Assembly: GCA_900320225.1 (NCBI GenBank)
Contig: ONRL01000022.1
Location: forward strand, 1 to 44,973
Length of the DNA: 44,973 nt
Direction: 5' to 3'
DNA from: an uncultured Lentisphaerota bacterium
Lineage (GTDB): Bacteria > Verrucomicrobiota > Kiritimatiellia > RFP12 > UBA1067
Part shown: piece by piece, positions 1-44,973 of the stretch
Numbering within the stretch: the first letter of the stretch is position 1
Layout of the letters: every line of letters begins with the position of its first letter
The notes under the pieces: generated by a model
What the model saw: only the letters and a program-made list of their open reading frames with translations
Told to the model about the DNA's origin: nothing
Database searches by the model: none
Position numbers and translations under genes: made by a program

Positions 1-1
1 G

Positions 2-277
2 CGCGCCGTGGGCGAGCGCCTGCGCGCCGTGAGCCGCCACCACCAGGTGATCGCGATCACCCACCTGCCGCAGAGCGCGGTGTGGGGCGACCGCCACCTT
101 GCCGTGGCGAAGACCGTGGCAGGCGGGCGCACGCGCACCGCGATCCGCGTCCTGGAGGGCGACGACCGCGTGGCGGAGATCGCGCGCATGCTCGGCGGCG
201 CGTCGCTCACGAGCGTCGTGGCGCAGCACGCGCGTGAGCTCCTCGCCCTCGCCGCGCCGAAGCCGCAGAAGAAGTGA
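2..277 (+). CDS. recN: DNA repair protein RecN, C-terminal fragment
   Basis: This is the last 91 codons of a gene that begins before the window; the frame is open from base 2 to the TGA at 275-277. The visible part matches the end of the SMC-like ATPase head of RecN: the stretch HHQVIAITHLPQ (the D-loop/H-loop region in which RecN-family proteins carry ITHLPQ), followed by ADRH-like 'GDRHLAV' and the conserved closing 'VAEIARMLGG...ARELL'. RecN is a cytoplasmic ATPase that holds DNA ends during double-strand break repair. The Walker motifs and coiled coil lie outside the window, so this rests on the C-terminal signature only. hisH follows 12 bases downstream. Confidence 0.85.
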   Translation, partial: RAVGERLRAVSRHHQVIAITHLPQSAVWGDRHLAVAKTVAGGRTRTAIRVLEGDDRVAEIARMLGGASLTSVVAQHARELLALAAPKPQKK

Positions 278-289
278 AGGTACGGATTT

Positions 290-856
290 ATGACAGTGAT
301 CGTTGACTACCGGGCCGGCAACCTCACGAGCGTGAAGCTCGCGTTCGCCGCTCTCGGCGAGCCGGTGGAGGTGACGAACGACCCCGGCAAGGTGCGCGCC
401 GCGCCGCGCGTCGTGTTCCCCGGCGTGGGGGCGGCGCGGAGCGCGATGGACAACCTGCGCGAACTCGGCCTCGTCGAGGCCGTGAAGGACGCCGCGACGG
501 ACGGGCGTCCGTTCCTCGGCATCTGCCTCGGCATGCAGATTCTCTTCGCGCATTCGGAGGAGGACGGCGGCGTGGACACGCTCGGCGTGCTGTCGGGCCA
601 AGTGCGGAAGTTCCCGTCCGTTCCGGGATGCAAGGTGCCGGAGATCGGCTGGAACCAGGTGAACGGCGACGCCGAGTACTATTTCGTGCACAGCTACTAT
701 GCGGAGCTGGGTCCGTGGACGTTCGGCAAAACTGAGTACGCGGGCGTGGAGTTCACCTCGATGGTCAAGCAGGGGCGCCTGTGGGCGTGCCAGTTCCATC
801 CCGAGAAGTCGGGGCGCGTGGGGCTCGAGCTGCTGAAAGGATGGCTGGCATGCTGA
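290..856 (+). CDS. hisH: Imidazole glycerol phosphate synthase, glutaminase subunit HisH
   Basis: This is a class I glutamine amidotransferase that makes ammonia from glutamine and passes it to HisF in histidine biosynthesis. The nucleophile elbow GICLGMQ places Cys79, and QFHPEKSG supplies His170 and Glu172, completing the Cys-His-Glu triad. Other family marks are the N-terminal DYRAGNLTSV, FPGVGA, and KVPEIGWNQ followed by YFVHSYY. At 188 aa it is slightly shorter than the usual 195-210 because the loop between GWNQ and YFVHSYY is compressed to a few residues. The ATG at 290 has AAGG about 9 bases upstream. The gene overlaps hisF by 7 bases, so coupled translation of the two subunits is likely. 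Confidence 0.95.
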   Translation: MTVIVDYRAGNLTSVKLAFAALGEPVEVTNDPGKVRAAPRVVFPGVGAARSAMDNLRELGLVEAVKDAATDGRPFLGICLGMQILFAHSEEDGGVDTLGVLSGQVRKFPSVPGCKVPEIGWNQVNGDAEYYFVHSYYAELGPWTFGKTEYAGVEFTSMVKQGRLWACQFHPEKSGRVGLELLKGWLAC

Positions 857-1626
857 CGAAACGCATTATCCCGTGCCTCGACGTGCGCAACGGGCGCGTC
901 ACGAAGGGCGTCAAGTTCAAGAACAACATTGACCTCGGCGACCCCGTGGAGATGGCCGTCGCTTATTCGGACGGCGGCGCGGACGAGCTCGTGTTCTACG
1001 ACATCACCGCGTCAGCGGAACGGCGCCCCACCGACATCGGCATGGTGGCGGCGGTGGCGGAGTCGATCCGCATCCCGTTCGCCGTGGGCGGCGGCGTTTC
1101 GGACGTGTCCGACATGGAGCGCGTGATTCTCGCGGGCGCGGAGAAGGTGAGCGTGAACTCCCTTGCCGTGCGCAACCCGCAGATCATTGCGGACGGCGCG
1201 AAGGAGTTCGGCGCGCAGTGCGTGGTGCTCGGCATGGACCCCGTGCGCAGCGACAACCCGAAGTGTCCGAGCGGCTACGAGATCACCACGCGCGGCTTCC
1301 GCGAGTTCACGGGGATGGACGCCGTGGAGTGGGCGAAGCGCGCGGCGGACCTCGGCGCGGGCGAGATCGTGGTGAACAGCGTGGACGCGGACGGCACGCG
1401 CGCGGGCTTCGAGCTGACGATCACGCGGCTCATCGCGGAGGCGGTGCCCGTGCCCGTGGTCGCCTCGGGCGGCGCGGGCCAGCCGTCGCACCTCGCGGAC
1501 GCCTTCAACCTCGCGCACGCCGATGCGGCGATTGTGGCGGGGATGGTCCACACGGGCGACTGGACGATCGCCCAGATCAAGCACGACCTCGCCGCCGCCG
1601 GCGTCCCCGTCCGGAAGGTCTGGTAA
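850..1626 (+). CDS. hisF: Imidazole glycerol phosphate synthase, cyclase subunit HisF
   Basis: This is the (beta/alpha)8-barrel cyclase that uses HisH-derived ammonia to form imidazole glycerol phosphate and AICAR. From the ATG at 850 the protein is 258 aa, normal for HisF. The start reads MLTKRIIPCLDVRNGRV, placing the catalytic Asp at residue 11; the second Asp sits in LGMDPVRSDN. Phosphate-binding segments FAVGGGV and VVASGGAG are intact. I prefer 850 over the ATG at 841 because AAAGGA (836-841) sits 8 bases before 850 and the family N-terminus aligns there. No other his genes are present in this part of the chromosome. Confidence 0.95.
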   Translation: MLTKRIIPCLDVRNGRVTKGVKFKNNIDLGDPVEMAVAYSDGGADELVFYDITASAERRPTDIGMVAAVAESIRIPFAVGGGVSDVSDMERVILAGAEKVSVNSLAVRNPQIIADGAKEFGAQCVVLGMDPVRSDNPKCPSGYEITTRGFREFTGMDAVEWAKRAADLGAGEIVVNSVDADGTRAGFELTITRLIAEAVPVPVVASGGAGQPSHLADAFNLAHADAAIVAGMVHTGDWTIAQIKHDLAAAGVPVRKVW

Positions 1627-1791
1627 GACCAAAGGCCGAACCGACAATCCAGCCGGTTGCGTGTTGAGGTTCCGAGTGGGAGTAGGATGAGCACGGCAAA
1701 TCGCTCCCGCGTGACAGCACACCCCTTATTGAGGGCATGCGTACATCTTTGGCGGTGCTGACTAGAACGGTGCGCAAGCATCGGGGAAATC

Positions 1792-1800
1792 TGGTATAAT
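1792..1800 (+). promoter_or_regulatory. Extended -10 promoter upstream of the DUF4062 gene
   Basis: TGGTATAAT is a perfect extended -10 (TGn plus TATAAT at 1795-1800). No recognisable -35 hexamer lies 16-18 bases upstream. Only 13 bases separate it from the ATG at 1814, so the predicted 5' leader is about 6 bases. The same 9-mer precedes several other genes in the window. Confidence 0.75.
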
Positions 1801-1813
1801 ATACGGCAAAGAC

Positions 1814-3499
1814 ATGGTTCGCAAAATCTTCATATCAAGTGTTCAGCGAGAGCTTTCTGCTGAGAGGGAGGCTATTGTGGATCTAGTATCCGACAATCCT
1901 CAGCTAGCGCGTTTCTTCTCCACGTTTGCCTTCGAGTTTGACGTGCCTGCGTCCGACAAGCGGACAGACGAGGTGTACCTTGCCGAGCTTGCCGTCAGCG
2001 ACTTGTATGTGGGCATAATCGGCAACGATTATGGTGGACTCACCTCCGATGGCGTATCGGCCACGGAAAGTGAATATGACGAAGCAACACGGCTCGGCAT
2101 TCCACGCTTCATCTTCGTCAAGGGGTCGTCGGACAAGATGCGCGATCCACGCGAACGGAATTTCCTGCGTAAGGTCTCTCCAGGGTTGATTCGCGTTCGA
2201 TTCGAGAACACGGAGGAACTGCTTGCGGCGTTGACCGAAAGTCTTGACCGTTATCTGGCCGAGAACAAGGTTGTGTATGCGGGACTCACATACGAAGAGG
2301 AGCCTGTCGGGAAATGGGAAGAACTTGACGAGGACAAGATTCGCTGGTTTGTCCGCACGGCCCGAGAGAAGCGCGGTTTCCCGTTCCCTGTGGATGCGCC
2401 GGTTGAAAAGGTGCTGAAACATCTTAAAATGGTGACGGACGGTGTGCCAAACCGTGCGGCGATGCTGTGCTTCGGCAAGGATGCGCATCTTTACGCGACA
2501 TCGCCAGGCGTGAAGTGCATCCTTTGGTATGGCAAGGAACGTCGCAAGCCGGCGGGGTCATACAAATGGTTTGAGGGCAACCTTTTTGAAGTCTCCGACA
2601 AGACGATTGAATTCATCAAGGAGAAGCTCGATCTTCGCATCGGCGGGCATACACTTGGCGCACAATCTGACGACACCTTCGAGATTGACGAAAAGGTTGT
2701 CGCGGAGATGGTCAACAACGGGATCGCGCATCGCGACTACACGTCTTCGGCGACCGTGCAGGTGGAACTGTTTCGTGATCGCCTTACTGTGTTCAGTCCG
2801 GGGCCGATGCACAGGGACATGAGATTCGAGATGCTTGCCGAAGACCATCAGTCCTACGCGACCAATCCGATCATAGCCCATGCGCTCTTCTACGTGAAGT
2901 ACATCGAAGAGATAGGGTCCGGCACTGTAGACATGTTTGACCTCTGCAAGGCGACAGGGCTACGTCCACCGACATTCGACATTGATGCTCGGCATTTCAC
3001 TGTTACGGTCTATCGTCCCGAATTCGACGAACACGGCAACCGCATTCCCGCGACTGGAGAAGAAGTCGGGGTGAAAACCGCAGAAGTCGGTGTAAAAACG
3101 ACGGAAGCCAGTCCAAAACCCCAGGAAGTCGGTCCATATCCAGAACAAATCGGTCAAAAAGCCATAACAAAAACAAAGGAACCCATAACAAATATCGCTG
3201 AACCCATAACAAAAACTCAAGAACCCATAACAATATGCTGGTGCCCCGAGAATGAAAATGCGCTGTCGGGATCACGGAAAGATTTGCGTGAACGCGCTAA
3301 GGTTATATGGGAACACTTGGTCAAGAATCCAGATTTGACTGTTCGTGAATTATCGCTGATGTTAAAATATAGTCTTGCAGCAACGCAGGGGGCCATTAAC
3401 GCGCTAAAGGAATGTGGCCTCCTTGTCAAGATTGGACAGACGAAAGGTAGCAAGTGGATTGTGAAGACCCTGGCAAGTGATACAGAGGTGATCGGATGA
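1814..3499 (+). CDS. DUF4062 / RecG-like ATP-binding / HTH protein
   Basis: This 561-aa protein has four parts. Residues 1 to about 110 match DUF4062 (start RKIFISSVQRELSAER, then SDLYVGIIGNDYGG and ATESEYDEA). Residues about 150-290 look like an AlbA/Schlafen-type region. Residues about 290-400 are a HATPase_c_4-like ATP-binding segment (EMVNNGIAHRDYTSSATVQV, then EIGSGTVDMFD). Residues about 417-474 are a 7-residue tandem repeat, and about 490-552 form a winged-helix-like domain (LTVRELSLMLKYSLAATQGA). DUF4062 is found in several defence-associated architectures; proteins with this ATPase-repeat-HTH layout are usually called transcriptional regulators. Function is not known. It opens the accessory block and overlaps the next small ORF by ATGA, so it heads a short operon. 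A role in sensing infection is inference. Confidence 0.75.
   Translation: MVRKIFISSVQRELSAEREAIVDLVSDNPQLARFFSTFAFEFDVPASDKRTDEVYLAELAVSDLYVGIIGNDYGGLTSDGVSATESEYDEATRLGIPRFIFVKGSSDKMRDPRERNFLRKVSPGLIRVRFENTEELLAALTESLDRYLAENKVVYAGLTYEEEPVGKWEELDEDKIRWFVRTAREKRGFPFPVDAPVEKVLKHLKMVTDGVPNRAAMLCFGKDAHLYATSPGVKCILWYGKERRKPAGSYKWFEGNLFEVSDKTIEFIKEKLDLRIGGHTLGAQSDDTFEIDEKVVAEMVNNGIAHRDYTSSATVQVELFRDRLTVFSPGPMHRDMRFEMLAEDHQSYATNPIIAHALFYVKYIEEIGSGTVDMFDLCKATGLRPPTFDIDARHFTVTVYRPEFDEHGNRIPATGEEVGVKTAEVGVKTTEASPKPQEVGPYPEQIGQKAITKTKEPITNIAEPITKTQEPITICWCPENENALSGSRKDLRERAKVIWEHLVKNPDLTVRELSLMLKYSLAATQGAINALKECGLLVKIGQTKGSKWIVKTLASDTEVIG
3062..3235 (+). repeat. 21-bp in-frame tandem repeat (7-aa unit)
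   Basis: About eight degenerate copies of a 21-bp unit lie inside the DUF4062 gene. GAAGTCGG or a variant recurs at 3062, 3083, 3104, 3125 and 3146, then CCATAACA recurs at 3162, 3183, 3204 and 3225, each exactly 21 bases apart. The encoded units read EVGVKTA, EVGVKTT, EASPKPQ, EVGPYPE, QIGQKAI, TKTKEPI, TNIAEPI, TKTQEPI. The repeat forms the linker between the ATP-binding region and the HTH domain. Confidence 0.85.
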
Positions 3500-3582
3500 A
3501 ATCGGCCAATCGCACCATCCTCGTCGCGGGCATGGGCACCTCCCCGGCGGTGCTGATGGAATTTGAAGAGGAACTTGCATGA
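3496..3582 (+). pseudogene. 28-codon remnant resembling the start of a CRISPR-associated CARF/ring-nuclease protein
   Basis: This small ORF starts in the ATGA overlap with the DUF4062 gene (ATG 3496) and ends in an ATGA overlap with the nuclease gene (TGA 3580-3582). It has a good ribosome site, AGAGG at 3484-3488, 7 bases ahead. Its first 20 residues contain RTILVAGMGTSPAVL, very like the opening beta strand and glycine loop of Cas_NE0113/Csm6-type CARF proteins, which typically read 'ILV..GTSPAVLTET'. Immediately after that point the sequence switches to MEFEEELA and stops. The simplest reading is the head of a lost CRISPR accessory gene fused to the 5' flank of the next gene. The family match is from memory of the motif only. 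Confidence 0.45.
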
Positions 3583-4760
3583 AGAAGGAAACGCGAAAGA
3601 AGAGCTCGGCTCTTGTGAAGAGCGGCGGAGAGGCGCAATCCTACACTGCGTGGATTGCCGACCTCAAGCGCAGATACCGTGCAACGCAGATCAAGGCGGC
3701 TGTTGCCGTCAATTCTGCGTTGATCGAGTTCTACTGGAATCTCGGTAAGGACATAACGGAGAAGTTCGCAGAAGAAGCCGGATACGGGTCTCGCTTTTTC
3801 GAGAAGGTTAGCTTCGACATGCGAACGGAATTTCCGAATGATACGGGTTTCTCGCCACGGAACATCAGGTATTGTCAGGACTTTTACTGTTTGTATTCCT
3901 CCATGCAGATTTTGCAACAAGTTGTTGCAAAATCCGCCAAGGGTAAGCGAGCGGCATCAAAAATGCCACAAGTTGCGGCAAAATATGTCCGCTCGCAACT
4001 AGTTGACGATAAGATTTTGCAACAACTTGTTGCACAATTGTTTTCTGTTCCTTGGGGCCACCATTGTGTCATCATCGACAAGTGCAAGAGGAATCGCGAC
4101 AAGGCGCTCTTCTATGTGCGGCGAACGATTCAGAACGGGTGGAGCCGGAACTCGCTTTTGAACTGGCTTTCAACCGACCTCTACGAGCGCGAGGGCAAGG
4201 CGCAGACGAACTTTGACCTGACGATGCCGTCCGACGACTGCGACCTTGCGCGGCAGCTCGTGAAGGATCCGCAGAAATTCGAGGTCTTCGGATTGAGCGA
4301 GGAGTATTCGGAGAAGGAACTCAAGGCCGCCATCGTCGCGAACATCGAGTCCACGCTCCTTTCATTCGGCAAGGGCGTCGCGTTTCTTGGGAAAGAGTAC
4401 CCTGTTGAAGTTGGCGGCGAGACAAAAAACATCGATCTTCTTTTCTACATCGTGCCGTTGCATCGCTATCTCGTCGTGGAGGTCAAGACCGGCAAGTACG
4501 AACCTGCCGATCTCGGACAGCTGAGCGGCTACATGGCGATTGCGAAGCATGTCTTGAACACGCCGGTCGACAACCAGCCTGTCGGGCTTCTCATCTGCAG
4601 GGAACACAATCGCGTCCTCGCCAAGTACCATTTGGAGGAACTTGGCCTGCCGATGGGCATCTCCGACTACGAACTCAAGAAGGTCCTCCCCACCAAGGCG
4701 CAATTGGCTAAGTGTGTCACCGACGCAGAGCGGCAAATCGCCGCAACGAAAGGCGTGTAA
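3579..4760 (+). CDS. YhcG-type PD-(D/E)XK nuclease (DUF1016)
   Basis: This 393-aa protein has the two-part layout of the YhcG/DUF1016 family. The N-terminal DUF1016_N helical region (about 20-220) includes NSALIEFYWNLGKDI, VPWGHHCVIIDK and ENGW-like QNGWSRNSLLNW. The C-terminal PD-(D/E)XK domain (about 230-385) has active-site residues Asp286 (NIDLLFY), Glu301 and Lys303 (VVEVKTGKY), then the conserved GQLSGYM and GLLICREHN. Proteins of this family occur in restriction-modification and other defence islands; the substrate is not settled. Between residues about 110 and 150 it carries a partial internal duplication (ILQQVVAK / ILQQLVAQ) encoded by near-palindromic DNA. GAGG 7 bases upstream supports the ATG at 3579. 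Composition is intermediate between the GC-rich chromosome and the AT-rich operon that follows. Confidence 0.88.
   Translation: MKKETRKKSSALVKSGGEAQSYTAWIADLKRRYRATQIKAAVAVNSALIEFYWNLGKDITEKFAEEAGYGSRFFEKVSFDMRTEFPNDTGFSPRNIRYCQDFYCLYSSMQILQQVVAKSAKGKRAASKMPQVAAKYVRSQLVDDKILQQLVAQLFSVPWGHHCVIIDKCKRNRDKALFYVRRTIQNGWSRNSLLNWLSTDLYEREGKAQTNFDLTMPSDDCDLARQLVKDPQKFEVFGLSEEYSEKELKAAIVANIESTLLSFGKGVAFLGKEYPVEVGGETKNIDLLFYIVPLHRYLVVEVKTGKYEPADLGQLSGYMAIAKHVLNTPVDNQPVGLLICREHNRVLAKYHLEELGLPMGISDYELKKVLPTKAQLAKCVTDAERQIAATKGV
3909..4038. repeat. Paired near-palindromes inside the yhcG-like gene
   Basis: Bases 3909-3933 are two perfect 12-base arms, ATTTTGCAACAA and its reverse complement, around a single G. 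Bases 4014-4038 repeat the left arm exactly with a slightly imperfect right arm around a C. A weaker relative (CACAAGTTGCGGCAAAAT) lies between them. They encode the duplicated ILQQ(V/L)VA(K/Q) motif. Confidence 0.6.
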
Positions 4761-4770
4761 GATTTACACG
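4754..4770 (+). terminator. Small hairpin overlapping the yhcG-like stop codon
   Basis: CGTGTAA-GAT-TTACACG is a perfect 7-bp stem with a 3-base loop. The stop codon lies in the left arm and ATTTAT follows. It could be a weak terminator separating the nuclease gene from the AT-rich operon, but there is no true T-run. Confidence 0.3.
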
Positions 4771-4805
4771 ATTTATCCGAGTAACAATTAGGACAACGAA
4801 ACGCT

Positions 4806-5606
4806 ATGACATCTTGGTGCAAAGAAGAAAACAAAATTTCAGACGGTAGGAAAGTACAGGCTCAGATGCCTGTCATTGTCTCGGCCAGCCGATTGACGGA
4901 CAATTCTCATAGCGAATATGTGGCTCACCCTGACGGTGTTGATGGAGGTGTTGGAGGCGCTTGCATAACAAAAGAATTTGATGTAAGGAAGATGCTAATG
5001 GCTAATTTCCAAGAGGGAAAATACATTAATGTGCTTTTGTCTGCATTGAAAGAATTTTATGCTAAGGATGCCGAATCATTGTTTAAGTATAAGATGGTCG
5101 ATGAGCGAGCAATGGTCGGATGCATATATCGATATATGTGGTGTAGAATGGTCCGGAAAAATATGGACTGCGAAATCGATATTGAATATGACCGGATGCG
5201 AGGGTCAGAGGGAGAAGCCTGTCGCAAATGTATAGGAGGAATGCCTAGGAATTGTGATACGAAGGGTTGTAAGTTAAATTGCGGGAATATTTTGTTTGAG
5301 TGGAAAGATCGTAAAGAGGATTATGAGTATAACTTTAGACCTGATATGATTATTCATCATAGAAATAAAAATGCAGAGGGTGATAATGTTTTGGTTGTCG
5401 AAGTGAAGAAGGAAGGCGCATCTGATGAACTATGTAAATTTGACAAGGCTAAGGTCAGTTGGTGCACCTGCTCAAATGGATGTTTGCAGTATAGAATTGG
5501 AGCATTTGTGGTCTTACATGCCAAATATGCAACTGTTGAATGGCGTTGTCTTGATGGCGATTGGATGCAGCCGTTGAAAGTTGATGAGAATGGAATTAGG
5601 GGGTAG
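4806..5606 (+). CDS. Cys-rich PD-(D/E)XK-like protein, unknown family
   Basis: I do not recognise this 266-aa protein as a named family. Its C-terminal third has the layout of a PD-(D/E)XK nuclease core: RPDMIIHHR with Asp180, then LVVEVKK with Glu199 and Lys201, then a downstream KAKVSW helix and a beta strand (RIGAFVVLHAKY). Cysteines cluster on both sides of the core: C139, C142, C150, C155 and C159 before it, and C210, C220, C222 and C226 after it. This could bind zinc or an iron-sulfur cluster. There is no signal peptide, so it is probably cytoplasmic. The ATG at 4806 has only a weak AGGA 12 bases upstream, so the start is uncertain. The next gene begins 15 bases after the stop, which places it first in the radical-SAM operon. 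Confidence 0.6.
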   Translation: MTSWCKEENKISDGRKVQAQMPVIVSASRLTDNSHSEYVAHPDGVDGGVGGACITKEFDVRKMLMANFQEGKYINVLLSALKEFYAKDAESLFKYKMVDERAMVGCIYRYMWCRMVRKNMDCEIDIEYDRMRGSEGEACRKCIGGMPRNCDTKGCKLNCGNILFEWKDRKEDYEYNFRPDMIIHHRNKNAEGDNVLVVEVKKEGASDELCKFDKAKVSWCTCSNGCLQYRIGAFVVLHAKYATVEWRCLDGDWMQPLKVDENGIRG

Positions 5607-5621
5607 TTGTTGGAGCGTATA

Positions 5622-6857
5622 ATGACCGATGCCGATAAGAATTGCACACTGGCGAGGGAGTCTGATGAGCATAACTCAGCTCTTTCTGCATTTGCGCCTT
5701 CCAAAGCGTCTCATAAGAGACGGCGTAGTTGTACTTTGATGATAACGCGCCGGTGTAATCTTAATTGTAGTTATTGTTATGAGTCACATAAGTGTAATGA
5801 CACCTCTTTTGATATGACATTTGATACTGCTAAACGGATATTACTTTCCGAATTCACTTTTGTTCAAGCGAGTCCAGATTTTGACGAGATTGAGATTGAT
5901 TTTATGGGGGGTGAACCATTCTTGAATTTTGCCCTTATTAAGCAAGTTGTCGAGTGGTTGGATGTGTGTCCGCCTCCTATCCCATATATATGTTTTGCTA
6001 CAACAAATGGTACGCTTATTGCAGAGCATAAGGATTGGCTTTTTAAGCATCGTAAGCATTTTGTCCTTGGGGGAAGTTTTGATGGTACGGATGAGATGCA
6101 AACTGTAAATCGCGGGAGCTGGAAAGATCTGTCTGCTAACATGAAACTTTTACTCGAGATGTACCCAGAACAAGGGATACACATGACTGTTTCAAAAGCG
6201 ACATTACCAAATCTATCTGTTGGAATAATATCTTTGCAACGGAAAGGTTTTCATGTTGAGGTAGCGCTTGCACAGGGTGTAGAATGGAACTCCGCTGATG
6301 TGGAAGCGTATGAATGTCAACTAGAAGATTTAGCAATGGCATATTTAACTACCGATAGGAACCTAAAACCTGTAAATTTGTTGTCACGCTATCTTGGTGG
6401 AATTGATGGATCACCAGAGTTGACGCGCCAGAAAAAGTATTGTGGTTCTGGGACGCACATGGTCGCATACGATTATGACGGGAAGGCTTATGGATGCCAT
6501 TTGTTTACACCGATCGTTCTAGGATGTATGGCAAAAGTAAGTGAGGACATTCCGTTTCTTTGTCCTGATGTGGTTGAAGATGAATTCTGTTTTCAGTGTG
6601 TCTTAAAGTCGATTTGCCCGACATGTGCAGGATTTAATTATCGGTATCGCGGAAGTATTGGTACTCGTGATCATCGGTGGTGTAAGCTTATGCTGGCACA
6701 GTATAAAATGGCTTCAATATTTCAACAAAAGTATGTTGCGGCAATGGAACACCCAGCCATTGAGGATGTTCGCTATTTGCGTGCTGCGGTAACAGCTTAT
6801 GAAGTGATTTCGGCCTCAGTTTGGGATGAGGCACCCTTTAGACGTGTCATGAAATAA
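5622..6857 (+). CDS. Radical SAM/SPASM peptide maturase
   Basis: This 411-aa enzyme carries the radical SAM cluster motif C45-x3-C49-x2-C52 (RRCNLNCSYCYE), the MGGEPF motif for SAM binding, and TTNGT. The C-terminal part has SPASM-like cysteines: YCGSGTHMVAYDYDGKAYGC, then C323, C326, C332 and C335 (FCFQC...CPTC), and a final WCK. SPASM radical SAM enzymes typically modify ribosomal peptides using auxiliary Fe-S clusters. The next gene, 8 bases downstream, encodes a peptide with 19 cysteines, so that peptide is the obvious substrate. I chose ATG 5622 because GGAG lies 6 bases before it; an in-frame TTG at 5607 would add five residues. Codon use is AT-rich, like its operon partners. Confidence 0.88.
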   Translation: MTDADKNCTLARESDEHNSALSAFAPSKASHKRRRSCTLMITRRCNLNCSYCYESHKCNDTSFDMTFDTAKRILLSEFTFVQASPDFDEIEIDFMGGEPFLNFALIKQVVEWLDVCPPPIPYICFATTNGTLIAEHKDWLFKHRKHFVLGGSFDGTDEMQTVNRGSWKDLSANMKLLLEMYPEQGIHMTVSKATLPNLSVGIISLQRKGFHVEVALAQGVEWNSADVEAYECQLEDLAMAYLTTDRNLKPVNLLSRYLGGIDGSPELTRQKKYCGSGTHMVAYDYDGKAYGCHLFTPIVLGCMAKVSEDIPFLCPDVVEDEFCFQCVLKSICPTCAGFNYRYRGSIGTRDHRWCKLMLAQYKMASIFQQKYVAAMEHPAIEDVRYLRAAVTAYEVISASVWDEAPFRRVMK

Positions 6858-6865
6858 GGAGTTGT

Positions 6866-7276
6866 ATGGAAATTTCACAGGAAGAAAAGAAGCGAATTAA
6901 GCAACTGCTATCTGCACGGCCAATTGACAAATGTGCGGTTAAACCTGCATCTGATGTTGCGGTCGGGTGTGAGTTTTGTACTGGACATTGTGTTGGATCA
7001 TGTGAGTCGTCTTGTGCTGATTTACAAGAAGCACTCCCTCGCCCCGTGAGTAAAGAAGAAGACACTGGATATGATTCCTACTGTGAAGAGTGCGGAGGTA
7101 ATTGTTATAGTAGTTGTTCACAAGGATGTGGAGGAGAATGTTCTGGGGCATGTCGGAATTCGTGTTATTTTCGTTGTGGGGCAACGTGTGAATTTTGCTG
7201 TGAGGGACAATGTGGGGTGACGGTATCGAGTGAGCCAAATGGCGCTGTGAGAAAGCGGGTATATGATGAAGACTGA
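6866..7276 (+). CDS. CXXX-repeat cysteine-rich peptide, probable RiPP precursor
   Basis: This 136-aa protein has 19 cysteines. A charged, nearly Cys-free leader (residues 1-34) is followed by block 1 (C35, 38, 42, 46, 50), a 22-residue spacer, then block 2 (C73, 76, 80, 84, 88, 92, 96, 100, 104, 108, 111, 112, 116). Eleven cysteines of block 2 keep an exact four-residue register. Both blocks contain CEFC. The tail ends VRKRVYDED. The adjacent radical SAM/SPASM gene makes a thioether- or otherwise-modified RiPP the leading idea; CXXX-repeat targets of radical SAM enzymes have been described in Bacteroidetes. A metallothionein-like metal-binding protein is the main alternative. AAGGAG at 6856-6861 precedes the ATG by 4 bases, and the gene overlaps the next one by 14 bases. 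Confidence 0.75.
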   Translation: MEISQEEKKRIKQLLSARPIDKCAVKPASDVAVGCEFCTGHCVGSCESSCADLQEALPRPVSKEEDTGYDSYCEECGGNCYSSCSQGCGGECSGACRNSCYFRCGATCEFCCEGQCGVTVSSEPNGAVRKRVYDED

Positions 7277-9386
7277 CTGTCATATTGAATCTATTCTCCA
7301 TTCAAGTTTACTCCGTCTGGCCGAGGCGGGGATAGCAGAAGCCCAATATCGCCAGGGTAAACAATATCAAACGGGCGACGGCGTTGCACATGATATGGCT
7401 TTAGCGTTTGCGTGGTTTCTTAAATCGGCGAATAATGATCATCCTAAAGCACAACTCGAGGTTGGCCTGTGTCTGGAAAAAGGAGTTGGAGTGGCGTCAG
7501 ATCTTATCCGCGCGGCAATATATTACGAGAAGGCGTCTGGTCATGGCATTACGGAGGCATCATGGCGTCTAGGGGATATGTTTCTCGAGGGACGAGGGGT
7601 ACATCTTGATTATTCAAAAGCACGTGAGTTATACGAAACTGCATGTAAGTCAAAAGAGCAACATGCGGAGAACGATTATGATGGGGATAACATTTGTCCT
7701 GAAGCGGAGTGGTCTCTTGGTGTAATGAAGGAAGATGGAATCGGGTGCGATAAAGATATTGAAGGGGCTAAGATTCATTATGCACGAGCGTCAGGATTAG
7801 AGAAGGTAAAAGAGCGTAATCTTGTAGAATTGGAGCTTCGTTATGCAAGGTTAATTGATAAAGGTCCTAAAGACTTTAATTCATATAGACGTGCGGCGGA
7901 GGTGGGATCCCTGGAAGCGATGCGAGAGTATGTAGAGCGAAGTTATTCTCATAACACATGGCATAGTCGAGATGATGAAGATTATGATCCATTTTCTCAA
8001 TCGTTGTTTGAACATTGCCTAGACGAGTTAATAGACAATAAAGATTCATGGGCAATTCTGCTCGCATGTAAAAAAACGATCTTACCAGGGTATAACGAGC
8101 TCCAATATAAATTGGACGGAAAAGATTGCCTCCACTTTTTACACTCTTTCATCTTAAGCGGAGATCAAGTTGCATGTCAGCTATTGGCTAGGGCTTATGT
8201 AAATGGCGTCATTGTAGATAAAAGCGTTATCAATGAAATTAGGTGCTATAGGTTGGCTAGAAAGTGCCAACGTCATCCAAGCAGAGCATTACTTTCCAAT
8301 AGCCAATTTAAAAAATTGTTGTCGGGAATCCTGGCTAGAGTTTCTAAGGATGAGGGTGATGGTTACTACGATATGTGGAAGTTGTTGACGAATCCCGAGT
8401 ATGTTGTTACGCCGAGAGAATTTGCATTGCCTTGGTTGATGAAGGCGGTAGAAAGAGGCAACAAAGATGCTGTACTAGACAAGCTAAATGAAGATCGTAG
8501 GATTGCGAGGGCAAGATTTGAACCAAGAATTTTGGGCCTTGAGAAATCCAATCCGCGATCAGATTATGCGATTTATAGTCGTGAAAATGAGCCTGATTCG
8601 CGGTGCAGTTGGGATTCGATTTTACGGGATATTCTCAAAAGTGCCGAACTTGGTGATCATGATGCAGAGCTGTGGGCGGCACGGATACTCGCAGATGGAA
8701 GACTGGGTGATCATACTTCTGGGAACCCGAAACCAGTTAAGAAGGATGTTGCATCTGCGGTCATGTGGTATGAAAAGGTTTCTCATGCAATTGAGTTATC
8801 TCCTGAGGATAAATGTCGTTATGCGAATTGTTTAGTAGAGAGCAGAAACAGAGATTGGACTTTGATTACACGTCTTTATGCGGAAGCTGCTGGTGCTGGA
8901 CTCCATGAGGCTGAATTTAAATATGCTTCGCGGTTGATTAAAGGAGAAGGGTGTAATGCCGATGCTACAAGGGCAATGAATATTTTGCATTCTATCAACA
9001 GTGTTGAAGCACAAGATGCCTTGGCACACTTGTATATATCGCAACAAGATATATCTCATGCACTGGAGTGTTATGAGAGAATTCTGGATTGTAGTGAGAG
9101 CGTAATTGAGGCTGACAAGCGTCTAGACGCTGAAAGGCATGATTTAGCGAGCCATTATAGAAAACAGTGGGAGCAGATTCGTGCAATGGAATTAGCACAA
9201 TCTGCAGAACGTCGTAGGATCGTAATGAAGACCGCTGTAGATGTTTTGAAATTATATCGAGAAGGAATTGCGGTACTAGCACAAATGCAAAAGGCATGGG
9301 CATGTCTTCAGCATGAGACAGTAGAATTCCCCATCGCGGACAAAGATTCTGACAAGGATTTTGAGTTTGATAATTTGCCATTTTAA
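7263..9386 (+). CDS. Sel1-repeat protein 1 of the radical-SAM operon
   Basis: This is a 707-aa all-helical repeat protein. Residues about 18-180 contain at least four clear Sel1-like repeats of about 36 residues (AEAQYRQGKQYQTGDGV...A, AQLEVGLCLEKGVGV, ASWRLGDMFLEGRGV, AEWSLGVMKEDGIGC). More divergent units follow near residues 460-620 (AELWAARILADGR, AEFKYASRLIKGEGC). The C-terminus is a long helix ending in an acidic tail (KDSDKDFEF). There is no signal peptide. Sel1 repeats are protein-interaction scaffolds. The gene overlaps the Cys-rich peptide gene by 14 bases, so translation is probably coupled. ATGs at 7263 and 7266 are equally possible. AT-rich codon use matches the rest of the operon. 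Confidence 0.85.
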   Translation: MMKTDCHIESILHSSLLRLAEAGIAEAQYRQGKQYQTGDGVAHDMALAFAWFLKSANNDHPKAQLEVGLCLEKGVGVASDLIRAAIYYEKASGHGITEASWRLGDMFLEGRGVHLDYSKARELYETACKSKEQHAENDYDGDNICPEAEWSLGVMKEDGIGCDKDIEGAKIHYARASGLEKVKERNLVELELRYARLIDKGPKDFNSYRRAAEVGSLEAMREYVERSYSHNTWHSRDDEDYDPFSQSLFEHCLDELIDNKDSWAILLACKKTILPGYNELQYKLDGKDCLHFLHSFILSGDQVACQLLARAYVNGVIVDKSVINEIRCYRLARKCQRHPSRALLSNSQFKKLLSGILARVSKDEGDGYYDMWKLLTNPEYVVTPREFALPWLMKAVERGNKDAVLDKLNEDRRIARARFEPRILGLEKSNPRSDYAIYSRENEPDSRCSWDSILRDILKSAELGDHDAELWAARILADGRLGDHTSGNPKPVKKDVASAVMWYEKVSHAIELSPEDKCRYANCLVESRNRDWTLITRLYAEAAGAGLHEAEFKYASRLIKGEGCNADATRAMNILHSINSVEAQDALAHLYISQQDISHALECYERILDCSESVIEADKRLDAERHDLASHYRKQWEQIRAMELAQSAERRRIVMKTAVDVLKLYREGIAVLAQMQKAWACLQHETVEFPIADKDSDKDFEFDNLPF

Positions 9387-9400
9387 TCTTAAAGGAGTAG

Positions 9401-11962
9401 ATGATTTTTATGTCGGAATTCAATCCATCTGTTATGAATGGGAACCTGTCAAGATTAATCCTTGAACAATATGTTGAACAGGGCCAACTTATTGAGTGTC
9501 GAGATCGCTTATATCGGATTTACTGTCAAATGAACGGCCCCGCACCTGATCTTTATGCCCAGCTGCTTGTAGACTCATGTGCCGATATCTCAACTTCGGT
9601 TGCGAACGCAATACTCCCAATAGAAGGCATGCATTTACTACCGTCATTGAGAGAAGTATTTAAAACTCGTCCGACGAAGACACAAATACAGAATTATTTT
9701 CAAGATCAAATGTCTATGGATTTTGGAGATTACTTGTTTGTTTGTGAAAGCATCTCTATGTTAGGGCTACCTTTATATGATCCAGTTGCTTTTGATGAAA
9801 ATGATTGCTTGATTACCATTACTGAATGTTCGGGAGATAGACTTGAACAACATTTTAGGTGTTTGATGGCCGCGGTTCTAAACCGCGAAAACCTCCCAGT
9901 TTCTGCAATCATCCAAGGTAAAAATGATGTCAAGAAAGGAATAGAGAAGATTGGAATGACCTTGAAAAATAGGGAGGTATATTATGTCGAACGTGCCGCT
10001 GCGGAAGGAAATGCACGTGCATTGTATTTGTACGCCAAGATGAAGTTAAAAGCAAATGATAACATCGAATATTCGACGGTGATTCAGTTGTTATCACGAG
10101 CGGCGGCGAAAGGCGAGATACTTGCATATTTTGAGTTAGGATTACTGTATGATTCTTTTGAGTCAGGTTGTCGAGAAGTTGCTAAGGCGGCAGAAATGTA
10201 TGCAAAAGCGTATGAGTGTGGAGATGTTCGCGCGGCAGCTCGAATAGGAGATATGTGTTTTGCTTTCGCGTTCACAGATGGATCTATAGAAGAGTTTAGT
10301 CTAAATGATAGTAATGTAATTGAAGACGCCGTTGGTTTACGAAACTTCATGGAGCAGTTTGCGACTCATGAATGTCAGACGAGTGATCCGGAGATTCGTT
10401 ATCGTAAGGCTGCGTTAAGGTGGTACCGCCTTGGAGCTTCATTAGGAGATGGTTATGGATGGTATCGCCTTGCGGCTTGCCTTGAGGCAGTGTATTTACC
10501 TGGGGATGATTCTTCAGAGATTCTGAACGGTTATCAAAAGGCAGCAGAGTCAGGAGTTGGACAAGCTGCATGCGCATTAGGGCGGATATATGAAATAGGA
10601 CGTGTGACGGGCAGGAATGTCAAGTTGGCAAAGGAATGGTTTAGTATAGGGGCTAGTTTAGGGTCCGCAGAGGCTGCTTATAGACTCGGTGTGATGTTAG
10701 GGTGGAATCACTGCCTCATTTCAGTTGCGGAATCAATGGGGTATCTGTCTGAAGATAATTTTCCAAGGAAGTATGGAAAATTGGAGGAGTTAGCTCAAAA
10801 GGGGAACGTTAAGGCTCAATATGCTGTCGCATGTATTCTGATTCATGGAAAAACTGAGAGCGATGGCTATTATCCTTTGGAAATTGCAGCGGATAAGGAT
10901 GCTGCTTATTTATGGTTCCGTAGGGCGGCTGCACAAGGTTATTTTCGTGCTTATGGAATATTAGGAATCCTTGAAGAGACTAAGGATAAGAAGATGGGGA
11001 GCCCTAGCATGAATCCTTGGTTCAAGAGGGGTGCAAAATATGGATTGGGATATGCATGCTGGAGATTGTACAAGAACCGTTGCGAGCACCTGAAAGAATA
11101 TGCCTTGAAAGCATCAGAATTATACAGTGATTTGTCCCCAATCAATATGTGGACATTAGGCCGCTTGTATGAAAAGGGTTTTATAGTAAGTTCCAACCCT
11201 AAAAAGACGGCATATGAGTTTTATAAAAAGGCCGCAGAAACGAACTTCACATCAGGAATTGTGTCTGTGAGTGAAATGCTCTTGTCCGGTTCAATTTCCG
11301 ATCCATCTGTCAATGTGTATGAAGAGTTGATGGATGCGGCACGGACGGGAGATGTTTGTGCAGTATGTTTGTTGGCCTATTGTATGGAAAGAGGATTGGG
11401 GTGTCAGCAAGATTTGCATGGAGCTGTCCACCTTTATTATTTGGCTTCGATTTTTGGTAATATTAAGGCAATGGTCGGTTATGGACGAACGGCACTTAGT
11501 GTATTCGGGCAGGATGAGTACATTGGAAGTGATAATCATATCGGTAGAACGGTACTAGATGTTAAAGATTATCTCGATGAAATTTCTGACGCGCTTCAAC
11601 TAGATAATCGTTATTTTGCGCATGTGAAACCGACTGACTACCTAACTAAGGCTGTAGACAAAGGAAGTGTCGAGGCGATAGAAATATTGGCGAAGTATTA
11701 TGCTATTCCACGATGGCGAAATCGGGTGGGATATAATGATGCGGAAAGGTTTCCGCACAATTTATATTTTGAGGATAATCTTAAGAAAGCGGTTTCATAT
11801 TTTGAACAAGCAATATCGCATGGTAGAGTAAATCTTGAAAGTGAATTGGCGATGGCACGTAGTCGTCTGAGCCGCTGTATTAAAGGACGATATTTGGAAC
11901 CGATTGCCGATTCTGACCTAGGTGTGGCGGTTCCATGTCTGGATTCAGAACTTTGTTTTTAA
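9401..11962 (+). CDS. Sel1-repeat protein 2 of the radical-SAM operon
   Basis: This 853-aa protein has an N-terminal region of about 195 residues that I do not recognise (EQYVEQGQLIECRDRLYRIY...), then Sel1-like repeats through most of the rest: ARALYLYAKMKLK, AYFELGLLYDS, ACALGRIYEIGRVTG, AQYAVACILIHGK, WTLGRLYEKGF and AVCLLAYCMERGLGC. It has no signal peptide or membrane segment. AAAGGAG at 9391-9397 is 3 bases before ATG 9401 and 12 before ATG 9410, so the true start could be either. It lies 14 bases after the first Sel1 gene. Internal bases 9871-9887 (CGCGGTT-CTA-AACCGCG) form a GC-rich hairpin that stands out in this AT-rich gene. Confidence 0.83.
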   Translation: MIFMSEFNPSVMNGNLSRLILEQYVEQGQLIECRDRLYRIYCQMNGPAPDLYAQLLVDSCADISTSVANAILPIEGMHLLPSLREVFKTRPTKTQIQNYFQDQMSMDFGDYLFVCESISMLGLPLYDPVAFDENDCLITITECSGDRLEQHFRCLMAAVLNRENLPVSAIIQGKNDVKKGIEKIGMTLKNREVYYVERAAAEGNARALYLYAKMKLKANDNIEYSTVIQLLSRAAAKGEILAYFELGLLYDSFESGCREVAKAAEMYAKAYECGDVRAAARIGDMCFAFAFTDGSIEEFSLNDSNVIEDAVGLRNFMEQFATHECQTSDPEIRYRKAALRWYRLGASLGDGYGWYRLAACLEAVYLPGDDSSEILNGYQKAAESGVGQAACALGRIYEIGRVTGRNVKLAKEWFSIGASLGSAEAAYRLGVMLGWNHCLISVAESMGYLSEDNFPRKYGKLEELAQKGNVKAQYAVACILIHGKTESDGYYPLEIAADKDAAYLWFRRAAAQGYFRAYGILGILEETKDKKMGSPSMNPWFKRGAKYGLGYACWRLYKNRCEHLKEYALKASELYSDLSPINMWTLGRLYEKGFIVSSNPKKTAYEFYKKAAETNFTSGIVSVSEMLLSGSISDPSVNVYEELMDAARTGDVCAVCLLAYCMERGLGCQQDLHGAVHLYYLASIFGNIKAMVGYGRTALSVFGQDEYIGSDNHIGRTVLDVKDYLDEISDALQLDNRYFAHVKPTDYLTKAVDKGSVEAIEILAKYYAIPRWRNRVGYNDAERFPHNLYFEDNLKKAVSYFEQAISHGRVNLESELAMARSRLSRCIKGRYLEPIADSDLGVAVPCLDSELCF

Positions 11963-11974
11963 AGTGAGGTTGTT

Positions 11975-14900
11975 ATGAAGGCAGATGTGGTGCTTAAATA
12001 TCATGAAATACTGACGAAGCAAGGGCCGGCCGAAGCCTCATTGTACTTTGCATTGCAATTTGAAGGGAACGAGTGGTATACAGACGAAACTTTTCCAGGT
12101 AAGGCAGATTATTTAACAAGAGTTCGATATGCTGCCGAACAAAAAAGAAGACAACAAGAGGGAATGTTGTTGGCACTGGAGTATTTTGGTCAGGCTCTGG
12201 CTGCTAAAGATGCAGTCACGAAGGCAAGAGCATTGGCTGGGCAATGGCGTACGATGCAGTGGGTTGCGAAACATTTTTTTGACGAAAGGGGGTATTATGC
12301 AAATGACGATAAAGGCCGGCAGATTACGGCAGCAATTAAAGCATCAATTGAATGGCGTATCGTACTACGGGCAATCAATTTCCCAAGACAAGGTTACTGG
12401 CCACGTCGGATGTATGTTGAAGGGACTGACGGCTCAATCATAGATCGTGAATGTTGGCATCTTGAAAAACTTCTATCTAACTGTGATATTCGTTATAAGG
12501 GTTGCCTTGAACGTTTTACTGGAAAACGAATGGTGTTATGGGCTCTTGGCGTAATCTCTGAATTAGGTTTGGATGGGGAATCCGATTTGAATCAAGCAAT
12601 CAGACTTTACGAGCAAGCTTTATCCATGAATTGTGCTGCGGCGAGTTGGCGTCTTGGCGATATTCTTATGTCACTAGGTCGCGAAGATGATGCGCGTAAA
12701 GCATATACTAGAGGGGTTGAATTGGGGCATCCAATAGCCGGATTGAGGGTCGCCGAGTTGTCAAAGAATGGAACTAATGAAACAATAGAATTATTAGTGA
12801 AGGCTGCACGTGCTGGTGTGGGTGATGCTTGGTATGCTTTATGGTTACAACTTTCAACTCTGAAAGACAAGTATGCGATAGGAGAGGATGAACTTGAGGC
12901 GATCTATAAGGTGGCTATTGGCCTTGGATCAAGTAAGGCGATTCGAGAAGAGATACGAAGAAAAGATTCTATCGAAGATCAATGCCTTCGGAGAAGAGAA
13001 GTCGGTACACTCTGGACAAGGTTGGCAAAGAGTTTCGATGCAAAAGATTGTTTTGAGGCGGCGCATTATATCTCCACTCACATGCATGGTGGTGGTTCTT
13101 CTGTTTTACAACAATATCTTCGCGCGGCTAAACTTGGTTCTGCGGAGGCTATGTATGTTCTTGGCCAATGCTATGACCCAACTGTAGGCCCTGCTCATCA
13201 TTCAGGTCGGACATTTGAAAATACTTATAGGGATAAGGATGAGCTTATCGCATTTATGTGGTATGAGAAAGCGGCTAAGTACGGAAGCCCTGACGGGCAA
13301 TATGTACTGGCAAACTATTACAAGGAAGGTCATATCGTGGCTCCAAGTGCTCAGAAGTGTTATGAACTGACGGCTTTGGCCGCACAGTCGTTTCACTTGA
13401 AAGCGCTTTTTGATGTTGCGATGTATCTTAAGAGTGGGTATGGATGTCTAAAAGATGTAATGCTGGCGATTGAATATTTAAAAACAATCATAATGAAAGT
13501 TCAGACTGAGAATTCAGATGGAGGAATAGGGCTTGCAGGGAAGGCGGCGCTAGAAGTTGCTAGGATATATGATGATGATTCTTTTTCGTGTTCGGATATC
13601 AATACGGCAATTGAATATTACCTTCTTGCGGCAAATACTTATGGTAATCCAGAAGCGCATAGGCGACTATCTGAATGTTATGAACTCGGATATGGCGTTT
13701 CAACAGATGTTGACAAGGCATCGGAACATTTGGTGAAGTACATTTGTGGATATGAAGATGATTTTGAGAATAGGATTTCTGCACGTGTTAATCGTCGTAA
13801 GATACATAATTCTGAACCGCTTGTTGACATGCCAGAAGAGATGGCGCGTTGCATAGAGATTGCCTATGCCTATGAAACGGGCATTCGGGGAAATTGGCGT
13901 TATCAAAAACATCACATCAAGCAGATATTAGAACCCAATGCTACAGAGGCATACAAATGGTATTGTCGTGCATTTGAAAAGGGGATGCTGGCAGCTGGTT
14001 TACGGTGCGCGGAAATGCTGGTTGAAGGGATTGGGTGTACGCCGAATCTGGAATCTGCTCGAACGATTTATGCTAAGCTTGCAGAAGCAGGATATTTGGA
14101 AGCTGCTGTTTCCCTCTCACAGATGTACCTCAAAGGGCGATTTGTTCAATCGGATGGAAGGGAAGGCGTGATGTACTGGTTGCAGAAGGCGTCTGAACTT
14201 GGCGATGATCGTTCACGATTTTTGCTTGGAAAGGAAATTGAGGCCCAAAAGGGAGGCATGGATGCCTTGGGGTCTGCAGTTGTCTGGTACAAACGGTCTC
14301 ACAGCGAAGAAGCTTTTCTGCGCATGGCGCGATATTATCGCGAAGGATTAGAGGGAGGGCGGGATATCGGTCTTGCGGCACGATATTATCGAATGTGTGC
14401 GTCTATAACTGCCAGATTGGAATTCTCTGATATGTGTAGGGTGTATGGAGAAAGTAAAAGGAACGCGGGTGATAATGTAACGGCTTTTAAATGGTTTCTG
14501 CGCGCTGCTCGACTGAAGAACCCTTATGGACAATTGCGCCTTGCAGAAATGTATTTTCATGGTGAGGGTGTGCGTGTGTCGCTAGCCAAGGCCGCTCAAT
14601 GGAATTATTGGGCAGCAGAGTGCGGAGATGCTGAAGGTCAGTGGCGAATAGGCGTGTTTTGCGAACTAGGAATCGGCATTGATCAAACATTAGAGTCAGC
14701 GGTTGAATATTATAAGAAAGCAGCGGCACAAAATCATGTTTTAGCGAAACTTCATTTGTTTGAACTTGGATATGTCTCGTTTGAAGAAATTCAATCATTG
14801 GTTGAGGCTGGATGCCCTGAAGCTTGTTATATCCATGCAAGATGTCGGCTTCGTCAAATATTGGAAAATGGTAATGGGGGGCAGGCTGATGGTATTGACA

Positions 14901-15529
14901 CGCTACGACGAGAGCTCGCGATAGCGATAAATGCGGGTATTTCGGATGCCGCTTATGATTTGTATCTATGTAATAGCGGTCCTGATTCTAATTTCGAGGA
15001 ACAGGTAGAAGCATTAAAGGTGGCAGTTGTTAAAGGTTCGCATGAGGCTTTGTTACAATGGTCGAGAGCGCTCGTGAGCGATGGAAAAGTTTCAGAGGCA
15101 ATCCCTAAACTCTGGGAATTATATGCAAATGGTTACAAAGAAGCAGGTGATTTATTATTATCAGCATATAAGCAATATTGTGATAACGCACTAATTGACG
15201 ATATGTCGTGTTATGTTAAACGTATAAATGAACTTTGTTTTGTTAAGGCTCGCTTAGCCGCACTTTCGATGAATCACGATAAAGGCGTCGTTTCTCCATT
15301 GTTGCATAAGTTTGTGACCCCGTTAACGGATTCATCTATTGATATTATATCTGACAAGTTTAGTTTGGAATTCAACTCATATAGGCAAGAACCGATTGTC
15401 CAACATGATGATTATGATGAAGACCCTTCATATCGGGATGATACTCCTGATTGGAAAGAGGAGTCTGGGTGGAATGATCTGTATGGCAGCGACGTAGAAG
15501 CCTCTGATATCATTGAGTTTCGGGATTGA
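11975..15529 (+). CDS. Sel1-repeat protein 3 of the radical-SAM operon (1184 aa)
   Basis: This is the largest of the trio. Sel1-like repeats run from about residue 200 to 950, with well-formed units such as AASWRLGDILMSLGR, AMYVLGQCYDPTVG, GQYVLANYYKEGH, AHRRLSECYELGYGV, AGLRCAEMLVEGIGC, AAVSLSQMYLKGRFV, GQLRLAEMYFHGEGV and GQWRIGVFCELGIGI. The last 50 residues are strongly acidic (DDYDEDPSYRDD). No signal peptide is visible, so it is probably a cytoplasmic scaffold. GTGAGG 5 bases upstream supports the ATG at 11975; the gap to the previous gene is 12 bases. It closes the AT-rich operon. Its composition resembles its two neighbours and not the chromosome on either side. Confidence 0.85.
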   Translation: MKADVVLKYHEILTKQGPAEASLYFALQFEGNEWYTDETFPGKADYLTRVRYAAEQKRRQQEGMLLALEYFGQALAAKDAVTKARALAGQWRTMQWVAKHFFDERGYYANDDKGRQITAAIKASIEWRIVLRAINFPRQGYWPRRMYVEGTDGSIIDRECWHLEKLLSNCDIRYKGCLERFTGKRMVLWALGVISELGLDGESDLNQAIRLYEQALSMNCAAASWRLGDILMSLGREDDARKAYTRGVELGHPIAGLRVAELSKNGTNETIELLVKAARAGVGDAWYALWLQLSTLKDKYAIGEDELEAIYKVAIGLGSSKAIREEIRRKDSIEDQCLRRREVGTLWTRLAKSFDAKDCFEAAHYISTHMHGGGSSVLQQYLRAAKLGSAEAMYVLGQCYDPTVGPAHHSGRTFENTYRDKDELIAFMWYEKAAKYGSPDGQYVLANYYKEGHIVAPSAQKCYELTALAAQSFHLKALFDVAMYLKSGYGCLKDVMLAIEYLKTIIMKVQTENSDGGIGLAGKAALEVARIYDDDSFSCSDINTAIEYYLLAANTYGNPEAHRRLSECYELGYGVSTDVDKASEHLVKYICGYEDDFENRISARVNRRKIHNSEPLVDMPEEMARCIEIAYAYETGIRGNWRYQKHHIKQILEPNATEAYKWYCRAFEKGMLAAGLRCAEMLVEGIGCTPNLESARTIYAKLAEAGYLEAAVSLSQMYLKGRFVQSDGREGVMYWLQKASELGDDRSRFLLGKEIEAQKGGMDALGSAVVWYKRSHSEEAFLRMARYYREGLEGGRDIGLAARYYRMCASITARLEFSDMCRVYGESKRNAGDNVTAFKWFLRAARLKNPYGQLRLAEMYFHGEGVRVSLAKAAQWNYWAAECGDAEGQWRIGVFCELGIGIDQTLESAVEYYKKAAAQNHVLAKLHLFELGYVSFEEIQSLVEAGCPEACYIHARCRLRQILENGNGGQADGIDTLRRELAIAINAGISDAAYDLYLCNSGPDSNFEEQVEALKVAVVKGSHEALLQWSRALVSDGKVSEAIPKLWELYANGYKEAGDLLLSAYKQYCDNALIDDMSCYVKRINELCFVKARLAALSMNHDKGVVSPLLHKFVTPLTDSSIDIISDKFSLEFNSYRQEPIVQHDDYDEDPSYRDDTPDWKEESGWNDLYGSDVEASDIIEFRD

Positions 15530-15547
15530 ATGTTAGTGGAGGTGTCG

Positions 15548-15622
15548 ATGAAGGCCTTGTCGCAGTGCGCGGCGAATAAGATGTTGAAAGAAATAACGGT
15601 ATGGATAAGAACAAGTTATTGA
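15548..15622 (+). CDS. Possible 24-aa micro-ORF at the island edge
   Basis: An ATG at 15548 has a strong ribosome site, GGAGG at 15538-15542, 5 bases upstream. It opens a 24-codon frame starting MKALSQCAANKMLKEI and ending VWIRTSY, which runs 22 bases into the following lipoprotein gene. I see no recognisable family. It may be a real small protein, a translational lead-in to the lipoprotein gene, or the end of a broken gene at the island boundary. Confidence 0.3.
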   Translation: MKALSQCAANKMLKEITVWIRTSY

Positions 15623-16320
15623 TGGTTGTTACCGAGGCGGTGGTATGCTGCGCGGCGCTGGCTGTAGTTGCAGGGTGTCGGCATGTGCCGGACGACTGCA
15701 CGGAATCTGTCGCGCCATTTTCAGGCGACCGTGCGGTATTGCCTGGTTCGCCGTGCGGGGCGGCACCGGCGAAAGCCGAACTCCTCCACGAATCCGGCAC
15801 GCTCGCACTTTTTTCGGGAGAAACGGCGGAGGACACCGCGTTCAATGAGGCAGATGCGACGGAAAGGGATTACCGTAGGCACAATTCGCTTTTCTTGCGG
15901 CGACGCAAGGCGGATGGGACGGACGAATGGCGGCTTCTGTTGACGTCGGGCTCCGATTGGCGGGCGGCTGATGGAATGGATAGATGGGATTCTTCACAAG
16001 CTGGGGAAGTGAGGGGACACTTTAAAATTAGAAAAGCCAGTTTTGGTTTGGACGGGCGCCATTTGTGGCTGGTCTGCGACACGCATACCAGTCTCTACTC
16101 CGTTGTCTGCTCTTATGATGTGCAGGACAATGTTCTCAAGGTCATGATCGACGGAGATACAGCCGCCGAACAGCCGGACGGCACGATTTTGGTAACTGGC
16201 AAGAAGGTTTACCTCCAAGACGAAAACGGAGAGCCTGACGGCGCAGGTTTATGCGACGTGTGGATTACCCCCGACGGCAAGATCGTCCGGAAATCCAAGC
16301 CTGTGAAGATAAATGGCTGA
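15601..16320 (+). CDS. Secreted lipoprotein of unknown function
   Basis: This 239-aa protein begins with a lipoprotein signal peptide: short charged start MDKNK, a hydrophobic core, and a lipobox VVAG-C with Cys26 as the likely lipidation site. The mature part (HNSLFLRRRKADGTDEWRLLLTSG, then DGRHLWLVCDTHTSLYSVVCSYDV and DGTILVTGKKVYLQ) looks like beta-strand repeats. Paired blocks end in aromatic and Asp-Gly turns, and it finishes with CDVWITPDGKIVRKSK. I do not recognise a named family. Composition is closer to the chromosome than to the AT-rich operon before it. The upstream ribosome site is weak (GAAAGAA). Confidence 0.6.
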   Translation: MDKNKLLMVVTEAVVCCAALAVVAGCRHVPDDCTESVAPFSGDRAVLPGSPCGAAPAKAELLHESGTLALFSGETAEDTAFNEADATERDYRRHNSLFLRRRKADGTDEWRLLLTSGSDWRAADGMDRWDSSQAGEVRGHFKIRKASFGLDGRHLWLVCDTHTSLYSVVCSYDVQDNVLKVMIDGDTAAEQPDGTILVTGKKVYLQDENGEPDGAGLCDVWITPDGKIVRKSKPVKING

Positions 16321-16510
16321 AGGTGTCTGGCACGGTCGCAACGCGCAAGATGCACATTCACCTCCCCGAACTGATGCCGCGCACGCTGATGGAACGCGCT
16401 TCTGCTGAACTGTCCCATCTGCGAACCACTGCGGATCTCTCGCGGCACGGCGGACTCCACTCCGGCCTTCATCCGTGACGGTCATTGATGAAACCGGCAA
16501 CGGCGAATTA
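16321..16510. other. Intergenic stretch, no gene seen
   Basis: Between the lipoprotein stop and the next promoter I find no start with a ribosome site, no recognisable protein in either direction, and no clear terminator. It may contain eroded coding sequence. Confidence 0.4.
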
Positions 16511-16519
16511 TGGTATAAT
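16511..16519 (+). promoter_or_regulatory. Extended -10 promoter of the DUF5107 operon
   Basis: TGGTATAAT (TATAAT at 16514-16519) is identical to the element at 1792. No -35 match is seen. Only 8 bases separate it from the ATG of the 31-codon ORF at 16528, so that ORF would be read from a leaderless transcript. The DUF5107 gene starts 126 bases downstream. Confidence 0.75.
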
Positions 16520-16527
16520 ATCCGCCG

Positions 16528-16623
16528 ATGCAATTCTTGAAATCCATATTGCGTGGCGCGATGGCAGGCGTCTGTTTTGCCATGGCGGGTTTGGCGTCCG
16601 CTGCGCGGAACGTTCATCGTTGA
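16528..16623 (+). CDS. 31-aa signal-peptide-like leader ORF
   Basis: This ORF begins where transcription should start. It encodes a basic start (MQFLKSILRG), a hydrophobic core (AMAGVCFAMAG) and a classical cleavage-like LASAA, then stops after seven more residues. It looks like a complete Sec signal peptide with no mature protein. The DUF5107 gene starts 22 bases after its stop. It may be a leader peptide controlling the operon or the remnant of a deleted secreted protein. There is no ribosome site, as expected for leaderless translation. Confidence 0.4.
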   Translation: MQFLKSILRGAMAGVCFAMAGLASAARNVHR

Positions 16624-16645
16624 TGCAAGTAAAAGGAAAAACGAA

Positions 16646-17215
16646 ATGAAAAGACTCCTGAATGTGAATGCAGGGATGCTGGCGGCGGTGCTGGCCGGCG
16701 TTGCGGCGGCGGCAGTCGCGGGCGACGTGCAGATGAAGGAAGACACGATCATGCTCCCGACGTATGCGCCGGGCGGCTATGACAAGACGCCCATCTTCTT
16801 CACGGGCCGCGTCTACCAGGGCGCGCAGGGCCGCGTGTACCCGTACCCGATGCAGGACGTGCTGCATGACGGGAAGGTTGACGAGACCTACAAGTACCTC
16901 GTACTGGAGAACGAATGGCTCCAGATGGGCCTTCTGCCGGAGCACGGCGGGCACCTGCTCAACTTCACCGACAAGAAGACCGGCTTCGAGATTTTCTACC
17001 GCCAGCACGTCGTGAAGCCCGCGCTCATCGGCATGCTCGGCGCGTGGATCTCCGGCGGCGTGGAGTGGAACTTCCCGCACCACCACCGCGCGCACCGCGA
17101 TGCCGATCGACTGGCGCGCCGTGGACAACAAGGACGGCTCCAAGACGCTCTGGATCGGCGAGACCGAGCTGCGCCGTCGCCTGAAGTGGACGATCGGCCT
17201 CTCGCTGCTCCCTGA
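16646..17215 (+). pseudogene. DUF5107/TPR protein, N-terminal part before a frameshift
   Basis: This frame holds a signal peptide (MKRLLNVNAGMLAAVLAGVAAAAVAG) and the start of the DUF5107 domain: VYPYPMQDVLHDGKVDETYKYLVLENEWLQMGLLPEHGGHLL, then GFEIFYRQHVVKPALIGMLGAWISGGVEWNFPHHHRA. Right after HHHRA, at about 17090, homology stops here and resumes in the next frame as MPIDWR. The rest of this frame to the TGA at 17213-17215 is meaningless. AAGGA, 8 bases upstream, supports ATG 16646. One extra base, or two missing bases, in the run CGCGCGCACC explains the break. It may be a real mutation or a sequencing/assembly error. Confidence 0.75.
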
Positions 17216-20171
17216 CCGCGCCGTGCTGCAGGCCGAGAACATCTTCATGAACCGCCAGCCCTGGATCGAGTCTATGATCTACTGGGCGAACGTCTCGGTG
17301 CACTGCGGCGACGACTACCAGATCCTCTTCCCGCCGAGCTGCCACCTCGGCTTCGACCACCACAAGAACTACTGGACCTCGTTCCCGATCGGCCCGCGCA
17401 AGGAGGAGGTGGAGCTGCTGCCCTCGCAGCGCTCGAAGTACGCCGACGACATCTCCGGCATGATGGACCTCTCGTGGTGGCGCAACTTCACGATCGAGTC
17501 GCGCTCCATCTTCGCGATGGACCCCGACAACGCCTGGCTCGCCGGCTACGACCACAAGAAGCAGTGCGGCACGGCGCACGTCTCGAACCGCCACATCACC
17601 GTGGGCAAGAAGTTCTTCCTCTGGGGCAACTTCCCCGAGGCGCACGTGTGGGACACCGTGCTCACCGACAACGACGGCCCCTACCTCGAGCTGATGGTCG
17701 GCTGCTGGAGCGACAACCAGCCCGACTACTCCTGGATCGCGCCGTACGAGACGCGCACCGTGAAGCAGTACTGGTTCCCCGTGAAGGGCATCGGCGGCGT
17801 GAAGAACGTGACGATCGACGGCGCCGTGAACGTGGACCGTCAGGCCAAGGACAAGCTGCTCGTGGGCTTCCACTCCACGCGCGTGCTGAAGGGGTGCACG
17901 GTGACGGTTACACTGGATGAAACGGGAGGGTCGCGCTCCTGCGCGACCGAAGGGGCTGGCGGACGCGCAGGAGCGCGTCCCTCCCGCGTGGTGTTCTCGG
18001 AGGCGGACGTCGCCATTGACCCGGATACGCCGTGGTGCAAAGTCGTGAAGGTGGATGAGCAGGCGAAGGACCAGCAGTTCACGGCGACGATCGCCGACGC
18101 GTCGGGCAAGGTGTTCCTCTCCTACACGCCCGTCGGACCCGATCCGCACGACCCGCTGCCCCCGAAGGTGGAGAACCCGAAGGAGCCGAAGGAGTACACG
18201 AGCGCGGAGCTCGCGTACGAGGTCGGCCTACGCCTCGACCAGTTCCAGAACGGCATCCTCGACCCGGTGCCGTACTACAAGCGCGCGCTGGAGATCGACC
18301 CCGACTACACGCGCGCCAACCTCGCGATGGGCGTGCGCCTCGCGAAGAACGCATGCTACGCCGAGGCGAAGCCGTACCTCGAGCGCGCCGTCAAGCGCGC
18401 CACGCAGAACCACACGCGCGCCCTCGACGCCGCGCCGGAGTACTACCTCGCCCTTGTCGAGCGCGGCCTCGGCAACCTGAAGCGCGCCGAGGACCTTTTC
18501 TGGCGCTGCACGTGGCGCGCGTCGTACAAGAAGGAGTCTTTCCTCGAAATCGTCCGCATCTGCTGTCTGCAGGGACGCTACGACGAGGCGCATGACATCC
18601 TCGAATACAGCGCGCTGCCGCTCGGCATGCAGGAGGCGAAGTTCCACACGCTCCACGCGTACATCCACCGCAAGCTGAAGGACCATCCGAACGCGGACGA
18701 CAACCAGCGGAAGAACTGGCGCAAGCTCGCCGCCAACAACCAGAAGCGGGCGTTCACGTGCGATCCGCTCGAATACTGGGGCATCTGCGAGCAGACGTTC
18801 GCCGCCGCGGGAGGGGCCACACCCGCCGCGGCCGCGAAGGCGCTCGCGAAGGCCGAGAAGAACCGCGGCCTCAAGGCCCAGCAGCTCCTCGAGAGCGTGA
18901 GCGACTACGCCGGTATCGGCGCGTGGCCGGAAGTGGCCGCGCTCTGCGACGCCGCGCTCGCGAAGGCGGCCGTCGAGAAGCCCTACGCCACCGAGGGCGC
19001 GCTGCCGCTCGCCGACACGCTCGCCGCGTGCAACAGCTACAAGAACCCGATGTTCGGCTACTTCAAGGCCTACGCGCTCGCGAAGATGGGCCAGGACGGG
19101 CTGGCCTCGCTCGTCGCGGCCGGGTCCATGCCGACCGACTACTGCTTCCCGAGCCGCCTCGAGGAGCTGGACGCCCTCCAGTGGGCGGCGCAGCAGCCCT
19201 GCGACGACAAGAAGGCGCTCGCCAATACGCTCTACTACCTCGGCGAGATCCTCTGGAATATGGACCAGAAGTACGTGGCGAAGGCGGCGTGGGAGAAGGC
19301 CGTGTCCGCCGACCCGCGCCACGCGCTCGCGCTCCGTTGCCTCGGTTTCGCGGAGTCGCATCCCGGCACCTACTTCACCAACACGGGCGTGCCGTCCGGC
19401 GTGCCGAGCCAGAAGGCCTACGACTACTACCTCAAGTCGCTTGAGGCCGACCCCACGAACTTCCGCACGCTCGACGAGGCGGGCAAGCTCGCGGAGAAGC
19501 TCAACATCCCCGCGGCGGAGCGTCTCGCGCTCATGCTGAAGTACCGCGACACGGTGGACAAGTACGACGCCTGCATCCTGCGCCTCGCCTACACGTACAA
19601 CGCCGTGGGGCAGTACGCGCCGGCGCACGAGATCCTCACCACGCGCCGGTTCCACGTGTGGGAGGGCGCGGACGGCCTGCTCGCGCCGTTCGTGGAGTCG
19701 TGCATCGGCCTCGGCAAGGAGGCGATGGCGAAGGGCGACTACAAGACCGCGCTCAAGTACTTCGAGGAGTCGACTACCTATCCAGCGAACCTGCAGGCGG
19801 GGCGTCCGGGCGACGCGGGCACGGAACCGAAGAGCCGCTACTTCATGGCGCAGTGCAAGAAGGCGCTTGGCGACGAAGCCGGCTACAAGGCCGAGCTCGA
19901 GAAGTCGCTCAAGGGCTGGATCCACGCGGGCGAGATGGACTACTGGCGCGTGAAGGCGCTGCGCGAGCTCGGACGCGAGTCGGAGTGCGCGCCGCTCATC
20001 GCGGAGCTCAAGCAGGCGATCGCCGAGATGGAGGCGCCGGTGCCGACCGTGATCAACGCCTACGCGAAGTTCGCGGGCGACAACTCGGCGATGGAGCGCG
20101 CGGCGAAGGCCCGCGAAAAGGCCGGCGAGCTCCGCGCCCTGCTGGACGAAATCACTCGTAAAAACAAATGA
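17100..20171 (+). CDS. DUF5107 domain / TPR-repeat protein (main part)
   Basis: These 1023 codons continue the DUF5107 domain: MPIDWRAVDNKDGSKTLWIGETE, YWANVSVHCGDDYQILFPPS, WGNFPEAHVWDTVLTDNDGPYLELMVG, and YETRTVKQYWFPVKGIGG. From about codon 390 onward a tetratricopeptide superhelix begins, with clear units such as GILDPVPYYKRALEIDPDYTRANLAMGVRLA. DUF5107 proteins occur widely in gut Bacteroidetes and PVC bacteria next to glycan-use genes; their activity is not established here. With the upstream fragment the protein would be about 1,170 aa, secreted, and normal in length. A 64-bp hairpin repeat (17923-17986) is inserted in frame near codon 280, encoding a stretch rich in Gly, Arg and Ala that looks foreign to the domain. 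The ATG at 17100 has no ribosome site, so it is not a natural start. Confidence 0.8.
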   Translation: MPIDWRAVDNKDGSKTLWIGETELRRRLKWTIGLSLLPDRAVLQAENIFMNRQPWIESMIYWANVSVHCGDDYQILFPPSCHLGFDHHKNYWTSFPIGPRKEEVELLPSQRSKYADDISGMMDLSWWRNFTIESRSIFAMDPDNAWLAGYDHKKQCGTAHVSNRHITVGKKFFLWGNFPEAHVWDTVLTDNDGPYLELMVGCWSDNQPDYSWIAPYETRTVKQYWFPVKGIGGVKNVTIDGAVNVDRQAKDKLLVGFHSTRVLKGCTVTVTLDETGGSRSCATEGAGGRAGARPSRVVFSEADVAIDPDTPWCKVVKVDEQAKDQQFTATIADASGKVFLSYTPVGPDPHDPLPPKVENPKEPKEYTSAELAYEVGLRLDQFQNGILDPVPYYKRALEIDPDYTRANLAMGVRLAKNACYAEAKPYLERAVKRATQNHTRALDAAPEYYLALVERGLGNLKRAEDLFWRCTWRASYKKESFLEIVRICCLQGRYDEAHDILEYSALPLGMQEAKFHTLHAYIHRKLKDHPNADDNQRKNWRKLAANNQKRAFTCDPLEYWGICEQTFAAAGGATPAAAAKALAKAEKNRGLKAQQLLESVSDYAGIGAWPEVAALCDAALAKAAVEKPYATEGALPLADTLAACNSYKNPMFGYFKAYALAKMGQDGLASLVAAGSMPTDYCFPSRLEELDALQWAAQQPCDDKKALANTLYYLGEILWNMDQKYVAKAAWEKAVSADPRHALALRCLGFAESHPGTYFTNTGVPSGVPSQKAYDYYLKSLEADPTNFRTLDEAGKLAEKLNIPAAERLALMLKYRDTVDKYDACILRLAYTYNAVGQYAPAHEILTTRRFHVWEGADGLLAPFVESCIGLGKEAMAKGDYKTALKYFEESTTYPANLQAGRPGDAGTEPKSRYFMAQCKKALGDEAGYKAELEKSLKGWIHAGEMDYWRVKALRELGRESECAPLIAELKQAIAEMEAPVPTVINAYAKFAGDNSAMERAAKAREKAGELRALLDEITRKNK
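17923..17986. repeat. Paired REP-like hairpin repeat inside the DUF5107 gene
   Basis: This 64-bp near-palindrome has outer arms CGGGAGGG and CCCTCCCG. Each half is itself a hairpin: GGTCGCGC-type with loop TCCT on the left, and GGACGCGC-AGGA-GCGCGTCC on the right. The left half is the reverse complement of the single units at 27226 and 44388. It is translated in frame as part of the DUF5107 protein. Confidence 0.8.
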
Positions 20172-21103
20172 AGGACAAAATGAACACGAAGCTCTCTGAG
20201 AAGTGTTTCAAGGGCATGTACGGCGCGTACGCCGCGATGTTCACGCCCTACGACGCGAAGGGCCGCGTCAACCCCGAGATGATCGCGCGGATCATCGACT
20301 ACGGCCTCCGCAACGGGATGAACGGCTTCTACCTCACGGGCAGCACCGGCGAGTGGTGGCTGCTCTCGGTGGAGGAGCGCAAGCAGGTGATGGACGCCGC
20401 CGTGAAGGCCGCGAAGGGGCGCTGCAAGCTCATCGCGCACGTGGGCGCGAACTGCACGGACGACTCCGTGGAGCTCGCGAAGTACGCGGCGAAGGTCGGC
20501 ATCGACTGGATCTCCTCGCTCACGCCGATGCTCTACCGCACGTCGTTCGAGGCCACGTGCTACCACTACCGCACGATCACGGCCGCCACCGACCTGCCGT
20601 TCATGGTGTACGCCCTGAGCGGCGCGCTCGTGCCCGAGCGCGACATTCGCCTCTTCGACATCCCCCACGTGAAGGGCATCAAGTACACGGGGCGCGACTA
20701 CTATTCCGCCCAGTGCCTCAAGCGCCGCCTCGACCACGAGACGATCTGGTTCGCGGGCTGCGACGAGCAGCTGCTGTGCGGCCTCGCGCTCGGCAACGTG
20801 TTCTCCGGCGGCATCGGCACCACGTACAACATCATCCCGAAGCACTTCGCGCAGATCGCGAAGCTCGCCGCGGCGGGCAAGTTCCGCGAGGCGGCGAAGT
20901 GGCAGGACGAGGCGAACCAGGTGGTCGAGCTCATGATCGAGAGCGACAACTGGAGCTACCGCAAGGCGATGATGAAGTTCATCGGCCTCGACTGCGGCCC
21001 CTACCGCAAGCCGTTCGAACCGCTCACGAAGGCGCAGGAAAACGCCTACTTCAAACGTTTCGCTGCGCTCGGCATCGCCCGTCGCAACCAGGCTAAACGA
21101 TGA
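20168..21103 (+). CDS. nanA: N-acetylneuraminate lyase-like aldolase (DapA/NanA family)
   Basis: This 311-aa class I aldolase belongs to the dihydrodipicolinate synthase/N-acetylneuraminate lyase superfamily. It shows GSTGEWWLL (substrate carboxylate loop), KLIAHVGANCTDDS, the catalytic Tyr148 in FMVYALSG, the Schiff-base Lys172 in VKGIKYTG, and GGIGTTYNIIPK near the C-terminus. KLIAHVG, the SFEATCYHYR segment and GGIGxTYNI resemble NanA more than DapA, so cleavage of sialic acid to N-acetylmannosamine and pyruvate is the best guess; another 2-keto-acid sugar substrate remains possible. The ATG at 20168 overlaps the previous stop (ATGA); a second ATG at 20180 is possible. The neighbouring GH29 fucosidase suits growth on mucin-type glycans. 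Confidence 0.82.
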   Translation: MKDKMNTKLSEKCFKGMYGAYAAMFTPYDAKGRVNPEMIARIIDYGLRNGMNGFYLTGSTGEWWLLSVEERKQVMDAAVKAAKGRCKLIAHVGANCTDDSVELAKYAAKVGIDWISSLTPMLYRTSFEATCYHYRTITAATDLPFMVYALSGALVPERDIRLFDIPHVKGIKYTGRDYYSAQCLKRRLDHETIWFAGCDEQLLCGLALGNVFSGGIGTTYNIIPKHFAQIAKLAAAGKFREAAKWQDEANQVVELMIESDNWSYRKAMMKFIGLDCGPYRKPFEPLTKAQENAYFKRFAALGIARRNQAKR

Positions 21104-21501
21104 ACGTCCGATTCCTCAGATCGCTGTTGTTGATCCTCGCCTGCGCCGTGTCCTTCGGCGTGGGCGCGCGTGAAGTCGTGCGCGAGGGCGAGTACACGAG
21201 CAAGGACGACGTGGCGCGGTACATCAAGCAGTTCGGCACCCTGCCGCGCAATTTCATCACGAAGTCCCAGGCGCGGGCGCTCGGCTGGCGCGGTGGCCCG
21301 TTGGAGCCCTACGCGCCGGGTAAGTCCATCGGCGGCGACCGGTTCGGCAACTACGAGCGCCGTCTGCCGAACGATAGTTACCGCGAATGCGACATCGACA
21401 CGCGCGGGAAACCGCGCGGCGCGAAGCGGCTCGTCTTCACGCCGAGACGGCGCGTCTACTACACCGACGACCACTACAAGACGTTCAGGGAGGTCGAGTG
21501 A
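21100..21501 (+). CDS. Secreted barnase-family ribonuclease
   Basis: This 133-aa protein has a signal peptide (MNVRFLRSLLLILACAVSFGVGA) and a complete barnase-type domain: YIKQFGTLPRNFITKSQARALGW, YAPGKSIGGDRFGNYERRLP, YRECDID, AKRLVFT and DDHYKTF. By alignment with Bacillus barnase the catalytic residues are Glu96, Arg110 and His125, all present. It should cleave single-stranded RNA after guanine, outside the cell or in the periplasm. It overlaps the aldolase gene by ATGA and the barstar start by one base, so enzyme and inhibitor are made together. It may be nutritional (scavenging RNA) or a weapon against neighbours. Its place inside a glycan operon is unusual. Confidence 0.92.
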   Translation: MNVRFLRSLLLILACAVSFGVGAREVVREGEYTSKDDVARYIKQFGTLPRNFITKSQARALGWRGGPLEPYAPGKSIGGDRFGNYERRLPNDSYRECDIDTRGKPRGAKRLVFTPRRRVYYTDDHYKTFREVE

Positions 21502-22301
21502 TGCAGGAATTCTTCGTGGATCTCGCGGACGCGCATGACGCCGCGTCGCTGCACGCGGCGTTGGCTGCGCAACTGCCGCTGCCAGAGCACTACGGACGTA
21601 ACTTGGATGCGTTCTACGACGTGCTGACGGAGTTCGGCTGCGACTGGCGAATCGTTTTTCGCAACGCCGGTCCGGCGGCGGACACCCTGCGGGAGGTCTG
21701 CCGCGACGCGATGGACGAGACGGAAGGGCTCGAAGTCATCTTCAACGACGAAGCGAGAAAGGAAGCGACAATGGACAACGAAGTTCTGAAGGCGCTGCGT
21801 GGGCGTCGGAGCGTGCGGGCGTATCGGCCCGAACAGATCACGGACGAGGAGCTGAAGACCGTTCTTGAGGCGGGAACGTACGCCCCCACCGGCATGGGAT
21901 GGCAGGATCCGTGGATCGTGGCGGTGCAGGATCCCGACATCATCGCCCAGCTCGTGCGCATGAACGCGAAGGCGATGGGCACGACGGGCAATCCCTACTA
22001 CGGCGCGCCAACAATCGTGCTCGTGTTCGCCTCGCCCGTCGAGAAGGTTCCGTTCAGCGTGTGCGACGGGTCGCTTGTGCTCGGCACCATGATGGTCGCG
22101 GCGCATTCCATCGGCCTCGGCTCGTGCTGGATCCACCGCGAACGCGAGATGTTCGAGACGGACGAGGGCAAGGCGCTCATGAAGAAGTTCGGCCTTCCGG
22201 ACGGCCTCGTCGGCATCGGCTCGATCGCGCTCGGCTACGCGGCGGTTCCCCTCGCCCCGGCCAAGCCGCGCAAGGCCGACTACTACCGCATTGTCAAGTA
22301 G
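21501..22301 (+). CDS. Barstar inhibitor fused in frame to a nitroreductase
   Basis: One uninterrupted frame encodes 266 aa. Residues 1 to about 88 are barstar-like (LPEHYGRNLDAFYDVLTEFGCDWRIVFRNA is the family signature), the cytoplasmic inhibitor of the barnase encoded just upstream. Residues 91-266 are an FMN-dependent nitroreductase-family domain (LRGRRSVRAYRPEQITDEELKTVLEAGTYAPTGM, then GAPTIVLVF and GLGSCWIHRE). GGGAGG lies 7 bases before ATG 21501. An internal ATG at 21771 has its own strong ribosome site, so the 176-aa nitroreductase can also be made alone. Whether the fusion is stable, or arose by loss of a barstar stop codon, cannot be decided from one sequence. Each domain is recognised confidently. 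Confidence 0.85.
   Translation: MQEFFVDLADAHDAASLHAALAAQLPLPEHYGRNLDAFYDVLTEFGCDWRIVFRNAGPAADTLREVCRDAMDETEGLEVIFNDEARKEATMDNEVLKALRGRRSVRAYRPEQITDEELKTVLEAGTYAPTGMGWQDPWIVAVQDPDIIAQLVRMNAKAMGTTGNPYYGAPTIVLVFASPVEKVPFSVCDGSLVLGTMMVAAHSIGLGSCWIHREREMFETDEGKALMKKFGLPDGLVGIGSIALGYAAVPLAPAKPRKADYYRIVK
21758..21770 (+). promoter_or_regulatory. Internal ribosome site for free nitroreductase
   Basis: AAAGGAAG (21758-21765) lies 5 bases before the in-frame ATG at 21771, within the barstar-nitroreductase frame. This is the best Shine-Dalgarno sequence in the neighbourhood and implies a second, shorter product. Confidence 0.65.
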
Positions 22302-22327
22302 GGCGGCGTAAGGATGAAAGGAATGCC

Positions 22328-24025
22328 ATGAAGAATATCTCTGCGCTTTTGTTGGGAATCACGGCAGTGACCGCAGCCTCTGCGGCCACGGTGGAGAACG
22401 CCGCGCCGGCGGACGAGCTGGCGCGCGCGAAGCAAAAGGCGATCGCGGAGGTGCCCGTCGCGCCGCCCGCGTACCGGCGTCCGGCGGACTGGAAGCCCGT
22501 TCTCTACCCGAAGGGCCTGCGCGAGATCGCACGCGACCACTCGAAGGAGGTGATGGCGCGGGCCGCGAAGCAGATGAAGAAGGTGGACGCGGTGAACGCC
22601 GCCGGCAAGTGGAAGGCGACGGGCGCCTCCATCGACGCGCACAAGTGCCCCGACTGGTTCGTCGACGCGAAGCTCGGCATCTTCATCGACTGGGGGCCGT
22701 GGTCCATCGCCTCGTGGTGTCCGTACGTGAAGGGGAAGCGCCTCTATCCCGACTGGTACGAGTACCGTTGCCGCACCGACAAGGCGACCATCGCGTACCA
22801 CGGGAAGAACTGGGGACCGGACTTCAAGAGCGACCACCTCCTCGACCTCTTCCGCGGCGCGAAGTTCGACGCGCCGGCGCTGATGTCCGTGTTCAAGAAA
22901 TGCGGAGCAAAGTACGTGGTGCCGTTCCTCAAGCACCACTCCGGCTTCTGCCTTTGGGACTGCTCCTACACGTTCCGCGACACCGTGGACATGGGCGCGC
23001 ACCGCGACTTCGCGCGCGAGATGGCGAACGCCTGCCGCGCCGAGGGGCTCAAGTTCGGCCTCTACACCTCGCAGGCCGGCGAATGGGAATACCCGATCCT
23101 GCAGGACGACGGGTCGATCAAGATCGCGGTGAGCCGACCCGACAACCTCCAGCCCTACACGTCCGACATGGAATGGAAGGCGTCCGGCAAGGTGGCGGTG
23201 AAGGACTTCGTGCGCGACTACATCGTGCCGCAGACGACGGAGTTCATCGACAAGTACGACCCCGACCTTTTCTGGGGCGACTACGACTGGATGACGTCCG
23301 CCGACTCGAACGGCAGCTACGACATCGTTGCGTACATGTACAACCACGCCGAGGGACGCAAGGAGGTGGCCACGAACGACCGCCTCGGCAACGCGCGTCC
23401 GGAGGAGATCAAGGGCCGCTTCACGAAACGTCCGCGCAAGTGGCTGCGCACGGTGCGCGGTGACTTCTACACGGACGAGTGGGGCGACACGGAGGAGTGC
23501 CTCGACCCCGCGAAGTGGCACCCGTGGGAGTCCTGCTCGGGCATCTCGAAGGCGTACGGCAACCACTGGATGGAGAACGCCGACCCTGGCATGGTGATGT
23601 CGGAGCGGGAGTTCGTGATCCACTTCTCCGACATCGTGGCGCGCGGCGGCAACCTGTTGCTCCTGGTGAACCTCGACCCGCAGGGCGAGATCCCCGCCGT
23701 GCAGAAGGAGCGCCTCCTCCAGATCGGGAAGTGGCTCGCGCGCTGGGGTGAGGCGATTTACGGCACGCGCATCCTCGCGCCGTTCAACACGAAGGCGATC
23801 GACTACGTGCAGTCGAAGGACGGCCGCTTCGCCTACGCGATCGTGAAGGAGCCCGCCGCGGAGATCACGCTCGCGTGCGCGCTGCCCGAGGGGACGAAGG
23901 TGACGGTGGTCGGGTCGAAGGCGCCGCTCGCGACGCGGCGCGACGGCGCGAACACGGTCGTGTCCGTTCCCGGCGAGTTCGCCGCCGCGAAGGTTCCGTT
24001 CGCGCTCAAGTGCGCGCTGAAATGA
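22328..24025 (+). CDS. GH29 alpha-L-fucosidase
   Basis: This is a 565-aa secreted glycosidase with signal peptide MKNISALLLGITAVTAASA. The GH29 barrel starts at WFVDAKLGIFIDWGPWSIASW, with KFDAPALMSVFKKCGAKYVVPFLKHHSGFCLWDCSYT (the characteristic HH and W-D segment). The likely nucleophile is Asp318 in DLFWGDYDW. Glu401 in HPWESC is a candidate acid/base, and NLLLLVNLDPQGEIP closes the barrel. It should release alpha-linked L-fucose from host or plant glycans in the periplasm or outside the cell. AAAGGA, 5 bases upstream, supports ATG 22328. It follows the nitroreductase by 26 bases and overlaps mutY by ATGA. Exact linkage preference cannot be read from sequence. Confidence 0.87.
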   Translation: MKNISALLLGITAVTAASAATVENAAPADELARAKQKAIAEVPVAPPAYRRPADWKPVLYPKGLREIARDHSKEVMARAAKQMKKVDAVNAAGKWKATGASIDAHKCPDWFVDAKLGIFIDWGPWSIASWCPYVKGKRLYPDWYEYRCRTDKATIAYHGKNWGPDFKSDHLLDLFRGAKFDAPALMSVFKKCGAKYVVPFLKHHSGFCLWDCSYTFRDTVDMGAHRDFAREMANACRAEGLKFGLYTSQAGEWEYPILQDDGSIKIAVSRPDNLQPYTSDMEWKASGKVAVKDFVRDYIVPQTTEFIDKYDPDLFWGDYDWMTSADSNGSYDIVAYMYNHAEGRKEVATNDRLGNARPEEIKGRFTKRPRKWLRTVRGDFYTDEWGDTEECLDPAKWHPWESCSGISKAYGNHWMENADPGMVMSEREFVIHFSDIVARGGNLLLLVNLDPQGEIPAVQKERLLQIGKWLARWGEAIYGTRILAPFNTKAIDYVQSKDGRFAYAIVKEPAAEITLACALPEGTKVTVVGSKAPLATRRDGANTVVSVPGEFAAAKVPFALKCALK

Positions 24026-24969
24026 AGAAGGGCGGAGGAGGTTTCGCGCGGCGGCTCGTCGCATGGTTCGCGCACGCGCAGCGCCCGATGCCGTGGCGGC
24101 GCGCGCCGTCGCCGTACGTCTGCTGGCTGAGCGAGATCATGATGCAGCAGACGACGTACGCCACCGTGCTGCCCTACTTCACGCGCTTCCTCGCCCGCTT
24201 CCCCGACGTGCAGGCGCTTGCCGCCGCCGACGAGCGGGACGTCCTGAAGGCGTGGGAGGGGATGGGCTACTACGCCCGCGCGCGCAACCTGCACAAGGCG
24301 GCGAAGCGGTTTGCATCGGAAGGCTGGCCCGCGACCGCCGCGGAATGGGCGTCCGCGCCCGGCGTGGGTCCCTACACGGCGGCCGCGCTCGCGAGTGTGC
24401 TCAACGGCGAACGGGTGCCGGTCGTCGACGGCAACGTGGCGCGCGTCTTCGCGCGCGTGTGGGCGCTCGACGACGATTTTCACAAACTGCCCGCGCGCAC
24501 GCGGCTTGCCGCGCGCCTCCAGTCCGAGATCGACCGCTGCACGAAGCCCGGTGACTTCAACCAGGCGATGATGGAGCTCGGCGCGCTCGTCTGCACGCCC
24601 GCGAACCCGTCCTGCGCGCAGTGTCCGCTCGCGCGCGACTGCGCGGCGCGGAAGGCGGGCACGCAGATGGACTACCCGCGCCGTCCGGCAAAGAAGGCGT
24701 TGCCCGTGCGGAAGGAGACGGCCGTGGTGGTGTCGGACGCGCGCGGGCGCGTGCTCCTCGTGGAGAACACGGAGGGCGGGCTTCTGAAGGGGTTGTGGGA
24801 GTTGCCGAGCGTGGAGCCGCGCGAAGGGCAGGTGCAGGTGTTTTCGCATTTCCGTCTTGAATTGTCGGTCTACCGCCATGCGGGGACGTCGGCGAAGTTC
24901 GCCGATCCGCGCGCGGTTCCGCTCGCCACCTCTACGCGAAAGGTGCTCGCCGCATGCGGCTTGCTCTGA
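24022..24969 (+). CDS. mutY: A/G-specific adenine DNA glycosylase MutY
   Basis: This base-excision repair enzyme removes adenine mispaired with 8-oxoguanine. The HhH-GPD domain shows LSEIMMQQTTYATV with catalytic Glu38, the helix-hairpin-helix APGVGPYTAAALAS, and Asp136 in VVDGNVARV. The Fe-S cluster motif C-x6-C-x2-C-x5-C is complete (CTPANPSCAQCPLARDC). A shortened NUDIX-like C-terminal domain (ETAVVVSDARGRVLLVENTEGGLLKGLWELPS) recognises 8-oxoG. At 315 aa it is a little shorter than the E. coli enzyme (350). The family's usual MLQQT reads MMQQT here. The start overlaps the fucosidase stop (ATGA), so it is carried in the glycan operon, probably by packing and not by function. Confidence 0.93.
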   Translation: MKKGGGGFARRLVAWFAHAQRPMPWRRAPSPYVCWLSEIMMQQTTYATVLPYFTRFLARFPDVQALAAADERDVLKAWEGMGYYARARNLHKAAKRFASEGWPATAAEWASAPGVGPYTAAALASVLNGERVPVVDGNVARVFARVWALDDDFHKLPARTRLAARLQSEIDRCTKPGDFNQAMMELGALVCTPANPSCAQCPLARDCAARKAGTQMDYPRRPAKKALPVRKETAVVVSDARGRVLLVENTEGGLLKGLWELPSVEPREGQVQVFSHFRLELSVYRHAGTSAKFADPRAVPLATSTRKVLAACGLL

Positions 24970-25505
24970 GCGTGCTGGCGGGCGTGCTCGCCGCCGCGTT
25001 GCCGTGGGCACTGCGCCTCTGGCGCGCGTGGCGCTGGGGTCTGCCGGTGCGGATCACCGTCGATCCCGACAACCCCTCGGCCGACGCCCTTGCCGACTAC
25101 TTCGCCACCGTCGCGCGTCGGCTCGACGAACGTCCGGAACGCATGCGCCTTGTCATCGACGGACGCACGGCGGCGCGCCGCGCGTTGACGCTTGATTTCC
25201 TGCCGGACGGCGCGATGTGCGCGTGCGTGGAAGGGGAGACGCCAGTGCGCTTCAGCCTGCGCCGCCGCTGGATCCCCGACCATCCCGTGCCGCTTGATTT
25301 GCGCGCGTGCCGCCTCTGGATCGAACCTGTGGAGGCCAACCGTTTCCGCGTGATGGACCGCGTGCCGTTCCGCGTGCCGGGAGGCGTCTACGCGCTCTGC
25401 GCGCTCCTCGCCACGGCGGGTGCGGTGTGGCTCGCGCCCGAGTGCCTCGCGGCGGCCGTCGGCCTCGCAACCGGCTGCCTCACGTCCCGAAGCGTCCGAA
25501 GCTGA
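24954..25505 (+). CDS. Small membrane-associated protein, unknown
   Basis: This 183-aa protein overlaps the end of mutY by 16 bases. It has a hydrophobic N-terminal segment (LALSVLAGVLAAALPWALRLW), a soluble Arg-rich middle (RITVDPDNPSADALADYFATVARRLDERPERM), and a second hydrophobic segment near the C-terminus (GVYALCALLATAGAVWLAPECLAAAVGLA). I do not recognise a family. GC content and codon use match the flanking genes, so it is probably real. It is the last gene of the operon; a new promoter lies 48 bases downstream. Confidence 0.6.
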   Translation: MRLALSVLAGVLAAALPWALRLWRAWRWGLPVRITVDPDNPSADALADYFATVARRLDERPERMRLVIDGRTAARRALTLDFLPDGAMCACVEGETPVRFSLRRRWIPDHPVPLDLRACRLWIEPVEANRFRVMDRVPFRVPGGVYALCALLATAGAVWLAPECLAAAVGLATGCLTSRSVRS

Positions 25506-25552
25506 TTGGCATGCTGAACTTCTCGCGCGCAGATGAAACAAGTTGAACAGGG

Positions 25553-25581
25553 TTGAGCGGCGAAGGGGTTTTTGGTAAAAT
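25553..25581 (+). promoter_or_regulatory. Promoter of the glycyl-tRNA synthetase gene
   Basis: TTGAGC (25553-25558), a 17-base spacer, then TAAAAT (25576-25581) inside TGGTAAAAT. Unlike most promoters in the window it has a plausible -35 and a 59-base gap to the ATG. Confidence 0.65.
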
Positions 25582-25640
25582 TTACGCCCTTACGCGGGGC
25601 GGCAATCCAGTCGTTACCGCCAAAATGAAAGAAAAAGAAC

Positions 25641-27224
25641 ATGGCAGAAGAGAACAAGTCGAGCCTCGACCCGCTCGCCGCGCTGTGCAAGCGCCGCGGG
25701 TTCATCTATCATTCATCCGAAATCTACGGCGGCATGCCGGGATTCTGGGACTACGGTCCGCTCGGCTGCGAGCTGAAGCAGAACGTCAAGCAGGCCTGGT
25801 GGCAGTTCACCGTGCGCGGCCGCGAGGACGTGGTGGGACTCGACGCGACGATCATCATGCACCCGAAGATCTGGAAGGCGAGCGGCCACCTCGACACGTT
25901 CGCCGATCCGATGACGATGTGCAAGCAGTGCAAGAAGCTCATGCGCGCCGACCAGCTGGACGACATCCGCGCCGAGCTCGGCAAGAAGGCGGCGGCGGTC
26001 AACCCGGCGTACGCGCTGTCGTGTCCGCACTGCGGCGGCGAGATGACGGAGCCCAAGCCGTTCAACCTCATGTTCAAGACGGTGGTCGGGCCGATCGACG
26101 ACCCGTCGAACGTCGCCTACCTCCGCCCCGAGACGGCGCAGGCGATCTTCGCGCAGTTCCAGAACGTCCTCTCCACGAGCCGCCAGTCCGTGCCGTTCGG
26201 CATCGCGCAGATGGGCAAGAGCTTCCGCAACGAGGTGACGCCGCGCAACTACACGTTCCGCAGCCGCGAGTTCGAGCAGATGGAGCTTGAGTTCTTCATC
26301 CGCCCCGACGAGGCGGTGGAGATCCTCTACGGCCACGTGGTGACGCTCGCCGACAACCCCGACCTCGACGGCCCCGTGCAGGATGACTGGGGCTGGGAGG
26401 TGTGGCACAAGTACTGGGTGGAGCAGCGCAAGAAGTTCCTCAACGCGGTGGGCCTCCCCACGGAGCATTTCGTCGAGTACTGGCAGAAGCCGGACGAACT
26501 CGCCCACTACGCCCGCGCGTGCGTGGACATCGAGTACGACTTCCCGTTCGGGCGCCAGGAGCTCGAGGGCATCGCCGCCCGCAGCGACTTCGACCTTACG
26601 CAGCACCAGGTCCATTCCGGCGAGAGCCAGATGGTGTTCGACGACCCGCTCAAGCAGGCCGCGAAGAAGCTGGACGACGCGGCGCGCAAGGCCTTCATCG
26701 AGAAGGTGCAGGCCGACTGGGTCGCGCGCGGCAAGGATCCGCTCGCCGCGGAGAAGTTCTGCCTCAACCTCTTCGACGGCAAGTACGTGCCGCACGTGAT
26801 CGAACCCTCCGCCGGCGTGGACCGCCTGATGCTCGCGCTCCTCTGCGAGGCGTACGAGGAGCAGAAGCTCACGGACGACAAGGGCAAGGAGGACGTGCGC
26901 ACCGTCCTGCATTTCCACCCGAAGGTTGCACCCGTGAAGGTGGCCGTGTTCCCGCTCGTCAAGAAGGACGAGGCGTGCTTCAACATGGCGCGCGAGATCT
27001 TCGACAAGCTCCGCAAGAAGGTGAACTGCTTCTGGGACGCCTCCGGCCAGATCGGCCGCCGCTACCGCCGCCAGGACGAGGCGGGCACGCCGTGGTGCAT
27101 CACGGTGGACCCCGATTCGCCGAAGGACGGGAAGTTCACGGTGCGCGACCGCGACTCGATGCAGCAGGAACGCCTCACGTACGAGGAGTTCCTCGTCAAG
27201 ATGTTCGAAGCGCTGGAGTTCTAG
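25641..27224 (+). CDS. glyQS: Glycine-tRNA ligase, dimeric type
   Basis: This class II aminoacyl-tRNA synthetase charges tRNA-Gly in the cytoplasm. At 527 aa it is the single-chain alpha2 type. Visible marks: GFIYHSSEIYGGMPGFWDYGPLGCELKQN at the start, a zinc-type pair CKQCKK and CPHCGG, motif 2 (YLRPETAQAIFAQF, then GIAQMGKSFRNEVTPRNYTFRSREFEQMELEFF), HVIEPSAGVDRLMLALL as motif 3, and the anticodon-binding C-terminal domain (KVAVFPLVKKDE, then GRRYRRQDEAGTPWCITVD). The start at ATG 25641 matches family length; its ribosome site is weak. It has its own promoter and ends just before a hairpin repeat shared with the converging gene. Confidence 0.96.
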   Translation: MAEENKSSLDPLAALCKRRGFIYHSSEIYGGMPGFWDYGPLGCELKQNVKQAWWQFTVRGREDVVGLDATIIMHPKIWKASGHLDTFADPMTMCKQCKKLMRADQLDDIRAELGKKAAAVNPAYALSCPHCGGEMTEPKPFNLMFKTVVGPIDDPSNVAYLRPETAQAIFAQFQNVLSTSRQSVPFGIAQMGKSFRNEVTPRNYTFRSREFEQMELEFFIRPDEAVEILYGHVVTLADNPDLDGPVQDDWGWEVWHKYWVEQRKKFLNAVGLPTEHFVEYWQKPDELAHYARACVDIEYDFPFGRQELEGIAARSDFDLTQHQVHSGESQMVFDDPLKQAAKKLDDAARKAFIEKVQADWVARGKDPLAAEKFCLNLFDGKYVPHVIEPSAGVDRLMLALLCEAYEEQKLTDDKGKEDVRTVLHFHPKVAPVKVAVFPLVKKDEACFNMAREIFDKLRKKVNCFWDASGQIGRRYRRQDEAGTPWCITVDPDSPKDGKFTVRDRDSMQQERLTYEEFLVKMFEALEF

Positions 27225-27225
27225 G

Positions 27226-27254
27226 TTCGGTCGCGCAGGAGCGCGACCCTCCCG
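27226..27254. repeat. REP-like hairpin between converging genes
   Basis: GGTCGCGC-AGGA-GCGCGACC (27229-27248) is a perfect 8-bp stem with a tetraloop, flanked by TTC and CTCCCG. It starts one base after the glyQS stop and ends right at the stop of the - strand gene, so it may act as a two-way terminator. It is the same unit as in 17923-17986 and 44388-44416. Confidence 0.8.
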
Positions 27255-28046
27255 CTAGTGACGACCGTGGCGGCCGCCGCCGGGTCCTCTGCCCCTGCCG
27301 CCCCGGCCCCAAGGACCGCCGCCGCCCGTCGCCTCGTAGACTTGCTTGATTCCCTGCACGACTTCCTGTGCCTTGCGGCCGCGGAAGCCGAGTGCGTTGG
27401 CCGTTTGGGTGAGCAGTGTGTCGCGTTCGATGCGCTGCAGCTCATGCAGCCGGTGCCATGATTCGCGCATTTCCTGCCCGGCGGCCCTGCGTTGCTCCTC
27501 CGTCACGTCGGCGAGAGGGTTCAGCTGTTCGCCGAGTTCGTCTATTCGCGCAAGGAGGGAGATGTAGTCTTCGTGCACTTTCCGCTGTTTTTCCGTCATG
27601 TGCGCGGTGTCCGCGCTTCCCAGGATGTCGAACTGGTTCTGGAGACGTCCCTGCCAGCCGGCGCGGAACTGGGCGATGCGGTTCGTCGTCTGGACGTAGC
27701 GTTCGGGGTCGTTTTTGCGCATGTCCTCGAGTTCGGCGAATGTGGGCGGGCCGAAGCGCCGGGATCCCTCCACGCGGTTGGTCGCGGGCTGATCGACGGG
27801 TTCCTCGGACGCGGCGGCGTCCTGTTCGGCGAGCTGGCGTTCAAGGTCCTTGATCCGCGCGCGGAGACGGTTGAGGTCGGCCGCGTGGTCTGGCTGCTGT
27901 TTGCTGCGATCACGGCGCTTCTCCGTCGTCTTCTCGGCTTTGGTTTCCGGCTCGGGCGCCTTGGCGGTGAGTTGCGGGACGAAGTAGCCGAGAAGCGCGC
28001 CTACGAGGAGGGCTGCCGCGACGGCCATCATGGTTTGTGCTTTCAT
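27255..28046 (-). CDS. Membrane-anchored coiled-coil protein with Gly/Arg-rich tail
   Basis: From the ATG at 28046 the protein is 263 aa. It has an N-terminal membrane anchor or uncleaved signal (MMAVAAALLVGALLGYFVPQL), a charged linker (KAEKTTEKRRDRSKQQ), a coiled coil (ADLNRLRARIKDLERQLAEQDA), and a helical domain of about 130 residues. It ends in a tail rich in Gly and Arg (GPWGRGGRGRGPGGG), with RHGRH at the C-terminus. I do not recognise a family; the helical domain loosely recalls Spy/LTXXQ-type periplasmic proteins, but this is weak. AAGAGG, 8 bases upstream, favours ATG 28046 over an upstream GTG. It overlaps the acyltransferase stop by four bases and is cotranscribed with it. Confidence 0.65.
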   Translation of the reverse strand: MKAQTMMAVAAALLVGALLGYFVPQLTAKAPEPETKAEKTTEKRRDRSKQQPDHAADLNRLRARIKDLERQLAEQDAAASEEPVDQPATNRVEGSRRFGPPTFAELEDMRKNDPERYVQTTNRIAQFRAGWQGRLQNQFDILGSADTAHMTEKQRKVHEDYISLLARIDELGEQLNPLADVTEEQRRAAGQEMRESWHRLHELQRIERDTLLTQTANALGFRGRKAQEVVQGIKQVYEATGGGGPWGRGGRGRGPGGGRHGRH

Positions 28047-28981
28047 GCTGTGCACCTCTTGTGCTTCTTGCGTTTTTTCGGGGGCTGGAGGATCCAGCGA
28101 CTGTTATACCAGAACCACTGTTCGGGCGTCTTGCGCACGCCTTCGTCGATGAGCGCCATCGCCTCGCGCATGAGACGCCGGGCCTCTTCCTTGCGGTCGG
28201 GGGCGTCGGGATTCGGGCGGAGCGTGGCGAGGTGGTCGAAGGTGTGGAGGCCGTTCTCGCGGCGCATGATGGCCACCACCACGGGCGCGCCCGTGGCGAC
28301 GGCGAACATCGCGCCGCCGTGGGAGATGTTCGCGGTGCCGTTGAGGAAGGGGACCTCCGTGTCGGGGAAGGGCACGCGCAGGTCGGGCAGGATGGCGAAG
28401 GCGCGTCCTTCCGCGATGCGCGCGCGGATGTCCTGCAGCACCGTGGCGGAACCGCGCGTGAGCACCTCGATGTCCGAACCGTACTGGCGCTGCATCCAGG
28501 CCTCCACGTAGGGGTTGCGCTGGCTCGCGGCGATGGCGAAGAGGGGGATGCCGTAGCGCGCCATGGCCCAGGCGGCCATGTACCAGTTGCCGCAGTGCGG
28601 CACGAAGATCACGGCGCCATGTCCCTCGTCCACGATTCCGCGGAGACGGTCCGCGTACACCTGCACGTCCTTCACGTGCGCCGTGATCCATTTCTTGTCG
28701 AGTCGCGGCGCGCGGATCATCTCCACGGCGCTCTGGAGCACGTTCGCGAGCGAGGCAACTGCGATGCGGCGGCATTCGGCGTCGGTCTTCTCCGGAAACA
28801 CGGACTTGATCCGCTCGAGCGTGCGGGGCCTCTGGAAGCCGCATGCAAAGGCGAGGCGCGCGAATCCCCGCGCGAGCGCGCAGGCAAGGCGGTAGGGCAC
28901 GGCGTTCACCACCGCGCAGGCACTCCGCAGTGCCGCGTACTCGCACCAGCAGGCGAATCTGGACTTCTTCTTCCGGGACAT
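28043..28981 (-). CDS. LpxL/HtrB-like lipid A acyltransferase family protein, atypical
   Basis: This 312-aa protein aligns with the LpxL/LpxM lysophospholipid acyltransferase family: a basic N-terminus and hydrophobic helix, the block GHGAVIFVPHCGNW, the ASQRNPYVEAWMQRQYG segment, the ILPDLRVPFPDTEVPFLNGTANISHGGAMFAVATGAPVV segment, and a C-terminal PEQWFWYNSRW, which is very typical. The family would add a secondary acyl chain to lipid A at the inner membrane. Oddly, the catalytic HX4(D/E) motif reads H129-CGNW-Tyr134, so the acidic residue is missing. ATG 28981 lies 10 bases from an extended -10 promoter; TTG 28990 would overlap the promoter. The first gene of a two-gene - strand operon. 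Confidence 0.8.
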   Translation of the reverse strand: MSRKKKSRFACWCEYAALRSACAVVNAVPYRLACALARGFARLAFACGFQRPRTLERIKSVFPEKTDAECRRIAVASLANVLQSAVEMIRAPRLDKKWITAHVKDVQVYADRLRGIVDEGHGAVIFVPHCGNWYMAAWAMARYGIPLFAIAASQRNPYVEAWMQRQYGSDIEVLTRGSATVLQDIRARIAEGRAFAILPDLRVPFPDTEVPFLNGTANISHGGAMFAVATGAPVVVAIMRRENGLHTFDHLATLRPNPDAPDRKEEARRLMREAMALIDEGVRKTPEQWFWYNSRWILQPPKKRKKHKRCTA

Positions 28982-28991
28982 GGACGCCAAT

Positions 28992-29000
28992 ATTATACCA
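28992..29000 (-). promoter_or_regulatory. Extended -10 promoter of the acyltransferase operon
   Basis: Read on the - strand this is TGGTATAAT, 10 bases before ATG 28981, so the leader would be about 3 bases. It forms half of an inverted repeat with the + strand promoter at 29023. Confidence 0.75.
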
Positions 29001-29022
29001 TATCGCGCGGCGCGCGTGGATA

Positions 29023-29031
29023 TGGTATACT
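29023..29031 (+). promoter_or_regulatory. Extended -10 promoter of the glutamine synthetase gene
   Basis: TGGTATACT, preceded by GATA, is 9 bases before the ATG at 29041, implying a nearly leaderless mRNA. The arms TATACCATATC (facing left) and GATATGGTATA (facing right) are perfect inverted repeats around a short GC-rich centre. Confidence 0.7.
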
Positions 29032-29040
29032 ATTCGCTCC

Positions 29041-31182
29041 ATGAGCAAGAACAACCGCATACATGCGATCAACTCGATCGCCGAACGCCTTCCCGACGCG
29101 CCGTCCGCGTCCCTGCCCGCCGACGCCTCCATGGCGTCGTACGGCGAGGACGTCTTCGGAGAGAAGGAGATACGCGCATTCATGCCGAAGTCAGCCGCCG
29201 CGAAGCTGCTCGCGACGGTGAACGACGGCAAGCCGCTGGACCCGTCCATTGCCGCCGACGTGGCGCACGCGATGAAGGAGTGGGCGCTCTCGAAGGGCGC
29301 GACGCACTTCACGCACTGGTTCCAGCCGCTCACGGGCGGCACGGCGGAGAAGCACGACAGCTTCATCGAGCCCGTCGGGCCGGCGCGCGCGATCCTGGCG
29401 TTCAGCGGAAAGAACCTGATCGGCGGCGAGGCGGACGCGTCGTCGTTCCCGTCCGGCGGGCTGCGCTCGACCTTCGAGGCGCGCGGCTACACGGCGTGGG
29501 ACCCCACCAGCCCCGCGTTCATCAAGCGCCACGCGAACGGGGCCACGCTCTGCATCCCGACCGCCTTCTGCTCGTACACGGGCGAGGCGCTGGACTCCAA
29601 GACGCCGCTCCTGCGGTCCATCCAGGCGCTCACGAAGGCGCTGAAGCGGCTGATGGCGCATTTCGGCCAGCCCGACGCGCATGTCTCGGTGACGCTCGGC
29701 GCGGAGCAGGAGTACTTTCTCGTCGACCGTGGCTTCTACCTGCAGCGCCCCGACCTGCTCCAGACTGGCCGCACCGTGTTCGGCGCGGCGCCGGCGAAGC
29801 ACCAGCAGCTCGACGACCACTACTACGGCGCCATCCGTCCGCGCATCCTGAAGTTCATGACGGAGGTGGAGACGCAGCTCTGGAAGCTCGGCATCCCCGC
29901 GAAGACGCGCCACAACGAGGTCGCCCCCGCCCAGTTCGAGCTGGCGCCGATCTTCGAAGACCTGAACCTCGCCGTCGACCACAACATGCTCATCATGGAG
30001 GTGCTCCGGCGCACGGCGGAGCGCAACGGCTTCGAATGCCTGCTGCACGAGAAGCCGTTCGCCGGCATCAACGGCAGCGGCAAGCACTGCAACTGGTCGA
30101 TTGCCTACGGCGGGCGCAACCTGCTGGAGCCCGGCACGAACCCGAAGGAGAACGCGATCTTCCTCACGGTGTTGCTCGCCGTCATCCGCGCGATCGACCT
30201 GCACGCCGACCTCCTGCGCGCCTCGACGGCCGGCGCGGGCAACGACCACCGCCTCGGCGCGAACGAGGCGCCGCCCGCCATCCTCTCCATCTTCCTCGGC
30301 GACGAGCTGAGCGCCGTGATGAAGGCCATCGAGACGGGCACCTCCTGGGCGGCGCGCGGACGGACGAAGCTGAAAATCGGCGTGGACACGCTGCCGCCGC
30401 TCCCGCGCGACACGACGGACCGCAACCGCACCTCGCCGTTCGCGTTCACCGGCAACAAGTTCGAGTTCCGTGCGCCGGGCGCGTCGCAGAACTGCGCCCA
30501 GAACCAGATGGTGCTCAACACCATCGTCGCCGAGTCGCTCGACGCGCTCTCCGACAAGCTCGACGCCATGCCGGGCGACTTCAACGCGAACCTCCAAAAG
30601 CTCCTGCAGCGGCTCATCCGCGCCCACAAGCGCGTGCTCTTCGCCGGCGACGGCTATTCGCCGGACTGGCCGAAAGAGGCGGCCGCGCGCGGCCTGCCGA
30701 ACCTGCCGGACACGGTCTCCGCCATCGCGCCGCTGAAGGCACCGGCGAATCAGGCGCTCTTCGAGAAGTACGGCGTCCTGAACCGGAACGAGATGGTCAG
30801 CCGCCACGAGATCGCGCTCGAGGCGTACGAGCGGCGCGTGCGCATCGAGGGCGGCGTGGCGCTCGAGATCGCGCGCTCGATGATCCGGCCCGTGGTGGCG
30901 GACGAGTTCTCGAAGCTCGCCACGGCCATCTCCCTCGCGAAGAAGGACGGCCTCAAGGTGGGCGTAACCGGCCTGAAGGCGCTCTCCCTCAAGCTCGGTG
31001 CGGGTCTCGACGACCTGCACGTCAAGTGCGAGCGCCTCGACAAGGCCCTTGCCAAGGGCGCGACGAAGGAGGTCATCGCCGCCATGGGTGACCTGCGCCG
31101 CACGGTGGACGCCCTGGAGTACCTCGTGGACGACGCGCGCTGGCCCCTCCCGAAATATCGCGAAATGCTCTTCATCTACTAG
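29041..31182 (+). CDS. glnN: Glutamine synthetase type III
   Basis: This 713-aa enzyme makes glutamine from glutamate, ammonia and ATP. It is the long GSIII (GlnN) type known from Bacteroidetes, cyanobacteria and PVC bacteria. Signatures include SYGEDVFGEKEIRAFMPKS near the start, THFTHWFQPLTGGTAEKHDSF, GAEQEYFLVDRG, KTRHNEVAPAQFELAPIFEDLN, INGSGKHCNWS, AGNDHRLGANEAPPAILSIFLG, and NRTSPFAFTGNKFEFRAPGASQN. Start at ATG 29041 gives normal length; there is no Shine-Dalgarno, in keeping with its promoter lying 9 bases upstream. A symporter for amino or dicarboxylic acids is next downstream on its own promoter. It is divergent from the acyltransferase operon. Confidence 0.96.
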   Translation: MSKNNRIHAINSIAERLPDAPSASLPADASMASYGEDVFGEKEIRAFMPKSAAAKLLATVNDGKPLDPSIAADVAHAMKEWALSKGATHFTHWFQPLTGGTAEKHDSFIEPVGPARAILAFSGKNLIGGEADASSFPSGGLRSTFEARGYTAWDPTSPAFIKRHANGATLCIPTAFCSYTGEALDSKTPLLRSIQALTKALKRLMAHFGQPDAHVSVTLGAEQEYFLVDRGFYLQRPDLLQTGRTVFGAAPAKHQQLDDHYYGAIRPRILKFMTEVETQLWKLGIPAKTRHNEVAPAQFELAPIFEDLNLAVDHNMLIMEVLRRTAERNGFECLLHEKPFAGINGSGKHCNWSIAYGGRNLLEPGTNPKENAIFLTVLLAVIRAIDLHADLLRASTAGAGNDHRLGANEAPPAILSIFLGDELSAVMKAIETGTSWAARGRTKLKIGVDTLPPLPRDTTDRNRTSPFAFTGNKFEFRAPGASQNCAQNQMVLNTIVAESLDALSDKLDAMPGDFNANLQKLLQRLIRAHKRVLFAGDGYSPDWPKEAAARGLPNLPDTVSAIAPLKAPANQALFEKYGVLNRNEMVSRHEIALEAYERRVRIEGGVALEIARSMIRPVVADEFSKLATAISLAKKDGLKVGVTGLKALSLKLGAGLDDLHVKCERLDKALAKGATKEVIAAMGDLRRTVDALEYLVDDARWPLPKYREMLFIY

Positions 31183-31260
31183 GCCGCGTGTCGCGGCACT
31201 CGGGGAAGCGGCTGTCGGATATCGCGTGAATTCTCCTCAAACTACGCGATTCCAGCAATG

Positions 31261-31298
31261 GGCAAAAACGATACTGAAAAAGATCGTTTTCCCTTGCC
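31261..31298 (+). terminator. Possible hairpin terminator after glutamine synthetase
   Basis: AAAACGAT (31265-31272) pairs with ATCGTTTT (31283-31290) across a 10-base loop. The stem can extend to GGCAA and TTGCC outside an internal bulge. The right arm ends in TTTT. It lies 79 bases after the stop codon. Confidence 0.4.
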
Positions 31299-31344
31299 TT
31301 CACGAAGCTCGACCCCGCCGCCATCCGCCGAAGCGGCGGAAGTT

Positions 31345-31353
31345 TGGTATAAT
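31345..31353 (+). promoter_or_regulatory. Extended -10 promoter of the symporter gene
   Basis: TGGTATAAT with no -35. Just upstream, at 31325-31339, CCGCCG-AAG-CGGCGG forms a strong 6-bp hairpin that could be an operator or the end of the preceding transcript. The ATG lies 30 bases downstream. Confidence 0.72.
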
Positions 31354-31383
31354 GTCCGGAAACGAAAAGCACCGGAAGTCATC

Positions 31384-32637
31384 ATGAAATTCAAACAGGC
31401 AATCATCTGGACGGCCGCGCTGGCGATCGGCGCGGTTCTCGGCATGCTCGGCATCGCGCCGCTCAACGACTTCATGGACTTCGTGGCCTCCTCCTACACG
31501 CGGTGCTTCCAGTTCGTGGCGGTGCCGACGGTCGCGCTCGCGATCCTGACGGCCATGGCGTCCCTCGGCGACGGAAACGCGATGGGAAAGGTGTTCGCGA
31601 AGACCTTCGCCTGCACGTGCCTCACTTCGTTCGTCGCGGCGCTCGTGGGACTCGGGCTCTTCGTGCTCGTCGATCCCGGCACGATCGACCAGGGGGCGGT
31701 GAAGGCCGTTGCGGAGAACGCGGACGCGATGGCGCAGATTTCACGCGCACCCGAGACGGTCTACGGGCATATCCTCAACGCGATCCCGAACAACCTGATC
31801 ACTCCGTTCCTCACCGGGAACGTCCTCGCCATCGTCCTCATCTCCGCCGGGATCGGCATCACCATCGCCGTCCTCGGCCGGACGAGCGAGAACGTGCGGG
31901 CGCTGCACAGGGCGCTCGCGGGCCTGCAGGAGGTGTTCTTCGGGCTCATCAAGGGCCTCATCTGGGCGTTGCCCGCGGGAATCGTCGCTTTCGCCGCGCA
32001 GCTGGCGGCGCAGATGTCCGCCGGGGTGGTCGTCGGCTCGATTGGAAAGTACGTTCTCGTCGTCCTCGGCGGGAATTTCATTCAATTCTTCGTCGTACTT
32101 CCGCTCTTCTGCTACCTGCGCGGCGTAAACGGCTACAAGGTGATGCGCCAGATGACGCCGGCGCTCTTGATGGCGCTCTTCACCAAGTCGTCCGCCGCGA
32201 CCCTGCCTGTCACCGTCGCCACGGCGGAGCGGAACATGAAGGCGAAGCCGTGGGTCGCACGCTTCGTCTTGCCGCTCTGCTGCACGATCAACATGAACGG
32301 GTGCGCCGCGTTCATCCTCGTGACGTCGCTCTTCGTCATCCGCAACTCGCCGGAATGCGGGATCGCCCTCACGCTCCCCGCGATGCTGGCCTGGTGCGTG
32401 ATCGCGACCCTGTGCGCAATCGGCAACGCGGGAGTTCCTATGGGATGCTACTTCCTCACGCTCTCGCTCATGGCCGGCGTCGGGGGGAACCTCATGATCC
32501 TCGGCGTGATCCTCCCGATCTACACGATCATCGACATGGTCGAGACGGCGGAGAACGTGTGGAGCGACTGCTGCATCTGCGCCGTGGTCGACAAGTCGAC
32601 TTTCCGTTCAACGCAGGGGCGGGAGAGTATGGTATAA
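31384..32637 (+). CDS. Dicarboxylate/amino acid:cation symporter (DAACS family)
   Basis: This 417-aa polytopic inner-membrane protein belongs to the glutamate/aspartate/dicarboxylate:cation symporter family (GltP/GltT/SstT type). Family marks: the re-entrant loop TKSSAATLPVTV, NMNGCAAF in place of the usual NMDGTA, AGVPMGCYFLTLSLM in the second hairpin, and DMVETAENVWSD near the C-terminus. Several hydrophobic helices are visible from residue 5 on. It would import glutamate, serine or a dicarboxylate with sodium or protons; the position after glutamine synthetase suggests an amino acid. GGAAG 7 bases upstream supports ATG 31384. Its stop codon lies inside the promoter of the following gene. 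Confidence 0.88.
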   Translation: MKFKQAIIWTAALAIGAVLGMLGIAPLNDFMDFVASSYTRCFQFVAVPTVALAILTAMASLGDGNAMGKVFAKTFACTCLTSFVAALVGLGLFVLVDPGTIDQGAVKAVAENADAMAQISRAPETVYGHILNAIPNNLITPFLTGNVLAIVLISAGIGITIAVLGRTSENVRALHRALAGLQEVFFGLIKGLIWALPAGIVAFAAQLAAQMSAGVVVGSIGKYVLVVLGGNFIQFFVVLPLFCYLRGVNGYKVMRQMTPALLMALFTKSSAATLPVTVATAERNMKAKPWVARFVLPLCCTINMNGCAAFILVTSLFVIRNSPECGIALTLPAMLAWCVIATLCAIGNAGVPMGCYFLTLSLMAGVGGNLMILGVILPIYTIIDMVETAENVWSDCCICAVVDKSTFRSTQGRESMV

Positions 32638-32638
32638 T
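32630..32638 (+). promoter_or_regulatory. Extended -10 promoter overlapping the symporter stop codon
   Basis: TGGTATAAT; the TAA at 32635-32637 ends the symporter gene. Its position rules out the ATG at 32639 as a start for the helicase and favours ATG 32666. Confidence 0.72.
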
Positions 32639-32665
32639 ATGTGCCAAAGAAAAGCGATAGAAGAG

Positions 32666-34774
32666 ATGGCCATTGATTTTTCGAAAGTGCTCAACCCGGA
32701 GCAGTGCGCGGCGGCGACGGCCGGCGACGGGCCGATTCTCGTGCTGGCGGCCGCCGGCACGGGCAAGACGCGCACGCTCGTGCACCGCGTGGCGTATTTG
32801 GTGGAGAAGGGCGTGCCGCCCGAGCGCATCCTGCTGCTCACGTTCACGAACCGCGCCGCGAACGAGATGCTTGAGCGCGCCCAACGCGTCGTCCCCGGCG
32901 TGACCGGCATCTGGAGCGGCACGTTCCACTCGATCTGCAACAAGTTCCTCCGCCGCTGGGGGCGTCCCCTCGGCGTGAGTCCGAGCTTCACGATCCTCGA
33001 CGAGGATGACCAGAAGAAGCTCATGGGCCAATGCATCAAGGAGAACGTGAAGGAGGTCAAGGACTTCCAGAAGAAGGAGTTCCTCCTCAAGCTCGTCTCC
33101 GACGCCGCGAACGGCGAGGAGAGCCTCGAGCGCGTGGTCAACCGCTACCAGACGAAGACCGCGCTCGGCGACGTGGAGCTCATCCTGAAGGTGTGCCGCG
33201 CCTACGCGCAGCGCAAGGCGGAGCTCGGCGCGATGGACTTCGACGACCTGCTCGTGAACGGTCTCCGTCTCCTGCGCGAGGACGAGAAGACGCGTACGTT
33301 CCTCCAGGAGCATTTCCAGCACGTGCTCGTGGACGAGTACCAGGACACGAACGGCCTCCAGGCCGCGTTCACGGACCTCCTCGCCGCGAAGCACCGCAAC
33401 ATCATGGTGGTGGGCGACGACTTCCAGTGCATCTACACGTGGCGCGGCGCGAAGTTCGAGAACATCCGCGAGTTTCCCAGTCGCTGGCCGGACTGCAAGG
33501 TGCTGAAGCTCGAGCGCAACTACCGGAGCGTCGCGCCCATCCTCGACGTGGCGAACACGGTGATGAAGGACGTGCCGCACGAGTTCGAGAAGACGCTGCG
33601 CCCGTACCGCACCGGCGGCGCGCCCAAGCCGCGCCTCTACAACGTGTGGGACGGCCGCGCCCAGGCCGAGGCGATCGTCAAGCTCGCCACCGCGCTCCAC
33701 GAAAACGGCGTCCCGTACGGCGACATCGCCGTCCTCTACCGCTCGCATTACACCTCGATCGACATCCAGATGGCGCTCACGCGCAGCCGTCTGCCGTTCC
33801 GCATCACGAGCGGCGTGGGCGTGTTCGAGCAGCTGCACGTGAAGGACGTGCTCGCGTTCCTGCGCCTCTGCATCAACCCGCGCGCGGAAATGAGCTTCAT
33901 GCGCCTCATGGAGCTGCTGCCCGGCGTGGGCGAGGGCACGGCGCGCAAGTACTGGAAGGCGCTCGGCGGCGCGTTCGACGGCACGAACGCGATGGCGCGG
34001 ATGCACCTCGGCGAACTGATGTGCGCGAAGGGGCGTCCCGGCTGGCAGCAGATCGAGAGCGCGTTCGCGGCGGCGCCGGGACACCTCGCCGAGAAGGAGG
34101 ACCGCAAGCTCGTGACCGATTTCGTCGATTTCTTCTACGCCGCGCACCTCCATCGCCAGTTCGATCCGGAGGATGCCGACCAGCGCCTCGACGACCTGAC
34201 GGAAATCGCCGCGCACATCGCGACGACGCCGGGAGGCCTCGGCGCCTTCCTCGACGAGGTCGCGCTCATGACGAACCTTGACGCGCGCGCGAAGGCGTCC
34301 CTGCCGGCGGACCACATGCACCTCACCACGGTCCACCAGGCGAAGGGCATGGAGTGGCCGGTCGTGATCCTGCCGTGGCTTGCGGACAGCGTGTTCCCGA
34401 GCGCGCGGAGCATCGAGGACGGCAACCTCGCCGAGGAACGCCGTCTCTTCTACGTGGCGGTCACGCGCGCGAAGGACCGCCTTTACCTCTGCGTGCCGCG
34501 CTCGAAGAAGACGGCCGACGGCGGACAGTATCCCGTCGAACCATCGGTGTTCGTACGCGAGATTCCCAAGGAGCTCGTCGAGGAGCAGACGCTCTATTCC
34601 GCGCCCGAGCCCAGTTATGGGCATCGCCGCTGGGACGATGACGACGACGACTACGGCGGCGGTTACGGTCGACGTGGAGGTTACGGCGGCCGTGGTGGCT
34701 ATGGTGGCGGTTATGGTGGCGGTGGCCGGCGTGGCGGCGGATCGACGACTTACAAGACTTACTGGAGGCATTGA
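32666..34774 (+). CDS. UvrD/PcrA-type superfamily 1 helicase with RGG-rich tail
   Basis: This 702-aa protein is an SF1A 3'-5' DNA helicase. Motifs in order: Q motif (LNPEQCAAATAG), Walker A (AAAGTGKT), Ia (LLTFTNRAANEM), motif II (VDEYQDTN), motif III (GDDFQCIYTWRGA), motif IV (LERNYRS), motif V (TTVHQAKGMEWPVVIL) and motif VI (VAVTRAKDRLYL). It probably acts in repair or replication restart. The C-terminus is unusual: a run of Asp (WDDDDDDY), then about 30 residues of Gly, Arg and Tyr in RGG/YGG units, ending STTYKTYWRH. The usual PcrA C-terminal RNAP-binding Tudor-like domain is absent. The YfhO-like gene starts in its stop codon. Confidence 0.92.
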   Translation: MAIDFSKVLNPEQCAAATAGDGPILVLAAAGTGKTRTLVHRVAYLVEKGVPPERILLLTFTNRAANEMLERAQRVVPGVTGIWSGTFHSICNKFLRRWGRPLGVSPSFTILDEDDQKKLMGQCIKENVKEVKDFQKKEFLLKLVSDAANGEESLERVVNRYQTKTALGDVELILKVCRAYAQRKAELGAMDFDDLLVNGLRLLREDEKTRTFLQEHFQHVLVDEYQDTNGLQAAFTDLLAAKHRNIMVVGDDFQCIYTWRGAKFENIREFPSRWPDCKVLKLERNYRSVAPILDVANTVMKDVPHEFEKTLRPYRTGGAPKPRLYNVWDGRAQAEAIVKLATALHENGVPYGDIAVLYRSHYTSIDIQMALTRSRLPFRITSGVGVFEQLHVKDVLAFLRLCINPRAEMSFMRLMELLPGVGEGTARKYWKALGGAFDGTNAMARMHLGELMCAKGRPGWQQIESAFAAAPGHLAEKEDRKLVTDFVDFFYAAHLHRQFDPEDADQRLDDLTEIAAHIATTPGGLGAFLDEVALMTNLDARAKASLPADHMHLTTVHQAKGMEWPVVILPWLADSVFPSARSIEDGNLAEERRLFYVAVTRAKDRLYLCVPRSKKTADGGQYPVEPSVFVREIPKELVEEQTLYSAPEPSYGHRRWDDDDDDYGGGYGRRGGYGGRGGYGGGYGGGGRRGGGSTTYKTYWRH

Positions 34775-36669
34775 TGAAGCAGCGTGTAATGGATTTCCTG
34801 CGTCGTCCTTCAACGATCGCGTTCCTTGTATTCACGGCGCTTTATGTAGTGTGCATGGGCGGCATCTTCTGGGGCACGTGGTCGCTCGACAAGGCGCCGA
34901 TCGAACCGGACAACGCCACCTTCTACCCGATCAACGAGGCGGCGCGCTGGTTCCGGGGGCTCGTGGGTGGTAACGATTTCGTGCCGTCTGATCTCATGCA
35001 CGTGATCGGCAGCATGTACTTCTGGCAGGAACTTCAGTACGCCCTCGCAGGGTATCTCGCCGCGCTCGGCCTCGCGTTCTACCTGCGCGGACGCGGTCTC
35101 TCCCGTTTCGCCGCGCTGGCGGGCGGCGCCGCGTACGGCCTCATGGGCTACACGTTCACGCTCTTCTCGGCCGGCCACCTCGGCTGGTTCATCTGGATGA
35201 TGTACGGCCCGTTCGCGTTCGGCCTCGTGGACCGCGCGGTGCGGAAGGGGAAGTGGCGCAACTGGGCGCTTCTCGGCGCCGTGCTCGCCTGGGCCGCCGC
35301 GCGTCAGTCGGACATGTGGCTGCTCTTCACCGTCCTCACCTTCGCCTACGGCGTGTGGACGCTCGTGCGCGAGTGGAAGCAGGTCAAGTTCTTACGCGTT
35401 CTTGCAGGCGTGGGCGTGACGGCCGTCGTCACGTGCGCGATCGGTTTGCCGCAGTTCACGCGCGCGCTCACGCAGGACCTCGCCGGACGCGAGGCGCAGA
35501 TCGCCGCGACGAGCGGGAAGGATGCGAGCGAGACGGTCGACAAGTCCGCCGACGAACGCTGGCGGTTCTGCACGAGCTGGTCGCTGCCGCCCGAGGACAC
35601 GCTTGAGTTTGTGGCGTCCGAGATCCACGGCGGCTCGAACGACCCGCGCGTGAGCCCCACCAATCCCTACAAGGGACGTCTCGGCCAGCAGATCGTGGTG
35701 CCCGCCAACGCGGCCGGGCAGAAACATCCCGTAACCGGCGTGCCCCTCAAGGCGGGCGAGACGATCTGGATGCCCTACCGCCAGCATTCGCTCTATTTCG
35801 GCCTCCTGACGGTCCTCTTCGCCCTCGCTGGCCTGGTTGGCTGGTGGCGTTACCGGAAAGACGGATCCGGCATCTGGCGCGACGTGCCGTTCTGGTTCGG
35901 CGCGGGCGTGCTCGTGTACTTCTGCGCGCTCGGCTGCTTCACGCCGTTCTACAAGCTCGTCTACGCGCTGCCGTTCGGCAGTACGCTGCGCGCGCCCGTC
36001 AAGTTCGTGCATCTGCTGGAATTCTGCGTGGCCGCGCTCGCCGGCTTCGGTTTCGAAGCCGCGTGGCGCGGGTTCAAGCGGGAAGGGGCGGCGCCGTTCG
36101 GCTTGAAGGCCGTGCTGATCGTCCTGGCCGTGGCAAATGTCGTGAATCTCGCCTACGTCGATTCGAAATACTGCGCCGTGGAGGACGTCTCGTTCGTGCG
36201 GCTTCCGAACGCGGCGGCGGAGGACGTGGCGAAGGCCGGCGGCGGCAAGGTGTTCGTGGCCATTGCGCCGCAGGAAGGGCGGAAGGCCATCAATGACTCG
36301 ATGGGCGTGCATCTGGCCACGACCACGGACAATCCCGCCGACAACGACATCCGCTATTTCCTCGTCAACGGCAACACGCTTCGCCAGAACAAGACGTTCA
36401 ACGAATGGGTCCAGTCGGGACGCGTGAAATCCGTCGGCATGTACGCGCTTTCCCAGACGGGCGGCATATCGCGCGCGGCGGGCGCGTCGGCCCAGCTGGC
36501 GCTGTTCGAGAATCCGTCCGTGCCCGCGCCGCCGCCCAAGGAGGAGCCTGCGTCCAATCGAGCGCGGCAAGTCCTGGTTTGGGTGTCCGTGTTCGCCACC
36601 TTCGGTCTGTTGGCGTGGGGCGCATGGGGCGCCGTAAGGCGGAAGCGCGCATGTGAATCGCAACCATGA
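34774..36669 (+). CDS. Polytopic membrane protein, YfhO-like
   Basis: This 631-aa inner-membrane protein has about 10-12 hydrophobic helices: TIAFLVFTALYVVCMGGIFWG, ALAGYLAALGLAFYLRGRGLSRFAALAGGAAYGLMGY, WALLGAVLAWAAARQ, LRVLAGVGVTAVVTCAIGLPQF, LYFGLLTVLFALAGLVGWW and others. A large soluble loop lies near residues 220-330 and a C-terminal domain follows residue about 450, then a last helix and basic end. The layout and the segment LPFGSTLRAPVKFVHLLEFCVAALAGFGFE resemble YfhO/GT-C-type glycosyltransferase-like membrane proteins; no activity can be assigned. GGAGG 5 bases upstream supports ATG 34774, which overlaps the helicase stop by one base. Confidence 0.7.
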   Translation: MKQRVMDFLRRPSTIAFLVFTALYVVCMGGIFWGTWSLDKAPIEPDNATFYPINEAARWFRGLVGGNDFVPSDLMHVIGSMYFWQELQYALAGYLAALGLAFYLRGRGLSRFAALAGGAAYGLMGYTFTLFSAGHLGWFIWMMYGPFAFGLVDRAVRKGKWRNWALLGAVLAWAAARQSDMWLLFTVLTFAYGVWTLVREWKQVKFLRVLAGVGVTAVVTCAIGLPQFTRALTQDLAGREAQIAATSGKDASETVDKSADERWRFCTSWSLPPEDTLEFVASEIHGGSNDPRVSPTNPYKGRLGQQIVVPANAAGQKHPVTGVPLKAGETIWMPYRQHSLYFGLLTVLFALAGLVGWWRYRKDGSGIWRDVPFWFGAGVLVYFCALGCFTPFYKLVYALPFGSTLRAPVKFVHLLEFCVAALAGFGFEAAWRGFKREGAAPFGLKAVLIVLAVANVVNLAYVDSKYCAVEDVSFVRLPNAAAEDVAKAGGGKVFVAIAPQEGRKAINDSMGVHLATTTDNPADNDIRYFLVNGNTLRQNKTFNEWVQSGRVKSVGMYALSQTGGISRAAGASAQLALFENPSVPAPPPKEEPASNRARQVLVWVSVFATFGLLAWGAWGAVRRKRACESQP

Positions 36670-36673
36670 TTGT

Positions 36674-36713
36674 CTCACGCAGAAGCGCGGCGAGGCAGAG
36701 AACGCAGAGAAAG
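36674..36713 (+). repeat. Degenerate CGCAGAG-type repeat in a leader region
   Basis: Between the membrane protein and the oxidoreductase gene lies a purine-rich stretch with repeated near-copies of CGCAGAG (CACGCAGAAGCGC, GGCAGAGAACGCAGAGAAAG). It has the look of the short CGCAGAG repeats scattered in other genomes, but only one copy is in this window. It merges into the ribosome site of the next gene. Confidence 0.35.
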
Positions 36714-36722
36714 GGAAGTGAA

Positions 36723-38555
36723 ATGAAAAGAGCATGTTTTGTGATAGGCGCGGTGTTGGGGGCGTCAATTGCCGTCCACGGCGAGACGGTCTGCCTCGAG
36801 ACCGAACAGTTCGCCGACCGCGGCGGGTGGGCGGTCGATTCGCAGTTCATCGACCAGATGGGCTCGAGCTTCCTGCTCGCGCACGGCATGGGAAAAACCG
36901 TGGCCGACGCGACGACCACGTTCGACTGTCCGGCGGCGGGCACCTACCACGTGTGGGCGCGCACGCGCAACTGGACCGCGCCGTGGAGCGAGCACGCGGC
37001 CGGCACGTTCACGGTCAAGGTGAACGGGAAGGAGTTGCCGAACGTCCTCGGACGCGGCACCGGCGACTGGCAGTGGCAGAAGGCCGGCGAGGTGGCGCTC
37101 GAGAAGGGCAAGACCACGATTGCGCTCCACGACCTCACGGGCTTCGACGGGCGGTGCGACGTGGTGTATCTTTCGCTGGTGGCCGGCGAACCCGTGATGC
37201 CGGTTGTCAAGCCGGCGCCGCCGCGTCGCGTGAAGGCCGACCTCGTGGTGTGCGGCGGCGGCATCGCCGGCACCTGCGCGGCGATCTCGGCGGCGCGTCT
37301 CGGATTGAAGGTTGCGCTCGTGCAGGACCGTCCGATGCTCGGCGGCGCGAACTCGAGCGAGGTGCGCGTGCACTTGGGCGGCTACATGAACCTCGGGCCG
37401 TATCCGCGTCTCGGCGACGTGGTGGCGGAAATTGGTCCCGCGAAGGGCGGCAACGCGCAGCCCGCCGAACGATACGAGGACCAGCGCAAGCTCGACGCGG
37501 TCGCGGCCGAGAAGAACATCCAGCTCTTCCTCAACACGCGGATCGTGGCAATAGAGAAGAACGGCGACCGCATCGCCGCCGCGATCGGGCGCGACGTCGT
37601 CTCAGGCGCGCGCACTGCATTCGAGGCACCGCTTTTCGCAGACTGCACGGGCGACGCCTGCGTGGGCGCGCTCGCCGGCGCCGACTTCCGCATGGGACGC
37701 GAGTCGAAGGCCGAGACGGGTGAGGACATGGCGCCGGACGTGGCCGATACGATGACGATGGGCGCGTCGGTGCAGTGGTACACGAAGGACACCGGGCGTG
37801 CCGTCGCGTTCCCCGCCGAGCCGTGGATGATCGCCTTCAACGAGCAGAATTGCGAACACGGCCTGCGGGGTGACTGGGACTGGGAGACGGGGATGATGCG
37901 CGACCAGATCAGCGAGTTCGAGCGTATCCGCGACTACGGGATGCTCGTCGTGTACTCGAACTGGTCCTACCTGAAGAACAAATCCGCAAAGCGGGAAAAG
38001 TACGCAAGCCGCGAATTTGAGTGGGTGGCCTACGTGGCGGGCAAGCGCGAGAGCCGCCGTCTGATGGGCGACCACATTCTCACGCAGCAGGACGTGTTCG
38101 ACTTCGTGCCGTATCCGGACGGTACGTGCTGCACGACATGGGCGATCGATCTCCACTACCCGATGCCGCGCAACACGAAGCACTACGACGGCGAGCCGTT
38201 CCGCTCGATCTGCACGCACAACCGCCACTATGCCTATCCGATCCCGTACCGCTGCCTCTACTCGCGGAACGTGGCGAACCTCTTCATGGCGGGACGCAAC
38301 ATCTCCGTCACGCACGTCGCGCTCGGCACGACGCGCGTGATGCGCACCACGGGCATGATGGGCGAAGTGGTGGGCATGGCCGCGCGCGTGTGCAGGGACC
38401 ACGGCTGTCTGCCGCGCGGCGTTTACGAATCCCACCTCGGCGACCTGAAAGCGTTGATGGCGAAGGGCGTGGGCACGGGCAAGACGCAGCCGCCGCAGAA
38501 CTACAACCGCGGTTCGCTCATCCCCGGCACGCCGCCGAAGAAGAAAAAGGACTGA
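36723..38555 (+). CDS. Secreted FAD-dependent oxidoreductase (PF12831 type)
   Basis: This 610-aa protein has a signal peptide (MKRACFVIGAVLGASIAVHG) and an N-terminal beta-rich, carbohydrate-binding-like domain (residues about 20-165, TFTVKVNGKELPNVLGRGTG, TTIALHDLTGFDGRCDVVYLSL). An FAD-binding domain follows: ADLVVCGGGIAGTCAAISAARLGLKVALVQDRPMLGG. Conserved downstream blocks are ADCTGDACVG, YPIPYRCLYSRNVANLFMAGRNISVTHVALGTTRVMRTTGMMGEVVG, which close the FAD site. It ends in GTPPKKKKD. Secreted enzymes of this family are numerous in Bacteroidetes and PVC bacteria and lie near glycosidases; substrates are mostly unknown, probably sugars or sugar acids. Start ATG 36723 follows AAGGGAAG. Confidence 0.85.
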   Translation: MKRACFVIGAVLGASIAVHGETVCLETEQFADRGGWAVDSQFIDQMGSSFLLAHGMGKTVADATTTFDCPAAGTYHVWARTRNWTAPWSEHAAGTFTVKVNGKELPNVLGRGTGDWQWQKAGEVALEKGKTTIALHDLTGFDGRCDVVYLSLVAGEPVMPVVKPAPPRRVKADLVVCGGGIAGTCAAISAARLGLKVALVQDRPMLGGANSSEVRVHLGGYMNLGPYPRLGDVVAEIGPAKGGNAQPAERYEDQRKLDAVAAEKNIQLFLNTRIVAIEKNGDRIAAAIGRDVVSGARTAFEAPLFADCTGDACVGALAGADFRMGRESKAETGEDMAPDVADTMTMGASVQWYTKDTGRAVAFPAEPWMIAFNEQNCEHGLRGDWDWETGMMRDQISEFERIRDYGMLVVYSNWSYLKNKSAKREKYASREFEWVAYVAGKRESRRLMGDHILTQQDVFDFVPYPDGTCCTTWAIDLHYPMPRNTKHYDGEPFRSICTHNRHYAYPIPYRCLYSRNVANLFMAGRNISVTHVALGTTRVMRTTGMMGEVVGMAARVCRDHGCLPRGVYESHLGDLKALMAKGVGTGKTQPPQNYNRGSLIPGTPPKKKKD

Positions 38556-38559
38556 GCCA

Positions 38560-40227
38560 ATGCGGCGCGGCGTATGGATTGTCGCGGCGTTGCTGACCGG
38601 CGCGGCGTGCGCGGAAGGCGGCCCCGCCGGGTTGCCGTTTGATTGCACGGTTGAGATCGTTGAGACGAACGCCGACTACGTGGTGGAGCGTTTCGTCTAC
38701 CCGTCGCCCGTGCCGCCGTCGTTTCCCGAGGCAAAAAATGTGATCGCGTACTGCTTTCGTCCCGTCGGGCTTCCGCCGGGACGTCGTCCGGCCGTGCTCT
38801 GTCTCCACATCCTCGGCGGCAACGGAAGCATTACGCGCGCAATCGCGTCGTCTTACGCCGCTCGCGGCATGACGGCTCTCATGCCGCTCATGCCGATGTT
38901 CCTCGAGCGCACGCCGGCCTGTGGGCGCTTGACGGACCTCGCTTCGCCGAACGGGCCCCGCCATCTCGGCGAGACCTTCCGCGCCGTACCGCACGATATC
39001 CGCCGCAGCCTCGACGTGCTGGCCGCGTTGCCCGATGTCGATTCCCAGCGGATCGGCTTGATCGGGACGAGCCTCGGCGGCATCCTCGGCGTGTCGGCGG
39101 CCACGGACCCGCGCGTGCAGAAGGCGGTGTTCCTGCTTGCGGGCGGCGATCTTGAATCGATCCTGCAGGCCAACAACCACGAAGTGCAGCCAATCGCCGC
39201 CTGCGTCGCGCGTGCCAACGCCTCCGAGCGTGCGGTCCTCGACGAGGCGATGCGTACGCTGGAGCCGTTGCGCGCGATGCCGGCGCTCGCGGAGAAGGTG
39301 AAGGCGGGGCGCATCCGCATGTTCAACGCGGCCGACGACGAGGTGGTGCCGCCGGCGAACACGCGTCGTCTCGCCGAGGCGCTCGGACTTGCCGGGGGAC
39401 GCAACTTCACGCTGATTCCCGGCGTGGGACACTACACCGCCATCCTCAAACTTCCCGATATCGTGGACGAAACGGCCGAGTTCTTCGGCGGTGCCGATTT
39501 GAAGCCGCGTCCGCCGCGTCCGAACCGCAGTGACGACGCGACGGTGAAGGGCGTCTTCGCCCAGCTGAACAAGCTCGTCTCGGGTAATCCCCAGACGGGA
39601 CGCGTTCACCGCGTGGGCGTGAAAGTGGATGTCGTGCGCGACGGCGCCGTCGCGTTCGCGGGCTTTGCATCGTTCCTCTGCGGGCCGGGCGGACGCTTCG
39701 CCGTGTCGGTCGACGATGTCGGATTCAAGGGCGTCGGCGCAATTCGTCTTGGGCGCGGTGAACGTCTGTGGGTGGAGTCCGCGAAGGGCACGACCTTCTG
39801 CGGCAGCGCCGCGTCGCGCGCGAACTTCATTGACGGGCTCGATGCGAAGGCCCGTCGCGTGCATTCGGCCGCCATTCTCCTCACCGCGCTCGTGGCGCAG
39901 TCCGGCAACCTCGCGCTCTTCGAGAAGTTCGTCAAGATTTCCCTGCAGACGAGAGGCGATTCGCGCGCAATCGTCATTGGAGACGGCGCATTCACGGCCG
40001 AGGTCACGCTTGATTCTACTCGTAACGTGCCCACCGGCGTCTTTTACAAGAAGGGCGGCACCGAGGTGCGGGTGGTCTTCACGGAATGGAACCTCGAAGC
40101 ACCGTACCGCGCAGCTGATTTCGAGCCACGTGCGGGCGCGCCGCGCCGGGAAGTGGACGCCGCCACGCTGGACGCCGTGATCAGCGCCCTATTGGGCTTT
40201 GCGCTGGAGGGAGGGTTCGTGAAATGA
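38560..40227 (+). CDS. Secreted alpha/beta hydrolase with an extra C-terminal domain
   Basis: This 555-aa protein has a signal peptide (MRRGVWIVAALLTGAACA). The alpha/beta-hydrolase domain (residues about 50-310) shows the oxyanion strand PAVLCLHILGGNG, nucleophile elbow GLIGTSLGG with Ser171, acid Asp259 or Asp260 in NAADDEVVPP, and His291 in GVGHYTAI. This layout fits dienelactone-hydrolase or acetyl-xylan-esterase-like enzymes, so a carbohydrate esterase is plausible. Residues about 320-555 form a second domain I do not recognise, beta-rich (VHRVGVKVDVVRDGAVAFAGFASFLCGPGGRFAVSVDDVGFKG). AAGG about 9 bases upstream supports ATG 38560. The gap to the previous gene is 4 bases, and it overlaps the next gene by ATGA, so the three form one operon. 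Confidence 0.78.
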   Translation: MRRGVWIVAALLTGAACAEGGPAGLPFDCTVEIVETNADYVVERFVYPSPVPPSFPEAKNVIAYCFRPVGLPPGRRPAVLCLHILGGNGSITRAIASSYAARGMTALMPLMPMFLERTPACGRLTDLASPNGPRHLGETFRAVPHDIRRSLDVLAALPDVDSQRIGLIGTSLGGILGVSAATDPRVQKAVFLLAGGDLESILQANNHEVQPIAACVARANASERAVLDEAMRTLEPLRAMPALAEKVKAGRIRMFNAADDEVVPPANTRRLAEALGLAGGRNFTLIPGVGHYTAILKLPDIVDETAEFFGGADLKPRPPRPNRSDDATVKGVFAQLNKLVSGNPQTGRVHRVGVKVDVVRDGAVAFAGFASFLCGPGGRFAVSVDDVGFKGVGAIRLGRGERLWVESAKGTTFCGSAASRANFIDGLDAKARRVHSAAILLTALVAQSGNLALFEKFVKISLQTRGDSRAIVIGDGAFTAEVTLDSTRNVPTGVFYKKGGTEVRVVFTEWNLEAPYRAADFEPRAGAPRREVDAATLDAVISALLGFALEGGFVK

Positions 40228-41354
40228 AACGCCGTCTTTTGTTTGTCGCCGTATTATTACTCGCTCTTGTTGTACAGGCGGAGGGGAAGTGGTCAGGCGA
40301 CGGCTGGCTGCTCGAGCGTCCGGGCGCCGTGCCGATTCTCTTCCTGTCCGGCACGCCGGAGGAGATGGGCCGCCAGCACGGCGCGCTCCTCAAGGATCGC
40401 ATCGCGACGACCTACTCGCGCATCCTGCTCGTCGCCGGCGGATATCTCTACCTGAAGGACGACTGGTTCTTCGACCGCATCGAGGAGGTGGAGCGCCGCG
40501 TGGGCGCGGTTCTGCCTGACCGTTTCCTGCGCGAGTGCGACGCGATGAGCGCGGCGGCGGGTCTCACGCGCGCGCAGGGTCGCGCACTCAACCTCTTCCC
40601 CGAGATGTTCCACTGCAGCGGCATCGCGGCGCGCGGCAAGGCCACGCGTGGCGGGCAGGTGGTGCACGCGCGCGTCCTGGACTACATGCGCGACATCGGC
40701 TTGCAGAAGACGTCCGTGCTGCAGGTCTTCATGCCGAAAGGATTCCATGCGTGGATATCCGTGGGCTTCGCCGGCTTCAACGGTACGGTCACGAGCATGA
40801 ACGAGAAGGGACTTGCGATGGGCGAGATGGGCGGACGCGGCGAGGGGAAGTGGGACGGCCTCCCGATGTCGTACCTCATGCGCCGCGTGATGGAGGAGTG
40901 TGTCACGGTGGAGGAGGCACTCGCACTGATCCGCGCCACGCCGCTCACCTGCACATACTACTACGTCCTTTCGGATGCATCAGGGAACCTCGCGGCGGTG
41001 GAGGCGGACGTCGGCAAGCCGCTTCAGGTATTGAGACCGGGCGAAAAACATCCCTTGCTTGGGAAGACCTTCGAGGATGTTGTCTACGTGACGGCACCGA
41101 AACGCATGCCGGCGCTCGTGTCGCGTCTGGAGGAGAATTACGGACGCATCGACGCCGAAACCATGTGCGCGATCATCAAGCGCCCTGTGGCGATGGCGTC
41201 CAACCTCCACAACGCGATCTTCCTGCCCGAGACACGTGAAGTCCTCTTCTCGATTGCAGGCGCGAAGTCGGTGGCGTGCGACGAGCCCTACGACAAGGTT
41301 GATTTCATGGAACTCCTTGCACGCTACCGCGCCGCACGCACATCGCGTCCATAA
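40224..41354 (+). CDS. C45-like peptidase / acyl-CoA:6-APA acyltransferase-like Ntn hydrolase
   Basis: This 376-aa protein has a signal peptide (MKRRLLFVAVLLLALVVQA). The rest fits the C45 / acyl-coenzyme A:6-aminopenicillanic-acid acyltransferase family: GTPEEMGRQHGALLKDRI near the start, the likely autocatalytic Cys131 in MFHCSGIAARG, then GGQVVHARVLDYMRDIG (family 'GRNLDY' equivalent), GFAGFNGTVTSMNEKGLAMGEMG, and the C-terminal HNAIFLPETREVLFSIAG. These enzymes cleave themselves at the Cys and then hydrolyse amide bonds. The substrate is unknown. Start ATG 40224 overlaps the hydrolase stop, and the signal peptide begins there. Confidence 0.8.
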   Translation: MKRRLLFVAVLLLALVVQAEGKWSGDGWLLERPGAVPILFLSGTPEEMGRQHGALLKDRIATTYSRILLVAGGYLYLKDDWFFDRIEEVERRVGAVLPDRFLRECDAMSAAAGLTRAQGRALNLFPEMFHCSGIAARGKATRGGQVVHARVLDYMRDIGLQKTSVLQVFMPKGFHAWISVGFAGFNGTVTSMNEKGLAMGEMGGRGEGKWDGLPMSYLMRRVMEECVTVEEALALIRATPLTCTYYYVLSDASGNLAAVEADVGKPLQVLRPGEKHPLLGKTFEDVVYVTAPKRMPALVSRLEENYGRIDAETMCAIIKRPVAMASNLHNAIFLPETREVLFSIAGAKSVACDEPYDKVDFMELLARYRAARTSRP

Positions 41355-41398
41355 GTCGTCCAGCGCGCGGACGATGCAAAATTTATGAAAATACGCAC

Positions 41399-41427
41399 TT
41401 GTCAATGCGAAAAGTTTATGAGATAAT
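41399..41427 (+). promoter_or_regulatory. Canonical sigma-70 promoter of the KDAAK lipoprotein gene
   Basis: TTGTCA (41399-41404), spacer of exactly 17 bases, GATAAT (41422-41427). The leader of about 40 bases carries a small hairpin GGCC-CAAAA-GGCC (41441-41453) just before the AAGG ribosome site. This is the only full -35/-10 promoter of this strength in the window. Confidence 0.75.
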
Positions 41428-41472
41428 ATTTTCAAACAACGGCCCAAAAGGCCAGAAAGAAAGGTAAGAAAA

Positions 41473-41745
41473 ATGAAGATCATCGCTCGTACGCTCTGCG
41501 CCGCTGCTCTCGTTATCGGCACAGTGGCTCTGACCGGTTGCAACAAAAATGAAATCAAGACGGATGCGAAGGGCGCTGAAGCCGAGAAGGCCGTCAAGGA
41601 CGCCGAGAAGGCCACCAAAGACGCCGCCGCTTCCGCCAAGGACGCTGCGAAGGACGCCGCGGCGGCTGCGAAGGATGCCGCCAAGGGTGCCGCCGATGCC
41701 GCCAAGGGTGCTGCGGATGCCCTCAAGGACGCTGTCAAGAAGTAA
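41473..41745 (+). CDS. Small lipoprotein with KDAAK-type amphipathic repeats
   Basis: This 90-aa protein has a lipoprotein signal peptide with lipobox LTG-C and Cys23 as lipid anchor. The mature part from about residue 32 is almost only Ala, Lys, Asp, Glu and Gly in repeating units (EKAVKDAEKATKDAAASAKDAAK...). It would form one long amphipathic helix, as in Lpp, entericidin-like or LEA-type proteins. It may be an abundant envelope structural protein or a stress protein. A strong promoter, AAGG 8 bases before ATG 41473, and a strong terminator directly after make it a well-expressed single-gene unit. Confidence 0.8.
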   Translation: MKIIARTLCAAALVIGTVALTGCNKNEIKTDAKGAEAEKAVKDAEKATKDAAASAKDAAKDAAAAAKDAAKGAADAAKGAADALKDAVKK

Positions 41746-41786
41746 GTCGGTCCCTAACCGACGGGGCATCGCGAATGCCTCACAGC

Positions 41787-41819
41787 GGGCGACGGGTCAA
41801 TCCCCGTCGCCCATTTTTT
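41787..41819 (+). terminator. Rho-independent terminator
   Basis: GGGCGACGGG (41787-41796), loop TCAATC, CCCGTCGCCC (41803-41812), then ATTTTTT. The perfect 10-bp GC-rich stem with a T-run is the clearest terminator in the window; it ends the KDAAK lipoprotein transcript. Confidence 0.92.
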
Positions 41820-41844
41820 CAAGAAGTTTGAACGGAGGAATCCC

Positions 41845-44800
41845 ATGAAAGCTGGAATGGTTTGTTGCGCGGCCGCAATGGCGTGTGCCAGTGCTCACGC
41901 CCTTACGCTCGAGGACGGTTTTCGCAATCCGCCCAACTCGGCGAAGCCGCACACGTGGTACCACATGATGAACGGCAACGTCACGAAGGAGGGCATCACC
42001 TGCGACTTCGAGGCGCTCGCGAGAGCCGGCGTCGGCGGCGTGCAGATGTTCGACGCGGGCTGCAACATTCCGCCGGGTTCGCTCGACTTCAACTCCCCCG
42101 AATGGTTTGACATGTTCAAGCACGCCGCCTCGGAGGCGCGGCGTCTCGGACTGGAAATCTGCATCCCCAACTGCTCCGGTTGGTCGTCCTCCGGCGGGCC
42201 CTGGAACATGCCCTCAAACGGCATGAAGTTCGTCACCTGGCGCGAGGTGAAGACGACCGGGCCCTCGAAGTTCCACGCGAAGCTGCCGCGCGACATGAAC
42301 GACCACGGGTTCTATGAGGACATCGCCGTGGTCGCGTTCCCCACGCCGCCCGCGGAGGCGCGTACGTTCCCGGATGTGAAGACCACGATCTCCGGATCCT
42401 CGTTCCTCCTGTCCTCCGACAAGCCTTTTACCGCGCCGGCCGTCATGTTCCAGATCTCCTACGGACAGCTCTGGGGCGGGGACGCCGTGGTGGACGTGGA
42501 GACGTCGGCGGATGGTACGTCCTTCACGCGCTTCGAGTCGTTCCGCATTCCGCTCGCGCGTTCCGGCGTAGGGAACCACGGCGAGCGTTTCCACACGTTC
42601 CCCGCTCCCGTGACCGCGCGCGCGATCCGCATCACGTTTTCGAAGAGCCCCACGGCCCTCAGACTGCTCGCCGCGCGTCCCGAGGCACGGGCGAAACTCT
42701 CCAACCTCTCCGCCAAGACCTTCGCCGTGCGCCAAGAGTGCGCGCGCGACACGGTGGCCGTCGGGGCGGACCAGACGGTCCCGAAGGGTGAGGTGCGCGA
42801 CATCACAGCCCATCTCGCGGCCGATGGTACGCTTGACTGGAACGTGCCCGCCGGCGACTGGACGATCGTGCGCATCGGCTACCTCTGCAACGGCCGCTGC
42901 AACCATCCCGCGTCCGACCACGGCAAGGGTCTGGAGGTGGACAAGCTTTCCGCCTCCGCGATGGACTACCACTTCAACCAGTACGTGACGCGCCTCTGCG
43001 AGCATCTTGGATCGCTTGCGGGCGCCGTCGAGAGCGGCTTCAACAACATCCTCGTGGACAGCTACGAGGTCGCTTCGCAGAACTGGACGCAGGGCTTCGA
43101 CAAGACTTTCGAGGCGCGCATGGGCTACTCGCTCCGTCCGTATCTGCCCGTCTTCGCGGGCCGCATCGTGGGAAGCGTGGACGAAAGCGAGCGCTTCCTC
43201 GAGGACTTCCGCCGCGTGGTGGCCGACCTCTTCGCGGAGAACTACGCCGGACGCCTTTACGGCAACGCGCCGTGCGACAACCTCCAGTACGGGCAGGACG
43301 TGGACGTGCCAATGGGCGAGTTCTGGTCGCACGCCAAGTCCGGCGACCATGGCATGGGCTCGGGCAACGGGCGCTTCGCCTCCTATCTCGCGCACGTGTG
43401 GGGGCGCCGCTACGCCGCCACGGAGTCCTTCACGGCCGACCCCGGCAGCGGTGGACGCTGGCTTACCACGCCGTTCTCCATCAAGGCGCAGGGCGACGGC
43501 GTCTACTGCGAGGGCGTCAACCGCATCATCTACCACCGCTTCACGCACCAGCCCTGGCCGGGCAACAAGTACCTGCCCGGCATGACCATGGGCCGCTGGG
43601 GCATGCATCTCGACCGTACGCAGACGTGGTGGGAGTTCTCCGGTCCGTGGTTCGCCTACCAGGCGCGCTGCCAGTGGATGCTGCAGGAGGGCACGTTCGT
43701 GGCCGACGCGCTCTACTTCTGTGGCGAGCAGGCGCCGAACCAGGGTGGCAACACGGACGGCTCCGCCGGCGTACGCGGGAGGGAGATGGCGCTGCCCGCC
43801 GGCTACAATTGGGACATCTGCGCCACGAAGGCGCTGAAGATGCTGAAGGTCGTGGACGGTTGCGTCGTGGTGCCCGGCGGCGTGTCGTACCGTCTTCTCA
43901 TCCTGCCGCCGCGCGATACGATGTCCGAAGATGTCCTCCGCACGGTCGATGCCCTCATCGACGCCGGCGCGAAGGTCTGCGGCATGGTGAAGCCCGTGCG
44001 CGCACCTGGCCTGCGCGGATATCCCACGGCCGATGGTCGCGTCAGTGCCCTCGCCGAGAAGGTGTGGGCGAAGGGCGTGCTTATGTGCCGTCCGGCCGAG
44101 GCGCTTGAACAACTCGGCATCAAGCCCGACTTCGCCTCCGAGGAGAAGGACCCAGCACCGCAGTGGATCCACCGCCGCAACGACGGCGCGGACTGGTATT
44201 TCGTGGCGCTCAACAACGTGAGGACGCGGACGTTCGAGGTCTCGCTGCGTCAGACCGGACGTGCGCCTGAGATTTGGGACGCCGAGACGGGTGCGGCGCG
44301 TCCCGCCGACGTGTGGCGGGAGGCGGACGGGCGCATCTACGTGACGCTCACGTTCCCGCCGAGCGGCAGCGCGTTCGTGGTGTTTCGTTCGGTCGCGCAG
44401 GAGCGCGACCCTCCCCGGCATGTTGTGGACGTGGCGGTGAAGGCGACGCCGCGTCCAGAGCCGGTGGAGCACGAGGCGAAGCATACGCTGACGATCAAGA
44501 AGGCGCTCTACGGCGTCTTCGCCACGCCGGGGCGTCCAGACTGCTCGGAGGTGTCCTCCTATCTGAAGCCTGGCGTGCGCGTGGCTGTGAAAAACGAAGC
44601 GCTTGGCGGCGATCCCGCGTCGATGCAGCACAAGGCGCTGGAGGTCATCTACGTGCTGGACGGACAGGAGAAGCGCGATGAGGTGAAGGAGCACGCCTCC
44701 TACACCTTGCCTGTCGGCGCGAAGCTGAAGAGCGCGTGGTACGGCGTGATCGATCCCAAGTGGAAGCCGGCCGAGGACGTGGTGGTCGACATCACGAAGA

Positions 44801-44973
44801 AGATCGCCGCGAAAGTGAAGGACGGAAAAGTTTCCGTCAAGATCGACAACGGCCTCGCCGGCGGCGACCCGATCTACCTCACGAAGAAGGTCGGGCGCAT
44901 CACCTACACCTACGACGGCGTGGAGAAGACGGTGACGGTTGAGGAGAACGCGACGTTCACCGTGCCACCCTCG
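41845..44973 (+). CDS. GH106 alpha-L-rhamnosidase-like glycosidase, 3' partial
   Basis: The frame is open from ATG 41845 to the window end (1043 codons, no stop). A signal peptide (MKAGMVCCAAAMACASAHA) precedes a GH106 barrel: KPHTWYHMMNGNVTKEGITCDFEALARAGVGGVQMFD is the family opening, with SPEWFDMFKHAASEARRLGLEICIPNCSGWSSSGGPW. Candidate catalytic acids are Glu408 in VDSYEV and Glu527 in ATESFT. Beta-sandwich domains follow, as in long GH106 enzymes. It would remove L-rhamnose from plant pectin (RG-II) or bacterial glycans outside the cell. GGAGGA 5 bases upstream fixes the start. A hairpin repeat (44388-44416) is translated inside the C-terminal region. It follows the terminator of the lipoprotein gene; its own promoter is not clear. 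Confidence 0.85.
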   Translation, partial: MKAGMVCCAAAMACASAHALTLEDGFRNPPNSAKPHTWYHMMNGNVTKEGITCDFEALARAGVGGVQMFDAGCNIPPGSLDFNSPEWFDMFKHAASEARRLGLEICIPNCSGWSSSGGPWNMPSNGMKFVTWREVKTTGPSKFHAKLPRDMNDHGFYEDIAVVAFPTPPAEARTFPDVKTTISGSSFLLSSDKPFTAPAVMFQISYGQLWGGDAVVDVETSADGTSFTRFESFRIPLARSGVGNHGERFHTFPAPVTARAIRITFSKSPTALRLLAARPEARAKLSNLSAKTFAVRQECARDTVAVGADQTVPKGEVRDITAHLAADGTLDWNVPAGDWTIVRIGYLCNGRCNHPASDHGKGLEVDKLSASAMDYHFNQYVTRLCEHLGSLAGAVESGFNNILVDSYEVASQNWTQGFDKTFEARMGYSLRPYLPVFAGRIVGSVDESERFLEDFRRVVADLFAENYAGRLYGNAPCDNLQYGQDVDVPMGEFWSHAKSGDHGMGSGNGRFASYLAHVWGRRYAATESFTADPGSGGRWLTTPFSIKAQGDGVYCEGVNRIIYHRFTHQPWPGNKYLPGMTMGRWGMHLDRTQTWWEFSGPWFAYQARCQWMLQEGTFVADALYFCGEQAPNQGGNTDGSAGVRGREMALPAGYNWDICATKALKMLKVVDGCVVVPGGVSYRLLILPPRDTMSEDVLRTVDALIDAGAKVCGMVKPVRAPGLRGYPTADGRVSALAEKVWAKGVLMCRPAEALEQLGIKPDFASEEKDPAPQWIHRRNDGADWYFVALNNVRTRTFEVSLRQTGRAPEIWDAETGAARPADVWREADGRIYVTLTFPPSGSAFVVFRSVAQERDPPRHVVDVAVKATPRPEPVEHEAKHTLTIKKALYGVFATPGRPDCSEVSSYLKPGVRVAVKNEALGGDPASMQHKALEVIYVLDGQEKRDEVKEHASYTLPVGAKLKSAWYGVIDPKWKPAEDVVVDITKKIAAKVKDGKVSVKIDNGLAGGDPIYLTKKVGRITYTYDGVEKTVTVEENATFTVPPS
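44388..44416. repeat. REP-like hairpin inside the GH106 gene
   Basis: TTC then GGTCGCGC-AGGA-GCGCGACC (44391-44410) then CTCCCC: the same unit as at 27226. Here it is read in frame as FRSVAQERDPP at a domain junction of the glycosidase. Confidence 0.8.

Follow-up and report, generated by a model that had tools for sequence, protein, structure and literature searches.

The window analyzed here, that is, the whole stretch of 44,973 nucleotides, contains a run of six open reading frames (ORFs) on the forward strand (4806–5606, 5622–6857, 6866–7276, 7263–9386, 9401–11962, and 11975–15529; hereafter designated the cluster) with intergenic gaps of 15, 8, −14, 14, and 12 bases, as had been described in an earlier reading made without database searches (hereafter, the sequence-only reading). 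The negative value corresponds to an overlap of 14 bases (7263–7276) between the 3′ end of the third gene, encoding a Cys-rich peptide, and the 5′ end of the fourth, encoding the first of three Sel1-repeat proteins. The start of the second gene, encoding a radical SAM enzyme, was taken as the ATG at 5622, in line with the 15-base gap (TTG at 5607 is the first codon of the mechanical ORF), and Shine-Dalgarno-like sequences precede the peptide gene (AAGGAG) and the second Sel1 gene (AAAGGAG). The GC content is 0.40–0.46 in all six genes versus 0.67 in a right-hand host gene, and the GC3 values are 0.30–0.39 in the six genes, 0.58–0.69 in the neighbours, and 0.94 in a host gene. This single base composition suggests that the six genes probably arrived together. 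The sequence-only reading had described AT-rich genes in GC-rich flanks, which holds for the six genes but not for their immediate neighbours, since these are intermediate (0.52–0.53 for the two genes on the left and 0.56 for a lipoprotein-like gene on the right). Neither att-like direct repeats at the cluster flanks nor tRNA genes in the window were found, and no integration site was identified. Promoter-like sites in the window were about as frequent as in shuffles, and terminator-like sites were somewhat commoner (14 versus 8.4) and nearly all within genes; these counts settle the transcription of the cluster neither way.

Directly upstream of the cluster (1814–4760) lie genes for a DUF4062 and HATPase_c_4 protein and for a YhcG nuclease (PDC-S02 in PADLOC), a defence-island-like setting with a base composition different from that of the cluster. 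On the six genes themselves, PADLOC gave only weak partial matches, that of the enzyme being to a viperin-like entry at an E-value of 1e-10. A 27-base repeat, AGATTTTGCAACAAGTTGTTGCAAAAT, is present three times at 3907–4038 inside the YhcG nuclease gene, where its copies also form inverted repeats.

The first ORF of the cluster has a composite structure. Its first 32 codons (4806–4901, forward strand) are what remains of the start of a DUF1848 gene and continue in frame into the nuclease-like ORF. They show 74–81% DNA identity to the beginnings of intact copies of this gene in the window genome and its relatives, with the match ending at 4901–4906; an intact copy was confirmed by Pfam DUF1848, and no further DUF1848 pieces were found within the window. 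A second broken DUF1848 gene, followed by another gene, was observed in a congener (L131; G009:C14), and DUF1848 gene starts may be a recurrent junction. The remainder of the ORF (4992–5606, forward strand) encodes a candidate PD-(D/E)XK-like nuclease with the motif PD-x18-ExK and a Cys-rich insert. A relative with 46% identity in a related genome (G139) aligns from residue 69 of the window ORF, so that the true start is probably near 4992–4998, and the motif is kept as PD...VVEVKK or PD...VVEFKK in three relatives. The candidate gave no match in Pfam, NCBIfam, or PDB; VRR_NUC matched the G139 relative at an E-value of 0.0048, below the cut-off, and the AF2 model (pLDDT 45) was too poor for a fold search. 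Thus, of the PD-(D/E)XK-like effector proposed in the sequence-only reading, the catalytic motif is present, and the label derives from that motif. Members of this rare family were found in 4 of the 334 genomes of the class, and no relative was found on plasmids or viral contigs.

The second gene (5622–6857, forward strand) encodes a radical SAM/SPASM peptide maturase, as judged from invariant Cys residues, Pfam and NCBIfam matches, and a structure profile. The CX3CX2C motif (Cys50, Cys54, and Cys57) and the SPASM Cys residues (Cys279, Cys297, Cys328, Cys331, Cys337, Cys340, and Cys359) are all invariant in 12 aligned enzymes, bearing out the earlier assignment. The best NCBIfam match was PapB (NF047865; 118.4 bits versus a cut-off of 340), followed by nif11-like and CXXX-repeat maturases, all below the curated cut-offs. 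The nearest solved structure by profile was 5WGG (E 2.5e-40; 'Radical SAM domain protein'), which we take to be CteB. Scanning genome contigs with the enzyme sequence alone gave no close relative, and a profile scan recovered relatives at 40–49% identity across several phyla; within the order, strong relatives are sporadic, being present in 5 of 162 genomes with its own genome counted. This sporadic occurrence in the order, combined with the spread over phyla, points to horizontal movement. Plasmids yielded a single match (33% identity, Phocaeicola). A phage-borne cluster is not claimed, because the viral contigs were devoid of nuclease relatives and their best-covered enzyme relatives were only about 32% identical.

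The third gene (6866–7276, forward strand), following the enzyme gene after the 8-base gap, encodes a putative precursor peptide of 136 residues, recognized by its Cys pattern and a leader match. Most of its 19 Cys residues are arranged in two CXXX blocks (Cys 35–50 and Cys 73–116) with 13 CXXXC steps, a pattern reached in 0 of 20,000 shuffles, in accord with the CXXX-repeat peptide of the sequence-only reading. The leader, MEISQEEKKRIKQLL, resembles that of an alphaproteobacterial peptide (L095), MEISEEELKKIQNLL, with a score of 49 (0 of 2,000 shuffles). This is the sole convincing leader likeness, and a profile built from the other leaders missed the window peptide.

In the phylogenetic tree, the window enzyme falls into a 16-member clade (support 99/97) comprising at least five phyla (Kiritimatiellota, Verrucomicrobiota, Bacteroidota, Bacillota, and Pseudomonadota). 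A Cys-rich peptide adjoins the enzyme in all 16 members, that of G186 being short with 4 Cys residues. Moreover, chains of four or more Cys residues were found near 32 of 56 related loci versus 4 of 29 distant radical SAM controls, where a few of the 56 are one contig fetched twice via two collections (e.g., L043/L056, L044/L067, and L015/L064). These results support the earlier proposal in so far as it paired a radical SAM maturase and a ribosomal peptide of the CXXX type, low in GC and horizontally spread. The CXXC and CXXXC pairs could also bind metal, and modification of the peptide is a prediction, so that the peptide might instead be a metal- or cluster-binding protein devoid of cross-links, the radical SAM enzyme having some other task; the strict co-occurrence of peptide and enzyme in the clade and the peptide-maturase type of the enzyme, with its full SPASM domain, make this reading very unlikely.

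The sister clusters (L048, L049, L051–L055, L060, L081, and G388) share with the window an enzyme of the same clade at 40–49% identity and an adjoining CXXX peptide, but in them the peptide gene is followed by genes for a ClpP-like protease and an ABC transporter, and the nuclease and large Sel1 genes are absent from all of them. Within the clade, the protease is nearby in 13 of the 16 members and the transporter in 10, their identities being established by Pfam on the copies of G118, a genome of the same family as the window genome. Neither gene is present at 4806–16320 or elsewhere in the window. The sequence-only reading was therefore correct that transporter and protease are missing here, although the nearest relatives carry both. 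Two other members, G186 and G177, likewise lack both genes. Loss is the best reading of the absence in all three, given that the protease also occurs in Sporomusa, which lies outside the clade. Given this usual cluster of the clade, the peptide could be exported by a transporter and a leader protease acting in trans from elsewhere in the genome, with the nuclease and Sel1 genes as unrelated passengers. We consider this quite unlikely, since the dedicated ClpP-like protein has no close counterpart in the whole genome, where the one ClpP-like match is 28% identical (the assembly is 95% complete and could miss a copy), and since 20 residues follow the last Cys of the peptide, a longer tail than most sister peptides have. 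The cross-phylum family outlined here, a radical SAM enzyme and a CXXX peptide usually accompanied by a ClpP-like protease and an ABC transporter, was not found described in the open-licence literature, and the window cluster represents a natural variant of it lacking the export genes.

Comparison with known systems places the pair near, but outside, several families. PapB forms Cys-Asp/Glu thioethers in CX3D/E motifs (PMC9413430). The window pair resembles the ranthipeptide system PapB/PapA in having a radical SAM/SPASM enzyme with PapB as its best NCBIfam match and a substrate with repeated Cys-centred motifs, but the enzyme score is far under the cut-off, and the window peptide, read directly, has CXXXC steps and no CX3D/E motif. 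Similarly, 5WGG as the nearest solved structure relates the enzyme to the SCIFF maturase family (TIGR03974), whereas its score of 80 bits is well short of the cut-off of 425 and the peptide is not of the six-Cys SCIFF type. The TIGR04115/TIGR04117 CXXX-repeat systems also have a substrate with Cys at every fourth position adjoining a radical SAM enzyme; the cut-offs of these TIGRFAM models, to which the sequence-only reading had pointed, are missed by both the enzyme (94.9 bits versus 350) and the peptide (14.4 versus 50).

The last three genes of the cluster encode Sel1-repeat proteins A (7263–9386; 707 residues), B (9401–11962; 853 residues), and C (11975–15529; 1184 residues, with an acidic C-terminal tail), all on the forward strand. 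Their Pfam Sel1 scores of 94.6, 46.8, and 111.9 bits, respectively, each exceed the cut-off of 30.7, confirming the three large Sel1 proteins reported earlier; the 4, 3, and 5 matched stretches cover each protein in part. No catalytic domain was found in them, where the AF2 model of protein A (pLDDT 39) was too poor for a fold search or to exclude such a domain. Protein C has no match at E ≤ 1e-30 elsewhere in the 162 genomes of the order. Sel1 genes were found beside 0 of the 56 related radical SAM loci and at none of the 29 control loci in a search that recovered the G139 Sel1 protein as a positive control, with the qualification that in several relatives the contig edge is only a few kb away and Sel1 genes there could be missed. 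Searches of the open-licence literature gave no description of Sel1 genes in a radical SAM peptide system. Thus, the enzyme–peptide pair is of a recognizable modified-peptide kind, and the unusual part is the joining of a nuclease-like gene and three Sel1 genes to it.

The G139 locus (L138) shows these latter genes without the pair. There, the nuclease gene is directly followed by a Sel1 gene and then by a relative of the protein encoded at 15601–16320 in the window. The locus has no radical SAM gene and no CXXX peptide gene, and its one Sel1 protein has 5 repeats matched. The 15601–16320 gene (forward strand) encodes a putative lipoprotein, possibly linked to the cluster, that shares 57% identity with the C-terminus of L138:10383-12626. 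Its family is present in 8 of the 162 genomes, has a conserved NSLFLRRRK...GSDWR region (15601–16320; L150–L155), sometimes forms the C-terminal domain of larger proteins, and belongs to no Pfam family. A constant association of this lipoprotein with Sel1 genes was considered and rejected, because nuclease and Sel1 genes are both missing from the surroundings of five other copies.

The sequence-only reading had taken the six genes as one system. The comparisons above do not support one conserved system, since, on the refuting condition which that reading had itself set, the enzyme relatives keep the peptide without Sel1 or nuclease genes and the nuclease–Sel1 pair exists in G139 without enzyme or peptide; the six genes look like a composite rather than a conserved system. 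In one integrated conflict system, Sel1 scaffolds would hold or gate the modified peptide, which would control the nuclease inside the cell. Such a system would fit the tight operon with its 14-base peptide/Sel1 overlap, the single GC3 range, the absence here of export genes present in sister clusters, the YhcG and DUF4062/HATPase genes just upstream, and the defence setting of a distant nuclease relative, which is flanked by genes for Cas_NE0113 and for a sacsin-like ATPase (L165; G126:C50). The full gene set, however, occurs in no other genome examined, and either part is found without the other, the enzyme–peptide pair being free of nuclease and Sel1 genes everywhere else examined; we therefore regard a single integrated system as doubtful. 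The more specific proposal that the radical-SAM-modified CXXX peptide is held in the cell on the Sel1 scaffolds and regulates the nuclease, a ribosomal peptide system thereby diverted from export to a defence-like role inside the cell, is unlikely.

Collectively, the six genes are probably a horizontally acquired operon of two modules. Module 1 (5622–7276) would consist of the radical SAM/SPASM maturase and its substrate peptide, and module 2 (about 4992–5606 and 7263–15529, perhaps with 15601–16320) of the PD-(D/E)XK-like nuclease and the Sel1-repeat scaffold proteins, module 1 sitting between its two parts and the Sel1 genes occupying the position of the protease and transporter genes of the sister clusters. 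Presumably, the pair was inserted between a nuclease gene and Sel1 genes while in a low-GC donor, from which all of them then moved into this genome. This would account for the base composition common to the six genes, the separability of the modules, and the lack of export genes, all observed along with the enzyme–peptide pairing and the likeness of the leader to that of L095. Against this two-module reading, the gene order (nuclease, enzyme, peptide, and three Sel1 genes), tight spacing, and one base composition would fit a single unit equally; the separability of nuclease and Sel1 genes is known from one other genome; the nuclease is a candidate by its motif; the profile of the remaining leaders missed the window peptide; and Sel1 genes could have been missed on the short contigs.

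In the two-module operon, the enzyme would bind the short N-terminal leader of the 136-residue peptide and, through 5′-deoxyadenosyl-radical chemistry, tie the regularly spaced Cys residues to nearby residues, most likely by ranthipeptide-like thioether links, a chemistry favoured by PapB as the best family match and by 5WGG as the nearest solved structure. With the export genes absent and Sel1 genes in their place, the peptide would be without a dedicated exporter and most likely stays in the cell, and the gene overlap combined with the missing export module makes an intracellular, scaffold-bound peptide conceivable. Binding of the modified peptide by the Sel1 proteins and a defence task shared by nuclease and peptide are speculative. 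A product acting within the cell would be a rare example of a modified ribosomal peptide with an intracellular role; otherwise, the locus would clearly exemplify the insertion of a peptide module into another operon.

Genes recognized by eye as transposase-, tyrosine integrase-, and serine recombinase-like adjoin related enzyme–peptide pairs (L043:14378-15988, L057:8880-9476, and L095:2153-2764), in keeping with mobility. In L015:1242-3296 (G009), a CXXX tail, CNGCSGSCHGSCSGSCAGSC, is C-terminal on a 684-residue protein with a HEIGH metal-binding motif, whose gene lies directly upstream of the radical SAM gene, and the substrate may be this tail on a large protein. In L035:8163-11495 (G118), three CXXX peptides are encoded between two radical SAM genes, the second enzyme being very divergent, followed by ABC and ClpP-like genes. 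Two sister enzymes are accompanied by short-core peptides without long CXXX arrays, CIVFGCGMGSD and CASGCGMCGYGSN (L013 near 7450–7620; L069:11186-11314).
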